Shown here piece by piece: positions 1-64,000 of a stretch of 64,000 bases of DNA. The stretch is taken from contig JAHYIV010000007.1 of assembly GCA_019429465.1 (NCBI GenBank), forward strand, positions 50,532 to 114,531, read 5' to 3'. The stretch comes from Desulfoarculaceae bacterium. Its GTDB lineage: Bacteria; Desulfobacterota; Desulfobulbia; Desulfobulbales; Desulfocapsaceae. The position numbers were made by a program, and so were the translations under genes. Position 1 is the first letter of the stretch; every line of letters starts with the position of its first letter. Under the pieces are notes generated by a model. It worked only from the letters and a program-made list of their open reading frames with translations. It searched no databases and was not told where the DNA came from.

Positions 1-129
1 CTGATAGTGCATCCTGGGCACAGGGCCTGATTCGGCCTCCTGAATCCCGGATCTGTCCTCTGACCGAGGCAGTGATCGAGAAGGACGTGCCGACTGACAC
101 GCCCCCTTCTCGATAAAGGACACATTCTC

Positions 130-1695
130 TTAGAACATGACCTGCACCCCGGCGGTGAGATACCAGTCGTTCTTCATCTGCAGCCCGTTCAGGTTCTGAT
201 AGAGAGGGATGCCCCCTTCGATCCCGATACTGACGGGACCCACGGGGATGCTGGCGCCGATATAGCCGTCGATCCGCTGGCCGCCATAGTTGTTCGGGTC
301 GGCATTCGGTGTCGAAGGCGTCATATAGCGCGTCATCGCGGAGTCACTGTAGCGGTCGTCAAGGGTCTTCTGGATGGCATCGTCATGGCCATCGATACTG
401 CCGGTGTCGCTATAGGACAGGCGAATCCAGGTGGCAACCGGTCCCAGGACCCGCTGCAGCCAGGTGTTCAGTTTCAGGCTGTCGCCCAGGCTGTAATCGT
501 TGTCATTGTTGCCGAGACGCATGGTGTACATCGCCTGCCCGCCCCAGTTCCACAGGGAGTCGTCACTGAGAAAGTTCATGGTCACGGCGGGTTTGAGGTC
601 AACGGTGCCGGAACCAAGCTGCATATCATAGGGGGCGCGATAAGTGCTTCCCATGGCCACGTAATCCTTATCAATATCACCGGTGGGCAGACTGACGCCA
701 AGACTCGCATTCAGGAACTCCGTAAACTTATAGATCCCCCGTAGTTCGGTATCTCCGAGGCCCCTGGTTTTCATGGGAGCCATCTCACCGATGCCCGAAT
801 CCGTGGCATCCCGCCGGCCGAAGCCATTCTTCATTCCTACGTAAGGGGACATATCCATCAGCATCTCCATCTTGGTCTCCAGATAGTTCGCCATCCCCAT
901 TACCGTCAACCGGTCGGTGATCCCGTACATAACCATGAGCATCTGCATGTCCATCTCCATGGTGGTGGGTATCATCATGTAGTTGTTGTAGGGCCGTTCC
1001 CCCGCGGGACCCACCGGGATCTTGTTATAATAATCCTGGGGCAGCCCCCGGTTGTTGCCGACGCTGCTCGCCGTGACATTCGTGGTGCCGTTGCGCAGGC
1101 CGTCCATGGCCATGTGCATGTTCTTCAAATTGACCATCCACATGCCGGCGGGATGGGTATGATAGATATCGTCGCCAAAGGCGGGATTAAAGAGCATTTG
1201 ACCGGCAGGACCATGGCAGGCGGCGTTTCCCTGAGCCCCTTCCCCTTTCGCGGCCTGCAAGACCTCGTCGAAGGTGGCCGGTTGCCCGCCCTTGTCCGCC
1301 ATGAACTTTTTGGCATCCTCATCCCTGGCAAAGGCCCACTTGGGTTCTAAGGTCATAATCCCCTTCTCCTGGCCGCCAATGACCCAACTGGCCGTCCTGG
1401 CATCGATAAGTTCCCTGGTTCCGTAATCCGCCACCATGATCGACTGGACCTGCCGGCCTTCGTTCTTTTTCATATCCAGGGCCGCGCAGTGGATGCTGCA
1501 CAACCCGGCCCTGGTCGCATCGTCGTAGGTAATAAGGACGCGACTGCCGGCAAACACGGCACGGTCCATGCCGCATTGACTGCAGGCCGGCGGTCCTTCC
1601 ACCGCATCGGAAGCCCCGGCCATGGTGCAGGCCAGCAGGTCCAGCAGGTCTCTGCCAAGATCATAAATCGTTTCATCGTTAAAATCTCCTTTCAC
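130..1695 (-). CDS. NosL-like Cys/Met metal-binding domain fused to a Met-rich outer-membrane beta-barrel; N-terminus probably frameshifted
   Basis: N-terminal PACSQCGMDRAVF...CSIHCAAL resembles NosL; C-terminal ~350 aa barrel-like, ends in F; methionine-rich MEMDMQMLMVMYG segment. The GTG start of this ORF overlaps a Shine-Dalgarno for an ATG in another frame. Confidence 0.75.
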   Translation of the reverse strand: MKGDFNDETIYDLGRDLLDLLACTMAGASDAVEGPPACSQCGMDRAVFAGSRVLITYDDATRAGLCSIHCAALDMKKNEGRQVQSIMVADYGTRELIDARTASWVIGGQEKGIMTLEPKWAFARDEDAKKFMADKGGQPATFDEVLQAAKGEGAQGNAACHGPAGQMLFNPAFGDDIYHTHPAGMWMVNLKNMHMAMDGLRNGTTNVTASSVGNNRGLPQDYYNKIPVGPAGERPYNNYMMIPTTMEMDMQMLMVMYGITDRLTVMGMANYLETKMEMLMDMSPYVGMKNGFGRRDATDSGIGEMAPMKTRGLGDTELRGIYKFTEFLNASLGVSLPTGDIDKDYVAMGSTYRAPYDMQLGSGTVDLKPAVTMNFLSDDSLWNWGGQAMYTMRLGNNDNDYSLGDSLKLNTWLQRVLGPVATWIRLSYSDTGSIDGHDDAIQKTLDDRYSDSAMTRYMTPSTPNADPNNYGGQRIDGYIGASIPVGPVSIGIEGGIPLYQNLNGLQMKNDWYLTAGVQVMF

Positions 1696-1774
1696 TGTTT
1701 GAGTTGTCCAATCATCCTGGATAATTGGCCCTGTATGAAATTAAAGATGTACCACTGCGTAGCACGTAGCACAA

Positions 1775-1791
1775 TGCGACAAATTGTCGCA
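1775..1791. promoter_or_regulatory. Perfect palindrome TGCGACAAATTGTCGCA (RegA/PrrA-like box candidate)
   Basis: GCGAC-N5-GTCGC dyad about 100 bp upstream of the NosL-barrel gene. Confidence 0.5.
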
Positions 1792-1846
1792 GGTTATGGC
1801 GGGGTGTACTTGAACAGCTTGCGCTGCTAACTGCAACGATGAATAT

Positions 1847-2404
1847 TCAGCCTGCGGGCCGTCTCCGAGATCGGTCGTTGTCAATAAAGATGTCGCTTTT
1901 GTTGCACCATTGCAAAGGTAGTTTTTCAGAAGCGGGTGTCCAGTGTGCGGCTACCCGCCAGGACAGCACCTTCCTGGTCGCCCAGTCCATGATGGCGATC
2001 AGATACATAAACCCCTTGTGCATGGGAATGTAACTGATGTCGGTTGCCCAGACTTGGTTGGGCTGGTCAATGGTCAGTCCCCGCAACAGGTAGGGATAGA
2101 CCGGGTGTCTGGGCTGCCGCCTGCTGGTGCCGGGCCTGGGCGCCAGGGATTCGACACCTGTGATCCGCATCAGACGACGCATCCGGTCGCGGCCTACAGC
2201 CTGCTCCGGCATTGTCAGCTTGGTTGACAAAGTTCGGGTCCCCATCCAGGGATGCTCCAGGTAGAGCTTGCCGATTCGGTCCATCAGTTCCAGGTCACCA
2301 GCTCTCAGGCCCAAAGCCGGATCACGGTAGAAGCCGGCCCGGGGGAGGCCGAGGAGTTGGCAACGTTTTTCAACGGAAATTTCAGAATCAGCCATGGTGA
2401 TCAC
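1847..2404 (-). pseudogene. IS3-family transposase, N-terminal half (DDE domain truncated)
   Basis: GLTIDQPNQVWATDISYIPMHKGFMYLIAIMDWATRKVLSW typical of IS3 OrfB; then frameshifted and truncated. Confidence 0.85.
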
Positions 2405-2411
2405 CAGCTGT

Positions 2412-2913
2412 TTCCTGCCTGGAGGAAGCCCTGCGCAGGCACGGCAGGCCTGAAATCTTCAACAGCGACCAGGGTTCACAATTCACAAGCGCCGCCTTCA
2501 CAGGCGTGCTGAAACGCGAAGGCATTGCCATCAGCATGGATGGCCGGGGCCGAGCATTTGACAATATCTTCGTTGAGCGACTCTGGCGCAATGTCAAACA
2601 TGAAGACGTGTATCTGAAGGGCTATGCCACGATGATCGAATTGACGGCTGGACTGGCCGAGTATTTCACCTTTTATAACGGCGAACGTCCGCACCAGTCG
2701 TTGGGATATAAGACACCTGACGTCGTATATAAAACCGCCATGGGAGGCGGGGCTGTGATTGTGGACAAGTACCCACGCCCGGTTGATGGAACCCCTGTTC
2801 CGCTACGCTCCACAGGGGTTCCATCAACCACGGAGTCAGTATCAGAAGTACCAGCAGAGGCTAAAACGGGGCAGCGCCGACCATCTGTGCCTGAAGTTGA
2901 ATGTGTAGCTTAA
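2412..2913 (+). pseudogene. IS3-family transposase, C-terminal half, inverted relative to the N-terminal half
   Basis: Frame reads LEEALRRHGRPEIFNSDQGSQFTSAAF...FVERLWRNVKHEDVYLKGY...FYNGERPHQSLGYKTP. Confidence 0.85.
2781..2829. repeat. Perfect 18-bp inverted repeat, 13-nt loop
   Basis: GGTTGATGGAACCCCTGT...ACAGGGGTTCCATCAACC. Confidence 0.9.
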
Positions 2914-3024
2914 ACTCAGTGGATTATTGTCTTGACTCTGGGGTCCACTTTAGGCCGCCTTAAAAGTATCCCCAAAAAAATATTGACATGGCAACTATTT
3001 TTGTATATATGACACTTTCCATTA

Positions 3025-3039
3025 AACGTTCGTTATAAT
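3025..3039 (+). promoter_or_regulatory. Putative TetR operator AACG-TT-CGTT overlapping a -10 TATAAT
   Basis: Dyad overlapping TATAAT (3034-3039), 30 bp upstream of the tetR start. Confidence 0.4.
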
Positions 3040-3068
3040 TTTAGCATTTTTCAGCCTAAGGCAATGCA

Positions 3069-3668
3069 ATGACAAAGCCCATCACCAAGAAAAAAACGCG
3101 GGATGAGATTCTGGAATTGGCAGTTCCACTTTTTGCTAAAGATGGCTACGACGGAGTTTCCATGCGGGATGTAGCCGCTGCCACAGGGCTCACCCCTGCT
3201 GCGCTTTACTATCATTTTAACGACAAGGAACACCTGTATATATCTGTCGTTATTAATGATTTTACGGGAAAGTCGACCGTGCTGTCAGATATCATCAAGG
3301 GACCTGAGCCACCGTGGGAACGACTGGAGAAATTCATTGAGGGGCTCGTCAATCTGACTGCGAGTGATCAGAATTTCTTGCGTTTGATGCAATGGGTGAA
3401 GTTGGACAGCGACGAGGTTCGCCAGCACAAGTTAGCGGAGTATGTATTCAGTGACCTGTTTGTCTCTGTTCATGATTTGGTCGCCGAACTGAACTCGGGC
3501 CATGACGCCTACATGCTGGCAATATCGATCTTCGGCTTAATCACTTTCCCTTTTGAATCAATGACAATCCATAAATTCATGCCAGGATATCGGCCCGAAC
3601 ATGACCAACCGGCCGTGATTGCGAAACACGTGATTAAGTTATTACGCTCAGGTGGCAAAATACAATAA
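3069..3668 (+). CDS. TetR/AcrR family transcriptional regulator
   Basis: N-terminal HTH GVSMRDVAAATGLTPAALYYHFNDKEHLY; upstream of RND operon. Confidence 0.92.
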   Translation: MTKPITKKKTRDEILELAVPLFAKDGYDGVSMRDVAAATGLTPAALYYHFNDKEHLYISVVINDFTGKSTVLSDIIKGPEPPWERLEKFIEGLVNLTASDQNFLRLMQWVKLDSDEVRQHKLAEYVFSDLFVSVHDLVAELNSGHDAYMLAISIFGLITFPFESMTIHKFMPGYRPEHDQPAVIAKHVIKLLRSGGKIQ

Positions 3669-3777
3669 TGCTGTCATGCCACGACTCGCATCATCAAGAT
3701 TGTCACGCGATACAGCCGCCCTCATCAATCTCTTTCTATAACCAGTAATCTTTACTCCAAATCGTCGAGGTATTTGT

Positions 3778-4995
3778 ATGCACCAAACACACAGCAGAAT
3801 TCTTGTTTTCCTCATGGGGGTATTCATTGCCGGGCTGTCGCTCACCAGCTGCAAAACGACGCCGGACGACGGGCCTCCTCCCAGGCCCCCCCGCGAAGTC
3901 GGGTTTGTCGTTATCAAGCCCGAGCGGATTTCCATAACCACGGAATTGTCGGGACGGACTTCCGCCTTCCAGGTCGCCGAAATACGCCCTCAGGTCAGCG
4001 GTCTGATTCAGAAACGACTCTTTGTCGAAGGCTCTCAGGTCAAGGTCGGCCAAGTGCTCTATCAGATTGATGCCGCTCCCCTGGAGGCAACGCTCAAAAA
4101 CGCCCAGGCCGCTCTCCACCGTGCTGAAGCCAGCCTGCCGTCTGTTCAAGCGAAGGCAGAGCGTTTCAAGAACCTGGTCGCAATCAAGGCGGTAAGTCAG
4201 CAGGACTATGACGACATGGCCGCCGCGCTAGCCCAGATCACGGCCGACATACAGTATTGGAGCGCGACAGTCGAGACGGCCCGCATCAATCTGGCATACA
4301 CCAGGATCACCGCGCCAATCTCCGGACGCATCGGCAGATCAAACGTTACCGCCGGCGCTATTGTCACGGCCTATCAGCCGATCCCCCTGGCCACTATCCA
4401 GCAGCTCGATCCCATTTACGTAGATGTGCCCCAATCCACCACCGACCTGCTTCGCCTGCAGAGCCGTTTGCAGAAGGGCAGTCTCAATCAGCACGAAAAG
4501 GATCAGGACAAGGTCAAACTCATCCTGGAAGACGGCGCGCCCTATGCGCTGGAAGGGACCCTGCAATTCAGTGATGTCACCGTCGACCCGACCACCGGCT
4601 CGATCACTCTGCGGGCGCTCTTTCCCAATCCGGATGGGGTATTGCTGCCGGGGATGTTTGTCCAGACGATTATTAAAGAAGGGGTGAGCGCACAGGCGCT
4701 TCTCGTCCCGCAGCAGGGCGTCTCCCGCGATCCGAAGGGGAATCCCTATGCCCTGATCATCGATGCCGACAGCAAGGCTGGTTTTCGGCCACTCACCCTC
4801 GACCGGGCCATTGGTGACAAATGGCTGGTTACGGCCGGCCTTGCACCCGGCGATCAGGTGATCGTCGAAGGACTGCTGATGCTGCGGCCGGGCACACCGG
4901 TAAAAGGTCTTCCTTTTGAGCCGGCGCCTGCCGGGCAGGCGCCGGCGAGCAGCCCCGACGCACCGTCCCAGAAGCGCAGTGAAGGAGGCGTGTGA
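3778..4995 (+). CDS. RND efflux periplasmic adaptor (AcrA/MexA-like)
   Basis: Lipobox-like SCK; barrel-sandwich motifs; operon context. Confidence 0.93.
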   Translation: MHQTHSRILVFLMGVFIAGLSLTSCKTTPDDGPPPRPPREVGFVVIKPERISITTELSGRTSAFQVAEIRPQVSGLIQKRLFVEGSQVKVGQVLYQIDAAPLEATLKNAQAALHRAEASLPSVQAKAERFKNLVAIKAVSQQDYDDMAAALAQITADIQYWSATVETARINLAYTRITAPISGRIGRSNVTAGAIVTAYQPIPLATIQQLDPIYVDVPQSTTDLLRLQSRLQKGSLNQHEKDQDKVKLILEDGAPYALEGTLQFSDVTVDPTTGSITLRALFPNPDGVLLPGMFVQTIIKEGVSAQALLVPQQGVSRDPKGNPYALIIDADSKAGFRPLTLDRAIGDKWLVTAGLAPGDQVIVEGLLMLRPGTPVKGLPFEPAPAGQAPASSPDAPSQKRSEGGV

Positions 4996-7900
4996 TGTTA
5001 TCACGATTCTTTCTGGAGCGCCCGGTCTTTGCCTGGGTTATCGCCATTATCATGATGACTGCCGGCGGACTGGCGATCTATAACCTGCCAATCGCCCAGT
5101 ATCCGCCCATCGCCCCGCCGTCCATCGCCATCGATTCTTTCTTCCCCGGGGCCTCGGGCGAGACCGTTGAAAACACCGTGACCCAGATCATTGAGCAGAA
5201 GATGACGGGCTTGGACGATATGCTCTACCTGTCCGGCACCAGTTCATCGTCCGGCGCCTCCCGGGTCGAACTGACCTTTGCCCCGGGGACCGATCCGGAT
5301 GTCGCCTGGTCCAAGGTGCAGAACAAGCTGCAGCTGGCCATGGCCAGCCTGCCCGATGTGGTGCAACGCTCCGGGGTCAAGGTCAGCAAATCGACCCGCA
5401 ACTTTCTGATGATTGTCAGCCTGATCTCCGAAGACGGCAGTATGAACGGCAACGATCTGCGGGACTACGCCCAATCCAATCTGGAGAAGATTCTCTCCCG
5501 GGTGCCGGGGGTCGGCGAGGTGGAGAATTTCGGCTCCCAGTACGCCATGCGGGTCTGGGTCAACCCCGACAAGCTGAACAGTTACAACCTGACCATGGAA
5601 GATGTCATCCTGGCGCTCAGGGCCTATAACGTCGAGATCTCCGCCGGTCAATTAGGTGGGGCACCGGCCATGGAGGGTCAGCGCCTGAACGCCGCCATTA
5701 TCGTTCAGCATCTGCTCCAGACCCCGGAAGAGTTTGCCGCCATTCCTATCCGCATCAATCCGGACGGCTCGACGGTCCGGGTCAAAGACATCGGTCGCAC
5801 GGAACTGGGCACAGAGCGCTCCGATATTGTGGCCAACTACAACGGCAAACCCGCCGCCGGCCTGGCCATCAGGCAGGCCGCCGGCGCCAATGCACTGGAG
5901 ACCGCCGATGCCGTCAAGCAGAAACTGGTGGAGATGAGCCAGTATTTCCCGCCCGGCATGAAGGTGATTTACCCCTACGACACCACCCCCTTCACCAAGG
6001 TGGCGATCGACGAGGTGGTCAGGACCCTGTTCGAGGCTGTCTTACTGGTCTTTTTGATCATGTATCTGTTCATGGGAAATCTCCGGGCTACCCTGATTCC
6101 AACCATCGCGGTGCCGATAGTGCTGCTCGGGACCCTGGGGATTCTGGCACTGTTCGGCTTCACCATCAATATGCTGACCATGTTTGCCATGGTGCTGGCC
6201 ATCGGCCTGCTGGTAGATGATGCCATTGTGGTGGTTGAAAACGTCGAGCGGATCATGACTGAAGAGGGTCTCTCACCCAAGGAGGCAACCGCCAAGTCAA
6301 TGGACCAGATCACCAGTGCCCTGATCGGCATCGGCCTGGTCCTGTCGGCGGTCTTCGGCCCCATGGCCTTCTTCCCCGGCTCCACCGGGGTCATTTATCG
6401 CCAGTTTTCCGTGACCGTTATCTCGTCCATGCTCCTGTCAGTGGTCGTGGCCCTGGTTCTGACCCCGGTGCTCTGCGCCACAATGCTCAAACCGATCCCC
6501 AAGGGCCACGAACCCTCGGATAACGCGATCTGGTTTTTGCGGCCCTTCTTCCGCTGGTTCGACCGGACATTCTTCCGCGCCCGCGCCCATTATGTTACGT
6601 GGGTCGGTCGGGTGCTGGCCAAAAAACTGCGCTACCTGTTCCTTTTCGTACTCATTGTGGTCGCCATGGCCTATCTGTTCCAGCGCATGCCTACATCCTA
6701 TATTCCGGATGAAGACCAGGGAATCCTGATGGTCATGGCCATGCTTCCGTCCGGTTCCACCCTGGAGCAGACCGAGACGGTCATTAACAAGGTCAAAGAT
6801 CATTTTCTGGAGCAGGAGAAAGAGGGGGTCGATTCCATCATGACTATCGCCGGTATGAGTTTCAGTGGCGATGGACAGAACATGGCGATGGGCTTTGTCA
6901 AACTCAAGGACTGGAATCTGCGCCAGCGTCCGGATCTCACGGTCGGGGCCATCGCCGGCCGGGCCATGGGATCCTTTTCTCAGATTAAAGAGGCTATGGT
7001 CTTCGCCTTCCCGCCACCGCCAGTCATTGAACTGGGGATGGCCACCGGCTTTGATCTGCAGCTCCAGGACCGCAGCGGTTTAGGCCACAAGCAATTGATG
7101 GAGGTCCGTAACCAGCTCCTCGGCATGGCAGCCCAGGATCCCCGCCTGGTCAGGGTTCGCCCCAATAGCATGGAAGATGTGGCCGAATACCACATCGATG
7201 TGGACTGGGACAAGGCCGGCGCCCTGGGGATTTCCATCAATTCCATTCACAACACCATTGCGGCGTCCTTTGGCAGCGCCTATGTCAACGACTTTATCCA
7301 GGGCGGTCGGGTCAAAAAAGTCTATGCCCAGGCCGACGCCCCTTATCGCATGCTGCCCCAGGATCTGGAAAAACTCTATCTGCGGAACAACGTCGGCAAG
7401 ATGGTCCCCTTGTCTTCTTTCGCCTCGGGCCGTTGGGCCACGGGTTCGCCCAAGCTGGAGCGTTTCAACGGCTTCCCGTCGATCAATATCTGGGGCGAGC
7501 CTGCTCCGGGACGCAGTTCCGGCGAGGCAATGGCTGCCATGGAAGAGATTATCGCCAAGCTGCCGCAGGGGATTGGCCATGCCTGGACCGGACTCTCCTA
7601 TCAAGAGCGGATGGCCGGCTCCCAGGCGCCCTTGCTCTATGCCTTTTCGATCTTTGCCATCTTCCTCTGCCTGGCAGCCCTGTATGAGAGCTGGCCCATC
7701 CCCATCTCCATTCTGCTGACCATGCCGTTGGGAGTCATCGGCGGGGTAATCGCCTCCAGCATGCGGGGAATGCCCAATGACGTCTATTTCCAGATCGGCC
7801 TGTTGACCACCTTGGGCTTGACCACCAAAAATGCCATCCTCATCGTCCAGTTCGCCAGGGCCAGGATTGACGAGGGCGAGGGTTTGATAGAGGCAACCCT

Positions 7901-8180
7901 GGAAGCGGCCAAGCTCAGGCTGCGGCCGATTATCATGACTTCCATGGCCTTCGGCTTCGGCATCCTGCCGCTGGCTCTGGCCAGCGGGGCGGGATCAGGG
8001 GCGCAACGGGCCATTGGTACCGGCGTGCTGGGCGGGATGATCACCTCAACCTTTCTGGTCATTTTATTCGCGCCGCTCTTTTACGTGCTGATCTATAAGG
8101 TGCTGGGAAGATACAGAAAGAAAGTAACCATCGCACATCATATTGAAGAAACGACCCCAGGGGGGCACGCGCATGAATAG
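4992..8180 (+). CDS. RND efflux inner-membrane transporter (AcrB/MexB-like, HAE1)
   Basis: 1062 aa; RFFLERPVFAWVIAIIMMTAGGLAIYNLPIAQYP; GLLVDDAIVVVENVERIM. Confidence 0.97.
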   Translation: MMLSRFFLERPVFAWVIAIIMMTAGGLAIYNLPIAQYPPIAPPSIAIDSFFPGASGETVENTVTQIIEQKMTGLDDMLYLSGTSSSSGASRVELTFAPGTDPDVAWSKVQNKLQLAMASLPDVVQRSGVKVSKSTRNFLMIVSLISEDGSMNGNDLRDYAQSNLEKILSRVPGVGEVENFGSQYAMRVWVNPDKLNSYNLTMEDVILALRAYNVEISAGQLGGAPAMEGQRLNAAIIVQHLLQTPEEFAAIPIRINPDGSTVRVKDIGRTELGTERSDIVANYNGKPAAGLAIRQAAGANALETADAVKQKLVEMSQYFPPGMKVIYPYDTTPFTKVAIDEVVRTLFEAVLLVFLIMYLFMGNLRATLIPTIAVPIVLLGTLGILALFGFTINMLTMFAMVLAIGLLVDDAIVVVENVERIMTEEGLSPKEATAKSMDQITSALIGIGLVLSAVFGPMAFFPGSTGVIYRQFSVTVISSMLLSVVVALVLTPVLCATMLKPIPKGHEPSDNAIWFLRPFFRWFDRTFFRARAHYVTWVGRVLAKKLRYLFLFVLIVVAMAYLFQRMPTSYIPDEDQGILMVMAMLPSGSTLEQTETVINKVKDHFLEQEKEGVDSIMTIAGMSFSGDGQNMAMGFVKLKDWNLRQRPDLTVGAIAGRAMGSFSQIKEAMVFAFPPPPVIELGMATGFDLQLQDRSGLGHKQLMEVRNQLLGMAAQDPRLVRVRPNSMEDVAEYHIDVDWDKAGALGISINSIHNTIAASFGSAYVNDFIQGGRVKKVYAQADAPYRMLPQDLEKLYLRNNVGKMVPLSSFASGRWATGSPKLERFNGFPSINIWGEPAPGRSSGEAMAAMEEIIAKLPQGIGHAWTGLSYQERMAGSQAPLLYAFSIFAIFLCLAALYESWPIPISILLTMPLGVIGGVIASSMRGMPNDVYFQIGLLTTLGLTTKNAILIVQFARARIDEGEGLIEATLEAAKLRLRPIIMTSMAFGFGILPLALASGAGSGAQRAIGTGVLGGMITSTFLVILFAPLFYVLIYKVLGRYRKKVTIAHHIEETTPGGHAHE

Positions 8181-9639
8181 ACGACTCTTGTTGCTTTTGG
8201 CCGGTGTCGGCCTCATTGTCGGTGGCTGTTCTCTGGCCCCCAGATACGAACAACCTCAGGCGCCGATTCCAGACCAGTGGCCGCAGGGCGAGGCCTACCA
8301 GACCATCCGAAACACATCCTCTGCGCCGAACATCCCGGAGCTCTCCCGGCAGGATTTTTTTGCCGATGCCAAGCTCATACAGGTCATCGAACTTGCCCTG
8401 GCCAACAACCTGGATCTGCGGCTGGCAGCCCTGAACGTGGAACGAGCGCGCGCCATGTATGGCATTCAACGGGCAGAATTATTGCCCTCGGTGAACGCTG
8501 CCGGCGGGGGCGGCAAGCAGCGCCTTTCCGCCGACCTGATCAACCCCGGGGATGCAAGGACACGCGAACAGTACAGCCTTGATCTGGGTGTTGCTGCCTG
8601 GGAAATCGATTTCTTCGGCCGTATTCGCAACTTGAGTGACCAGGTACTGGAAGAATACCTGGCCACGGATGAGGCCAGGCGTGGCGCCCAGATCATGCTG
8701 GTGGCCGAGGTTGCCAAGGTCTACCTCACCCTGGCTGCGGACCGGGAACACCTGAAATTAGGTCGATCCACCCTTGAAAGCCAACAAGCCGCCTACGGCT
8801 TGATACAAAAACGGTATGATGTCGGGGTTGCAACCGAGCTTGATCTGCGTCGGGCCCAAGTCCCGATGGATACGGCCACAGGAGATATCGCCCGCTATAC
8901 GCAACTGGTGGCGCAGGATCAAAATGCCCTGCATCTTCTTGCTGGTTCTCCGGTGCCGGAGGAACTGCTGCCGGCTGATCTTAAGAGCATCACCCTGCCC
9001 CGGGAGATTTCTCCGGGGCTGTCCTCCGAGGTGCTTTTGCTGCGACCTGACATTGTGGCGGCGGAACATCGCCTCAAGGGGGCCTATGCCTTTATCGGCG
9101 CGGCCAGGGCCGCCTTCTTTCCCCGCATTTCGCTGACCAGCTCGATTGGCACCGCCAGCAATGAGCTTTCAGGTCTCTTCGGCTCGGGGACAGACACCTG
9201 GGGCTTCACGCCGCGGATCATTATGCCCATTTTTGACGCCCGCGTCTGGGCCGCACTGCGGGTCAGCAAGGCCGACCGGGAAATCATCCTGACCCAGTAT
9301 GAGAAGGCAATTCAGACAGCCTTCAGAGAGGTTGCCGATGCCCTTGCCGTGCAGGGTACAATAGAGCAGCAGGTCGCGGCGCAACAATCGCTGGTCTATG
9401 CCGTTGCAGAAACATATCGGCTCGCCGATATACGCTACACGGAAGGAATTGACAGTTACCTCAGCGTCCTTGATGCGCAACGCTCCCATTTTGCGGCGCA
9501 GCAGGCGCTTGTGGCGCTCCGGTTGGCCAAATCCGCCAATCGGGTGCGATTATATGCAGTATTGGGCGGAGGCGGGGAGCAGTCTGGCGCGTCCCTGGAC
9601 AGTAGTGGCGATGAAACCAGAAAGAGGAATGGTGAATAA
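8173..9639 (+). CDS. Outer-membrane efflux lipoprotein (NodT/OprM family)
   Basis: Lipobox VGGCSLAPRYEQP; TolC-like coiled coil; start inside the listed 8143 ORF. Confidence 0.93.
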   Translation: MNRRLLLLLAGVGLIVGGCSLAPRYEQPQAPIPDQWPQGEAYQTIRNTSSAPNIPELSRQDFFADAKLIQVIELALANNLDLRLAALNVERARAMYGIQRAELLPSVNAAGGGGKQRLSADLINPGDARTREQYSLDLGVAAWEIDFFGRIRNLSDQVLEEYLATDEARRGAQIMLVAEVAKVYLTLAADREHLKLGRSTLESQQAAYGLIQKRYDVGVATELDLRRAQVPMDTATGDIARYTQLVAQDQNALHLLAGSPVPEELLPADLKSITLPREISPGLSSEVLLLRPDIVAAEHRLKGAYAFIGAARAAFFPRISLTSSIGTASNELSGLFGSGTDTWGFTPRIIMPIFDARVWAALRVSKADREIILTQYEKAIQTAFREVADALAVQGTIEQQVAAQQSLVYAVAETYRLADIRYTEGIDSYLSVLDAQRSHFAAQQALVALRLAKSANRVRLYAVLGGGGEQSGASLDSSGDETRKRNGE

Positions 9640-9662
9640 AATTGGAGGTGTTTTTTAGTGCA

Positions 9663-9684
9663 ACGATGCGCTATAATGCATCGT
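9663..9684 (+). promoter_or_regulatory. Inverted repeat ACGATGC-N8-GCATCGT enclosing a -10 TATAAT
   Basis: Dyad with TATAAT at 9672-9677 in its loop. Confidence 0.4.
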
Positions 9685-9745
9685 CATGAGGTGCTGCGCC
9701 TCGAATTTGAATCTGTCTCCCGTAATAAATACTCAGGAGAAAACC

Positions 9746-12700
9746 TTGCTCTCATCATCCTCCACTTCTCCGCTCTCTCTGTCTCTCTTTCTGCTCCTGT
9801 CTCTGCCGTTACTCTTCCTTTTGTTCCCGGCAGCTCCGGCAGCTGCCGGCGTCCCTTCGTACGAACTTGCCATCTCCTTTCAGCCGGAAGAACAGACAAT
9901 GAGCGGCACCGCCCATATCTCGCTGCCAGCCGGCCAGGAGCTCATCCTCTATCTGGATGAAGTATCAGTTACCGGTATCATGATCACCAGGAAGGGGCAG
10001 GAGAAAACATCCATACCCATCCCGAACGAGAACCATCTCCATCTCCTGGCCACCGATGAAGCACGGGATATTTTCATCTCCTATACCAAGCAGATCCCGG
10101 ATGACGCCCCTGACAACATGATCAGTGAGCAGGGTATCGTTCTCACCAGCAGGTGGCACCCCATCCCGGACCGGAACATGCAATTCAAACTTACGGCCAT
10201 GCTTCCCAGGGGATTCAAGGCCATTAGCGAAGCAGATACCCTGACCTATTCTTCATTCAATCCCCAGACGTCCTTTTCCTTTTCACAGCCTGTCCAATCC
10301 ATTCATTTTATCGCCGGCCCCTACATTATAAAAAAACTCAAGATCCGAGAAGATCTCCTGATCTCCACCTGGTTTTTCAAAGAAGACGCCTCCTTGAGCA
10401 ACGACTATCTGGACGCGGCCGCCCGCTATATCAAGAGTTATGAACAGGAGATCGGCACTTTTCCCTACAATCACTATGCCATTGTCGCCAACCGCCTGCC
10501 CAGCGGCTTCGGGATGCCCACCTTTACCCTGCTGGGACAACAGGTGCTCCGTCTGCCGTTCATCAAGGATATCTCACTGGGCCACGAGATTCTGCACTCC
10601 TGGTTTGGCAACAGCATCAATGTGCGTCCCGATTCAGGGAACTGGAGTGAGGGATTGACCAGCTATCTTGCCGACTACGCCTATGCCGAGGACCAAGGGC
10701 AGGGGGCTGCCCACCGTCAAGAATCGATCATCAACTATCTGAGCTATGTCTCCCCGCAGACCGTTATCCCCCTGGGCGACTTCCGATCCGCAAGCCACAA
10801 TCAGCCCATGGCCAAGGCTATACGGGCCGTGGGCTATAACAGGGGGGCCATGCTCTTTCATGAGTTGAGAGGGGTCGTGGGCCCGGAACCATTTCTGGAG
10901 GGAGTGCGGCAACTCTACCAGAAATACCGGGGACAGGAGATCTCATGGGAGGAGATCAAGACCAGTTTTGAACAGGCTGCAAACCAGGACCTGCAGGAAT
11001 TTTTCCAGGAACGACTGACCCTTCTGGACATCCCTGATCTTTCCATTGCTAATATCCAGACCGATAACCGCCAGGCCCGGAGTTTACTCACCTTTACCGT
11101 AGAGCAGCGCAGCGAGACGCCATTTACCCTGGCCCTGCCCATAGTGGTCAAGACCACGCAGGGTGAACAGCGTTTTTTATATACCCTCTCCCAGCCACAG
11201 ACAACCATTACCCTGGCGGTGGACGGTCCGCCGACGGAACTTGTCATCGATCCCGATCACGATCTGCTGCGGGTGTTGACCCCCAAGGAAATGCCGCCGG
11301 TCTGGTCCCGTTTTCTCGGGGCCCCTGACAAGACCATCGTTGTTGAATCTGAGAGCGCCGCCGAGATCTTCGCCCCCCTGTTGCAGACCCTTGTTGACGA
11401 CTCCTGGAAGATCATGGCTGGCGATCAGGTCCGCAACCAGGATCTGGCCACGGGAACCTTCCTCTTTCTGGGCATCAACGGACCTGCCAGCCGCTCACTC
11501 TTTGCCACTCCGGATCATTCACCACAGGGATTCACCCTGGATGTCCGTGCCAACCCCTTGAACCCAAGCCAGGTTGCCGTCCTCATGAGCAGCAGCAGCG
11601 CTGCCGAAACAGCGGCTGCCCTGCCGAAACTCCCCCACTACGGAAAATATTCCCGGCTCCATTTTCAACAAGGGCAAATCAAGGAAAAGACCATCAGTGC
11701 CAGTGACTCCGGCATCCATTTTATTCTGGAACAGTTACCTGCGGGCGGGTCGGTTTCTGAACTGGACTCCTTTGACGCCATCATCGACCAATTAAACCAG
11801 TACCGGGTCATCTATGTAGGAGAAAACCACACCTCAATGGCAGATCACCTGCTCCAGTTCAGGATCATCGAGGCCCTGCACCGGAAGAATCCGGATCTGG
11901 CCATCGGCATGGAGATGTTTCCCGGCACAAGTCAGGTAGCCCTTGATGCCTACATCAATGATGAGACGATCAGCGAGCAGGATTTCCTCCGCGACTCCCG
12001 CTATTTTGAGGTATGGCGTTATGACTGGCGCTTTTTCCGTGCTATTTTCAACTATGCCCGCAGACACAAGATTCCGGTGATCGGCCTCAATCTGGAAAGA
12101 GAGATTGTCAGCAAGGTCTTTGCCGACGGCCATACTGACAACTTGAGTGCGGAACAAAAAACGACACTGCCCGAGAGTCGCAACCTCGATCTCCCGGGAT
12201 ATACCGAGAGGCTGGGTGAGATTCATGGATTTCATAGCCAGAACGAACAGGCAAAAAAGGGGCTGTTGACCGGTTTCATCCAGTCTCAGGCCATATGGGA
12301 CGACACTATGGCCGCAACAGCAGCCCGGTTTTTAACAGCTCACACCACCACCCGGATGGTGATCCTGGCAGGCTCCCAACACACCCGCAAAGATTCGGGG
12401 ATTCCACCACGGATGGCAAGCAGACTGAAGGTAAGCCAGGCCTCGGTGCTTAATCTCAGCGCTGAGGATACACCGGCAGACATTGCCCAGACGACGGATT
12501 TCTTTTTTCTGGCCCCCCCTGTCTCCCTGGAACCTGGCGGTAAGATGGGACTGGTGCTTGACGTGCAGGAAGGCGAGAAGAGAGGAATGAAGATCAGCGA
12601 TATCAGCCCGCTAGGCAAGGCCGGTCAAGCAGGAGTGCAAAAGGATGATATCCTGATTGCCATAAATAACTCTGCCATCAGTTCAATGGCGGATATCCAC

Positions 12701-12835
12701 CTTATTCTCCTGGATAAAAAGGCGGGGGACCATGTCACATTGCGCCTCCTGCGCCCAAACAAACGACAGCAACAAGAAGAAAAAGAGGTGGACCTGGAAC
12801 TCTTCAACCCGGAGATGACCAGACCGGCCCACTGA
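9746..12835 (+). CDS. M1-type aminopeptidase + ChaN/Tiki-like heme-binding + PDZ fusion protein, exported
   Basis: HEILHSWFGN (HExxH) plus WSEGLTSYLADY; IYVGENHTSMADHLLQFRIIEALH...AIGMEMF (ChaN-like); C-terminal PDZ; TTG start with AGGAG upstream of a signal peptide. Confidence 0.85.
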   Translation: MLSSSSTSPLSLSLFLLLSLPLLFLLFPAAPAAAGVPSYELAISFQPEEQTMSGTAHISLPAGQELILYLDEVSVTGIMITRKGQEKTSIPIPNENHLHLLATDEARDIFISYTKQIPDDAPDNMISEQGIVLTSRWHPIPDRNMQFKLTAMLPRGFKAISEADTLTYSSFNPQTSFSFSQPVQSIHFIAGPYIIKKLKIREDLLISTWFFKEDASLSNDYLDAAARYIKSYEQEIGTFPYNHYAIVANRLPSGFGMPTFTLLGQQVLRLPFIKDISLGHEILHSWFGNSINVRPDSGNWSEGLTSYLADYAYAEDQGQGAAHRQESIINYLSYVSPQTVIPLGDFRSASHNQPMAKAIRAVGYNRGAMLFHELRGVVGPEPFLEGVRQLYQKYRGQEISWEEIKTSFEQAANQDLQEFFQERLTLLDIPDLSIANIQTDNRQARSLLTFTVEQRSETPFTLALPIVVKTTQGEQRFLYTLSQPQTTITLAVDGPPTELVIDPDHDLLRVLTPKEMPPVWSRFLGAPDKTIVVESESAAEIFAPLLQTLVDDSWKIMAGDQVRNQDLATGTFLFLGINGPASRSLFATPDHSPQGFTLDVRANPLNPSQVAVLMSSSSAAETAAALPKLPHYGKYSRLHFQQGQIKEKTISASDSGIHFILEQLPAGGSVSELDSFDAIIDQLNQYRVIYVGENHTSMADHLLQFRIIEALHRKNPDLAIGMEMFPGTSQVALDAYINDETISEQDFLRDSRYFEVWRYDWRFFRAIFNYARRHKIPVIGLNLEREIVSKVFADGHTDNLSAEQKTTLPESRNLDLPGYTERLGEIHGFHSQNEQAKKGLLTGFIQSQAIWDDTMAATAARFLTAHTTTRMVILAGSQHTRKDSGIPPRMASRLKVSQASVLNLSAEDTPADIAQTTDFFFLAPPVSLEPGGKMGLVLDVQEGEKRGMKISDISPLGKAGQAGVQKDDILIAINNSAISSMADIHLILLDKKAGDHVTLRLLRPNKRQQQEEKEVDLELFNPEMTRPAH

Positions 12836-12922
12836 TCACCTCTTCCGAGCCCGCAGCACTTCTTGAATTTCTTGCCGCTGCCACCCATGGCAGGGATCGT
12901 TGCGGCCAGGCTTTGGCACCCT

Positions 12923-13339
12923 TCATTCGCCAGGAAAGGGATCATCCCTGATGTCGCCATCAATATAGAACCATTGACCCTCCTCTTGCACAAAACGACT
13001 GACTTCATGCAGTCGCCAGACATTCTCCCGGGAAAACGAGGTCGCGATGAATTCAACCACGCCCCGACAATCACTCTCCATCCCCTTTTCAATACGGACA
13101 ATATGAAGGCCACGCCATTCAGGGATGGCGGCAGGATCAATTGTATCGGGCCTGGTTGAGGAATGCCATGACCTGAGCAGGTAGGCAATATCCCGGACCA
13201 CATAGGCGGTATAACGTGACCGCATCAATGCTTCAGCCGTAGAGGCCGGATGAGCACCGGAAAGCAATTGCTCGCAGCACTCAGCGTATGGTCTTCCCGA
13301 GTGGCAAGGGCAGTTATTGGTATCGGTCATATCGGTCAT
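12923..13339 (-). CDS. YchJ-like protein with N-terminal SEC-C motif; C-terminal SEC-C disrupted
   Basis: NNCPCHSGRPYAECCEQLLSG...EALMRSRYTAYV...GQWFYIDGD. Confidence 0.85.
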   Translation of the reverse strand: MTDMTDTNNCPCHSGRPYAECCEQLLSGAHPASTAEALMRSRYTAYVVRDIAYLLRSWHSSTRPDTIDPAAIPEWRGLHIVRIEKGMESDCRGVVEFIATSFSRENVWRLHEVSRFVQEEGQWFYIDGDIRDDPFPGE

Positions 13340-13404
13340 AGCAAAGAGTTGGTACAACAAAGGAAGAAAGAGCAGAAGTATCTCTGCACCATCAGAGGTC
13401 ATCT

Positions 13405-13665
13405 TTATCCGTGTTTTATCTTCAGAAACAGGACAGCCAGGCAGAGCGCGAGACTGATTCCATTTGCCAGAATCAATGGAATATCTTTGAGCATCAAGCC
13501 ATAAACCAGCCACAGAAAGAGCCCTGTCGTTAGAATGGCATACATCAGCAGAGAAACATCGTTGGTCCTTTTTGATCTCAATATTTTGACCACCTGAGGT
13601 AAGAATGAAGCGGTCGTACATATGGCGGCGATTAAGCCAATAAGGGTCGTCCAGTCAAATTTCAT
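13405..13665 (-). CDS. SemiSWEET-like sugar transporter
   Basis: 86 aa, PQ-loop-type TTASFLPQVVKILRSKRTNDVSLLMY. Confidence 0.85.
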   Translation of the reverse strand: MKFDWTTLIGLIAAICTTASFLPQVVKILRSKRTNDVSLLMYAILTTGLFLWLVYGLMLKDIPLILANGISLALCLAVLFLKIKHG

Positions 13666-15173
13666 GGTACCACCAGCCGGTATTCATTCCGGGCGATGAA
13701 CTGCGCCCAGGCCAGGGGGCTGAATTCACTCGTCGCCAAGATGCCGACCGCAAGCGTTGCTGCCGCCGTTACCAGCGGCGGCAGCAACAGGAGCCAGGCG
13801 GTCTCGCGCCAGCCGTGTCTTGCCAGTTGCTCAGCGGGCCAGGGCGGCGCGGTCTGGCGAAAACCCGCCCGCCACAGAATCGGCAGGAAATAGGCGGCAT
13901 TGAGCAGACTGGAGGTCCAGAGCACCCAGATGGCCCAGTTCATGTCGGCAGCCCGGGCACCCTCGATCAACCAGCCCTTGCTGATGGCGCCGGCGGTCAG
14001 CGGGACGCCCATCATCCCCAAGGCGGCAACCCCAAAGGCCAGGGTGGTCAGCGGCATGCGACGCCCCACACCGTTCATTTCACTCACCTTGTGGATACCC
14101 AGGGTTTCGGCATAGTTGCCGGCACAAAAAAAGAGGGTGATCTTCATGATCCCCTGATGCACAAGATGGACAAGCCCGCCGACAGTACCGACAGGCCCGA
14201 ACAGGGCGACACCAAGGACAATATACGACACCTGACTGACGGTAGAATAAGCCAGCCGCTTCTTCAGATCATCCTGAAACAATGCCCTGAGACTGCCCCA
14301 GATAATGGTGACGGCGGCGGCCATTGCCAGCGGCGTCAGCAGATGAAGAGTGTGAGCGAACTCGATGCCATAGATCTCATAGACGATACGGATGACGCCG
14401 AAGGCTCCGGCCTTGACTACGGCGACCGCATGCAGGAGGGCGGAAACCGGCGCCGGGGCAACCATGGCTTGTGGCAGCCAGCCATGCAGGGGCACGATGG
14501 CGGCCTTGACACCGACACCTACGATCAGCAGCAGAAAGATAATCTTCAGTTGCCCGTCATATGTGGGATCCAGATCCGTGACGATACCAGCATGAGCAAA
14601 ATCGCCATGCCCCAGCAGCTGGTGCAGCCAGATAATGCCGATCAGCAGCAGGGCGCCGCCTGCCAGGGTATAAGCCAGATAGACGGTACCACCATTCATG
14701 GCCTTGTCGTTACCGCGATGCACGACCAGGGGGAAGGTAGAGAGGGTCAGCAGCTCGTAAAAAATAAAAAACGTAAAAAGATTGCCCGCCATGGCGATGC
14801 CCATGGTGGCCGTAACGCAAAGGCTGAAAAAACCGAAAAAGCGGCTGCGCTGAGGAGCGCCCTCCAGATAGCCGATAGCATAGAGGGTCGTGAGCAACCA
14901 GAGGGAGGCCGACAAACCCATGAACAGCAGTCCCAGGGCGTCGACCTTGAAGAGCAGATCAAGTCCCGGCAGCACCGCATATCCAAAGCCATAGTCGACA
15001 CCGCCCTGAACACCGACCAGCAAGACACCGACCAAGACCAGCTTGGCAACTGCACCTGACAGGTTAAGGACCGTGCGCCTGCCGATCCAGGCCTCCGGCA
15101 GGAGGAAGATGATCAGACCGGGCAACAGTGATGAGGCCAGGACTGCCAGCGGCATGGCTTCGTTGAGGGTCAC
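13662..15173 (-). CDS. Mrp-type antiporter / proton-conducting membrane transporter subunit (MrpD-like paralog)
   Basis: NuoM/MrpD-like helices; operon context; GTG start overlaps upstream gene. Confidence 0.85.
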   Translation of the reverse strand: MTLNEAMPLAVLASSLLPGLIIFLLPEAWIGRRTVLNLSGAVAKLVLVGVLLVGVQGGVDYGFGYAVLPGLDLLFKVDALGLLFMGLSASLWLLTTLYAIGYLEGAPQRSRFFGFFSLCVTATMGIAMAGNLFTFFIFYELLTLSTFPLVVHRGNDKAMNGGTVYLAYTLAGGALLLIGIIWLHQLLGHGDFAHAGIVTDLDPTYDGQLKIIFLLLIVGVGVKAAIVPLHGWLPQAMVAPAPVSALLHAVAVVKAGAFGVIRIVYEIYGIEFAHTLHLLTPLAMAAAVTIIWGSLRALFQDDLKKRLAYSTVSQVSYIVLGVALFGPVGTVGGLVHLVHQGIMKITLFFCAGNYAETLGIHKVSEMNGVGRRMPLTTLAFGVAALGMMGVPLTAGAISKGWLIEGARAADMNWAIWVLWTSSLLNAAYFLPILWRAGFRQTAPPWPAEQLARHGWRETAWLLLLPPLVTAAATLAVGILATSEFSPLAWAQFIARNEYRLVVP

Positions 15174-16624
15174 ACCGCACCTCCGAGGGAAACGAGCTCC
15201 ATCAACTCGACTCCGCGCAGGCCAAGGAGCACACTGGCCGCAGCCAGCAGCAAGGCCATCCACTCCAGCGTGCGCGGCAGCGGGTGAAAGACTGACGTAT
15301 CCGCTGATGTCGCCGGCACCAGAAGGAAGCCCTGGCGCAGCACCCGAAACACATAACCTGCCGCCAGCAGCCCCCCGACAAGCACCACCACCGCGATGAT
15401 CCAGGCACCCTGCGCCATGGCCGCCTCAATCAGTTGCCACTTGGCCAGAAAACCTGCCGATGGCGGCAGCCCGGTCAGGGTGACACCGGCAAGACCAAAG
15501 GCAAACATGGTCAAGGGCAGCTGCTGCGCCGCGCCGGCAAGGCTGTCGACCCTGTCCTGACCGGTCGCCTTGATGAGCACACCTGCCGTCATGAACATCG
15601 CGGCCTTGGCCAGCCCGTGGGCAAAGGCCTGCATGATACCGGCGCGCAGGGCCGCCTCGCCGGTCAAGAGGGGGAAGATCAGGAACAGATACCCGAGCTG
15701 GGCCACAGTCGAGTAGGCAATCAGCATCTTGATCCTCTGGGCCCGGATCGCCTGGCAGGAACCCCAGAGGATAGCCAGGGCTCCCAGGGTAGCAGGTAGC
15801 CATCCAAGCAGTCCGGCACCCGCCGTAAGACCGGCAAATGGGCCAAGCCACAAACGCAGGAGCAGATAGAATGAGGCCTTGACCACGAGCGCGGAGAGCA
15901 GTGCCGAAACCGGAGCCGAGGCCCCACCGTGAGCCGGCGGCAGCCAGAAATGAAAGGGGAATAACGCCGTCTTGAGCATCAGACCAGCCAGCATCAAGCC
16001 ACCGGCCAGCCAGATCACGACCGGCGCCTCTGCCGTGATCAAGGGGGCCAGGGTCTTCATGGACACTGTGCCATAGGCCGCGTAGATCAGGGCCACGGCC
16101 AGCAGATACGCTCCGGAGCCGAGCAGCATGGCGAACAGGTAACGCAGGGCGGCAGCGATCTGCCGGGCTCCACCACCGGCGGCAACCAGACCCACGGCAG
16201 CAAGCCCCACCAGTTCGAGGGTGACGTAGAGGTTAAAGAGATCAGCGGAAAGATAGAGCCCGTTGAGGCCGGCAAGCAGAAAACCGCACAGCGGCCAGAA
16301 ATATTTCCCCTCCGGCGCTGTTGCGGAAAAGTAGGAGCGGGCGTAGATCGCCAGCGGCAAGGCAATGACCTGGGTCAGCAGCAGCATCGCCACGGACAGG
16401 CCGTCGGCTGCAAGATCGATTCCCAGCGGCGCACCCCAGCCGCCGACTGCCCGGACCAGAATCCCGGACTCAGTAACGTCAACAACCAGAAGCAGCACCA
16501 GCATCAGCTGCACACCAAGGGCTGCAATCGCCAGCCAGGCGCCACGACCGGGCCCGCTAGGAAAAGCGAGACTGGCCCAGGTGAGGGGCAGGAGAATCAG
16601 CCAGACCAGGGGATCAGTCATCAT
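15170..16624 (-). CDS. Mrp antiporter subunit D-like
   Basis: Proton-conducting transporter family; FPFHFWLPPAHGGASAPVSALLSALVVKASFYLL. Confidence 0.88.
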   Translation of the reverse strand: MMTDPLVWLILLPLTWASLAFPSGPGRGAWLAIAALGVQLMLVLLLVVDVTESGILVRAVGGWGAPLGIDLAADGLSVAMLLLTQVIALPLAIYARSYFSATAPEGKYFWPLCGFLLAGLNGLYLSADLFNLYVTLELVGLAAVGLVAAGGGARQIAAALRYLFAMLLGSGAYLLAVALIYAAYGTVSMKTLAPLITAEAPVVIWLAGGLMLAGLMLKTALFPFHFWLPPAHGGASAPVSALLSALVVKASFYLLLRLWLGPFAGLTAGAGLLGWLPATLGALAILWGSCQAIRAQRIKMLIAYSTVAQLGYLFLIFPLLTGEAALRAGIMQAFAHGLAKAAMFMTAGVLIKATGQDRVDSLAGAAQQLPLTMFAFGLAGVTLTGLPPSAGFLAKWQLIEAAMAQGAWIIAVVVLVGGLLAAGYVFRVLRQGFLLVPATSADTSVFHPLPRTLEWMALLLAAASVLLGLRGVELMELVSLGGAV

Positions 16625-16916
16625 CCGCCTCGGGGGGTTCCAGTTTGCCCGTCAACGCGTGCAGACGGCGTACCAGGGCCAGGGCCAGGGCAGTGGCGGC
16701 AACCGCGACAACAATGCCGGTCAGCACCATCGCCTGGGGCACGGGGTCGGCCACGCCATGGCGCTGGGCCAGCCCGACCAGGACTAGAAAGGCGCCGCTG
16801 CCCATCAGGTTAAAAGCGAGAATCCGGCGCAGCAGATGCCTGATCAGCAGCACCCCTGACACCCCCATGACGAACAAAAGAGCGCCGACACAGGCAAAAA
16901 GCAGGCCACTAGTCAT
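16614..16916 (-). CDS. Mrp antiporter subunit C-like (NuoK-like)
   Basis: 100 aa, three TM segments, context. Confidence 0.87.
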   Translation of the reverse strand: MTSGLLFACVGALLFVMGVSGVLLIRHLLRRILAFNLMGSGAFLVLVGLAQRHGVADPVPQAMVLTGIVVAVAATALALALVRRLHALTGKLEPPEADDD

Positions 16917-17581
16917 CCCACATCCCCTTTGTCATGGGACAAAAAGAGAAAGAGCCCGGCCAGAATCAGCCCCAGGGAAAGCGTGAGCCCGGATTCGATC
17001 AGGAAAATCAGCACGCCCGCATGGTCTGGCGGATAGCGCAGCAGATCGCCCTCAACCAGCAGGAGTATCGCCCCGACACCAACAAAGAGCAGAAAGCCTC
17101 CGGCCAGGCCCCAGCGCAGGCTCACTCCCGGCTGCCTCCAGCCGGGCAGCAAGCCGGTCAAATGGAGCAGTACGGCCGCGGCGGCCAGCACGGCCCCCGC
17201 CTGAAAGGCGCCGCCAGGCGCTGATGTGCCGGCCGAGAGCAGGTAGACCGCCACCACAACCATCACTGGTGCCGCAATCCGTCCCAGCATGGGCAACAGC
17301 AGATCAGACGAAGTGGCCGAGGTGCTCGACGTGGTGGGCACTGACTCGCTGACCGCGAGGATAGCCACAAGGGCGAGCAGCAGTACACCAATCTCAAGCA
17401 GGGTATCGTAGGCCCGGTAATTTAGCAAGACAGCCGTGACCGGATGAGCAACACCGCTGCTCGCCAGATTTGCTGCCACCAGGGGGCGCAGGTCAAGGGC
17501 CGGCGGCGCCAGATCAACCATGGCCAGGATCAGGACAACGGCAAAGAGTAAGGCGGCAGGAATGACCACAGGGCGCTTCAT
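16913..17581 (-). CDS. Mrp antiporter subunit B-like
   Basis: PGGAFQAGAVLAAAAVLLHLTG; context. Confidence 0.85.
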   Translation of the reverse strand: MKRPVVIPAALLFAVVLILAMVDLAPPALDLRPLVAANLASSGVAHPVTAVLLNYRAYDTLLEIGVLLLALVAILAVSESVPTTSSTSATSSDLLLPMLGRIAAPVMVVVAVYLLSAGTSAPGGAFQAGAVLAAAAVLLHLTGLLPGWRQPGVSLRWGLAGGFLLFVGVGAILLLVEGDLLRYPPDHAGVLIFLIESGLTLSLGLILAGLFLFLSHDKGDVG

Positions 17582-17844
17582 TTTTTGGCCTCCGCCTCTG
17601 CCCTCTTAGCCTGCAGCGCACCAAAGGCATCGAGCAGAAGGGCGCCGGTCAAGCCGGCGCCGATGGCCGCCTCGGCCAGAGCAATGTCGGGGGCCGCCAG
17701 CCGGGCCCAGGTCAGGGTCATCAACAGACCAAAGGCAATGAACAGCACCAGGGCACGGTCAAGTCTAGGGGTGCTCAAGGCCCGCCAGCCACTCCAGAGA
17801 AGACTGGCGGCGAGAAGCAGATCAAAGCCAAGTCCCAGGCTCAT
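17578..17844 (-). CDS. DUF4040-type (MrpA C-terminal-like) membrane protein
   Basis: APDIALAEAAIGAGLTGALLLDAF; stand-alone 88 aa. Confidence 0.8.
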   Translation of the reverse strand: MSLGLGFDLLLAASLLWSGWRALSTPRLDRALVLFIAFGLLMTLTWARLAAPDIALAEAAIGAGLTGALLLDAFGALQAKRAEAEAKK

Positions 17845-18143
17845 CTCTCCTCCCGGCGCCAGGGCTTGATGCCAAGGGTATCGGCACGACGGGCAATGGC
17901 ATAGCTGACAGTGGCGCTGGCGGCCAGGACCAGGGGCCAGATCAGGACAAGTTTCAAGGCCGCTGCCAGGCTTTCTGCCTGGATCGCCAGACCCAACAGG
18001 ATGAAGCCGAGGCCCAGGTTGTCGGCCTTGGCCAGGGCATGCAAGCGGCAATAGACATCGGGAAAACGCAGCAGGCCGAGGGTACCGGCAAAATAAAAGA
18101 AAGCGCCGACAGAGAGCAAGAGTGTGCTTACAAGCTCAATCAT
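17841..18143 (-). CDS. Mrp antiporter subunit G-like
   Basis: GTLGLLRFPDVYCRLHALAKADNLG. Confidence 0.88.
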   Translation of the reverse strand: MIELVSTLLLSVGAFFYFAGTLGLLRFPDVYCRLHALAKADNLGLGFILLGLAIQAESLAAALKLVLIWPLVLAASATVSYAIARRADTLGIKPWRREER

Positions 18144-18408
18144 CAGACTTTTCTCCAGCATGCCAGGCCCGGCGGGCAAAGGTAACACCGGTCACCGCCG
18201 CCAGCAAGGCCAGCACCAGGGCGACATCAACAAGTGCAGAACCGCCACCGGCAGAAGCGAGCAGCACCAGGATGCCGACGCCGGTAGTGCCAAAGAGCAG
18301 CGCCAAGAGCATGCGGTCGGCAGCAGTGGGACCGCGCACCGCCGCCAGAAGCGCCACCACAAGATTGGTCAGCAGAAAGAGGGCAAGGGGAAATTCGAGG
18401 CCGGTCAT
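18136..18408 (-). CDS. Mrp antiporter subunit F-like
   Basis: RGPTAADRMLLALLFGTTGVGILVLLA; ATG at 18408. Confidence 0.85.
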   Translation of the reverse strand: MTGLEFPLALFLLTNLVVALLAAVRGPTAADRMLLALLFGTTGVGILVLLASAGGGSALVDVALVLALLAAVTGVTFARRAWHAGEKSDD

Positions 18409-18887
18409 ACTCGCTCTCCGAACATGCGGGCGATCAGGACCTCCAGGGCCTTGACCTCGGCCACTATGGGCATGCGCTCGTCGATCACGTGCAGTCGCAG
18501 ACGCTTGCCGTTCAGGCGCACACTGACCGTACCGGGCATCAGGGCGAGGACGTTGGCCACGAAAATGCGCGGCGCGGGGGATGCAAGATTCAGCTGCAAT
18601 TCCAGCGTCCCCGGATGCAGCGCCCGGCGGCCCCGCAAGGCAAGGAGGGCAACCTGCACACCACCACGCACCGAGTTCCAGATAAAATAACCGAGAAAGG
18701 CGCCGAGCCCGCCCACGCTGATCTGCGTTGATCTGGGCGCACAGAGGCGGAGACTCAACCACAGCGCGGCGCCAATAGCAACAAAGCCCGCCACCCAGGC
18801 ATCCCGACGTCCCTCGGTCAAAATCCACCACAGGAATGAAAGCAGGGCGCCACGACGAAGGATGGCGATCATCATGACAGGATTCAT
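18405..18887 (-). CDS. Mrp antiporter subunit E-like
   Basis: ANVLALMPGTVSVRLNGKRLRLHVID. Confidence 0.87.
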   Translation of the reverse strand: MNPVMMIAILRRGALLSFLWWILTEGRRDAWVAGFVAIGAALWLSLRLCAPRSTQISVGGLGAFLGYFIWNSVRGGVQVALLALRGRRALHPGTLELQLNLASPAPRIFVANVLALMPGTVSVRLNGKRLRLHVIDERMPIVAEVKALEVLIARMFGERV

Positions 18888-18949
18888 CGCTTTCTCAATC
18901 TCCCGGAGGTGGCAGGTGATAAATAGCTCACGTATCAGAAATGACTAAC

Positions 18950-19022
18950 CGATGAACGGGATAAGTGCCTTTCGCAGATTGTTTTCTTGCAAAAAAAACA
19001 AGAAAATAATCTGTAAAACACT
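18950..19022 (+). repeat. Dispersed hairpin repeat, copy 1
   Basis: AACGGGATAAGTGCCTTTCGCAGATTGTTTTCTTGCAAAAAAAACAAGAAAATAATCTGTAAAACACT. Confidence 0.9.
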
Positions 19023-19068
19023 AAAAAAAAACTCCAAGGCATTCCCTCCTGGCAACGATACTTCTTTA

Positions 19069-19145
19069 GGGACTCGGAAATTTACTCCTGCACTTGATTT
19101 ACGACTGGATCCGGGCCGTATCTGGCTGCACCGATTGAGTAAGCA
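19069..19145 (+). repeat. Degenerate partial copy of the 150-bp repeat found at 38353 and 39259
   Basis: GGGACTCGGAAA...CGACTGGATCCGGGCCGTATCTGGCTGCACCGATTGA. Confidence 0.7.
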
Positions 19146-19304
19146 GACGAGGGCAACAAGACTCCGAAACCGCGGACGTCGCAGACGTATGCGCTACCTC
19201 GATAATTTCATCCTATCTTATGTCTACCGTTTTTTCCAGATTTTTCCTGATGGCTGCGGGTATCCCCGGTGATCTCTTCCGACCGCCATCGACTTCGGCC
19301 AATA

Positions 19305-21089
19305 TCAGAAATAATACCAGATGGTTTCGTAGTCCGAGACACTTTCCCCGTCCTTACTCAGCCTCTCCAGGTAGTCGAGGAGGGGCACATCCGTGGTGAT
19401 GAAGGTGGAGGCCTCCCGGGAGACCTTTTTCTCCCAGGAATGGAACTCGTACATGCGGCTGCCGTTGGGCAGGATGGTGAGCAGATTGCGGTAGCCCCGG
19501 TCCCGCAGGTAATTCTTGCCCTGACGGGGCACGTTGAAGACCGCCTCATCGGTGCGGGCCAGGCCCGGCAGCAGGCGGCTCTCCTCCTGCTGCTCCTGAA
19601 GGAGGCGGGCAATGGGCACCCGGTAGGCCAGGGTCTCGTCCTTGCCCTTGGTGTTGAAGGTATAGTAGGGATCAACGCCAATCAGACGCAGCTGGCGGCG
19701 CAGGGCCGCGGCTTCGAAGCGCTTGGAGGCGTAGTAGGTATAGACCAGCTGGTTGTAGACCGGGATGCCGTGCAGCCGCAAGCGGTTGACTGCGGCTGCG
19801 GTTTCCGGGGTGATCTCGTAGGGGTGCTGGATATGGGTCATCACCACCACCTCCCGGCGGCCCGGTACCCGGTACTGGCCGAGGAGCGCGACCAGCCCTT
19901 CGGTGATCCGCATGGGCATGGTGACCAGGGTGCGGCTGCCAATGCGAATCCGCTCCACAGTAGGGACCTTCGCCACCCTGGCCAGAATGGCGGCCAGGGC
20001 ATCATTGCCCATGGCCAGGGGATCGCCGCCGGTGATGAGCACCTCGTGGATGGCCGGGTGGTCGTGGATCCAGGCGATGGCCTCATCGATCCGTTCCATG
20101 CCGGCAAAGGCGCCGCTGGCCATGACATCATCGATCTCCCAGTTGCGCTGGCAGTAGACGCAGATCTGCGGGCAGGCGTTATAGGGTTTGAGGATGCAGA
20201 TGGCCGGATAGCGCCGGGTGATCAGGTCACAGGGAGAGGTGTCTTCCTCACCCATGAAGTCCATGCAGGAGGTATCAGTAATGGCCGCAACCTCCCGGAC
20301 GTAGCTCATGGGCGGCAGCACCTGGGCCCGGATGGCCGTGTCACGCCGATTACTTTCATCATCCATCAGGGAGAGATAATACGGGGTGATGCCGAAGGGG
20401 AGTTTCTGCTCCCGGGCCGCCTTGATGGCCAGGCGCTGGGAGGGACTGAGCGTGACCATCTTCTCAAGGGCAGCCAGGTCACGAATGATATGGCGGATAT
20501 GCCAGTGCCAGTTGTGCCAGTCCTCAATGGTGCCGCCCAGCACAGCCAGGATCTTCTCCCGCCGCTGTCGGCGGCGGGCCACCGCCTCGAGACCCAGGCC
20601 GGTGGGAAAGGCGTCCATGCGCTGATCCACCTCGTTCCACAGGTTGTCGAGCTGCCGGCTGCGGATCAGCGCCGCCTTTCTACCGCTGGCGCTGATGGCG
20701 GCAAGATGGACGACATCGAGCGAGGCCCGCGGCCCCTGACCCAGGACCCCCAGGAGCAGATGGTAAAGGTCGGCGTAAAAGGCCGGGGTCAGCTCCGGCC
20801 GGGGCACATTGTGGCCGATGTCCCACAGTACCTGCAGGATGCTGAAGTCGGCGGCCAGCTCCGAGCTCTGTTTGAGGATGATGCGCAGGACGATGCCGCA
20901 ATCGCGGATGCGGGCGGCAAAACTGGCGTCCTCGTGACTCGCCTCCTCCAGGGCCTTCTGTTCCATGCTGAAGGTGAAGTCGATAAGCTGGCCGCGCAGT
21001 TCCTCGACATCACCGGCCTGGGCGATGAGCCTGAAGATCCGCGGGTTGTTCTTTCTCAAATACTGGGGTGTATAAATCGCTGTATCCAT
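19305..21089 (-). CDS. KamA-family radical SAM protein (lysine 2,3-aminomutase-like)
   Basis: CILKPYNACPQICVYCQRNWEIDDVM (CxxxCxxC); ITGGDPLAM. Confidence 0.9.
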   Translation of the reverse strand: MDTAIYTPQYLRKNNPRIFRLIAQAGDVEELRGQLIDFTFSMEQKALEEASHEDASFAARIRDCGIVLRIILKQSSELAADFSILQVLWDIGHNVPRPELTPAFYADLYHLLLGVLGQGPRASLDVVHLAAISASGRKAALIRSRQLDNLWNEVDQRMDAFPTGLGLEAVARRRQRREKILAVLGGTIEDWHNWHWHIRHIIRDLAALEKMVTLSPSQRLAIKAAREQKLPFGITPYYLSLMDDESNRRDTAIRAQVLPPMSYVREVAAITDTSCMDFMGEEDTSPCDLITRRYPAICILKPYNACPQICVYCQRNWEIDDVMASGAFAGMERIDEAIAWIHDHPAIHEVLITGGDPLAMGNDALAAILARVAKVPTVERIRIGSRTLVTMPMRITEGLVALLGQYRVPGRREVVVMTHIQHPYEITPETAAAVNRLRLHGIPVYNQLVYTYYASKRFEAAALRRQLRLIGVDPYYTFNTKGKDETLAYRVPIARLLQEQQEESRLLPGLARTDEAVFNVPRQGKNYLRDRGYRNLLTILPNGSRMYEFHSWEKKVSREASTFITTDVPLLDYLERLSKDGESVSDYETIWYYF

Positions 21090-21148
21090 AGGCGTTATCC
21101 TGAAAAGAGATGAAATGCACGGTTGGCATTAACAGTGGGCAGTGGGCT

Positions 21149-21299
21149 CAGGAGTCTGTCTGGTTATCGGAATCATTCAAATATAACATACTGGAATAAA
21201 AAGACATACTTCAAGATATCCGCTCCGTAGCGCTTCCTGCATTTCCTTAAATATCAATAAGTTACACAGCTCGAGCTTGTTAAATCCGACAGACTCCTG
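21149..21299. repeat. Candidate 151-bp MITE-like element with perfect 12-bp terminal inverted repeats
   Basis: CAGGAGTCTGTC ... GACAGACTCCTG. Confidence 0.5.
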
Positions 21300-21594
21300 G
21301 CTGACGCCAGAGCCCGGGCAAAAAGGGGATGCGATGTGACGAGTGGAAGAAAGCAAAAATGCCGGCACACAAGCCCGGGGGAAAAGGTCAATATGTGGAT
21401 AAAGTAACTGCAATAGCCGCTCAGGTCAAGGTACGGTCAGGAAAAGGCCTTTTGGGGTCTGGTTTGACTTTCAGATATTCCCCTGCTATCCTTTCGACAT
21501 GGCCCAACCACTCCGACTCCATTTTCCCGGTGGTGCTTGGCGGCGTGACAATCAATGCCGGGACAAGAGGCCAATCCTCGAAGAGGAGTAAAGC

Positions 21595-22911
21595 ATGCGC
21601 TATCTATATTATGGCCTGGTTGTAATGGTTGGCTATCTGACCCTGACGATGACTCCCCTGCTTGTCCTGCTGGCCGGGCCCGATATCCCCGGCCGCGGCT
21701 TCTGGCGGGAACTGTCGGTGGGGCTCGGCTTTGCCGGCTTGTCGATGATGGGACTGCAGTTCTTTTTGACCGGACGCTTTCAGGGGATCACTTCCCCGTA
21801 CGGCATCGACGTGGTCTATCACTTCCACCGGGCGATCTCGCTGGTGGCCTTCACCTTTCTGCTCCTCCATCCGGCCATTCTTCTCCTGTCGGCCCCTGCC
21901 ACTGTCGGCCTGCTGAATCCCTTATCAGCACCGGGGTGGATGACCGGCGGCACCATTGCCCTGTTCGCCTTCGCCCTGCTCGTTGTTTCCTCCCTCTATC
22001 GTCTGCAGCTGGGGCTGGGCTATGAACAGTGGCGCATCATCCACGGCTATGCAGCGGTCATAGGCGTCACGCTGGCCCTGTGGCACATCATCGGCGTCAA
22101 CTATTACCTGCAAGGCTATGTAAAGCGCGGACTGTGGATTGCCATCGTCTTCACCTGGGTCATGGCCCTGCTCTATGTACGGCTGGTCAAGCCGCTGCTG
22201 ATGAAGCGCAGGCCGTACACGGTCGCGGCGGTCATCAAGGAGCGCTGCCGGAGCTGGACCCTGGTGCTCCGCCCTGAGGGACATGCAGGGATGGAGTTCA
22301 AGCCCGGTCAGTTTGCCTGGCTCACCATCGGCAAATCGCCCTTCGCCATCCGGGAGCATCCCTTCTCCTTCTCATCGAGCGCCATGCATCCGGAGCAGCT
22401 GGCCTTCACTATCAAGGAGTTGGGGGATTTCACTGCAACGATCGGCGGCGTGACGCCAGGGACGCGCGCCTATATTGACGGACCCTACGGTAGTTTTACC
22501 CCTGACCGTCATACTGTTCCAGGGTACGCCTTTATCGCCGGCGGGGTCGGCATTACACCGATCATGAGCATCCTGCGTACTTTTGCCGACCGGCATGACC
22601 GGCGGCCGCTTCTTCTTTTTTCGGTCAGCAGAAATCTGGAAGAGGTGACCTTCCGCGAAGAGCTTGAGCTGTTACAAAATCAGTTAAACCTGAAGGTCGT
22701 CCACGTTCTGACCAAGCCGCCACCGGACTGGACGGGAGAGCAGGGATATATCGATGCCGGTATGATCGGGCGTCACCTCCCGGAAGAAAGGATGGCCTAT
22801 GAATATTTTGTCTGTGGCCCCACTCCCATGCAGCAGGGTGTCAGGGCAGCGCTGGAGCAGCTGGGGATCCCGCCTGAACAGGTCCAGTCGGAAAGCTTCA
22901 ACTTCGTATAG
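21595..22911 (+). CDS. Ferric reductase-like transmembrane / FAD-NAD(P)H oxidoreductase
   Basis: N-terminal heme-type TM domain; REHPFSFSSS FAD and GGVGITPIMSI NAD-binding motifs. Confidence 0.88.
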   Translation: MRYLYYGLVVMVGYLTLTMTPLLVLLAGPDIPGRGFWRELSVGLGFAGLSMMGLQFFLTGRFQGITSPYGIDVVYHFHRAISLVAFTFLLLHPAILLLSAPATVGLLNPLSAPGWMTGGTIALFAFALLVVSSLYRLQLGLGYEQWRIIHGYAAVIGVTLALWHIIGVNYYLQGYVKRGLWIAIVFTWVMALLYVRLVKPLLMKRRPYTVAAVIKERCRSWTLVLRPEGHAGMEFKPGQFAWLTIGKSPFAIREHPFSFSSSAMHPEQLAFTIKELGDFTATIGGVTPGTRAYIDGPYGSFTPDRHTVPGYAFIAGGVGITPIMSILRTFADRHDRRPLLLFSVSRNLEEVTFREELELLQNQLNLKVVHVLTKPPPDWTGEQGYIDAGMIGRHLPEERMAYEYFVCGPTPMQQGVRAALEQLGIPPEQVQSESFNFV

Positions 22912-22920
22912 GAGGCTGTT

Positions 22921-23454
22921 ATGCGGGAAAAATATTCCGTACACCTGGCACTGGCCACCGGATGCCTCATCTTTTTAGTGACGACCCTGTTTGCCCTCCT
23001 GCAGTCGCCCGAGCTCCTCGCTACTGCCGGCCAGGGGGAAGTTGCCATGCCTCACCCCCTGGTTGCACACCAGAAATGTGATAACTGTCACGGACATGCC
23101 GGGATCAGACCCTATCCAATCCGCCATCTGGGATGGAGCAATACCAGCTGCCCCAAATGCCACCTCCCTCCGGCCATCGCTGCCAGCTCGCCAGCCGCAC
23201 TTGACTCAAAAGACGAAGCAGCGACAAGAGCGGAACGCCAGGCCGGGCGCTCTGCCCTGTCCGGGCCAGAAGATAACGGACTGCGGCCGGAGAAAAAGGC
23301 TGGCCCCATACCCCATCCGCTCACGGGCCGGGAAGAGTGCCTCACCTGTCATGATACCAGAAAGGGCTTTATGCCGGCACCGCCTGATCACGCAGGGTGG
23401 CAAAAAGAGAGTTGCGAAGGATGTCATTCCCGTAGCGGAGAGGCAGAGAAATGA
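22921..23454 (+). CDS. Tetraheme c-type cytochrome, membrane anchored
   Basis: Four CxxCH: CDNCH, CPKCH, CLTCH, CEGCH; N-terminal TM. Confidence 0.88.
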   Translation: MREKYSVHLALATGCLIFLVTTLFALLQSPELLATAGQGEVAMPHPLVAHQKCDNCHGHAGIRPYPIRHLGWSNTSCPKCHLPPAIAASSPAALDSKDEAATRAERQAGRSALSGPEDNGLRPEKKAGPIPHPLTGREECLTCHDTRKGFMPAPPDHAGWQKESCEGCHSRSGEAEK

Positions 23455-23674
23455 GTAATCCTCCGCCATATCCGCAGGACAAGGGATCGTTCATGATCGC
23501 GCCCATCAACCTCATGCACGCTTTGCCCCTGGGTATGGCGCCGGGACACACCGACACCCTCTCCTTGTATCCGTGTTTATCCGTGGCTCCTTTACCGAAC
23601 AGATGTTCATGCTTCGCTGTGCTCGCTGGGCGCTGTGAGAATGGACGTTTTTTTAAAATCTGAGGAAAATTAAT

Positions 23675-24805
23675 ATGTTTGGAAAAAGTATTACCCTGTT
23701 TAGGATATTTGGTTTCGAGGTCAAAATCGACGTAAGCTGGGTGATCCTGGCCCTTCTCATTGTCTGGTCTCTTTCAGTGGGGCTGTTCCCTTTCCGTTAC
23801 GAGGGGCTGTCCACCCAGACCTACTGGATCATGGGGATGATCGGCGCCACTGGTCTTTTCTTCTCCATAATCTTTCACGAGATGTCCCATTCCCTTGTTG
23901 CCAGACGATATGGGATGTCGATCAAGGGGATCACCCTTTTTCTCTTTGGCGGGGTGGCAGAGATGAAAAAGGAGCCGGCGAGCCCCAAGGCGGAATTCAT
24001 GATGGCCATTGCCGGCCCTCTGTCCAGCATATTCCTGGCGGTGGTCTTTTATGCGCTCTCGCAAGTCACCAAAATTGCTGGATTGTCCGAGGCAGTCTAT
24101 GGGGTTATCAGATACCTGGCCTGGATCAACGCCATCCTGGCTGCCTTCAATCTCGTTCCCGCCTTCCCGCTTGACGGGGGCCGCATTCTCCGTTCGCTCC
24201 TGTGGGGCTGGAAGAAGAATCTGCGCTGGGCCACCAGGATCGCTGCCGGAATAGGTTCCGGATTCGGCCTCCTGCTGATCTTCCTGGGAATCCTCAATTT
24301 CTTCCAGGGTAATCTCATCGGTGGCATGTGGCTCTTTTTTATCGGCATGTTTCTGCGAAATTCGGCCGATATGTCGTACAGCCAGCTGCTTGTGCGCAAG
24401 GTGCTGGAAGGGGAGCAGGTCCACCGTTTCATGAAAAAAGACCCGGTGACGGTAACGCCTGCCACTACCGTGGAGACACTGGTGGAAGACTTCATTTACC
24501 GCCATCATTTCAAGCTTTTTCCGGTGGTGGCAGAAGGAGACAGGCTTCAGGGATGTGTCACTATGAAACAGGTTAAAGACATCCCGAGAGAGGAGTGGCG
24601 CCACAAAACGGTCGGAGAAATCGCCATCGGCTGCTCGCCTGAAAACTCCATTGACTGGCAAACCGATGCCATGGAGGCCCTGGCCCTCATGAACAGGACA
24701 GGTTCCAGCCGCCTCATGGTCATCGAAGGCAACCGGCTGGTGGGCATCATCAGTCTCAAGGACATGATGAAGTTCTTTGAGCTGAAGGTCGAGCTTGAGC
24801 CCTAG
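23675..24805 (+). CDS. Site-2 protease (M50) with C-terminal CBS domains
   Basis: HEMSHSLVARRYG; NLVPAFPLDGGRILRS; CBS pair at C-terminus. Confidence 0.92.
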   Translation: MFGKSITLFRIFGFEVKIDVSWVILALLIVWSLSVGLFPFRYEGLSTQTYWIMGMIGATGLFFSIIFHEMSHSLVARRYGMSIKGITLFLFGGVAEMKKEPASPKAEFMMAIAGPLSSIFLAVVFYALSQVTKIAGLSEAVYGVIRYLAWINAILAAFNLVPAFPLDGGRILRSLLWGWKKNLRWATRIAAGIGSGFGLLLIFLGILNFFQGNLIGGMWLFFIGMFLRNSADMSYSQLLVRKVLEGEQVHRFMKKDPVTVTPATTVETLVEDFIYRHHFKLFPVVAEGDRLQGCVTMKQVKDIPREEWRHKTVGEIAIGCSPENSIDWQTDAMEALALMNRTGSSRLMVIEGNRLVGIISLKDMMKFFELKVELEP

Positions 24806-24829
24806 CGTCTGATCCCGCGACGGCATAGT

Positions 24830-24854
24830 GCCGGACAGCCAAACGCTGTCCGGC
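24830..24854. terminator. Hairpin GCCGGACAGC-CAAAC-GCTGTCCGGC downstream of M50 gene
   Basis: Perfect 10-bp stem, 5-nt loop; weak T tract. Confidence 0.55.
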
Positions 24855-24919
24855 CGTTTCTTCCGGATTTATCAACGTTCCTGCCCTCAGATGAGGGTCA
24901 TTCACCGCAGGTAAAACAA

Positions 24920-26491
24920 ATGGTGTCGACAAAAAAAACCGTTACTCTGGCAGCGACCGCTTTTGATGCCCTCATTTTTGATCTTGATGGCGTGATCACG
25001 GATACGGCATCCGTGCATGCCACGTCCTGGAAAAGGATGTTTGATGCTTTCCTGGCCCAACATGCCGCCGCCCAGGGGGTTTCCTTTCACCCTTTTGAAA
25101 TCGAGACGGATTATCGCTCCTATGTGGACGGGAAACCCCGTCTCGACGGGGTGCGGAGCTTTCTCCAGTCGCGGCACATCAACCTGCCCGAAGGAGAGCC
25201 CGAGGATCCCCCCGAGGCCGCCACCATCCAGGCCCTGGGCAGGCGCAAGAATAGGGATTTCCTGCAGCAGATCGAGGAAAAGGGCGCGGATGTCTATGAA
25301 TCGACCGTGGCGTTGATCCACAGCGCCAAAAAGTGCGGCCTGCGCACGGCGGTGATTTCCTCCAGCCGGAACTGCGCCATGATTCTCGATTCCGTCCATC
25401 TTTCCCCTCTTTTCGAGGTGAAGGTGGACGGGGTGGACTCGGAGCTCCTGGGAATCCCCGGCAAACCGGCCCCGGACATCTTCCTGGAGGCGGCCCGGCA
25501 GCTGCAGGTGGAGCCGCAACGGGCAGTGGTGATCGAAGACGCTGTTTCCGGAGTCCAGGCCGGCCGGGCCGGCAATTTCGGCCTGGTCATCGGCATCGCC
25601 CGGGGCGGGGGCGAAGACGCCCTCCTGGAAAACGGCGCCGATCTGGTGGTGGCAGACCTCAGGGAAGTGCGCATCACCCCTGATCCTGCCGCCGCGGCAC
25701 CGCCCCCCTCTGCCCTGGAGGCTTTTGCCACCATTGCCCGCCAGGCCGACAGAAAAGAGCTGGCGATTTTTCTCGACTATGACGGCACCCTCACCCCCAT
25801 CGTCGACACCCCGGATCAGGCGATCATGGCTGAAGAGATGCGGCAGGCGGTACGGGAGCTCTCCCGCCATTGCGCGGTGGGGATCATCAGCGGCCGGGAC
25901 CTCAAGGATGTACGGGATAAGGCACAGCTTGACACCCTGGTTTATGCCGGCAGCCATGGCTTTGATATCGCCGGGCCCGAGGGGCTGCAGGTGGAAAACA
26001 GGGTGGGGGAGGAATTTCTACCCGCCCTCGATCAGGCCGAACACGAGCTGGCCCGGAAACTGGACGCCGTGCCGGGCCTGCTCCTTGAGCGCAAAAAATT
26101 CGCCATTGCCATCCATTTCCGGCGGGTTGACCCGGAACGGGTCGCCGAAGTGGAAAAGGTGGTGAACGAGGTTGCCGCCGGCCACCCGAAGCTGCGGCAG
26201 GCCTCTGGCAAAAAGATTTTCGAACTCCAGCCCCGGATGGACTGGCACAAGGGCAAGGCGCTGCTCTTCCTGCTGCAGACCCTGAAACTGGACAGGGAGG
26301 ATGTGCTGCCCTTCTTTATCGGCGATGATGTCACCGACGAAGACGCCTTCCGGACCCTGAAGGGCCGGGGAATCACCATTATGGTCCAGGATCGCCCCCA
26401 GGAGACCGGTGCCGACTACACCCTGAAGGATCCCCATGAGGTGCGCCGATTTCTTCTGCAGCTGATCCCTCTGGCCAGGAGGTCATCATGA
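24920..26491 (+). CDS. Beta-phosphoglucomutase-like HAD + trehalose-6-phosphate phosphatase (OtsB-like) fusion
   Basis: Two HAD modules: DALIFDLDGVITDTASVHATSWKRMFD and LAIFLDYDGTLTPIVDTPDQA...FFIGDDVTDEDAF. Confidence 0.9.
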   Translation: MVSTKKTVTLAATAFDALIFDLDGVITDTASVHATSWKRMFDAFLAQHAAAQGVSFHPFEIETDYRSYVDGKPRLDGVRSFLQSRHINLPEGEPEDPPEAATIQALGRRKNRDFLQQIEEKGADVYESTVALIHSAKKCGLRTAVISSSRNCAMILDSVHLSPLFEVKVDGVDSELLGIPGKPAPDIFLEAARQLQVEPQRAVVIEDAVSGVQAGRAGNFGLVIGIARGGGEDALLENGADLVVADLREVRITPDPAAAAPPPSALEAFATIARQADRKELAIFLDYDGTLTPIVDTPDQAIMAEEMRQAVRELSRHCAVGIISGRDLKDVRDKAQLDTLVYAGSHGFDIAGPEGLQVENRVGEEFLPALDQAEHELARKLDAVPGLLLERKKFAIAIHFRRVDPERVAEVEKVVNEVAAGHPKLRQASGKKIFELQPRMDWHKGKALLFLLQTLKLDREDVLPFFIGDDVTDEDAFRTLKGRGITIMVQDRPQETGADYTLKDPHEVRRFLLQLIPLARRSS

Positions 26492-28908
26492 ATGACTGGA
26501 ATCTGATTTATGATACCTTTGAGCCGGAAAAGGAAAACCTGCGGGAGGCCCTCTGCACCCTGGGCAACGGCTATTTCGCCACGCGCGGTGCGTCGCCGGA
26601 ATCGGAAGCAGGCGAGATCCACTACCCGGGCACCTATCTGGCCGGTGGCTATAACCGCTTAAAAACAGAGATCGCCGGCCGGATCGTCGAAAATGAGGAC
26701 CTGGTGAATATGCCCAACTGGCTGCTCACCCGTTTCCGGCCCGAGGGCGGCGACTGGCTCAATCTGCTGGCTGCTGAGATCCTTTCTTATCGCCAGGAAC
26801 TCAACATGAAAAAGGGCCTCCTCACCAGAACGGTGCGCTTCCGGGACAAACAGGGCCGGGAAACCACCCTGAGCCAGCGCCGTTTCGTCCACATGGCAGA
26901 GATGCACCTGGCCGGCCTGGAGACCACCATCATCCCTGAAAACTGGCAGGGGCGGCTCCAGGTCATCTCCAGCCTTGACGGCACCGTCATCAATGCCGGA
27001 GTGGAACGATACAAACAGCTCAACAACAAGCACCTCTCCCCCATCAGCAGCGAGGCGGTTGACGAGGAGACCATCTCGCTGCTGGTGGCCACCAGCCAGT
27101 CCAGGCTGCACGTGGCCCAGGCCGCCAGAATCCGCATCTCCAGCCAGGGGCAGCAGGTGGAGACAGAACGACAGATACTGCAGCAGCCCGGCTATATCGG
27201 CCATGATTTTTTTGTGGAAGCAAGAAAGAAGACCCCGATAACCCTGGAAAAGGTGGTCTCCCTTTTCACCTCCAGGGATTTCGCCATCTCAGAGCCGACC
27301 CTGGAGGCTGTGGAGGCGGTGGCTCAGGCGGGGAGTTTTGAGGAACTTCTGCACAGCCATGCGCTGAAATGGGACCATCTGTGGGATCGCTGCGATATGA
27401 AGCTGCAAAACAGCGACCGGCCTCAGATGATTCTGCGGCTCCACATTTTTCATCTCCTCCAGACGGTGTCCAGAAATTCCATCGAATTGGACACCGGGGT
27501 GCCGGCCAGGGGCTGGCACGGCGAGGCCTACCGGGGCCATATCTTCTGGGACGAGCTGTTCATCTTTCCCTATCTCAACCTGAGGATACCGGTGCTCACC
27601 AAGTCTCTGCTCATGTACCGCTACAGACGGCTGTCCCAGGCCCGGCTGGCGGCCCGGGCAGAAGGCTTGAGCGGCGCCCTTTTCCCCTGGCAGAGCGGCA
27701 GCAACGGCCGTGAAGAAACCCAGCATCTCCACCTCAACCCGAAATCGGGCCGGTGGCTGCCGGACAACACCCATCTGCAGCGCCATGTCAATGCCGCCAT
27801 CGCCTATAATGTCTGGCAATATTACAAGGTCACCGGTGACCGGGAGTTCCTCTCCACCTACGGCGCGGAGATGATCCTGGAAATCGCCCGCTTGCTGGCC
27901 GGCATCACCACCTTCAACCAGGAACTGGACCGCTACGAGATCCTCGGGGTCATGGGACCTGACGAATATCATGACAGCTACCCGGATGCGGCAAAGGCCG
28001 GGCTGGACAACAACGCCTACACCAATGTGATGACCGCCTATGTGCTGCGCACCGCCCTCAAGGCCATTGAGGCCCTGCCTCCCAAAAGGAGGAAGGATCT
28101 GCTGAAACTCCTGGGCCTGGAAGAGGCGGAACTCGCCCGCTGGCCCGATATTGTCGGCAAGATGCGCGTCCCCTTCCATGATGAAAACATTATCAGCCAG
28201 TTCGAGGGATACGATCAGCTGATGGAATTCGACTGGCAGGGGTACCAGAAAAAATATGGGGATATCCAGCGGCTGGACCGGATTCTGGAAGCGGAAGGAG
28301 ACACTCCCAACCGCTACAAGGTTTCTAAACAGGCGGATGTACTCATGCTCTTCTATCTTTTCTCGGCCGAAGAAATGCAGGAGCTCTTCGGTCAGATGGG
28401 CTATGCCTTTGATCCCGCCACCATCCCCGCCAACATCGACTATTATCTGCACCGCAGCTCCCACGGCTCCACCCTGAGCAATATCGTCCATTCCTGGGTA
28501 CTCTCCCGCTCAGATCGCCCCCGCTCCCTGGCGCTTTTCCACAAGAGCCTGGAAAGCGATATTTCCGATATTCAGGGCGGCACCACCCATGAAGGCATTC
28601 ATCTGGGCTCCATGGCCGGCACCGTGGATATTCTGCAGCGCTGTTTCACAGGGCTGGAGTTCCATGATGACATCCTCTTTCTCAATCCGGATATTCCCGA
28701 GGATTTGCCGCAGCTCGCCATGAGGATCAAACACCGGGGCAACTGGTTGACCATTGAACTGACCCCGCAATCCATGACCCTGACCTGCGACCACTGCGAT
28801 CTGGAGGCCTCAAAAGTCTCCTTCCAGAACAAAATCCATCACCTCAATCCCGGAGAAACCCTGACCTTAAGCTGCCCAAAAAAAAATCCCGTTGAGAGCT
28901 CCCTGTGA
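26488..28908 (+). CDS. GH65 family glycoside phosphorylase (trehalose/kojibiose/maltose phosphorylase-like)
   Basis: GARGWHGEAYRGHIFWDELF, GVMGPDEYHDSYPDAAKAGLDNNAYTNVM. Confidence 0.93.
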   Translation: MNDWNLIYDTFEPEKENLREALCTLGNGYFATRGASPESEAGEIHYPGTYLAGGYNRLKTEIAGRIVENEDLVNMPNWLLTRFRPEGGDWLNLLAAEILSYRQELNMKKGLLTRTVRFRDKQGRETTLSQRRFVHMAEMHLAGLETTIIPENWQGRLQVISSLDGTVINAGVERYKQLNNKHLSPISSEAVDEETISLLVATSQSRLHVAQAARIRISSQGQQVETERQILQQPGYIGHDFFVEARKKTPITLEKVVSLFTSRDFAISEPTLEAVEAVAQAGSFEELLHSHALKWDHLWDRCDMKLQNSDRPQMILRLHIFHLLQTVSRNSIELDTGVPARGWHGEAYRGHIFWDELFIFPYLNLRIPVLTKSLLMYRYRRLSQARLAARAEGLSGALFPWQSGSNGREETQHLHLNPKSGRWLPDNTHLQRHVNAAIAYNVWQYYKVTGDREFLSTYGAEMILEIARLLAGITTFNQELDRYEILGVMGPDEYHDSYPDAAKAGLDNNAYTNVMTAYVLRTALKAIEALPPKRRKDLLKLLGLEEAELARWPDIVGKMRVPFHDENIISQFEGYDQLMEFDWQGYQKKYGDIQRLDRILEAEGDTPNRYKVSKQADVLMLFYLFSAEEMQELFGQMGYAFDPATIPANIDYYLHRSSHGSTLSNIVHSWVLSRSDRPRSLALFHKSLESDISDIQGGTTHEGIHLGSMAGTVDILQRCFTGLEFHDDILFLNPDIPEDLPQLAMRIKHRGNWLTIELTPQSMTLTCDHCDLEASKVSFQNKIHHLNPGETLTLSCPKKNPVESSL

Positions 28909-28942
28909 AAAAGAGTGCTCGGGATATACTGAAGAGAAAAAC

Positions 28943-29021
28943 TAACCCCGGTAAACGGGATAAGTGCCTTTCGCAGCTTATTTTCTTGCAAAAAAAACAA
29001 GAAAATAAGCTGTAAGGCACT
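28943..29021 (+). repeat. Dispersed hairpin repeat, copy 2
   Basis: AACGGGATAAGTGCCTTTCGCAGCTTATTTTCTTGCAAAAAAAACAAGAAAATAAGCTGTAAGGCACT. Confidence 0.92.
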
Positions 29022-29049
29022 AAAATCAGGACAAGGGGGGAAGACCACC

Positions 29050-29493
29050 ATGCGTAAGCGAATCATCCCGGCCGGGCACAAGACGGGCAGCGAGCCCGAG
29101 GGCTACTGGCTTAATCTGGAAGAAGCGGCTGAGGTGGAAATCACCTCCGAAGGCCCTGATCATCCCATTGAAAACGCCCTGGTTCCCGGCAGCTCCTCCG
29201 GCTGGCGGGCCGCACAGCCCGGCGATCAGACCATCAGGCTTTTGTTCAGTCAACCGCAAAGATTACAGCGGATCTGGATCCAATTCCTGGAACCCGGTAG
29301 AACCCGCACCCAGCAGTTTGAGCTGCGCTGGTCACCGGACCGCGGCAAGACCTTCCAGCAGATTGTCCGCCAGCAATGGAACTTCAGCCCCCAAGGTAAC
29401 CACGAAGAAATCGAGAATATCCACGTGGATCTCTCGGCAGTCACCCTGCTTGAACTCGCCATCACCCCTGATCTGGGCAGTCAAGAGGCATAA
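29050..29493 (+). CDS. Small discoidin/carbohydrate-binding-like beta-sandwich protein
   Basis: 147 aa, pattern QRIWIQFLEPGRTRTQQFELRWSPDRGKTFQQI. Confidence 0.55.
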   Translation: MRKRIIPAGHKTGSEPEGYWLNLEEAAEVEITSEGPDHPIENALVPGSSSGWRAAQPGDQTIRLLFSQPQRLQRIWIQFLEPGRTRTQQFELRWSPDRGKTFQQIVRQQWNFSPQGNHEEIENIHVDLSAVTLLELAITPDLGSQEA

Positions 29494-29540
29494 GCCAGCC
29501 TCCAAGAGCTGCGCCTGGGATAAAGAGAGAAAAGAAACGC

Positions 29541-32270
29541 ATGAAGAAGGATGAGGCCGGTCAGCGGCCCTTGAACGGCAAAGATCCATGGACCATGGAG
29601 GCGACAGAGGCGGTTGCGCACCTCAAGTCAGATCCTGACCAGGGCTTGAGTTCTCAAGAGGCCCGCCGCCGTCTGCACCAATATGGTCACAACCGACTGA
29701 AAGCCAGAAAGCAGCGGCCGGCATGGCGGGTATTGGTGGACCAGTTCATGAATCTTATCGTCTTGCTGCTGGCCGTGGCCGCCGGCATATCTTTCCTCCT
29801 CGGCCAATTACTGGAAGGATTCTCCATCCTGGCGGCCCTGATCATCAATGTGCTTATTGGCTTTGGCACGGAGCTGCGGGCCATCCGCTCCATGGAGGCC
29901 CTGCAGCAGATGACCAGGTTCCATACCAGGGTCCTGCGTGAGGGGCGGATCCGGGAAATCCCCGCCGCGGAACTTGTCCCTGGAGACATTGTGGTTCTGG
30001 AAGGGGGAGACATGATTCCTGCGGACCTCAGACTGATCGAGGCCAACCGGATGCAGGCCGATGAATCCGCCCTCACCGGCGAGTCGGTGCCCGTGACCAA
30101 GGAAATCGACCCCCTGCCGCCGAAGAGGACGCTGGGGGAGCGGACCAACATGCTCTTCAAGGGCACCGCCCTGACCCAGGGCTCCGGAAAGGGAGTGGTG
30201 ACAGCCACCGCTATGGCCACGGAACTGGGCCACATTTCGGAACTGGCCCAGGGGGCGGAAGCGGAAGCATTGACCCCCTTGGAACAGCGCTTGAACATCC
30301 TGGGCCGGAAATTGATCTGGATCACCCTGGGAATCGCCGCCGTCATAGGGGCCACCGGCCTCTTCACCGGCAAAGAGCTGGATCTGATCTTCAAGACCTC
30401 CATCGCCCTGGCTGTTGCCGCCATCCCAGAGGGTTTACCCATTGTGGCCACCATCGCCCTGGCCCGGGGTATGTGGCGGATGGCCCGCAAAAACGCCTTG
30501 GTCAATCGGCTTTCCGCCGTGGAAACCCTCGGCTCAACCAGCATCATCTGCACAGACAAGACCGGCACCCTGACAGAAAACAGGATGACCCTCGCCATGC
30601 TGGTTTTAAACAGCGCCCAGGGGGTGACTCATGTCCAGTGGGATCCGGATGCACAACCGCCCTTTGCCACGGACAGCCACGGGACAGAAACAGAATCCCT
30701 GGCAGAACTCGTTGTCGAGACCCTCACCCTGGGCATGCTGTGCAATAATGGCCAGCTCTCGGAAGATGGGGAAGGGATTGGCGACCCCATGGAGATTGCC
30801 CTGCTGCGAGCCGGAGGCCTGATGGGGCTGCAACGGGAAAAGCTGCTGCAGGCCCAGCCCGAGGAACAGGAGGAGGCCTTCAGGCCGGAAACCAAAATGA
30901 TGGCCACCTGGCACCGCCGGGAGCAGGGCTTTCTGGTGGCGGTGAAAGGGGCGCCTGAGGCCGTACTCCGGGCAGCGGAGTACATTCTAACCCCGGAGTC
31001 GGAGCCCGAGGCCCTGGCTGATGACCGGCGGCAGAAACTCCTGCAGGCCAATGATGCCCTGGCCGCCAGAGGACTCAGGGTGCTGGGGGTGGCCCGCAGG
31101 TTCAGTGAGGCCATGGAAGACGATCCCTACACCTCCCTGGTCTTCCTGGGTTTTGTCGGACTCCTGGATCCACCCAGAAAGGGGATCAAGGAGGTTATCA
31201 AGGATCTCAAGCAGGCCGGAGTGCGGGTGGTGATGGTTACCGGCGATCATCCGGGCACCGCCGCGGCCATAGCTCGGCAACTGAATCTGCCCGGCGATCT
31301 GGAATCGGTAGTGCACGGCAATGACCTGAAGGGCGCTGCCGATTACAGCTCCCAGGAACGACACACCATGCTGCAATCATCCGTTTTTGCCCGCATCTCT
31401 CCTGAGCAGAAACTGGACCTGGTCTCTCTTTTCCAGGCCGATGGTTCCGTGGTGGCCATGACCGGTGACGGCGTCAATGACGCACCCGCCCTGACCAAGG
31501 CCGACATCGGCGTGGCCATGGGCAGACGGGGCACCCAGGTGGCCAGGGAGGCCGCGGATATTGTGCTCAAAGACGACAACTTCGCCACCATCGCCCTCAC
31601 CGTGGAAGAAGGCCGGATCATCTTCAGTAATATCCGCAAGTTTATTGTCTTTCTCCTTTCCGGCAATGTGGGGGCCATCCTCATTGTGGGGGTGGCCATG
31701 CTTTTTGGCACGGTCCTGCCTCTGCTGCCCTTGCAGATCCTCTACCTGAATATGATCAGCGACGTCTTTCCGGCCCTGGCCCTGGGGGTGGGCAAGGGAG
31801 AGCATGCCGTGATGACCATGCCGCCAAGACCTGCCAGCGAACCCGTGGTCACCGGCACCCTCTGGCTGCTCATTGCCGGCTACGGCATCCTTATTGCCGG
31901 CACCGTCCTGGCCGGTTTCTGGATAGCCCTGAGAGAGTGGTCGCTGCCCGCGGAACGGGCGGTGACCATATCCTTTCTCATCCTGGCCTTCACCAGGACA
32001 TGGCATGTGTTCAATATGCGCGATTTCGGCTCCCATCTCCTTTTCAACGATGTGACCCGCAACCCCTTTGCCTGGGGGGCCGTGGCCCTGAGCATCGCCT
32101 TGCTCCTTCTCGCCGTCTATTTCCCCCCCCTGGCCCGGGTATTGACCATGGCGACGCCCAGCACCGGGGAATGGCTCTTTATTCTCGGCATGAGCCTCAT
32201 TCCCCTAATGGTGGTGCAGCTTCTGAAACAGTTCACCTTTCTTAATCCCTTTAAAAAATGGTATCCTTAA
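29541..32270 (+). CDS. Cation-transporting P-type ATPase (P2-like)
   Basis: DKTGTLTENRM; TGESVPV; MTGDGVNDAPALTKADIGVAMG. Confidence 0.95.
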   Translation: MKKDEAGQRPLNGKDPWTMEATEAVAHLKSDPDQGLSSQEARRRLHQYGHNRLKARKQRPAWRVLVDQFMNLIVLLLAVAAGISFLLGQLLEGFSILAALIINVLIGFGTELRAIRSMEALQQMTRFHTRVLREGRIREIPAAELVPGDIVVLEGGDMIPADLRLIEANRMQADESALTGESVPVTKEIDPLPPKRTLGERTNMLFKGTALTQGSGKGVVTATAMATELGHISELAQGAEAEALTPLEQRLNILGRKLIWITLGIAAVIGATGLFTGKELDLIFKTSIALAVAAIPEGLPIVATIALARGMWRMARKNALVNRLSAVETLGSTSIICTDKTGTLTENRMTLAMLVLNSAQGVTHVQWDPDAQPPFATDSHGTETESLAELVVETLTLGMLCNNGQLSEDGEGIGDPMEIALLRAGGLMGLQREKLLQAQPEEQEEAFRPETKMMATWHRREQGFLVAVKGAPEAVLRAAEYILTPESEPEALADDRRQKLLQANDALAARGLRVLGVARRFSEAMEDDPYTSLVFLGFVGLLDPPRKGIKEVIKDLKQAGVRVVMVTGDHPGTAAAIARQLNLPGDLESVVHGNDLKGAADYSSQERHTMLQSSVFARISPEQKLDLVSLFQADGSVVAMTGDGVNDAPALTKADIGVAMGRRGTQVAREAADIVLKDDNFATIALTVEEGRIIFSNIRKFIVFLLSGNVGAILIVGVAMLFGTVLPLLPLQILYLNMISDVFPALALGVGKGEHAVMTMPPRPASEPVVTGTLWLLIAGYGILIAGTVLAGFWIALREWSLPAERAVTISFLILAFTRTWHVFNMRDFGSHLLFNDVTRNPFAWGAVALSIALLLLAVYFPPLARVLTMATPSTGEWLFILGMSLIPLMVVQLLKQFTFLNPFKKWYP

Positions 32271-32517
32271 TAAAAAACCGCAGAAAAGGTGGTGCCTGAA
32301 CCATAGATTCTCTGGCCAGGACGCCCTGGCCCCCAAGGAGCCGGCCGAGATGATCCGGCGGCGGAGCTGGCAAAACCCCTTTGCAACAGTGCTTTCCCAC
32401 TCAATCTGCACGGGAGAGGATACCAACCAGCAGGGAAAGAATGGCCCATGGAATTACCTGCCGCGCTTGCGATAAAAGGGCGGTGCAACCATCAACACCA
32501 TGACAAGGAGGAGACGC

Positions 32518-32808
32518 ATGAGTGACAAAAAACTGTCCCAACAGAAGAAACAGGCCCAGCTGGACGAATGGAAGGCTGAGGTCGACAAACTGAGGGCCAG
32601 GCTGTCTGGAGCTACTGCCGAGGCACAACTGAAGATGAAGGAGCAGATCAAGACCCTGGAAAAAAAGATTGAAGAGGGCAAGGCCAAAGTGGCCGAAATT
32701 GCCGCCGCTCAAGAGGACGCGTGGGAGTCGATAAAGGACAGGGTGGAATCCGGCTGGAAATCGTTGAAGTCCAGTGTAAGTGACATCATCGCGAAGTTCA
32801 AAAAATAA
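32518..32808 (+). CDS. Small coiled-coil protein
   Basis: Heptad-rich sequence; RBS AAGGAGGAGACGC before ATG. Confidence 0.7.
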   Translation: MSDKKLSQQKKQAQLDEWKAEVDKLRARLSGATAEAQLKMKEQIKTLEKKIEEGKAKVAEIAAAQEDAWESIKDRVESGWKSLKSSVSDIIAKFKK

Positions 32809-32916
32809 GCCTTGCCTGACCCCCGGTTCAGCGGACCAGGGGGTCAGGCAGCAGCGATGATCTCCGGCAGACAAACCGCGACCTTGATCCATGGGCCGCT
32901 GCAGGGAGGACAATTC

Positions 32917-33852
32917 ATGAAAACCATCGTGACCATAAACATAAACCCGGTAATCGATAAGAGCTCAAGCGTTGAGCATGTCGTCGCCGAGCGAAAGCTG
33001 TACTGCAAACCCCCTCGTTTTGAGCCCGGAGGAGGAGGGATCAATGTCAGCCGGGCCATAAAAAAACTGGGCGGGGAATCCATGCTCCTTTACCCCGCAG
33101 GGGGCCTGACCGGAGCACGACTGCAACAACTTCTGGATCAGGAAGGCTTAAACCATCGGCCGTTTCCCATTGAGGGATTGATCCGGGAGAGTCTGGTCAT
33201 CCTGGAGGAATCCACCGGCCAACAGTATCGTTTTGGCATGCCGGGACCGGAGCTTCAGCAACAAGAATGGCAACAATTTTTTGACGAAATATCGTCCATA
33301 GAGCCCGCACCCGATTATCTGGTAGCCAGCGGCAGCCTTCCTCCCGGTGTACCCGCTGACTTTTATGCCCGGGTGGCGCGCAGAGGCAAGGAAAGGGGCG
33401 CAAAAGTGATCATCGACGTTTCGGGTGCTGCCCTGAAAGAGGCCCTCCAGGAAGGCGTCTATCTGATCAAGCCCAATGTCGGTGAATTCAGAGACCTGGT
33501 CGGGGAGGATATCAAAGAGAAATCACAGATCATGGCGGAGGCCCGGAAGATGGTCAAGAGCGGCCAGTGCGAGGTGCTGGTCATCTCCCTTGGCGCTGCC
33601 GGCGCCCTGATGGTTTCGGAGGAGTTCAGCGAACACATCCTGCCGCCGACCGTGCCGATTGTCAGCAAGGTCGGGGCCGGAGACAGCATGGTGGCAGGTA
33701 TCGTCCTGAGCCTGGCCCGGGGCAAGGCGCTCAGAGACTCCATCCTCTTCGGTGTGGCAGCCGGCACAGCGGCCGTTATGACACCGGGAACGGAATTGTG
33801 CCGGAGGGAAGATGCCGAAAGGATCTTTGGAGACATAGCTTCAGGATCGTGA
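32917..33852 (+). CDS. PfkB-family sugar kinase (6-phosphofructokinase-2 / 1-phosphofructokinase-like)
   Basis: GGGGINVSRAIKKLGG; GAGDSMVAGIV. Confidence 0.92.
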   Translation: MKTIVTININPVIDKSSSVEHVVAERKLYCKPPRFEPGGGGINVSRAIKKLGGESMLLYPAGGLTGARLQQLLDQEGLNHRPFPIEGLIRESLVILEESTGQQYRFGMPGPELQQQEWQQFFDEISSIEPAPDYLVASGSLPPGVPADFYARVARRGKERGAKVIIDVSGAALKEALQEGVYLIKPNVGEFRDLVGEDIKEKSQIMAEARKMVKSGQCEVLVISLGAAGALMVSEEFSEHILPPTVPIVSKVGAGDSMVAGIVLSLARGKALRDSILFGVAAGTAAVMTPGTELCRREDAERIFGDIASGS

Positions 33853-33938
33853 AGAATGCCTGACAGAGCAGCCAGGGAGGCCGGTGGAAGCGCATGGGAA
33901 TATCTGCAGACAGGCGGCCCCAGACGACTTAGGCCGCG

Positions 33939-34727
33939 TTGAAGCGAGTGGTGATTTTAAAACCTCCCACCATTGACAGGAGTTTTTTTCTCATAAACAG
34001 GACCCTGATGAAAAGTAACATAATGCCAGAAGCGGAAGAATCAAAAAGCGGTGCCCGTGATGAAAGCTGGGTACATAAATGGCTCGGCCGGACACTCCTG
34101 ATCATCATGGGCGCTGAATGGTTTCTCCTGCTGCTGGATGGCCGCTGGTTATCCATGTTTCTGGTCACCATGATTATAGCTGCCCTTATTGCTCCAACGC
34201 TCTTCCGCAGGAAGCTCGACGTGGACATCCCTGTAGAGTTTCACTTCATGGCCGTCATCTTTATTTTCGCCTCTCTCTACCTCGGAGAGGTGCAAAGTTT
34301 CTATCAACGTTTCTGGTGGTGGGATATTGTCCTGCACGCATCGGCCGGCCTGTTGATGGGGATAACAGGTTTTTTACTGGTCTATCTTCTCAATGAAAGT
34401 AAACGGGTAGAACTGCATATGACACCCGGCTTCATCTCCTTGTTTGCCTTTTTCTTTGCCGTTACCATCGGCACTGTGTGGGAGATTTTTGAATTTGCCA
34501 TGGATCAGCTCTTTGGCCTCAACATGCAGAAACCGATGCTGGGTGATCCTTCCGGCCTGACCGACACTATGTGGGATATCATTGTCAATGCGATTGGTGC
34601 CTTTATCATCAGCTTTATGGGATGGCGGTACCTGAAGCGACAACAGATATTTTTCGTAAGAAATTGGATTCGAAGGTTTATTCAAAAGAATCCATCTTTG
34701 TTTCATAAGGGACGCCGAAAGAGCTGA
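33939..34727 (+). CDS. DUF2238/YjdF-like integral membrane protein
   Basis: Multi-TM, WWDIVLHASAGLLMGITGF, GTVWEIFEFAMDQLFG; true start may be 34008. Confidence 0.75.
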   Translation: MKRVVILKPPTIDRSFFLINRTLMKSNIMPEAEESKSGARDESWVHKWLGRTLLIIMGAEWFLLLLDGRWLSMFLVTMIIAALIAPTLFRRKLDVDIPVEFHFMAVIFIFASLYLGEVQSFYQRFWWWDIVLHASAGLLMGITGFLLVYLLNESKRVELHMTPGFISLFAFFFAVTIGTVWEIFEFAMDQLFGLNMQKPMLGDPSGLTDTMWDIIVNAIGAFIISFMGWRYLKRQQIFFVRNWIRRFIQKNPSLFHKGRRKS

Positions 34728-34825
34728 CACCCTTGTTATCCTTCCCGTCATCTGCCACCAATTCAGCCACAACCCCTACCTGATAGAGGAATAATCGATA
34801 CCGGCTCCAGGAAAACTCAAAAATT

Positions 34826-35500
34826 TCAGGCGGCCTGTGCGGAGAGCACGCCCTGACTCATGGAAAAAACTCTGGCGCCCTTTTGGGTAGCGGCCAGATT
34901 GCTGTTATGGGTGACAACCACGAAGGTGGTCCCTTTGGCGTTGTACCGGCTGAACAGGTCGAGGATGTCTCTCTCGGTCTCTTCGTCGAGGTCGCCTGTG
35001 GGCTCATCGGCCAGAATGATGTCCGGCTGATTGATGAAAGAACGGGCGATGGCCACCCGGCGCTGCTGGCCGCCGGAAAGCTGGGACGGAAAAGAATTTT
35101 CTCTGTCGGCCAGCCCGACCTCCGCGAGGATCTCCCTGGCCATCGCCCTGTTACCTGCGGGATTCAGGCTGAAGGTCATGGGCAGGAGAATGTTTTCCAT
35201 CACGGTAAGGGTAGGAATCAGGCTGGCGAACTGGAAGATGAATCCGATCCGGCTGTTGCGCATGGTGGACAGGTCGTTATCAGACTGCTGCCAGTTCTCC
35301 TCCCCGTCCACCAGCACTTGACCGCGATCCGGAGTAGTCAAGCCACCGATCAGGCTCAGGAGGGTTGTTTTACCCGAACCGGAGTGACCGAGGATCACAA
35401 CAAACTCCCCCCTGCTGATACTGAGATTGACATTATCGACGGCAAAAACCGGCTTCTTTTCGACCAGATAGGTTTTGGTCAATTCCCTGCATTCGATCAT
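34826..35500 (-). CDS. ABC transporter ATP-binding protein, LolD/MacB type
   Basis: GHSGSGKTTLLSLIGG, LSGGQQRRVAIARSF, ILADEPTGDLD. Confidence 0.93.
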   Translation of the reverse strand: MIECRELTKTYLVEKKPVFAVDNVNLSISRGEFVVILGHSGSGKTTLLSLIGGLTTPDRGQVLVDGEENWQQSDNDLSTMRNSRIGFIFQFASLIPTLTVMENILLPMTFSLNPAGNRAMAREILAEVGLADRENSFPSQLSGGQQRRVAIARSFINQPDIILADEPTGDLDEETERDILDLFSRYNAKGTTFVVVTHNSNLAATQKGARVFSMSQGVLSAQAA

Positions 35501-35585
35501 CATGACTGTCACCATTATTTTTTTTTGGCAAAAGAAAAAATTTTCTTGCCAATATACCACCTCGTGGTATTATCGCAATAAGGGA

Positions 35586-35602
35586 TGTGACAATTTGTCG
35601 CA
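35586..35602. promoter_or_regulatory. Near-palindrome TGTGACAATTTGTCGCA, second RegA/PrrA-like box candidate
   Basis: GTGAC-N5-GTCGC; about 107 bp upstream of the ATG at 35710. Confidence 0.45.
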
Positions 35603-35709
35603 CCTACCCGGCCATCCCGTACGGAGCGGGATTAAAATGGCTGGACAAGTACCACAGAAGCCTGGCTCAGGTCAAAAACACAGCAAACTCTTTCAAGGAG
35701 ACGAACAGG

Positions 35710-36864
35710 ATGAAATTCACCAACTCCAAACGGCGTAATTTTCTTGTCACCAGTACCATCGCTCTCGGATTGATGGGCGCCGCGGCAACTGCCGGGGCTG
35801 CCGATTACAGCGGCACTGCTTATGTCGCGGGCATGGGCGGCCATTTTGCCAAGGCTGGGTTCACTATCGACCCCACCGCGGAAACCCCCATCACGATCAC
35901 CAGCCTGGATAAGATTGATATCGGTACCGCCAAAAGCCATCCCACCCATGACGCCCGGATTGATGCCACCGACCGCAACATCATGTACTGGTCCACCTAT
36001 AAGCTGGATGCCGAGGCTGATAATAGCTACCACTACGGCACCATTGACCTCAGTACCGACAAGGTCACCAACGACGTCACCACCAAGATCCCTGAAGGCA
36101 ATCTTAACAGCGCTGCCGGTTACTGCGCTTCAGCCCAGACCAAGGACTACTTCATGCCCATCACCATGCTGAAGCCCGGCTACATCAGCGTGATCCGTAA
36201 GAGCGACATGAAGCTCATGCGCAACGTCTACCTGGAAGGCACCGATGCCGACATCAAAAAGGGTTACAAATACCTTCATGGCACCAACTCTCCGGACATG
36301 AAGGAAATCCTGATCACCATAAATGAGTCCGACACGGCTCCCGACGACAAGGAGCTGGGTAACGTTGTGGGCAAGCTCCACCTGTTCGCCCTGGACGCCG
36401 CCGCCCTGGAAAATGGCAAGGTCAAGGTTCTCCGCAAGGGCGTAGTTGACGGCAATGCCAAGAAATCTACCAGCTTCCGCCAGTATTACTCACCGGACGG
36501 AAAGTACATCGCCAACGCCACCGGCGACACCCTCTTCCTGATCGACGCCAAGACCCTCACGGCGGTGGATGCCGAGCCCATGCCTAACCTGGAAGAGACC
36601 CACGACGCGATTTTCACTGCGGACAGCAAGTATGTCATCGCCACCTCCCGGACCAAGGCCCTCTCCCCCGAGTGCAAAGACCCGGAGAAACCAGCTGACG
36701 GTGAGTGGACCATGGACGGCCAGCTCAAGCTCTACGACGTTGAAGCCAAGAAGTTCATCGGTAAGCCCAGCTCGGTATGTCTGAGCTGCCATGACCAGCA
36801 ACTCGGCGCAGGATACACCCACGCAGTACTCTGCGGGTTGGATGTAAATTTTGCCAAGAAGTAA
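35710..36864 (+). CDS. Secreted beta-propeller-like protein with one C-terminal c-type heme motif
   Basis: Twin-Arg-like KRRNFLV signal; repeats such as YYSPDGKYIANATGDTLFLIDAKTL; VCLSCHDQQ. Confidence 0.7.
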   Translation: MKFTNSKRRNFLVTSTIALGLMGAAATAGAADYSGTAYVAGMGGHFAKAGFTIDPTAETPITITSLDKIDIGTAKSHPTHDARIDATDRNIMYWSTYKLDAEADNSYHYGTIDLSTDKVTNDVTTKIPEGNLNSAAGYCASAQTKDYFMPITMLKPGYISVIRKSDMKLMRNVYLEGTDADIKKGYKYLHGTNSPDMKEILITINESDTAPDDKELGNVVGKLHLFALDAAALENGKVKVLRKGVVDGNAKKSTSFRQYYSPDGKYIANATGDTLFLIDAKTLTAVDAEPMPNLEETHDAIFTADSKYVIATSRTKALSPECKDPEKPADGEWTMDGQLKLYDVEAKKFIGKPSSVCLSCHDQQLGAGYTHAVLCGLDVNFAKK

Positions 36865-36900
36865 TTGGTCCTGACAAACAGTGATTTTTGCGGCATAAGA

Positions 36901-36933
36901 AAAGCCGGGAAGCTTAGCGCATCCCGGCTTTTC
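36901..36933 (+). terminator. Rho-independent terminator
   Basis: AAAAGCCGGGA...TCCCGGCTTTT then CTTCTTTT. Confidence 0.85.
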
Positions 36934-36983
36934 TTCTTTTATGGAAAAAAAACAACCCGGAAACAGCATTTAACGAAACTGCC

Positions 36984-38174
36984 ATGGCCACCCACGCATA
37001 CTCCATACTCACCATTGTCTGGAAAGGCGTTTCCCGGAAGATATTCCGTAACGTCGTTCTGATCCTGGCCGTCGCCCTTCTGGTCGCCCTGCTGGTTTTT
37101 GCCCTGCTCTTCAATAAGGCGGTGGAGGAAGATATTGAGGCCGCCGCCAAAAAACTCGGAGCCGATATTGTCCTGGTACCGATAGAAGCCAAAAGCACCG
37201 CTGAAGAGTTTATCCTGGAAAGCAGAATCAAAAGCTTTTACATGGACAAGTCGATTTTCGAATCCGTCCGCGCCCTGCCGGACATCAAGCAGATCACCTA
37301 TCACGTCTATCTCAACACCCTGCCCTCAGGCTGCTGCAGTATCGACGCGGGGCAGGTCATAGCCTTCAATCAGGAGGAGGATTTTGTCGTCCGCTCCTGG
37401 CTCGAGACCGGACCAGACCGCCTTGCCGCCGGACAGGTCTATGTGGGCAGCTACGTCTATGACTTTCTCGGACTGATCGATACGGCCAGCCTTTTCGGCC
37501 AGGGAGTCAAGGTGGTCGGCCATCTGGAACAAACGGGTACCGGGATTGACCACGGCATCTTCATGCGACTGGAGGACCTGGATCAGATCTCTACCGAAGC
37601 CACCGGCGGCTACACACCAGGCAACATCTCCATCATCTTCATCCGGGTCAAGACAGGGGTGGACCCTGCCAAGGTGGTACGGGACATCCGTGAGATCAAC
37701 CCCAGGATCGGAATCATGACCCGGGGCGATATCGGAGCCGACGTCCGCAGCACCCTCAGGGACATCACCCGGGTCTTTTCGGTGACCATCTCCATATCCT
37801 CGCTCCTGGCCCTGCTCCTGGCCTGGACAACATTCACCGTTCTCGCCAATGAACGGCGGCGCGAGGTGGGTATCCTCCGCGCCATCGGCGCCCACCGCAG
37901 CCACATCATGAAGCTGTTCCTGACCGAGGCCATGCTGATCAGTGCCATGGGCGGCCTGATCGGCGTCGGACTCGGCCACTATCTCCTCTACTACCTGGCC
38001 GAGGATTTCAGCCTTCTCAGCAGGCTCGGAGCCTCGACCCCTCTGACCTCCGGCAATATCCTTATCGGCCTTGCCGCCATGGCAGCGGGCATGGCGGTCT
38101 GCCTGATCGGCGCGGCCATCCCGGTGATCAGGCTGGCCAACATGGAGCCCCTGGTTGCAATCAAGGAGGAGTAA
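36984..38174 (+). CDS. FtsX-like ABC permease (MacB type) with CC motif in periplasmic domain
   Basis: NERRREVGILRAIGAHRSHIMKLFLTEA; LPSGCCSIDAGQVIAF. Confidence 0.9.
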   Translation: MATHAYSILTIVWKGVSRKIFRNVVLILAVALLVALLVFALLFNKAVEEDIEAAAKKLGADIVLVPIEAKSTAEEFILESRIKSFYMDKSIFESVRALPDIKQITYHVYLNTLPSGCCSIDAGQVIAFNQEEDFVVRSWLETGPDRLAAGQVYVGSYVYDFLGLIDTASLFGQGVKVVGHLEQTGTGIDHGIFMRLEDLDQISTEATGGYTPGNISIIFIRVKTGVDPAKVVRDIREINPRIGIMTRGDIGADVRSTLRDITRVFSVTISISSLLALLLAWTTFTVLANERRREVGILRAIGAHRSHIMKLFLTEAMLISAMGGLIGVGLGHYLLYYLAEDFSLLSRLGASTPLTSGNILIGLAAMAAGMAVCLIGAAIPVIRLANMEPLVAIKEE

Positions 38175-38184
38175 TTATCCTTTC

Positions 38185-38222
38185 AAGCTGACAGCCGTGA
38201 GCTGATGGCTGTCAGCTTTTTA
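38185..38222 (+). terminator. Rho-independent terminator
   Basis: AGCTGACAGCC...GGCTGTCAGCT-TTTT. Confidence 0.9.
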
Positions 38223-38352
38223 TACCATGCATCCTTTCCCGCAGAACCGCAGGGAATAACCATACCCCCCTGCCGGGCCGAACTGCCGACTCCCTGTGGA
38301 CGGCAGTTCAAACTGTTTGACACTCCACTACTACTGCCTCAGTACCTTGGGA

Positions 38353-38502
38353 CTCGGAAAATAGTGACGTACCTGAGTTGCGACTGGATTTGGGCCGGAT
38401 TTGGCTGCACCGATTGACTAAAACCGCAGATGCAGTTGCGCTCCATCGAGGATTTTGCGATTGAGGTGCGGTCACAGATGGCCCGAAGACCGGAAGCAAG
38501 AT
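38353..38502 (+). repeat. 150-bp direct repeat, copy A
   Basis: 143/150 identical by eye to 39259-39408. Confidence 0.93.
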
Positions 38503-38509
38503 GGGAAAT

Positions 38510-38587
38510 TAACCCCGATGAACGGGATAAGTGCCTTTCGCAGATTATTTTCTGGCAAAAAAACAAGAAAACAATCTGTAAGGCACT
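38510..38587 (+). repeat. Dispersed hairpin repeat, copy 3
   Basis: ACCCCGATGAACGGGATAAGTGCCTTTCGCAGATTATTTTCTGGCAAAAAAACAAGAAAACAATCTGTAAGGCACT. Confidence 0.9.
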
Positions 38588-38647
38588 GATATTTTCCGCG
38601 GCCCTTATGAGAGCGTCCCCTTTTACCGTCCATTTGATACCAACCCA

Positions 38648-39064
38648 TCACTCGCCGATTATTTTCACCAACACCCTCTTCCGGCGTCCACCGTCAAACT
38701 CACCATAGAATATCTGCTCCCAGGTCCCGAAATCAAGCTGACCATCGCTTACCGCCACAACCACCTCCCGCCCCATGATCTGCCGCTTCAAATGGGCATC
38801 GGCATTATCTTCACCGCGGTTATGACGGTACTGACCTACCGGCTCGTGTGGCGCCAGTTTTTCGAGCCATACCTCATAATCATGGTGTAAACCGGATTCA
38901 TCGTCATTGATAAAGACCGAGGCGGTGATGTGCATGGCATTCACCAGGATCAAGCCCTCGGCTATTCCGCTTTCATACAAACATTCCTGAACCTGCGGGG
39001 TAATATTTATGAATGCCCTCCGTGTTGGCACTGTGAACCACAATTCCTTACGATATGATTTCAT
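38648..39064 (-). CDS. YjbQ/UPF0047 family protein
   Basis: [35 protein letters not shown]...[20 protein letters not shown]. Confidence 0.92.
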
Positions 39065-39258
39065 TCTTTCCTCATCATCTTTTTTATCATTAAGGCCTCG
39101 AAAGCGAACTCCTGCCGCCCGCCAGCTCCCTGGACCATGAAGCAAACTTTTCCACCGCCACTATTTTTGCCAAACAAGATACCATTAAATTTCGGATGAG
39201 ACTCAGCTAATAATGGTTGACTTTCAATCTGCCGCAGTGAGACAATCTCTTTTAGGAG

Positions 39259-39408
39259 CTCGGAAAATAGTGATGTACCTGCATTGCGACTGGATTTGGG
39301 CCGGATCTGGCTGCCCCGATTGACTAAAACCGCAGATGCAGTTGAGCTCCATCGAGGATTTTGCGATTGAGGTGCGGTCACGGATGGCCCGAAGACCGGA
39401 AGCAAGAT
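39259..39408 (+). repeat. 150-bp direct repeat, copy B
   Basis: Same orientation as copy A; the two copies flank the yjbQ-like gene. Confidence 0.93.
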
Positions 39409-39571
39409 TGTATATCAGTATGCTCCGCGTCCCTTATGAGACTCGAAAGAGAATTAATGCTACAGGGAAGACTGAGACGATGTTACGTCAGGGACATGAC
39501 CTGAAAAGCGACTTCATTCTTCTGCCGGCTCGGCGAATAGTTACAATCATGATCAGAATGGAGGTGTCTCT

Positions 39572-40183
39572 TTGAAGCTGACAGGTGCAATAAAGGTAGT
39601 CATTCTCCTCATTGTTTTTTCTCTGTTCGCAGCCAAGGGGCAGACGGCAAATTTAGAGGATGAAAAAACAAATCTGGATCATCAATGGGCCCTTTCGCTC
39701 TACGGCGGAGTCCATGCCATCGACCACATACGTGACATCATCACCTTTGATGCCGACTATTCAGACGGCAATAATGTCCTCGTAGCCGCCTTGGCCCGCG
39801 AGGTTTACCGCTCCAGGCGATTCCTGAGTTTTGAACTCGAGGGGCAGGTTGGGAGGCATTTCGGTGACGATGTGAATCACTGGGAATTTGTGGCCTTGGG
39901 CCTCGGACGCTGGCACACATTCCCATGGGATCATCTCGTGAACACCAGCTTTGGGGCAGGGGCTGGTTTTTCCTTCTATACCGAGATTTCCAGTGTTGAA
40001 AAGCTGAAACACGACGATGCCCAGCGGCTGCTGGGCTATCTGGCACTAGAACTGACCTTCGGACTGCCTCGGCTTCCCCACTGGGATCTGCTGACGCGGA
40101 TCCATCATCGCTCCGGCCTGTTTAGGGTGATCGGCAAAGGATCGTCCAATTATCTGACGGTCGGATTAAGATACACTTTCTAG
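39572..40183 (+). CDS. PagL-like acyloxyacyl hydrolase / lipid A 3-O-deacylase-like barrel
   Basis: Signal peptide; IHHRSGLF (H-x-S) and terminal YLTVGLRYTF. Confidence 0.75.
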   Translation: MKLTGAIKVVILLIVFSLFAAKGQTANLEDEKTNLDHQWALSLYGGVHAIDHIRDIITFDADYSDGNNVLVAALAREVYRSRRFLSFELEGQVGRHFGDDVNHWEFVALGLGRWHTFPWDHLVNTSFGAGAGFSFYTEISSVEKLKHDDAQRLLGYLALELTFGLPRLPHWDLLTRIHHRSGLFRVIGKGSSNYLTVGLRYTF

Positions 40184-40247
40184 GAGTCTGTCCGAGGTCA
40201 CAAACAGCACTATTATCAAAAAAAGTTCATCTTATAAAGGAGATACC

Positions 40248-40745
40248 ATGGCAAAAAAGTTCCTTGTCCTGGCCCTGGTGCTGGCCATGGCCCTGATCGG
40301 CTGGCTCACCTCCTATTTTTCCACGAGAGAGGTGCTCAAACGCCAGCTTACCGGGATAGCTGTAGCGCTTGGTAAAGAGGGGCAGGAGACCGCCGTGCAG
40401 ATGGCCCTGAAGATGCGCGATGTCAAAAACATGCTGGCCGTAAGCTGCCTGGTGACCATTCCTGAGAGCGGATACAGCGAGACCATGGAACAGGATCTGA
40501 TCATCCGTTACCTCATGTCCTACCGCCATCGCTACGCCCTGCTCACCGTGACCCTTGAAGATCTGCATCTCGACATTCCAGTCAAGGGCCAGGCCGTGGC
40601 CCAGACCACGGTACGCCTCCGGCTGCAGAGTGCACCCCAGGCAGAACCAGTTGAGGAGAGCCACCACATGACCTTCTCCCTGACCAGGGTCGATAAACAA
40701 TGGCTGTTCCAGACTATCACCGTGCCCGAGACCCTGCTGAGGTAG
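40248..40745 (+). CDS. Membrane-anchored hypothetical protein
   Basis: RBS AAAGGAGATACC, N-terminal TM; co-directional with lipid cluster. Confidence 0.6.
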   Translation: MAKKFLVLALVLAMALIGWLTSYFSTREVLKRQLTGIAVALGKEGQETAVQMALKMRDVKNMLAVSCLVTIPESGYSETMEQDLIIRYLMSYRHRYALLTVTLEDLHLDIPVKGQAVAQTTVRLRLQSAPQAEPVEESHHMTFSLTRVDKQWLFQTITVPETLLR

Positions 40746-40749
40746 AAAC

Positions 40750-42447
40750 ATGGAGGCAATCTGGCTGAAACATTATCCCCCGGGTATCCCGACGGAGATT
40801 GACATTCACCGCTTCGCTTCCCTCAAGGACATGCTGGAGCAATGCTGCGACAGCTTCCGGGACCGACCCGCCTTCACCAGCATGGGCGTAACCCTGAGCT
40901 ATGACGCGCTCGACCGCCTCTCCCGTGACTTTGGCGCCTATCTCCATCAGGAGCTGGGTCTGCAGAAGGGTGAACGGATGGCCATCATGCTGCCCAACCT
41001 GCTGCAGTACCCGGTCGCGCTGTTCGGCGCCTTGCGCGCCGGCCTGGTGGTGGTCAACGTTAATCCGCTCTACACCGCGCGCGAACTGCAGCACCAGCTG
41101 GCCGACTCCGGAGCCGCGGCCATCGTGGTTCTGGAAAACTTCGCCCACACGCTCGGGCAGCTCGTCACCGCCACCGATGTGCGCCACATCGTCACCACCC
41201 AGGTGGGCGATCTGTTCCCGCCACTCAAGGCCTTTGCGGTCAACTTCATAGTCAAACGGCTCAGACGCCAGGTGCCGCACTGGCAGCTGCCGACTGCTGT
41301 CTCCTTCAAGGCGGCGCTCAAGAGCGGTTGGCATCATCAGCTGCAAGATGTCGTGCTCGCCCACAACGACATCGCCCTCTTGCAGTACACCGGCGGCACG
41401 ACCGGTGTGGCCAAGGGCGCGGTCCTGACGCACGGCAATCTGGTGGCCAACGTCGAGCAGACCTCGGCCTGGATCGGCGGTACGCTTGAGAAAGGCAGGG
41501 AGGTGGTTGTCACCCCGCTGCCCCTCTACCACATCTTCGCCCTCACGACCAACCTGTTCACCTTTGTCAAGTGGGGCGCCAACAACGTGCTGATCACTAA
41601 TCCGCGCGACATCCCCGCATGCATCAAGGAACTGGCCAGGACCCGATTCACCGTCATCACCGGCGTCAATACCCTCTTCCATAAGCTGCTGACCGCGCCC
41701 GGTTTCGACAAGGTCAGCTGGGCCAACAGCGGCCGCCTCAAGGTGGCGGTGGCCGGAGGCATGTCAACACAGCAGGACGTGGCGGAACGCTGGCAGCAGG
41801 CCATGGGCGTGCCGTTGATTGAAGGCTATGGCCTGACCGAGGCCTCTCCCATTGTCTGCGCCAATCCGCTTGACGCCAGGGAGTTCAGCGGCGCCATCGG
41901 CATGCCGCTGCCCTCCACCCTGGTGGAAATCCGTGACGAGTCCGGCCGCGAGCTGCCTCCGGGCGAAGAGGGCGAGCTCTGGGTCAAGGGGCCGCAGGTG
42001 ATGGCCGGCTACTGGAACATGCCAGCCGAAACCGCTCGCGTCCTGTCTGCAGACGGCTGGCTGGCCACCGGCGATATCTGCCTGATGGACGAGCGTGGCA
42101 CCCTGCGCTTCGTCGAGCGCCACAAGGATGTGATCGTGGTCTCCGGTTTCAAGGTCTGGCCGGGCGAGGTCGAGGAGATGGTGATGATGCTCCCCGGCGT
42201 CCATGAGGCGGCCGTCATCGGTGTGGCGGATGAAACAAGCGGCGAGGCGGTCAAGGTCTGTATGGTCAAGAAAGATCCGGTCCTCTCGGCCGAAACGGTG
42301 ATCGCCCACTGCCAGGCCAATCTGGCCGCCTACAAGGTGCCGAAACAGGTGGAGTTCCGCCGCCGGCTGCCCAAATCGCCCATCGGCAAGATCCTGCGCC
42401 GGAAGCTGAAAGAGGAGCAAGAAAACGATGCCGGTCCTGCCAGCTAA
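40750..42447 (+). CDS. Long-chain fatty acid-CoA ligase (FadD-like)
   Basis: LLQYTGGTTGVAKGAVLTHGN; GYGLTEASP. Confidence 0.94.
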   Translation: MEAIWLKHYPPGIPTEIDIHRFASLKDMLEQCCDSFRDRPAFTSMGVTLSYDALDRLSRDFGAYLHQELGLQKGERMAIMLPNLLQYPVALFGALRAGLVVVNVNPLYTARELQHQLADSGAAAIVVLENFAHTLGQLVTATDVRHIVTTQVGDLFPPLKAFAVNFIVKRLRRQVPHWQLPTAVSFKAALKSGWHHQLQDVVLAHNDIALLQYTGGTTGVAKGAVLTHGNLVANVEQTSAWIGGTLEKGREVVVTPLPLYHIFALTTNLFTFVKWGANNVLITNPRDIPACIKELARTRFTVITGVNTLFHKLLTAPGFDKVSWANSGRLKVAVAGGMSTQQDVAERWQQAMGVPLIEGYGLTEASPIVCANPLDAREFSGAIGMPLPSTLVEIRDESGRELPPGEEGELWVKGPQVMAGYWNMPAETARVLSADGWLATGDICLMDERGTLRFVERHKDVIVVSGFKVWPGEVEEMVMMLPGVHEAAVIGVADETSGEAVKVCMVKKDPVLSAETVIAHCQANLAAYKVPKQVEFRRRLPKSPIGKILRRKLKEEQENDAGPAS

Positions 42448-43711
42448 GCCTTGGGGCCGGCGAAGGGACTTCTGTTCCCGCCGCCTGAGATTTGACCTTC
42501 TCCTCCTGCCGTTACTGGTCCTGCTGACGGGCTGCACGCCTGTACGCCTCATTAACGGCACCCTGGTGTTGCTCGACCTCGCCGCGGCTGACGGCCCTTC
42601 ACGACTGAAACAGACAACCGAAACACCGTTGCGCCACGCCCTCAGCTATACTGTCGAAGGGCGCAGCCATAGCGGTGATCTTTACCTGCCGGGGACGCTG
42701 GACAGCTGTGGCCCCGAGGGCGGGGAACAGGGCGGCGCAGCGCGGAGTCAGCACTGCCCGCGGGCCGCCATTGTCGTCATCCCCGGCGCGGTGCCGCAAG
42801 GCAAGGATGATCCGCGCCTGGTCGCCTTTGCCACCACCCTGGCTCGCGTCGGCTTTGCCGTGCTGACCCCTGATCTCACCGGTTTTCGGGAACTGCGCAT
42901 CCGGCCCTCGGACAGCCGTGAGATCGCCGATGCCTTCGCTTACCTGGCCAGCCGCCCGGAGCTGGCTCCTGACGGGCGCGCCGGTCTCTTTGCCTTCAGC
43001 TATGCAGTCGGCCCAGCGCTGCTCGCCGCCCTCGAAGAAGATATCCGGGAGCAGGTGCGCTTTGTCGTCGGCCTCGGCGGCTACCACGACCTGGTGGGGG
43101 CGATCCGCTTCTTCACCACCGGCTGGTATGAACATGAGGGCGGCTGGCATTATACCACCCCGGACGACACCGGCAGAATGGTGCTGGTCTACTCCAGCCT
43201 GGACTACCTGGAAGGCGGCCGGCACGACGGCTCCCTCTCCGACCGGCTGATATTCGATCAGATGGTGGCGCTGCGCCAGCGCTCGCCGCAGGCCGACCTC
43301 AGCCCGCTGGCCGCAGGGTTGAGCCCTGGTGGCCAGACCTTGTTTGCGCTGGCCGTCAATCCTGACCCCGAACGCTTTCCCGCCCTCTTTGCCCGTCTGC
43401 CCGAAGCCATGCGCGCCGATATCGAACGCCTCAATCTGGCCCACCATGACCTGCAAGCCCTCAAGGCGCATCTGATCCTGGTGCACGGCAGAAACGACAG
43501 CCTCATCCCCTATCCCGAGAGCCTGGCCCTCGCCGCCGCCGTGCCGGTGGGGCAGGCCAGGGTCTTTATCATCCACCAGGTCCTGGGCCATGTCGATCTG
43601 AACCTGGCCACGCTCTTCTCCTGGCGCTTCTGGAGCAAGGAGATCCCTGATCTCTGGCGGCTCTGGCGGGTCATTGATCTGCTGCTGGCGCAGCGCACGG
43701 AGACGATATGA
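42428..43711 (+). CDS. Alpha/beta-hydrolase lipoprotein
   Basis: Lipobox LLTGC; HGRNDSLIPY near C-terminus. Confidence 0.75.
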   Translation: MPVLPAKPWGRRRDFCSRRLRFDLLLLPLLVLLTGCTPVRLINGTLVLLDLAAADGPSRLKQTTETPLRHALSYTVEGRSHSGDLYLPGTLDSCGPEGGEQGGAARSQHCPRAAIVVIPGAVPQGKDDPRLVAFATTLARVGFAVLTPDLTGFRELRIRPSDSREIADAFAYLASRPELAPDGRAGLFAFSYAVGPALLAALEEDIREQVRFVVGLGGYHDLVGAIRFFTTGWYEHEGGWHYTTPDDTGRMVLVYSSLDYLEGGRHDGSLSDRLIFDQMVALRQRSPQADLSPLAAGLSPGGQTLFALAVNPDPERFPALFARLPEAMRADIERLNLAHHDLQALKAHLILVHGRNDSLIPYPESLALAAAVPVGQARVFIIHQVLGHVDLNLATLFSWRFWSKEIPDLWRLWRVIDLLLAQRTETI

Positions 43712-44493
43712 ACAGCCGGCGCAAGGCCGCTCCCGGGACCAGGGCGCTCGGCCTGCTCCTGCTGCTGGCCGCCCTGGCCTGCCTCATCTGGCCCCTGCCG
43801 CCCATACCGCAACCCCTCGACTACCACCTGTTCGCTGACCAGCGCGCCTGCCTTGGCCTGCCCAATTGCCTTGATACCGCTTCAAATGTCCTGTTCGTGC
43901 TGGCGGGGCTGGCCGGTCTGTTCCTCCTCTGTCGCCCGTCAGGCCGGCCCGTCTTTATCAAGCGCCGGGAGATGCTGCCCTACGCCCTCTTCTTTTTTGC
44001 CGCCATCCTCGTCGGCCTTGGTTCAGGATTTTATCATCTGGCCCCTGACAATGAACGACTGGTCTGGGATCGGGCGGCCATTGCCCTGGCCCTCATGGCC
44101 TGGCTGGCGGCCATCCTCTGCGAGCGGGTGAGTGTCAGCGCCGGGCTCCTGCTGCTCCCGCCCCTTGTCGCCGCTGGTCTCTTCAGTGTCGCCTGGTGGC
44201 ACTGGAGCGAAGCCCGCTCCCTGGGCGACCTGCGCCCCTACGGCCTGATGCAGCTCACCCCGATGGTCCTGATTCCACTCCTGCTCCGGATCTATCCGCC
44301 GCGCTACAGCCATGACCGCGATATCCTGATGGTCATTGGTCTGTATGGAGCGGCCCTCGTCTGCGACCTGAATGACCGCCTCATCTTCACCCTGACCCAC
44401 GGCCTTGTCAGCGGCCACACCCTTAAACATGTGATCGCGGCGCTGGCTGTCTGGTGGGTCAGGTGCTACCTGCAACGCCGAGAAATCTTATAA
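43708..44493 (+). CDS. Ceramidase-like (CREST superfamily) integral membrane protein
   Basis: GSGFYHLAPDNERLVWDR and C-terminal GHTLKHVIAALAVWW. Confidence 0.75.
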   Translation: MNSRRKAAPGTRALGLLLLLAALACLIWPLPPIPQPLDYHLFADQRACLGLPNCLDTASNVLFVLAGLAGLFLLCRPSGRPVFIKRREMLPYALFFFAAILVGLGSGFYHLAPDNERLVWDRAAIALALMAWLAAILCERVSVSAGLLLLPPLVAAGLFSVAWWHWSEARSLGDLRPYGLMQLTPMVLIPLLLRIYPPRYSHDRDILMVIGLYGAALVCDLNDRLIFTLTHGLVSGHTLKHVIAALAVWWVRCYLQRREIL

Positions 44494-44509
44494 ATCGTAT
44501 GAGACTGCC

Positions 44510-45847
44510 ATGACAAACCACCGAACACTGCTGCATACTGATATCCGCCCGCGTGAACTTTGGGCCTGGGCAATGTACGACTTTGCCAATTCCGGCTATA
44601 CCACCGTGGTCATCACCGCCCTGTTCAACGCCTATTTTGTGGCGGTGGTCGCTGGCAATGCACCTTGGGCCACCTTCGCCTGGACGCTCACCCTGTCGGT
44701 CTCCTACGGTCTGATCCTCATCAGCGCCCCGGTGATCGGGGCCTACGCCGATCAGCATGCCGCCAAGAAGCGCCTGTTGGTTCTTACCACTGTCGGCTGC
44801 GTGCTGTTCACTGCCCTGCTCTATTTTTCCCGGCCTGAAACACTCTGGCTGACCATCATCTGCCTGATCGCCTCTAATTACTTTTTCGGCACCGGCGAAA
44901 ACCTGATTGCCGCCTTTCTGCCGGAGCTCTCCAAATCCCGGGCCATGGGCAGGGTCTCGGGATGGGGCTGGAGCCTCGGCTATCTCGGCGGCCTGTTGAC
45001 CCTCGGGCTGTGCCTGGGCTACGTCTCCTGGGCCGAAGCCCAGGGCCACCAGGCCACCCGCTTCGTGCCGATAACGATGCTGATCACCGCCGGCATCTTT
45101 GCCCTGGCCAGTCTGCCGACCTTCCTCCTGCTCCGCGAGCGTGCCGTGCCCAGCATTATTTGTGGTGTCCAGCTGCGGCAGGCCTGGCTCGAGGTCTGGC
45201 AGACCCTCAACCACCTGCAGCAGTTCTCTGATCTGCGCCGCTTTCTGCTCTGCAGCCTTTTCTATCATGCCGGCATTCAGACGGTGATCACCCTGACCGC
45301 CATCTATGCCTCTCAGGCGATGAAGTTCACCACTCAGGAGATCCTGCTGCTGGTCCTGGTGGTCAATATCACGGCGGCAGTCGGCGCCTTCCTCTTCGGC
45401 CATCTCCAGGACGCGATCGGTCACGTCCGGGCCATTGCCCTGAGCCTGGCCGGCTGGCTTCTGGCCATCCTGCTGGCCTGGTCGGCCCAGACGCCCCTGC
45501 TTTTCTGGACAGCGGCCAATATCGTCGGCCTGTGCCTGGGTGCTTCGCAGTCAGGCGGACGGGCCATAGTGGGGCTGCTGGCACCGCCCTCCAGACTGGC
45601 GGAATTCTTCGGTTTCTGGGGTCTGGCCATCAAGCTCGCCTCCATCGCCGGACCGCTCTCCTACGGCGCCACTACCTGGCTTACCGGCGGTGATCACCGG
45701 CGCGCCCTGCTCTTCACCGGCAGCTACTTCATCGTCGGATTGATCCTGCTCTCCGGCGTGCGCGTGCCACGCGGTCGGCGGGCGGCCCTGCGCTCGGATC
45801 GTCTTGAGCGCAAGAACATCATGGCCACTCGGCTATCAGATAAATAA
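44510..45847 (+). CDS. MFS transporter, UMF1/Atg22-like
   Basis: ELWAWAMYDFANSGYTTVVITALFNAYF. Confidence 0.9.
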   Translation: MTNHRTLLHTDIRPRELWAWAMYDFANSGYTTVVITALFNAYFVAVVAGNAPWATFAWTLTLSVSYGLILISAPVIGAYADQHAAKKRLLVLTTVGCVLFTALLYFSRPETLWLTIICLIASNYFFGTGENLIAAFLPELSKSRAMGRVSGWGWSLGYLGGLLTLGLCLGYVSWAEAQGHQATRFVPITMLITAGIFALASLPTFLLLRERAVPSIICGVQLRQAWLEVWQTLNHLQQFSDLRRFLLCSLFYHAGIQTVITLTAIYASQAMKFTTQEILLLVLVVNITAAVGAFLFGHLQDAIGHVRAIALSLAGWLLAILLAWSAQTPLLFWTAANIVGLCLGASQSGGRAIVGLLAPPSRLAEFFGFWGLAIKLASIAGPLSYGATTWLTGGDHRRALLFTGSYFIVGLILLSGVRVPRGRRAALRSDRLERKNIMATRLSDK

Positions 45848-45918
45848 ACGAGGTAACATGTATTTTGGCATTTTCCCGGCATTAAGCTGGATAGGTCTAA
45901 ACGAGTATAAAATATAAA

Positions 45919-48762
45919 ATGACAGACTTGCATCCTCAATCCTCACCCGGTCATAAAGACCCATCCCGCAGCGCCGAACAGTTGCTGGCTCTGGTGCAGG
46001 CGCTTGCCCGTGAGCTCCAGCCCGGGTTCGATCACAGCAAGGATCTGGGCCTGGATCATGAACTGGAACGCAATTTCGGACTCGACAGCCTGGCCCGGGT
46101 GGAACTGCTGGCCCGCATCGAGCGCGAACTGGGGATACGGCTGAGCGAGGCTGCATTCGCCGAGGCCGAAACAGGACGCGACCTGCTGCGGCTGATGGGA
46201 GGTGAAGGCCGTACCAAAGCTCCCACGACCCCGGCCGCCCCGGTAGCAGGCATGGAAATGAAAGCGGGCAGAGCGGAAAACGAGATTGAACAACCGCCGC
46301 CAGCCGTCACCTCCCTGGTCGAAATACTGGACTGGCGGGCGGCGCACCACGGCGACCGGGTACATATCACCCTCTATCTTACGGCAGAGCAGACCGAGGA
46401 CATCACCTATCGCATGCTGCAGGTTGACGCCCGGACGCTGGCCTCCAACCTGCTGGCCCGGGGTCTGCAAGGTGGTGACCGGGTCGCGATCATGCTGCCC
46501 ACCGACCGTGAATTTTTCACCGCCTTCTACGGCGCGCTCTACGCCGGTTGTGTCCCGGTGCCGCTCTATCCACCGGCACGTCCGTCACAAATCGAGGAGC
46601 ACATGCGGCGCATCGCCGGCATCGTCACCAATGCCAAGGGAGTCATGCTCGTCACCGACGATCGGACCAAGCCGCTCGGCCACCTGCTCCGGGCCCAGTG
46701 CGCCTCGCTGAGCCACATTGCAACCGTTGCCGATCTGTCCCGCCCCGTCGCGGCCCGACTCCCGGCCCATCCCGACGCCCTTGATATCGCCTTCCTCCAA
46801 TACACCTCCGGCAGTACCGGCACACCGAAGGGGGTGGTGCTGACCCACGCCAATCTGCTCGCCAACCTGCGGGCGATGGCTCAGGCCTCAGGCGTCACCT
46901 CAGAAGACATCTTCGTCTCCTGGCTGCCGCTCTATCATGATATGGGACTGATCGGCGCCTGCCTCGGCAGCTTATTTATCGGCTTCCGGCTGGTGCTGAT
47001 GTCACCGCTGGCCTTTCTCGCCCGCCCGGCCCGCTGGTTAAGGGCCATCCATTACCACCGCGCCACCGTCTCGGCCGCGCCCAACTTCGCCTACGAAATC
47101 TGTGCGTCCAAGATCGACGAACACGATCTCAAGGGTCTCGATCTGAGCTGCTGGCGGCTCGCCTACAACGGCGCCGAGCCGGTCAGCCCGGCAACCATCG
47201 AGGGTTTCAGCGCCCGCCTGGCAGCGCATGGCTTTACCCCCGAGGCCATGACCCCGGTCTACGGTCTGGCTGAATCCTCGGTGGGTCTGGCCTTCCCGCC
47301 GCTCGGACGCGGGCCGCTGTTCGACCGCGTCGATCGCACTGCGCTCTCAGAGAGAGGTATTGCCCGAACCGCAGGCAGAGATGACGCCCATGCCAGGCGC
47401 ATCGTTTCCTGCGGCCGACCGCTCCCCGGTCATAGAATCCGCATTATCGATGGCAACGGCCACGAACTGCCCGAACGTACCCAGGGGCGCGTCCAGTTCA
47501 TGGGGCCATCGGCAACCAGGGGCTACTTCCGCAACCCCGAAGCCAACCGCCGGCTGTTTGACGGACAGTGGCTCAACAGCGGCGACCTGGGCTATCTTGC
47601 CGGCGGCGAGCTTTATCTCACCGGCCGCGAAAAAGACATCATCATCCGCGGCGGGCACAACATCCACCCGCAGGAGCTGGAAGAGGCCGTGAGCCGACTG
47701 CCAGACGTACGCAAAGGCGCCGTCGCCATATTTCCGGCCTCTGACATCCGCTCCGGCACGGAACGGCTGGTGGTGCTGGCCGAGACGCGCGAGAAAAAAG
47801 GCTCGGAGAGATATGGTCGCCTCGTGGCCGAGATCAACCGCCTCGCGGTCGATCTGCTCGGCATGCCGGCCGACGACATTGTGCTGGCACCGCCCGGTGC
47901 CGTGCTGAAGACCTCCAGCGGCAAGATCCGCCGTGCCGCCTGCCGGGAGCGCTATGAGCAAGGCGGTTCAACCGACACCGCTCAACGTCCGCCGTGGCAG
48001 CAATGGCTGCGCCTGGCCGCAACAGGCGCCGTAACAGAGCTCAAGCGACGCCTCAAGCATGGTGCCGGATGGATGTGGAGCGTCTGGGCCTGTACGGTAT
48101 TCATCTTGATCCTGCCCGGCGCCTGGCTGCTCATCGTCCTTGCCCCCACCCTCGGACTGCGCCGGCTTCTGGCCAAGGCAAGCGCAGGACTGGTCCTGAC
48201 GCTGATCGGTCTGAGACCGCGGGTGGAGGGCTTACAGCACCTTTCCGGTCAGGGCCCGGTGATCGTGACGGCCAACCACGCCAGTTACCTGGATGCCTGG
48301 ATCCTCACCGCCGTGCTGCCACCCCGCTTTGCCTATGTGGCCAAACAGGAGCTGTTGCATCAGCCGCTGGCCGCCCTCCCGTTACGCCGGCTTGCCACCT
48401 CTTTTGTCGAGCGTTTCGACAGCGCCCGCGGCATCGAAAACAGTCGCGAAATGGAAGAGCGGGTCCGCGCCGGTGATGCCCTGATATTTTTTCCCGAAGG
48501 CACCTTCCGCAGTGAACCAGGCCTGCTGCCGTTCCGCATGGGGGCCTTCGTGGTTGCAGCGCAGACCGGGATCCCCGTGGTGCCGGTCACCCTGATCGGC
48601 ACACGGGACTTGCTGCGTGGTGAAAGATTACGGCCGCATTACAGTGCCCTGCGGGTGTTGATCGATCAACCGTTATCGCCGGCAGGAAAGGGCTGGCTGG
48701 CCGCCCTGCAATTACGCGATAGTGCCCGCCGCCGGATTGCAGCACATCTGGAAAAAGCGTAA
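45919..48762 (+). CDS. ACP - fatty acyl-AMP ligase - PlsC-type acyltransferase fusion
   Basis: FGLDSLARVELL (ACP Ser); LQYTSGSTGTPKGVVLTHAN (FAAL); NHASYLDAWIL and FPEGTFRSEPGLLPFRMGA (PlsC). Confidence 0.92.
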   Translation: MTDLHPQSSPGHKDPSRSAEQLLALVQALARELQPGFDHSKDLGLDHELERNFGLDSLARVELLARIERELGIRLSEAAFAEAETGRDLLRLMGGEGRTKAPTTPAAPVAGMEMKAGRAENEIEQPPPAVTSLVEILDWRAAHHGDRVHITLYLTAEQTEDITYRMLQVDARTLASNLLARGLQGGDRVAIMLPTDREFFTAFYGALYAGCVPVPLYPPARPSQIEEHMRRIAGIVTNAKGVMLVTDDRTKPLGHLLRAQCASLSHIATVADLSRPVAARLPAHPDALDIAFLQYTSGSTGTPKGVVLTHANLLANLRAMAQASGVTSEDIFVSWLPLYHDMGLIGACLGSLFIGFRLVLMSPLAFLARPARWLRAIHYHRATVSAAPNFAYEICASKIDEHDLKGLDLSCWRLAYNGAEPVSPATIEGFSARLAAHGFTPEAMTPVYGLAESSVGLAFPPLGRGPLFDRVDRTALSERGIARTAGRDDAHARRIVSCGRPLPGHRIRIIDGNGHELPERTQGRVQFMGPSATRGYFRNPEANRRLFDGQWLNSGDLGYLAGGELYLTGREKDIIIRGGHNIHPQELEEAVSRLPDVRKGAVAIFPASDIRSGTERLVVLAETREKKGSERYGRLVAEINRLAVDLLGMPADDIVLAPPGAVLKTSSGKIRRAACRERYEQGGSTDTAQRPPWQQWLRLAATGAVTELKRRLKHGAGWMWSVWACTVFILILPGAWLLIVLAPTLGLRRLLAKASAGLVLTLIGLRPRVEGLQHLSGQGPVIVTANHASYLDAWILTAVLPPRFAYVAKQELLHQPLAALPLRRLATSFVERFDSARGIENSREMEERVRAGDALIFFPEGTFRSEPGLLPFRMGAFVVAAQTGIPVVPVTLIGTRDLLRGERLRPHYSALRVLIDQPLSPAGKGWLAALQLRDSARRRIAAHLEKA

Positions 48763-49179
48763 GAGTCTTTAGCTCTTGCGCTCCAACCCTGCAAGCAGAC
48801 AGTCATGCCGTGCTTTTTTCGGCTCTCCAACAACTTCTGTGGTTGTACTCTGGCCCAGGTCACTTTCCACCCGTATGATAGCGCGCGAGATATACGATAT
48901 CCGCCGAATGCCGGATGTTAAGTCAAAGGTCAACGCAAGACCCCGTCGTCATGGTTTTTTAAAAAATCAAACATATACAATGAATTGCTACATCTCCGGT
49001 TGCCATCGTCCATACTACATTGTAGCAATAAATAATTTTATTATACTCTCAATTAATATTAGGGTAATATAAAACACTGGTGAAGCAAACAAACGAACGG
49101 GTGCACCATCGCTGCTTAAACATCCATTGTCGTGATTTTGGAATTCATTGAAAAAAAGTAACGTATCAGGAGAAAGAAA

Positions 49180-50166
49180 ATGGAAAATCGGATGAAACAA
49201 ACACCCTCCGTATGTCTGCAGGAGAGGGCCGGGCGCAGACTGACCACCATCCACGTAATTTTAGCCATGGCCATTATTTTTGCCCTGACCTTTACCTCTC
49301 TGGGTCTGGCGGCGGGCGCAAAGGTTCCGGAGGTCATGCATCCAGTCATGAACCCGAAAATGTACATAGAGAATGGCCAATGCAGCAATTGCGGCATGAA
49401 CCTCAATATGTGGGCCAGGACACGATACTCCTTTGAAAATACGAGTGGGGAGGGACATTCCTGCTCGATCAACTGCCTGGCTGATATTGCCTACAGAGCT
49501 GGCGAAAAACCTGGTAATGTCCAGGCGGCCATTTATCTTGAACCGGAAAAAATGTTACCTGCCGAAACTCTTTTTTATGTCATGGGCTCTTCCGCCAAAG
49601 GCACCATGACCATGAACTCGAAGATTGGCTTTGCCTCCGAGGAAGATGCAACTACCTTTGCCGCTGAATATGGGGGCAAGGTGGTTGGTTTTGCCGACGC
49701 CTTTGCCCAGGCTACAGCCGAGCTTGAAGGGAATCGTAAGAAAATTGCGCTGAACAGAAGCAATTCAGGTAAAATCAAAGAGCCTTTGGCAACCGACTCC
49801 TGTCATGTCTGCGGGATGCCGCCCGCCAAATTTCCCAGCCATCGGACCCAGATACTGACCAAGGACCAACAGACCATCCATTTCTGTTCCACGCAGTGCC
49901 TGGTATCATATCAAGATGATCCAAAAAAGATTGATGCCGATAAACCCGTCATGCCCATGACCACCTGGGTCACCGTGTATCCGGACGGGGGCTATGATTA
50001 TGCCGGTGGCCTCTATTATCTTGTCGGTTCCAGCCAGACAGGGTCCATGGGACCTGAAGCCATCCCCCTGCGCAGCAGGGCCGATGCTGAAAAGATGGCC
50101 GCCGAAAAAGGCGGGAAAGTTGTCACGTTTGACCAGTTGACATCAGCATTGATCAGGGGGAAATAA
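49180..50166 (+). CDS. Tandem NosL-domain protein
   Basis: CSNCGMNLNMW...CSINCLADI and CHVCGMPPAKF...FCSTQCLVSY; N-terminal TM. Confidence 0.88.
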   Translation: MENRMKQTPSVCLQERAGRRLTTIHVILAMAIIFALTFTSLGLAAGAKVPEVMHPVMNPKMYIENGQCSNCGMNLNMWARTRYSFENTSGEGHSCSINCLADIAYRAGEKPGNVQAAIYLEPEKMLPAETLFYVMGSSAKGTMTMNSKIGFASEEDATTFAAEYGGKVVGFADAFAQATAELEGNRKKIALNRSNSGKIKEPLATDSCHVCGMPPAKFPSHRTQILTKDQQTIHFCSTQCLVSYQDDPKKIDADKPVMPMTTWVTVYPDGGYDYAGGLYYLVGSSQTGSMGPEAIPLRSRADAEKMAAEKGGKVVTFDQLTSALIRGK

Positions 50167-50319
50167 TGGCATCACCGCCATCAACTACACGAGAGACGGC
50201 TTCTCTCCGTGGTGATTGTAATGAACGCGGAAAATCATAGGAGACAAGAATATTATTTTCGCGAAGTATAAAGCCTCCGGGCAAGTTTATTCATTGGTTT
50301 AAAGAACCGAGGTACGCGT

Positions 50320-50838
50320 GTGGCCATCATTGGAAAACAAATTTGTGGAAAATTGACTCTCCTGCTGTTCTGTTGTGCCTTGCTTGTGGCCGGTTGTAGC
50401 GAGGAGCCCTCAAAGGTGCTGGTGATGGGTGGGCAGGCTCCGACTTTTACGGTACAGGATCTGCACGGCCAGGAGGTATCCCTGGCCAAGTACGACGGCA
50501 AACCGGTTATCCTGCGTTTTTTTCTGCCGGACTGCAAGTATTGCCGAGCAGATACAGCTGTCTTTAACGAATATTATCAGACCCATAAAGACAAGGGACT
50601 GGGCGTCATCTATATCAACAACGACCCCGATCCGCGTGAGGTGCAGAAATTTGTCGATGATCTCGGTATCATCTTTCCGGTGGTCCTTGACCCTGATCGC
50701 AAGATAGCCGATCAATTTCGGGTGCGTGTCGCCCCGCAAACGTTTCTGCTCGACCCGAATCACCGGATTATCGGTGCCATTTTGGGCGGTGTGAGCAAAG
50801 AACAGTTGGACGATCTTTTACTGCCTTTTTTGCCGTAA
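50320..50838 (+). CDS. TlpA/AhpC-like thioredoxin-fold lipoprotein
   Basis: Lipobox VAGC; RFFLPDCKYCRAD (CxxC). Confidence 0.9.
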   Translation: MAIIGKQICGKLTLLLFCCALLVAGCSEEPSKVLVMGGQAPTFTVQDLHGQEVSLAKYDGKPVILRFFLPDCKYCRADTAVFNEYYQTHKDKGLGVIYINNDPDPREVQKFVDDLGIIFPVVLDPDRKIADQFRVRVAPQTFLLDPNHRIIGAILGGVSKEQLDDLLLPFLP

Positions 50839-50926
50839 CCGGCCATGGATGATGACATAGCAGACATCTCGGTTAGTGTTTCGAGTTCACCACCATTGCT
50901 GCGACCAGATCGCCTACAGTTCATGT

Positions 50927-51469
50927 GACATGAATGATCAGCCCGAAGGAGAGAGAGTGAATAAAAATTTATGTAACATCCTGTTACTGGCACTTGTCGG
51001 CATAGCAGTTGCTGCAAATGGCATGGCTGCCTCCATGACTGGTCAGCCCGCTGCAACCACGGTCGAAAAGGACACCAGGTGCGCGGTCTGCGGCATGTTT
51101 GTGGCCAAGTACCCGAATTGGCTCGCCACTCTGACCATGAGTGACGGGGCCGTCAAGCATTTCGATGGGGTCAAGGATATGATGGCGTTCTCTTTCGCAC
51201 CACAAAAATACGGTGCCGCCTCAGCGGCCACAGTTACGGAAATGCAGGTCAAGGACTATTATACCCTCAAACCCGTCGACGCCAGGAAGGCCTTCTACGT
51301 TGTGGGCAGTGATGTTACCGGCCCCATGGGCCATGAGTTTATTCCTTTTACCACCAGGGAGGCAGCCGATTCTTTCAGCCAGGATCATCATGGGCAGAGC
51401 ATCCTGACCTTCGATGCCATTACCTCCAAACAGGTTAAGTCCATGCGCTCCGGGCAGCGGATGAAATAA
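50927..51469 (+). CDS. NosL-like protein
   Basis: CAVCGMFVAKYPNWLATLTMSDGAVKHFDGVKDMMAF; start within the listed 50876 ORF is approximate. Confidence 0.88.
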   Translation, partial: DMNDQPEGERVNKNLCNILLLALVGIAVAANGMAASMTGQPAATTVEKDTRCAVCGMFVAKYPNWLATLTMSDGAVKHFDGVKDMMAFSFAPQKYGAASAATVTEMQVKDYYTLKPVDARKAFYVVGSDVTGPMGHEFIPFTTREAADSFSQDHHGQSILTFDAITSKQVKSMRSGQRMK

Positions 51470-51472
51470 GCC

Positions 51473-51760
51473 ATGCGTCCTTCGCTCATATTTCTCGTCT
51501 CCCTTGGCCTGCTGGCCCTCGTCGACAGTGCCTTGCTCCTCCATCATCACGCGCAGAAAGAAAACGCAGCAGCTGATGCCGGTCTCCTGCGGATGACTGC
51601 GGCCGGTCTAGGGCTCTCAGATCTCTGCCTGGCCACCGAGGCCAGATACACCCGCCATCCTGCCGTTACCGACCCGATTGTCCCCTTCATGGATCATCCC
51701 GGCGCCTTTGAACATTTTCCGTCCGGCTCCTTCTGGGCCAGGCCTTCGGGGCCCCGATGA
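51473..51760 (+). CDS. Small membrane-anchored hypothetical protein of the NosL-ABC operon
   Basis: Tightly packed between nosL-like and ftsX-like genes; N-terminal TM. Confidence 0.65.
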   Translation: MRPSLIFLVSLGLLALVDSALLLHHHAQKENAAADAGLLRMTAAGLGLSDLCLATEARYTRHPAVTDPIVPFMDHPGAFEHFPSGSFWARPSGPR

Positions 51761-52938
51761 TGTCCTTTGCCAGACAAGCCAATATCATAGATTATTCGCT
51801 CTCTTCCCTGTGGCGACGACGTTTTAAATCGTTGGGGGTCATGGTTGTTTTTGCCGGGGTCATCTTTCTTCTGGCCTCCTTTCAGATGACTACCAAGGCC
51901 TTGACAAATGCCGCCAGCGATATTCTGGCCTTTGCTCCCGAGATCACCATCCAGAAGATGAAGGCCGGTCGTCAGGAGTCGATCCCCCTTGAGTATAAAG
52001 AAAAACTGGCTGTTATCCTGGGGATTCGAGCGATCACGCCTCGGATCTGGGGCTATTATTTCAACGAAACAAGCGGCGCCAACTACACGGTGCTTGGACT
52101 CGATCCCTTCAGTATGCCTTTGGGCGATCAACTTGGGGAAGCCATTGATACTGGAGCGTTGCCCCTGGACCATGAAGCTGTCCTGGGGCAGGGAGTCTTC
52201 GCCGAGCTTGCCGGCGGCGGCGACGCGGTGATATTCTCTCTGTTCCGGCCCGACCTGAGTCTGAAGACGTTTTCCCGGGCCGGGGTCTTTAAGGCCGAAA
52301 CCAATATCTTGACCTATGACACCCTGTTCATGAATCTCGATGATGCCAGGGACTTATTTTCCTTGCCTGCTGACATGGCAACTGATCTCTGTGTGACCGT
52401 GGCCAATCCGAACGAGGTGCAGACCATCGCCAAAAAGATTGCCGCCCTGCTGCCAGACACCCGGGTGGTAACCCGCCAGCAGATTCAGAAGACCTATCAG
52501 GGCGTCTTCGGCTGGCGCAGCGGCTTTGCCTCCATCTGTCTTTTGACCGCCCTGGCGGCCTTTATTATTTTCGCTTGGGACAAGGCCTCCGGCTTGACTC
52601 CTGAAGAGCGGAAGGAGATCAGCATCCTGAAGATCATCGGCTGGCAGACCTCCGACGTTCTGACCTTGCGTTTCTGGGAAGGGGTTACCGTCTCGACCGT
52701 CTCCTTTGTAGTGGGATATACCCTGGCCTATGTTCACGTCAGTTTTTTTGAGGCCAGTCTCTTCCGGCCGGTCCTGCTCGGCTGGTCGGTGCTTCATCCT
52801 GCCCTGCGTCTGGTGCCGTCTGTTGAACTTGGTGAAACACTCCTGATCCTCTGCCTGACCGTGGTGCCCTATCTTGCCGCCACCATCATCCCGGCCTGGC
52901 GGGCGGCGATTATCCCGGCCGACTCGGCCTTGAATTAA
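51757..52938 (+). CDS. FtsX-like ABC permease
   Basis: WRRRFKSLGVMVVFAGVIFLLASF; EERKEISILKIIGWQTSDVLTLRFWEG. Confidence 0.9.
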   Translation: MMSFARQANIIDYSLSSLWRRRFKSLGVMVVFAGVIFLLASFQMTTKALTNAASDILAFAPEITIQKMKAGRQESIPLEYKEKLAVILGIRAITPRIWGYYFNETSGANYTVLGLDPFSMPLGDQLGEAIDTGALPLDHEAVLGQGVFAELAGGGDAVIFSLFRPDLSLKTFSRAGVFKAETNILTYDTLFMNLDDARDLFSLPADMATDLCVTVANPNEVQTIAKKIAALLPDTRVVTRQQIQKTYQGVFGWRSGFASICLLTALAAFIIFAWDKASGLTPEERKEISILKIIGWQTSDVLTLRFWEGVTVSTVSFVVGYTLAYVHVSFFEASLFRPVLLGWSVLHPALRLVPSVELGETLLILCLTVVPYLAATIIPAWRAAIIPADSALN

Positions 52939-52941
52939 CGT

Positions 52942-53637
52942 GTGCGTATGATGACTGCCTCCTTCGTTGCATTGGAAGATGTCTGTAAGATCTATAATCA
53001 GGGACAGCCCAACCAGGTGCGAGCCCTGCACAATATCAATTTGGTTATAGCTGCAAACTCCATGGTCTGTCTGCAGGGGGCCAGCGGCTCGGGCAAGAGT
53101 ACCCTGCTATCGATCATCGGCTGCGTCTTTCCGCCCACCAGCGGGCGGGCCACCATTGCCGGCAAGGCGCTGTCCAGGATGCCGGATCGTTTTCTGACCA
53201 TTCATCGCCGCAATACTATCGGTTTTATCTTCCAGCACTTTAATATCCTGCCTGACCTGACCGTGCTGGAGAACATCACCCTGCCGCTGATGCCTCTGGG
53301 AATTGGACCAGGAGCGCGCAAGGAACGGGCCGAGCGGCTGATGGAGATGCTGTCCATTGGCCATCGGTCCAATTTTCCGGCCCGCCAGATCTCTGGCGGC
53401 GAACTGCAGCGGGTCGCTATCGCCCGGGCGTTAATCAATGATCCGCCCATTGTCCTGGCCGACGAACCCACCGCTCACCTCGACCATACCCTGAGCCTCG
53501 CATTTATGGAGATCATGCGTGAGTTGCAGCGCGCGGGCAAGACCATTATCCTCACCTCCCATGACCCCCTGATTACCCAGCACCCGGCAGTGGAGCGGAT
53601 CATCGCCATTGAGGACGGGGAGATCCATGTTCCTTAA
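52942..53637 (+). CDS. ABC transporter ATP-binding protein (LolD/MacB type)
   Basis: [41 protein letters not shown]. Confidence 0.94.
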
Positions 53638-54631
53638 CTCCTGGAGTCTCGCTCTCAGTCTGCTCAGTCTGGTAGTGCTGATCCTCATCGCCATTGCCGT
53701 CAGGACCGCCATCAAGGTTCTATGCTCCTGGGATCCGGCAAGCGACAGTAATCGTCAGATCCGCCTGGAGAATGAAACCTGGCTCTCTTCAACCCTGGTG
53801 CAGTACGCCATGGGTTTTCAGATCATGTCCCTGATCCTCTTTGTCCTGGCGGCTGATTATTTCAGCCAGGTGATCAGCGGCGCCATGTGCGCCACCGGCT
53901 CACTGGCTGCCAATCAATACGGTATGCCGACACTCCAGCTCAAACTCCTGGGCGCCTTTTTGTCTGGCTTCTGGATCATTCTCCATGCCTTTGACATCAG
54001 CTCGGAACGATACCCGCTCCTCAAGGCCAAATATATCGCCTTGATCTGTTTGCTGCCTGTGCTGGCCGCTGATGTCGTCAGCCAAACCCTCTATCTTGCC
54101 AATCTCAAGCCGGATATCATCACCTCATGCTGCGCGGTTGTTTTTGGCGAGGGCGGTGAGAGCACAGGGAACCTGCTGGGAGCTGTCCCCCAGGGAGCGC
54201 TCCTGACGATTTTTTACGGGCTCGCTGCCCTGCTGGCCATTGCAGGTTATTTTCTACGCAAAAATCCGCGTTCCTCCCTGCTCTGGCTGAACGGGCTGGT
54301 CTGGCTGCTTTACCTCGGGGTCTCGTTGGTGGCCATCACCACGATCTTTTCCTCCTACATCTATGCCATGCCCTACCATCACTGCCCCTTTTGCATCTTA
54401 AAACCGGATTACGGTTCTATCGGTTTGCTGATTTATGGCACCATTCTCCCCGCTGCCTTCTTCGGTATAAGTGCCGCCCTGGCCGAAGTGATTCCGGTAC
54501 GACTCGGCATTAAAGAGGTGGTGCATCGTTTTCAAAGAATGGCGGTGTTGATCTCATCAGCCCTGCTGGTGTTGTTCGTACTTGTCGTGTCGTACCATTT
54601 TGTTCTGTATCGATTCATGGGCGGGGAGTAG
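53627..54631 (+). CDS. Polytopic membrane protein with CxxC (YHHCPFCIL) motif
   Basis: About eight TM segments; translationally coupled to the ATPase gene. Confidence 0.75.
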   Translation: MFLNSWSLALSLLSLVVLILIAIAVRTAIKVLCSWDPASDSNRQIRLENETWLSSTLVQYAMGFQIMSLILFVLAADYFSQVISGAMCATGSLAANQYGMPTLQLKLLGAFLSGFWIILHAFDISSERYPLLKAKYIALICLLPVLAADVVSQTLYLANLKPDIITSCCAVVFGEGGESTGNLLGAVPQGALLTIFYGLAALLAIAGYFLRKNPRSSLLWLNGLVWLLYLGVSLVAITTIFSSYIYAMPYHHCPFCILKPDYGSIGLLIYGTILPAAFFGISAALAEVIPVRLGIKEVVHRFQRMAVLISSALLVLFVLVVSYHFVLYRFMGGE

Positions 54632-54801
54632 GGCTTAAGCTGTCTTCTGCCCGGACCGCGCCTTTATGCCATGATCCTGGAGCCATCAGCACTCTCGTCT
54701 ACTGTGCAAAGTCCTCGGTGATGGTTTGATCTGCCTGCAGCTGCCTTGAATGATATCCGCAGGCGGTTGTTGACTGTGCAAAGCATGAAGACCAAATGTA
54801 T

Positions 54802-54961
54802 TAAGCCGCTGTAAAAAAACAACATGGCCATCTAAGTGCCCGGAGCGGCATAAGGAGCCGGTCGCTCCTACGCCGTCCATGGCGCTCGCGACACTGGGCC
54901 GTCCCTGGCCTGCGTAACGAAATTGAGATAAATGGCCATGTTATTTCGTAACGGCTCCTAA
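54802..54961 (+). mobile_element. 160-bp MITE-like element, copy 1
   Basis: About 96% identical (7 mismatches by eye) to 59002-59161; imperfect terminal inverted repeats around AACATGGCCAT. Confidence 0.85.
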
Positions 54962-54970
54962 AAATACCTT

Positions 54971-56260
54971 ATGAGTAAACAAATCAACAGTCAGTTTGAT
55001 AAATCCGTGGCGGACTGGTTCCTGACCCTGCGCTGGGGCACGGTTCTGTGCCAGGTCCTTCTCTTTGCCGCGGTCCGCTTTCTCTTTGCCATAACGGTAC
55101 CGGCCCTTGTTCTGGGTTTGATTGCCTTTGAGGTGGCCTCAAATCTCCTCTTCGCCTGGCTGATTCGTGAAAAAAAGAGGGTTCCCGTCAACTTGTTCAC
55201 CGGCGTTATGTTCCTGGACATTGCCCTGCTGACCGCTCTTCTCGCCTTGACAGGTGGCGCGATGAATCCCTTCACCTTTCTCTACCTGGTCCATGTGGTT
55301 GTGGGGGCCATCCTTTTACCCAGGAATATGGCCTGGGGCCTGGCCGCCTTCTCTTCCGCCTGTTATGGGCTTTTTTTTCTGCCATGGTGCAATCTCTCCC
55401 GTATCGGAGCCGATCAATCCGTCTGTCATATTGAGACACTCTCCCCGGAACTGCAACTGCATCTGCAAGGGATGTGGGTAGCCTTTGCTATCACCGCCAT
55501 TTTCGTGGTGTTTTTTGTTACCCGAATTCAGCAGGCCCTGGTCGCTCACCGGGAGATCCGGGCCCAGCTGCGGGAGGAGCAGGGCAAAAATGAGCGTCTG
55601 GCATCGTTGGCCACCCTGTCTGCCGGCGCCGCCCATGAGTTTGGCACCCCCTTGTCCACCATTGCCGTGGTTGCCGGAGAGCTGTATCGGGAGATGAGTC
55701 AGGGGGGACATGAGGCCTGGCTGGAAGACCTGCGGCTGATCCGTTCTCAGGTGGCCAGGTGTCGGGATGTCCTGGGCCAGATGGCGGCCGATGCCGGAGA
55801 GCCCATGGGCGAGGGCATGGAAACGCCGACCATTGGCGCCCTGATCAGCGAGGTTCGTGCTTCACTCGAGGAACAATACCAGGGACGGCTGATCATTGAC
55901 TGTGCCGTGCTGGACACCTTGGTCAGTGTGCCCCGGCGTTCGGTCAAGCGAGTACTGCGCGGGCTGCTCTCCAATGCCTTTCATGCCTCGGACGCTGAGG
56001 CGTCAGTGACGTTAAGGGTCGTGCTTGATGATGCCATGGTAAGGTTTGAGGTCCGCGACCAGGGGCGGGGCATGGATAAAGAAACTGCCGCTATGGCCAG
56101 GAAACCTTTTTTTTCCACCAAGGCAGCAGGCCAGGGACTGGGACTCGGTCTCTATCTGGCCGGGAATTTGGCCGAGCGTCTGGGCGGCGGCCTTGACATT
56201 GACTCGACTCCGGGTTTTGGTACAACGGTCCGTTTTTGGATGAGGGCGCGAAGTGAATAA
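54971..56260 (+). CDS. RegB/PrrB-like redox sensor histidine kinase
   Basis: GGAMNPF quinone-site motif; H-box AAGAAHEFGTPLSTIAVVAGEL; ATPase GLGLGLYLAGNLAERLGG. Confidence 0.9.
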   Translation: MSKQINSQFDKSVADWFLTLRWGTVLCQVLLFAAVRFLFAITVPALVLGLIAFEVASNLLFAWLIREKKRVPVNLFTGVMFLDIALLTALLALTGGAMNPFTFLYLVHVVVGAILLPRNMAWGLAAFSSACYGLFFLPWCNLSRIGADQSVCHIETLSPELQLHLQGMWVAFAITAIFVVFFVTRIQQALVAHREIRAQLREEQGKNERLASLATLSAGAAHEFGTPLSTIAVVAGELYREMSQGGHEAWLEDLRLIRSQVARCRDVLGQMAADAGEPMGEGMETPTIGALISEVRASLEEQYQGRLIIDCAVLDTLVSVPRRSVKRVLRGLLSNAFHASDAEASVTLRVVLDDAMVRFEVRDQGRGMDKETAAMARKPFFSTKAAGQGLGLGLYLAGNLAERLGGGLDIDSTPGFGTTVRFWMRARSE

Positions 56261-56277
56261 GAACGGGAGGAGCAGAA

Positions 56278-56826
56278 ATGGAGGGTGTTGAACTGGCATA
56301 TTCAATTCTTCTGGTGGATGACGAGGACGTCTTTCGTCAACGGCTGGCCCTGGCCTTTCATAGGCGCGGTTTCACGGTCTATGAGGCCAGTGATTTTGAC
56401 AGTGCGGTTGGGGTATTGACAGAGAGTGAGCCGGAGCTGGCTCTCATCGATCTGCGGATGCCTGGCCGCTCTGGCCTTGAACTGGTGGCGGAGGCCAAAC
56501 GCCTGCGGCCGGAAATCAAGATTGTCGTTCTCACCGGTTATGGCAGCATTGCTACCGCCAGTCAGGCAATCAAACTCGGTGCCCTCTATTATCTGCCCAA
56601 GCCTGCTGATGTCGATGAGATCCTGCTCGCCTTTTCCAAGGATGACGATCTTTCGATAACGGTTGATCAAGACGAGTTGACACCGCCAAGCCTTGCCCGG
56701 GTGGAGTGGGAACATATTCAGCGGGTCCTGGCCGATTGCGATGGCAATATCTCGGAGGCAGCCCGCAGGCTCAATATCCATCGCCGCAGCCTGCAGCGCA
56801 AGCTGTTCAAGCATGCCCCTTCCTGA
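56278..56826 (+). CDS. RegA/PrrA/ActR-like response regulator
   Basis: Receiver SILLVDDEDVFRQRL; C-terminal Fis-type HTH NISEAARRLNIHRRSLQRKL. Confidence 0.92.
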   Translation: MEGVELAYSILLVDDEDVFRQRLALAFHRRGFTVYEASDFDSAVGVLTESEPELALIDLRMPGRSGLELVAEAKRLRPEIKIVVLTGYGSIATASQAIKLGALYYLPKPADVDEILLAFSKDDDLSITVDQDELTPPSLARVEWEHIQRVLADCDGNISEAARRLNIHRRSLQRKLFKHAPS

Positions 56827-57079
56827 TCTGCAACAAAAAAATAGCGGTGCATAGTTTTTATTGCACAGCTGCGATGCTTTCCAGTTTTCTTCTGCCATCA
56901 CCCCCTGAACAATACACAATAAAACAATCGCAAATTCAAGCTTATAGCAAAAAAGATTGTTATCATGCCAAAGTGGCGCCATTATTGCTTTACCACAATA
57001 ATCCCATATCAGGCTCGAACGTTTTCGACAATCAATCGTCCGTGCTTGTCAGATAGTGAAGATCCACAAAGGAGGTCAA

Positions 57080-57160
57080 ATGGTCCAGCTAGAGGAATTG
57101 CAAACACTCGCGTCTTCTTTTCAAGACATTCTCATTTCAGGCAGGAGGTGGAGAGTATGA
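57080..57160 (+). CDS. Putative 26-aa leader peptide MVQLEELQTLASSFQDILISGRRWRV
   Basis: AAAGGAGGT Shine-Dalgarno; its TGA overlaps the next ATG (ATGA). Confidence 0.5.
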   Translation: MVQLEELQTLASSFQDILISGRRWRV

Positions 57161-58392
57161 ACATCAAGTTTCGTGTATTGCCGATACTGGCCCTGGCGAT
57201 GGCCATGTTGTTCGTGCCGCAGGCACGGGCCGAACAACCCGTGGCTCCCACCATTAATATGGATAAAACCACCTTGAATAACGGCGGTGATTTTGTCATC
57301 TCCGGCCAGGCCCCGGCTGGTTCCCAGGTCTATATCGAGCTCTATGCTGTAGAAAAAAAGGTGCGATCCAATCGATTTGACCGCAAGAAGGACCCAAAAA
57401 CCGGCAAGATCCCCTATAAGTTTTATATCACCAAGGAGATGCCCGCCTTTTATAAAATCATTGTCCCTGTAGAAATGGCAGGTGCACTTGATAAAGCCAA
57501 GGCGGCGGGCAGTGGCTGGAAATATTCCGAGGTACTGAAGGAAGTCGGCGCCGATGCCGCCTACAGCGTCCCGGCCAAGATCCAAATTGACAATTATCAG
57601 GCCACGATCATGGCCAGTATTATCGGTTCCCGCGGTACTCTCCTGCCTGAAATGGACGAGAAGGCGACCAAAAGCGAATCGATGAAACTGGTGAAGGGAC
57701 AATTCCGCAGCGTTGGCAATCTGTTGGCAGCCGCTGTCGAAACCGCGCCTGATGGTTCCTATACAGCCAAGGTCAGACTGCGCACAGGTCTGGCGCCCGG
57801 TGAATACAATGCCCGAGTCACTGCTGTCACCGAGCGGATCAAGGAAGGGGACAAAGAAATAATCAATAAGGCCTCCAGCGAATTGATATCCTTTGACAAC
57901 AAGATCGCCTTCCCCACTGTCTATCTGAAAAATGCGGGCACCAGCATCAACCTGATCTGGCCCTTTCTCCTCGCTATGGTTGTCACGATTTTCGGCGTAC
58001 TCATGGGCGCCGGCGGAGGATTTATCCTTAACCCTCTGCTGGTTATGTTCTTCCCCCTGCCGCATACCATCGTTGCCGGAACGGTTATGCCCACCGTCCT
58101 TTTTGCCCAGGGAACAGGAATTGCCAACTATTCCAAGATTAAATTCATCAACTGGAAACTGGGTATCGGTATCGGTAGCGCCATGCTCCTGGGCGGCTTC
58201 ATCGGCCCGAAACTGACCGAGATGATCACCCTGGCTCAGTTCAAATCCGCCTTTGGCTGGATCCTCCTGGTGCTGGCGGCCCTGATGTTCTGGCAGACAA
58301 CGCCTGGCTATCTTTCAAAGAACAAAAAAGAGCAGGCCATCTTGAAAGAGTTCAAAAAACGGGCGGAAGAAACTGCCAAGGCCAAACAGTAA
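57157..58392 (+). CDS. TauE/SafE (TSUP) half-transporter with large N-terminal exported domain
   Basis: Signal peptide; Ig-like region; GVLMGAGGGFILNPLLVMFFPLPH. Confidence 0.85.
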   Translation: MNIKFRVLPILALAMAMLFVPQARAEQPVAPTINMDKTTLNNGGDFVISGQAPAGSQVYIELYAVEKKVRSNRFDRKKDPKTGKIPYKFYITKEMPAFYKIIVPVEMAGALDKAKAAGSGWKYSEVLKEVGADAAYSVPAKIQIDNYQATIMASIIGSRGTLLPEMDEKATKSESMKLVKGQFRSVGNLLAAAVETAPDGSYTAKVRLRTGLAPGEYNARVTAVTERIKEGDKEIINKASSELISFDNKIAFPTVYLKNAGTSINLIWPFLLAMVVTIFGVLMGAGGGFILNPLLVMFFPLPHTIVAGTVMPTVLFAQGTGIANYSKIKFINWKLGIGIGSAMLLGGFIGPKLTEMITLAQFKSAFGWILLVLAALMFWQTTPGYLSKNKKEQAILKEFKKRAEETAKAKQ

Positions 58393-58413
58393 ACCTATCT
58401 GGAGGAATCCGTT

Positions 58414-58803
58414 ATGAAAGTAGATTTTTGGGGTCAGGAATTTGAGGTCAACATGTGGGTCGGCTGCATCGGTGGCTTTTTCATCGCCATCATGTCATCC
58501 ATGTTCGGATTTGGCGGGGGACCATTCATGGTGCCACTGATGACACTCGCGCTGCGACTGCCCATGTATATTGTGGTCGGCAGCTCCCTGCTGGCGATCT
58601 TCTTCAATACCGCCATGGGAACTGCCCGCCACATGCAGTTTGGCAACTTTGACCTGATTCTCTTTCTGGCCATGTTCCCGGCAGCCATTATCGGTGGCTA
58701 TGTCGGTCCACAGATTGCCAAGAGATTGAGTCCGCAGATCGTCAAACGTGTTGCCTGCGTCGGTCTGGTGATTCTCGGCACAAAACTGCTGGGCCTCTTT
58801 TAA
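58414..58803 (+). CDS. Second TauE/SafE (TSUP) half-protein
   Basis: FGFGGGPFMVPLMTLALRLPMYIVVGSSLLAIFFNT; 129 aa only. Confidence 0.85.
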   Translation: MKVDFWGQEFEVNMWVGCIGGFFIAIMSSMFGFGGGPFMVPLMTLALRLPMYIVVGSSLLAIFFNTAMGTARHMQFGNFDLILFLAMFPAAIIGGYVGPQIAKRLSPQIVKRVACVGLVILGTKLLGLF

Positions 58804-58908
58804 AAGGGAAGTTCGCCTTCCAGACCCGGTTTTTACGGCCCCCTCCTTTTGGTAGAGACTGGATCTGGTTTTTCCGCTGATTTTTTTCAAAAAAAGGGCT
58901 CTGCCCCT

Positions 58909-58960
58909 CTCATTCCAGCCTCTGCTTCGCCCCCCGTTGCGGAATCTGGAATGAGTTTTT
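58909..58960 (+). terminator. Rho-independent terminator
   Basis: CTCATTCCAG...CTGGAATGAG-TTTTTTTT. Confidence 0.85.
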
Positions 58961-59001
58961 TTTATCAGAGAGAGTTGTCAACAACTTTTTGAATTATAAT
59001 C

Positions 59002-59161
59002 TAAGCCGCTGTAAAAAAATAACAAGGCCATCTAAGTGCCCGGAGCGGCATAAGGAGCCGGTCGCTCCTACGCCGTCCATGGCACTCGCGACACGGGGCC
59101 ATCCCTGGCCTGCGTAACGAAATAGATATAAATGGCCATGTTATTTCGTAACGGCTCCTAA
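59002..59161 (+). mobile_element. 160-bp MITE-like element, copy 2
   Basis: See copy 1; internal arms CGTAACGAAATA / TATTTCGTAACG. Confidence 0.85.
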
Positions 59162-59496
59162 GCATTATGACTATAACGGATCACCGTAACCTTTTCCAGG
59201 GTGATCATGCCGCCGCCCATCATCTCGTCGATGCGGGGCATGAGCGCATCGATCTTTTCCTGACTCTCCACCACCTCGATAACCAGGGGAAGATCGAGCG
59301 ACAGCCTCAGCAGTTTGTCGGTATGAAAGACACTGTGGGCACCGAATCCGGCAACACCCCGCAGCACCGTGGCCCCGGCAAACCCTTCCGTTCTAAAGAG
59401 CTCAACCAGCGCCTCGGAGAGTGGGCGATGGCCGATTCTGTCGCTCTCGCCCAGGAATATCCGCATCAATACCTTTTCGCCGCTGAATCGTGTCAT
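59158..59496 (-). CDS. DUF190 family protein
   Basis: 112 aa; MRIFLGESDRIGHRPLSEALVELFRTEGFAGATVLRGVAGFG. Confidence 0.9.
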   Translation of the reverse strand: MTRFSGEKVLMRIFLGESDRIGHRPLSEALVELFRTEGFAGATVLRGVAGFGAHSVFHTDKLLRLSLDLPLVIEVVESQEKIDALMPRIDEMMGGGMITLEKVTVIRYSHNA

Positions 59497-59523
59497 AATT
59501 GTCCTCGTTTGTTTAGGCGCCCT

Positions 59524-59901
59524 TTAGAGAAGCCGTGCCGCATGCATACCAAGCCAGGTAAAGACCAGACAAACGAAAACGCTGGCCAGAACATTCGCCG
59601 CCGCCACAAAAAAATTTCCATCTTCCAGCAGTCGCACGGTTTCATAGCTGAAGGTGGAAAAGGTGGTGAAGCCGCCGAGAAGACCAATGGTCAGACCGGT
59701 ACGCAGACTGACGGACAGCAGGGTGCTGCGCAGGCCGAATTCCATGACCAGGCCGATGACAAAGGCCCCCAGGATATTGACCACAAATGTGCCGTAGGGA
59801 AAGCCCCTCCCGAACAGATCGTAAGCCCAGCCTGAGACATAGTAACGGCTCACGCAGCCAAGCGCCCCGAATCCGGCGATAAGTAAAACCACCTGCATCA
59901 A
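59524..59901 (-). CDS. crcB: CrcB/Fluc fluoride channel
   Basis: GFGALGCVSRYYVSGW; GTFVVNILGAFVIGLVMEFG; GGFTTFSTFSYETVRLLEDG. Confidence 0.95.
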   Translation of the reverse strand: MMQVVLLIAGFGALGCVSRYYVSGWAYDLFGRGFPYGTFVVNILGAFVIGLVMEFGLRSTLLSVSLRTGLTIGLLGGFTTFSTFSYETVRLLEDGNFFVAAANVLASVFVCLVFTWLGMHAARLL

Positions 59902-60036
59902 AATCCTCCTTAAGAAACACTATGAATTTCTCAATCAACAGACCTGAATCCGTGCAGCCAACGCAGCAGATGCGCCTGTATTGACGTCCGAATGTCGGAT
60001 GATTGCAGGATTTAGGGGTTATTCTTTTCCGCATCC

Positions 60037-60348
60037 CTAAGACGCCGAGACTGCCAAACCTTGCGAGGAACGGATCAGGACTATCAGGACGATGAAAAGA
60101 AGTGCCGACAAGGTCGCCGTTGCCGCACCAAAACAAAAAGTCGCGGCCGGAGAAATATGATCCCAGAGCCAGCCGGCAATGAGGCTGGCCGTTGATTCGG
60201 CAACCCCCTCGATCAGGCCGATCATGGCCATGTTGACCCCCAGCACGTTGGCCAGAAAGAGGGGCACCAGCGGATAGATCATCTCGGAACTCACGTCCAT
60301 AAAGAAGACATTCCTGCCGAAACCGAAGAATTTCTTCTCGTTTTTCAT
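60037..60348 (-). pseudogene. MFS transporter remnant with internal deletion
   Basis: N-terminal [48 protein letters not shown] joined directly to C-terminal-like [28 protein letters not shown]. Confidence 0.7.
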
Positions 60349-61319
60349 CAAGGATGAAAGAAGGGAACAAGGAAGGGCAGGATATAATTGCCGGCCGTGA
60401 AGAGCAGACACAGCACCAGAATCCACTTGATCAATCTGGCCGGCACAAACTTCTGCAACCGCGCCCCGCAATACATGCCGGCAAAACCGCCGATGCCGAA
60501 GAGAACACCTAAGAGCCAATCGGGAGCAATGGCCATGGTGGGATAATAAGGGGCCAGGATCTGGTAAAAGAGCACCCCGGCCACCGAGGTGACAAAGGTT
60601 CCCATCAGTGCCGCCCCGGCCACGGTATAGACCGGCAGCCCGAAAAAACTGACGAAAAACGGGGCAATGATGGCGCCGCCGCCAATGCCGTAGACCCCGC
60701 CCACCATGCCGACAATCAGGCTAAGGCCCATGACACCGAAGGCATTGACGGTAAAGGTCTCCCCACAGAAATCATAGACAATACGGCTGAAGGTCCATTG
60801 CTGCACCGTGACTCGGGAGAGTTGTTCACCAGGGGCAGAAGCATTGGTTTCTTTGGCCTGGGGTTGTCGTTTGCGCTGCTGGTGAAACCGCTCCTCCGTC
60901 GAAGGTGTGTCCGCCTTTTTTTTCGTGCAGAACAGATCCTTGAGCAACCTTAGGCCAATATAGAGGAGCACCAGTCCGACAAAGAGCTTGAAATCTTTGG
61001 GGTCGGGCAGGTATCTGATGCGGACGACGGCCCCGACCAGCACCCCCGGCAGGGTGCCGATGATCACGATCCAGGTCAGGGGCCAGACCATTCTCCCTTC
61101 CTTGATGTAACGGTATACCCCGCTGGGGATGGCCACGATATTAAATAACTGATTGGTCGAGCTGACGGACGGGCTGGTGAATCCCAGGATGCTGACCTGA
61201 AAGGGCAGCAGCAGAAAGGCCCCGGACACCCCGCCCATGGAGGTGAACAGGGAGATGACAAAGGCGACCAGCGGCGGCACCAGCGGGTTGACCTCGATAC
61301 CGGCAACGGGAAAGTACAT
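60348..61319 (-). CDS. TauE/SafE (TSUP) family transporter, full length
   Basis: [56 protein letters not shown]. Confidence 0.92.
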
Positions 61320-61387
61320 CAGAGCGCCCCTTTTTAGGCAATGGTTTGTAACATCGCGTCCACCACCTGGCGGACCTCACCCAGACA

Positions 61388-61597
61388 TCAACGGCCAGAG
61401 GGATTTATCTCCGCGCAGCGGCAGTGGCCTTCTTTTTTTGCGGCAACAATGCGTTCCATAATCAGCGAGCGGCCGCAGGCCAAGGATGGCCCAGTGTCGC
61501 TCGCTCCTGGGATGGATGAAGAGCGGCCATGACGCAGGACATCCTGGCGCAGATCTTCCTCGGTGTAGCCAAAACAGTAACAGATCAGACGGGACAT
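61388..61597 (-). CDS. BFD/CopZ-N-like [2Fe-2S] small protein carrying an 18-aa in-frame insertion
   Basis: MSRLICYCFGYTEEDLRQDVLRHGRS-[insert]-LIMERIVAAKKEGHCRCAEINPSGR. Confidence 0.75.
   Translation of the reverse strand: MSRLICYCFGYTEEDLRQDVLRHGRSSSIPGASDTGPSLACGRSLIMERIVAAKKEGHCRCAEINPSGR
61475..61520 (-). mobile_element. 46-bp mini-element flanked by 8-bp direct repeats GAGCGGCC
   Basis: GAGCGGCC at 61467-61474 and 61521-61528; element homologous to 62626-62671. Confidence 0.75.
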
Positions 61598-61726
61598 GAG
61601 CGCCTCCAGAGGGTTTGAATGTTGGCCGGCGTCCCGGCCCCTCCCTACTAAGGATGGGAGGTAAAAAATAACCATTTATTCAATGATGCAATTTTCTAAC
61701 CGGACGTTCTTTGTTCATAACGGCAT

Positions 61727-62491
61727 CTAAAAAATGTTCATGCGAAAACGAAGCTGCCGATAGCGCAAGACCACACCTTCCCTGAGAATCTTCTCCAGAT
61801 AAAGTTGATTCTCAACCATCTCTCCCTCACGACAGATCCTGTTGTTGATAATAATCATACGCCTGGCACTATCTTCCGAATAGATATGGCCGGCCAGTTT
61901 CAATGGCGGCAGGCCTTCCTGCACACTGGACGGCAAGTCCTGTACAAGGGGAACTGCTTCTGCCATCTCCGAGATATCCTTCTGCGCGACCCTTCGGGGC
62001 ACATCTTCAGGCCTTATCACAGTTTTCTCTTCAGGTACCGACTGTGCATTCTTTGGCGCCAAGCCGTTATCCGCCTCTGCCACCATCACAAACGGCTCCA
62101 GAACAACGTCTTCCTGACGCGCTGGCGGCTGACGAACAGCGACATTCTCATCTGCCTCACCCCTCAACGGTCGCTGAGAAGCTTTTTCCTTGACCGCAGG
62201 TCGATGCGCTACCAGGCCCACAGGCTGCTCCTTTAATTGCACAACACTCTCTTCCAGGGCAGAAATTTTTTCCTGCCAGGCCATATTGTTCCTCTGCGTA
62301 CTCCAGTACAGAGCAAGTGCCGACAAACCCAGCACCACCCCCACAGAAAGCCATATCCGCAAGAGGCTCTTTTTCTTCCCTTCCCCATGACCAGGCCGGT
62401 GTCCATGAACACTTTGCAGATCAGGGATCTCTCCCTGTTTTCTTTCCCGATCAGATTTTTTAAGCGCTTCCAGGATATAGGACATGATCAC
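61727..62491 (-). CDS. GspB-like general secretion / pilus assembly accessory protein
   Basis: MSYILEALKKSDRERKQGEIP; PPLKLAGHIYSEDSARRMIIINNRICREGE. Confidence 0.85.
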   Translation of the reverse strand: MIMSYILEALKKSDRERKQGEIPDLQSVHGHRPGHGEGKKKSLLRIWLSVGVVLGLSALALYWSTQRNNMAWQEKISALEESVVQLKEQPVGLVAHRPAVKEKASQRPLRGEADENVAVRQPPARQEDVVLEPFVMVAEADNGLAPKNAQSVPEEKTVIRPEDVPRRVAQKDISEMAEAVPLVQDLPSSVQEGLPPLKLAGHIYSEDSARRMIIINNRICREGEMVENQLYLEKILREGVVLRYRQLRFRMNIF

Positions 62492-63633
62492 AAACCCTTC
62501 TCTTCTATTTTTCCTTCTTGATCTCTTTTCTGCTTTTTCCGCGTCGCCCGCAAATACTCCGCTTGCTGTGCCGACTCATTCTTTGTCGATACAACCGGGT
62601 GCTGGCCTTGCACCCCTGGTCGCGCTTCATCCATCCCTGGAGCGCTTGACACTGGGCCATCCATGGCCTGCGTCCCGTTTTGCCGATCTGCCAGAGAAAC
62701 AAACTGCCAATGACCATAATAAAGAGATGCGGCCAGCAGACCCAAGATAAGCAGCAGCAGACCCAGGACCACACCGTTGAAGGAGACCCCGCGCATCATG
62801 GCCCCGAGGCCTGAACTCTTTTCAGGCCGCCCCAGCACTTCCCGCACTGCCTGATTGACAATTCTCAGATCAACCTGATCTTTCTCCTCCACATAGGCCC
62901 CAAGCAGGGCCCGATCACACAGGACATTGATCAGCCTGGGAACCCCCCGACTCAGCTCCGCCACCCGCCTGACTGCTGAGTCGGAAAATAATTTTTTCCG
63001 GCCTCCGGCAACGGCCAGACGGTGTTCCACATAGACAGCAACATCCTGTCTGGCCAAGGGCGAGAGGTGATAGCGAGAGGTGATTCTCTGACTGATCTGC
63101 GAGACATCTTCATTGTCAAGAAGCTGTCGTAACTCCGGCTGCCCCAGAAGGATAATTTTCAGTAATTTCTGTTTCTCGGTCTCCAGATTGGTGAGCAGAC
63201 GAAGCTGTTCCAGGGTATCCACACTCAGATTCTGGGCCTCATCGATGAGCAGCGCGGTGATCCTTCCTCGGGCATGGGCGGCAAGCAGATAGCGGTTCAG
63301 ATGATCGATATAGGTCTTGACGCTATTGTGCTCCCCGGTTACGACAATCTCCAGCTCATCACAGATCGATGCCAGCAGCTCGATGGCATTCAACTTCGGA
63401 TTGAGAATCAGGGCCATGTCTGTATTCTCTGGCAGCTGCTCCAGCAGACACCTGCACACCGTGGTCTTGCCGGCGCCCACATCACCTGTCAGCAGGATAA
63501 AACAGCCATCACTGCTTATCCCATAGAGCAGATGGGCAAGGGCCTCCTGATGCAACGCGCTCATGTAGAGATAGCGAGGATCAGGAGCAATTGAGAAGGG
63601 TTTCTCTTTGAGTCCGAAATAATGTGTATACAT
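62488..63633 (-). CDS. ExeA/GspA-like AAA ATPase
   Basis: YFGLKEKPFSIAPDPRYLYMSALHQEALAHLLYG; LTGDVGAGKTTVCR; LLIDEAQNLS. Confidence 0.93.
   Translation of the reverse strand: MYTHYFGLKEKPFSIAPDPRYLYMSALHQEALAHLLYGISSDGCFILLTGDVGAGKTTVCRCLLEQLPENTDMALILNPKLNAIELLASICDELEIVVTGEHNSVKTYIDHLNRYLLAAHARGRITALLIDEAQNLSVDTLEQLRLLTNLETEKQKLLKIILLGQPELRQLLDNEDVSQISQRITSRYHLSPLARQDVAVYVEHRLAVAGGRKKLFSDSAVRRVAELSRGVPRLINVLCDRALLGAYVEEKDQVDLRIVNQAVREVLGRPEKSSGLGAMMRGVSFNGVVLGLLLLILGLLAASLYYGHWQFVSLADRQNGTQAMDGPVSSAPGMDEARPGVQGQHPVVSTKNESAQQAEYLRATRKKQKRDQEGKIEEKGL
62626..62671 (+). mobile_element. 46-bp mini-element, second copy, inside the exeA-like gene
   Basis: 41/46 identical by eye to the 61475-61520 copy; encodes QAMDGPVSSAPGMDE on the minus strand. 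Confidence 0.75.
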
Positions 63634-63831
63634 AACCAGAAAAAAGACAGCAAAAAAGGTCAGGCCTCAAGGGCGGCTTAACTAGAAGTTGATCATGATC
63701 CATGTAAAATGGGGAGCCGGAAATGTTCTATTGTGAAAATCACTATAGGATATATTGGCATCAACTGCCATTTTTTCTTATTTTGCATTGAAATTCTATA
63801 AAAGACTGCTACGATAATAAAATGAAAGATT

Positions 63832-63888
63832 AGTGCCTTACAGATTGTTTTCTTGTTTTTTTTGCAAGAAAACAATCTGTAAGGCACT
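63832..63888 (-). repeat. Dispersed hairpin repeat, copy 4 (reverse orientation)
   Basis: Perfect 24-bp arms AGTGCCTTACAGATTGTTTTCTTG / CAAGAAAACAATCTGTAAGGCACT, 9-nt loop. Confidence 0.95.
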
Positions 63889-64000
63889 GATATGGCTGTT
63901 CTTGTCAACAGGAAAAAGCTATCCTGTTACCCTTGTGTTAAAGGTTTAGCTGTTTTGTATGCATTCCAGATCACAAACAGAGACGGGATCTTGTGGCGAC

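Follow-up and report, generated by a model that had tools for sequence, protein, structure and literature searches.

Repeats that invade open reading frames (ORFs) in frame are best known from Rickettsia and Wolbachia, which are obligate intracellular bacteria. The double-hairpin elements of Allomyces mitochondria are short, GC-rich, hairpin-forming and mobile. Rickettsia palindromic elements (RPEs) and Wolbachia palindromic elements are dispersed non-autonomous hairpin repeats (PMC10969869, PMC3767692, PMC2229807). The Yersinia repeat YPAL/RU-2 has no usual TA ends, makes duplications of 3 to 26 bp and gives in-frame fusions (PMC2229807). Parts of PMC4478555 describe yeast GC clusters as GC-rich, mobile units of ~40-50 bp which have AG or ACT as flanking repeats and merge with one another. 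REPs are largely extragenic, and near a tnpA-REP gene the foot of their hairpin carries the tetranucleotide GT[AG]G; members of the IS200/IS605-REP superfamily bind hairpins in subterminal positions and work through single-stranded DNA circles (PMC6006769).

Here we describe an insert in a CopZ-like gene in a 64,000-nucleotide stretch of DNA (the window) from a bacterium of the sulfur cycle. We consider this insert to be one copy of a mobile, frame-preserving, double-hairpin family which is non-autonomous and restricted to one genus, and we put the probability of this reading at roughly 80%.

The window insert and its host gene

The first-pass annotation had reported an exact 8-bp repeat around 46 bp at 61467-61528, and these coordinates are exact: GAGCGGCC lies at 61467-61474 and an exact second copy at 61521-61528, with a 46-bp spacer. 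It had also read the insert as 18 amino acids added in frame. The minus-strand gene is indeed open throughout and reads HGRS-SSIPGASDTGPSLACGRS-LIMERIVAAKKEG across the insert, with no stop and no frameshift. In the ortholog alignment that the annotation had proposed as a check, the 18 residues were missing from the host-gene orthologs in 13/13 other genomes of the same GTDB genus. The closest orthologs have one copy of the site, with CATGGCCGNTCGCTGAT as its empty form; the net gain is exactly 54 bp. Since the 13 orthologs do not have the 18 residues, the difference is a 54-bp gain in the lineage of this genome and not a loss elsewhere. The flanking 8-bp repeat alone would permit a one-off local duplication or a chance repeat in the CopZ-like gene, but the presence of the 54-mer in about 100 genomic places and its absence from 13/13 orthologs rule this out for practical purposes. 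The positions of the unit, its hairpins and the other features are given in Table 1.

Table 1. Positions of the described features within the window
Feature	Position	Strand	Evidence or remark
54-bp double-hairpin unit, antisense in CopZ-like [2Fe-2S] gene	61474..61527	+	sequence; absent from 13 orthologs
Hairpin 1 of window unit, GGCC-AAGGAT-GGCC	61478..61491	+	fold; covariation across copies
Hairpin 2 of window unit, outer stem GTCGCTC/GAGCGGC	61496..61527	+	fold; covariation across copies
Host gene, CopZ-N-terminal-like [2Fe-2S] protein	61334..61597	-	ortholog frames; weak family/structure matches
Second stand-alone unit, sense, in exeA-like AAA gene (62488-63633, -)	62619..62672	-	encodes QAMDGPVSSAPGMDEARP
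~160-bp MITE-like intergenic element, unit at 59061-59114	59002..59161	-	
~160-bp MITE-like element, second copy, unit at 54861-54914	54802..54961	-	

The host gene has an in-frame TGA at 61388-61390, after which the frame continues to a TAA at 61334-61336. In the orthologs the frame also stays in register beyond the TGA (NPSGR-TGA-CLGQVRQVVDSILRTIA). Among NCBIfam models, those for the (seleno)protein families CopZ N-terminal CC and CU come closest (NF047645/NF045877), both below the cut-off; PDB 2hu9 gives a weak match, and a tRNA-Sec above the Rfam cut-off is present in the same genome. Judged from these sequence features, the CopZ-like protein is probably a selenoprotein in which the TGA is read as selenocysteine.

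The 54-bp family, its settings and its hairpins

The genome-wide search suggested by the first-pass annotation gave a clear answer. A 21-base core of the unit has 100 matches (at most 3 mismatches) in the 2.84-Mb genome, many of them in other genes, compared with 1 for a reversed-pattern control. Four true copies of the core lie in the window, at 54890 (-), 59090 (-), 61478 (+) and 62648 (-), where 0.11 would be expected at the same mismatch limit. Two matches to the CANGGAYG hairpin, at 39379 (+) and 1101 (-), look like chance matches in coding sequence, since the linker and the second hairpin are missing downstream.

The core is present in 16/17 genomes of the genus, and the exception is a 63%-complete assembly. 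A 25-base version (at most 2 mismatches) was found in 10/147 sampled genomes of the order Desulfobulbales, all ten from this genus, with no match in the other sampled genera of the order. The family is restricted to a single genus within the Desulfobulbales. Nearly all named matches are metagenome assemblies of uncultured Desulfobulbaceae or Desulfocapsaceae. The sole match named outside this group, contig JACDZH010000324.1 (locus L080), is labelled Paludibacter sp. ppb03; it is probably a mis-binned contig rather than a transfer, because its bin and a Desulfocapsa bin, ppb01, come from one series. No Rfam family reached the gathering threshold in the window or in four copy-bearing loci, and the plasmid and phage collections gave no match to the element. 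We found no earlier description of it in the open-access literature, which is not proof of absence.

The units occur in two settings. One is a ~160-bp MITE-like carrier, intergenic and with imperfect inverted ends (TTAGGAGCCGTTACGAAATAACATGGCCAT...ATGGCCATGTTATTTTTTTACAGCGGCTTA). Among the fetched loci it gave 47 motif-scan matches, nearly all with the unit at one fixed internal site; the few without it include the empty versions L004 and L050, and L026 has three units. The other setting is the stand-alone unit, which appears as one, two or three head-to-tail copies with a period of exactly 54 bp. Because of this tandem period, the unit is best defined as 54 bp and not as 46 + 8 bp. Units occur in both orientations in the same genome. 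The two settings differ strongly in their relation to genes: 34/44 stand-alone clusters fall within ORFs of 200 amino acids or more, compared with 6/44 MITE-borne ones (Fisher p=2e-9). The hosts of stand-alone units, named from their translations, include murE, hypE, recB, recD, mfd, glnD, purF, ispD, tsaD, moaA, hrpA, rlmL and cobalamin genes, with 15 units in sense and 19 in antisense orientation. The exeA-like unit of the window lies 1.1 kb from the CopZ copy in opposite orientation, and the two form an inverted repeat. Ortholog matches to the exeA-like gene stop near this unit (query residues 308-355 of 381), with a partial alignment to G015. A near-perfect 27-bp palindrome (ATTAGTGCCTTACAGATTGTTTTCTTG...) at 63829-63891 looks like another dispersed intergenic repeat, because very similar palindromes adjoin the MITE-like element in L006, L020, L027, L046 and L047.

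Both RNA and DNA folding gave two hairpins, with modest z-scores. In unit coordinates 0-53, stem 1 pairs 4-7 with 14-17, and hairpin 2 combines an outer stem (22-26/49-53) with an inner one (29-33/40-44). Covariation was scored in 87 distinct stand-alone units, collected with the loops and part of the linker fixed and the stems free. The pair 31-42 is Watson-Crick in 79/87 units, compared with 34.8 expected from the columns (0/1000 shuffles), and stem 1 shows exchanges of G-C to A-T and C-G to G-C (p≤0.001); these counts are not independent events, because the copies share ancestry. Fold and covariation together place subterminal hairpins at both ends of the unit. When the stems and linker were fixed in the search and the loops left free, the loops read ANGGAY in 91/95 and 80/89 cases. 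The loop region of hairpin 2 in the window unit is TGGGAT, differing from this consensus.

An ANGGAX sequence directly on a stem is the high-affinity motif of CsrA/RsmE (PMC4005645), and the ANGGAY hexaloops of the unit have this form. The copies could thus be Csr/Rsm-type RNA elements, kept as regulatory sites or sponges through CsrA binding, and csrA is present in 11/17 genomes of the genus, G016 among them. This explanation is very unlikely. The genome under study (G000, 94.8% complete), which is the richest in copies, gave no csrA, and neither did G005, G008 and G015 (each at least 94% complete). The orientation of units in host genes is also unbiased, and an antisense copy puts no GGA loop in the mRNA. 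The missing csrA and the lack of orientation bias both weaken a Csr role in host transcripts.

A sister double-hairpin family with the same ANGGAY loops, GGCC-ANGGAY-GGCC-TAATNCCGCGGGAGCC-ANGGAYGGC..., is present in 15/17 genomes of the genus; an example copy lies at G001 C137:12049-12124. Its tandem spacing is 51 bp (G001 C137:12049/12100; G009 C68:56744/56795/56846), and this length, like 54 bp, makes up a whole number of codons. The 54-bp unit is found nested in the loop of the sister element, at GGA^YGG, in L066, L073, L082, L094, L099, L100 and L003, of which several are from relatives and one is in the genome under study.

Empty sites, junctions and a possible mode of movement

We aligned the host genes to orthologs from two relatives, and the comparison was clear at about two dozen loci. 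The net difference was exactly 54, 108 or 162 bp at most of them, and at nearly all others it was another multiple of three, as expected for coding sequence. For example, G002 has an empty hypE site (GGGAT CGCCGG ATG), which is occupied in G016 and G012 (GGGAT CGCCGG CC...GAC CGCCGG ATG). In turn, G016 has the empty site (GAACT CGCAGG T) of a methyltransferase-like gene that holds two units in G006.

Genes survive the insertion because 54 bp is 18 codons and most frames are open, five of six in one variant of the unit and six of six in the other. The frames are used very unequally. Among 54 well-defined insertions the ratio is 24:14:11:3:1:1, so that three frames, GRSSSIPGASDTGPS (24), AGQGRPSVAGTMDGAG (14) and QAMDGPVSLAPGMDEERP (11), account for 49/54. 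Those three encode peptides rich in Gly, Ser, Pro and Asp. Peptides expected from inserts include SSIPGASDTGPSLACGR and QAMDGPVSSAPGMDEARP. The Trp-rich frames are nearly unused (1 and 1, one of them a doubtful match). This bias suggests that selection acts on the new peptide once the unit is in place, and the codon phase of CGCNGG may contribute. Purifying selection would then keep only the frames and positions that are tolerated.

The ends of the unit are sharp. At 73 independent junctions the left end is CGCAGGCC and the right end GAGCGAC. Upstream (5') of the left end, the flanking bases are close to random. On the right, C is the first flanking base in 60/73 cases. The right flank reads CGCNGG in 13/73, compared with 0.57 expected from letter shuffles, and this count is an upper bound because some right flanks enter a partial next unit; in 7/73 the right flank is CGCAGGCC and runs into such a partial unit. 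Direct repeats at the junctions range from none or almost none to ~12 bp. The 8-bp target duplication that the first-pass annotation had seen around the insert therefore does not hold as a rule in the junction survey, in which the ends are fixed and the repeats vary, and a constant 8-bp duplication was also rejected by a test at offsets of +/-54n. True short duplications exist in hypE (6 bp, CGCCGG), hrpA (6-7 bp, CGATGA) and ispD (~11 bp). The clearest case is hypE, seen in a pair of genomes that share ~91% identity over the exeA locus. In the window copy the junction match is at the other side, where GAGCGGC matches the right end of the element (consensus GAGCGAC). Because this left GAGCGGC is ancestral target sequence and resembles the right end, a 54-bp insertion that duplicated nothing explains the window copy equally well.

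A classical MITE, moved by a DDE transposase through staggered cuts with a 6-8 bp duplication (ideally CGCNGG) and a core of ~46-48 bp, would explain the exact duplications in hypE (CGCCGG), hrpA (CGATGA) and the window (GAGCGGCC). It would also agree with the likeness of the right 6-mer to the left 6-mer of the same copy, which is 3.04 compared with 2.69 by chance (p<0.0002). However, the unit ends, CGCAGGCC...GAGCGAC, are not inverted copies of each other, and only the ~160-bp carrier has inverted ends, imperfect ones. Many junctions, including those of recB and the window copy, retain the consensus CGCAGG on the left regardless of the right flank, and the duplication differs in length and position among copies. 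We regard this mechanism as rather unlikely.

We tentatively favor another route, at well short of even odds. The unit may move as single-stranded DNA with the help of a Y1 (HUH) transposase of the IS200/IS605-REP superfamily acting in trans, and it may insert beside targets like its own left end (CGCNGG). The hairpins would be kept because this enzyme recognizes them. The proposal fits the fixed ends, the subterminal hairpins, the lack of inverted ends and the variable or missing duplication. It also fits a target resembling the end of the element and tandems at the unit length, since each inserted copy would recreate the target and thereby give head-to-tail arrays. Genes with a Y1_Tnp domain are present in 17/17 genomes of the genus; two of those in G000 lie at C67:5397-5720 and C5:71457-71780. 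On the other side, no unit adjoins any RAYT-like gene examined: 20 Y1_Tnp loci had no unit within ~1 kb, and one locus in G010 had two units ~2 kb away. A search for a transposase gene or a full-length IS with the ends of the element found none. The true duplications in hypE, hrpA and ispD also argue against a pure no-duplication mechanism. Stand-alone units show a weak preference for the strand that is locally richer in G (23:9; p=0.02, with gene direction uncontrolled), compared with 22:20 for MITE-borne ones. This preference might reflect the replication strand; its compatibility with the Y1 single-strand route is only suggestive.

The variable junction repeats, the exact 54n arrays and the targets resembling the unit in murE and the C45 GGDEF gene would also suit a spread by repair, in which hairpin-prone 54-bp monomers or circles join, without an enzyme of their own, through microhomology or template switching. 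This is unlikely in view of the fixed left end and the preferred right flank. Target homology in register with the unit was not significant either (combined z 1.15; 15 loci, orthologs ~80% identical), unlike the larger junction set, which later showed the right-flank motif.

A wider interpretation, doubtful at present, takes the 54-bp and 51-bp families as a class of selfish DNA with whole-codon length and two hairpins, which would travel as hairpinned single strands to targets like its own end and carry Csr-like loops. Within it, the loops would be either a relic of a Csr-type RNA origin or a signal for a protein acting in trans.

Comparison with known systems

Small high-copy palindromes and the Y1 transposases of the genus recall REP, BIME and REPIN sequences with their RAYT genes. 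The stand-alone units differ from these in lying mostly in ORFs, and no unit is found beside tnpA-REP-like genes. Identity with REPs was rejected, as the units have neither the extragenic location nor the flanking RAYT, and the GT[AG]G foot near a tnpA-REP gene does not apply to them either. The IS200/IS605 elements share with the unit the subterminal hairpins; they insert beside a specific target through a single-stranded circular intermediate (PMC6006769), as the unit may do. In this family the target is on the CGCAGG side of the element, and no transposase gene or full IS with these ends was found. When a specific target was looked for, the CGCNGG motif was present, yet some copies have a duplication. 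YPAL/RU-2 is longer (~168 bp) and mainly intergenic. Yeast GC clusters and the Allomyces elements are similar to the 54-bp unit in size and hairpins, as far as the available descriptions go, and are organellar. In the parts of PMC4478555 that deal with them, GC clusters are mostly intergenic, and those parts describe no frame-preserving length rule.

The closest likeness is to RPEs, which the first-pass annotation had named for their logic of invading ORFs. The likeness in lifestyle is supported: like RPEs, the units lie both between genes and, in frame, inside many conserved protein genes, with most stand-alone clusters in ORFs and gaps of 54n against orthologs. Membership in the RPEs is not supported. 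RPEs are ~100-150 bp long and have one long stem-loop with terminal inverted repeats, whereas the unit here has 54 bp and two hairpins. Length and single-stem structure thus set the RPEs apart, and the present family also has tandems of fixed period, a preferred target and a different bacterial phylum. A similar lifestyle with another structure in environmental Desulfobulbales suggests that selfish DNA able to tolerate coding space has evolved convergently. The 54-bp and 51-bp families, the clean empty sites and the housekeeping hosts (murE, tsaD, recB, ispD) are the basis of this suggestion. The 54-bp family is well suited to studying how proteins acquire short peptides. Since seventeen related genomes offer both filled and empty sites, two long-standing questions can be tested directly, the movement of such repeats and the limits on where a protein tolerates them.
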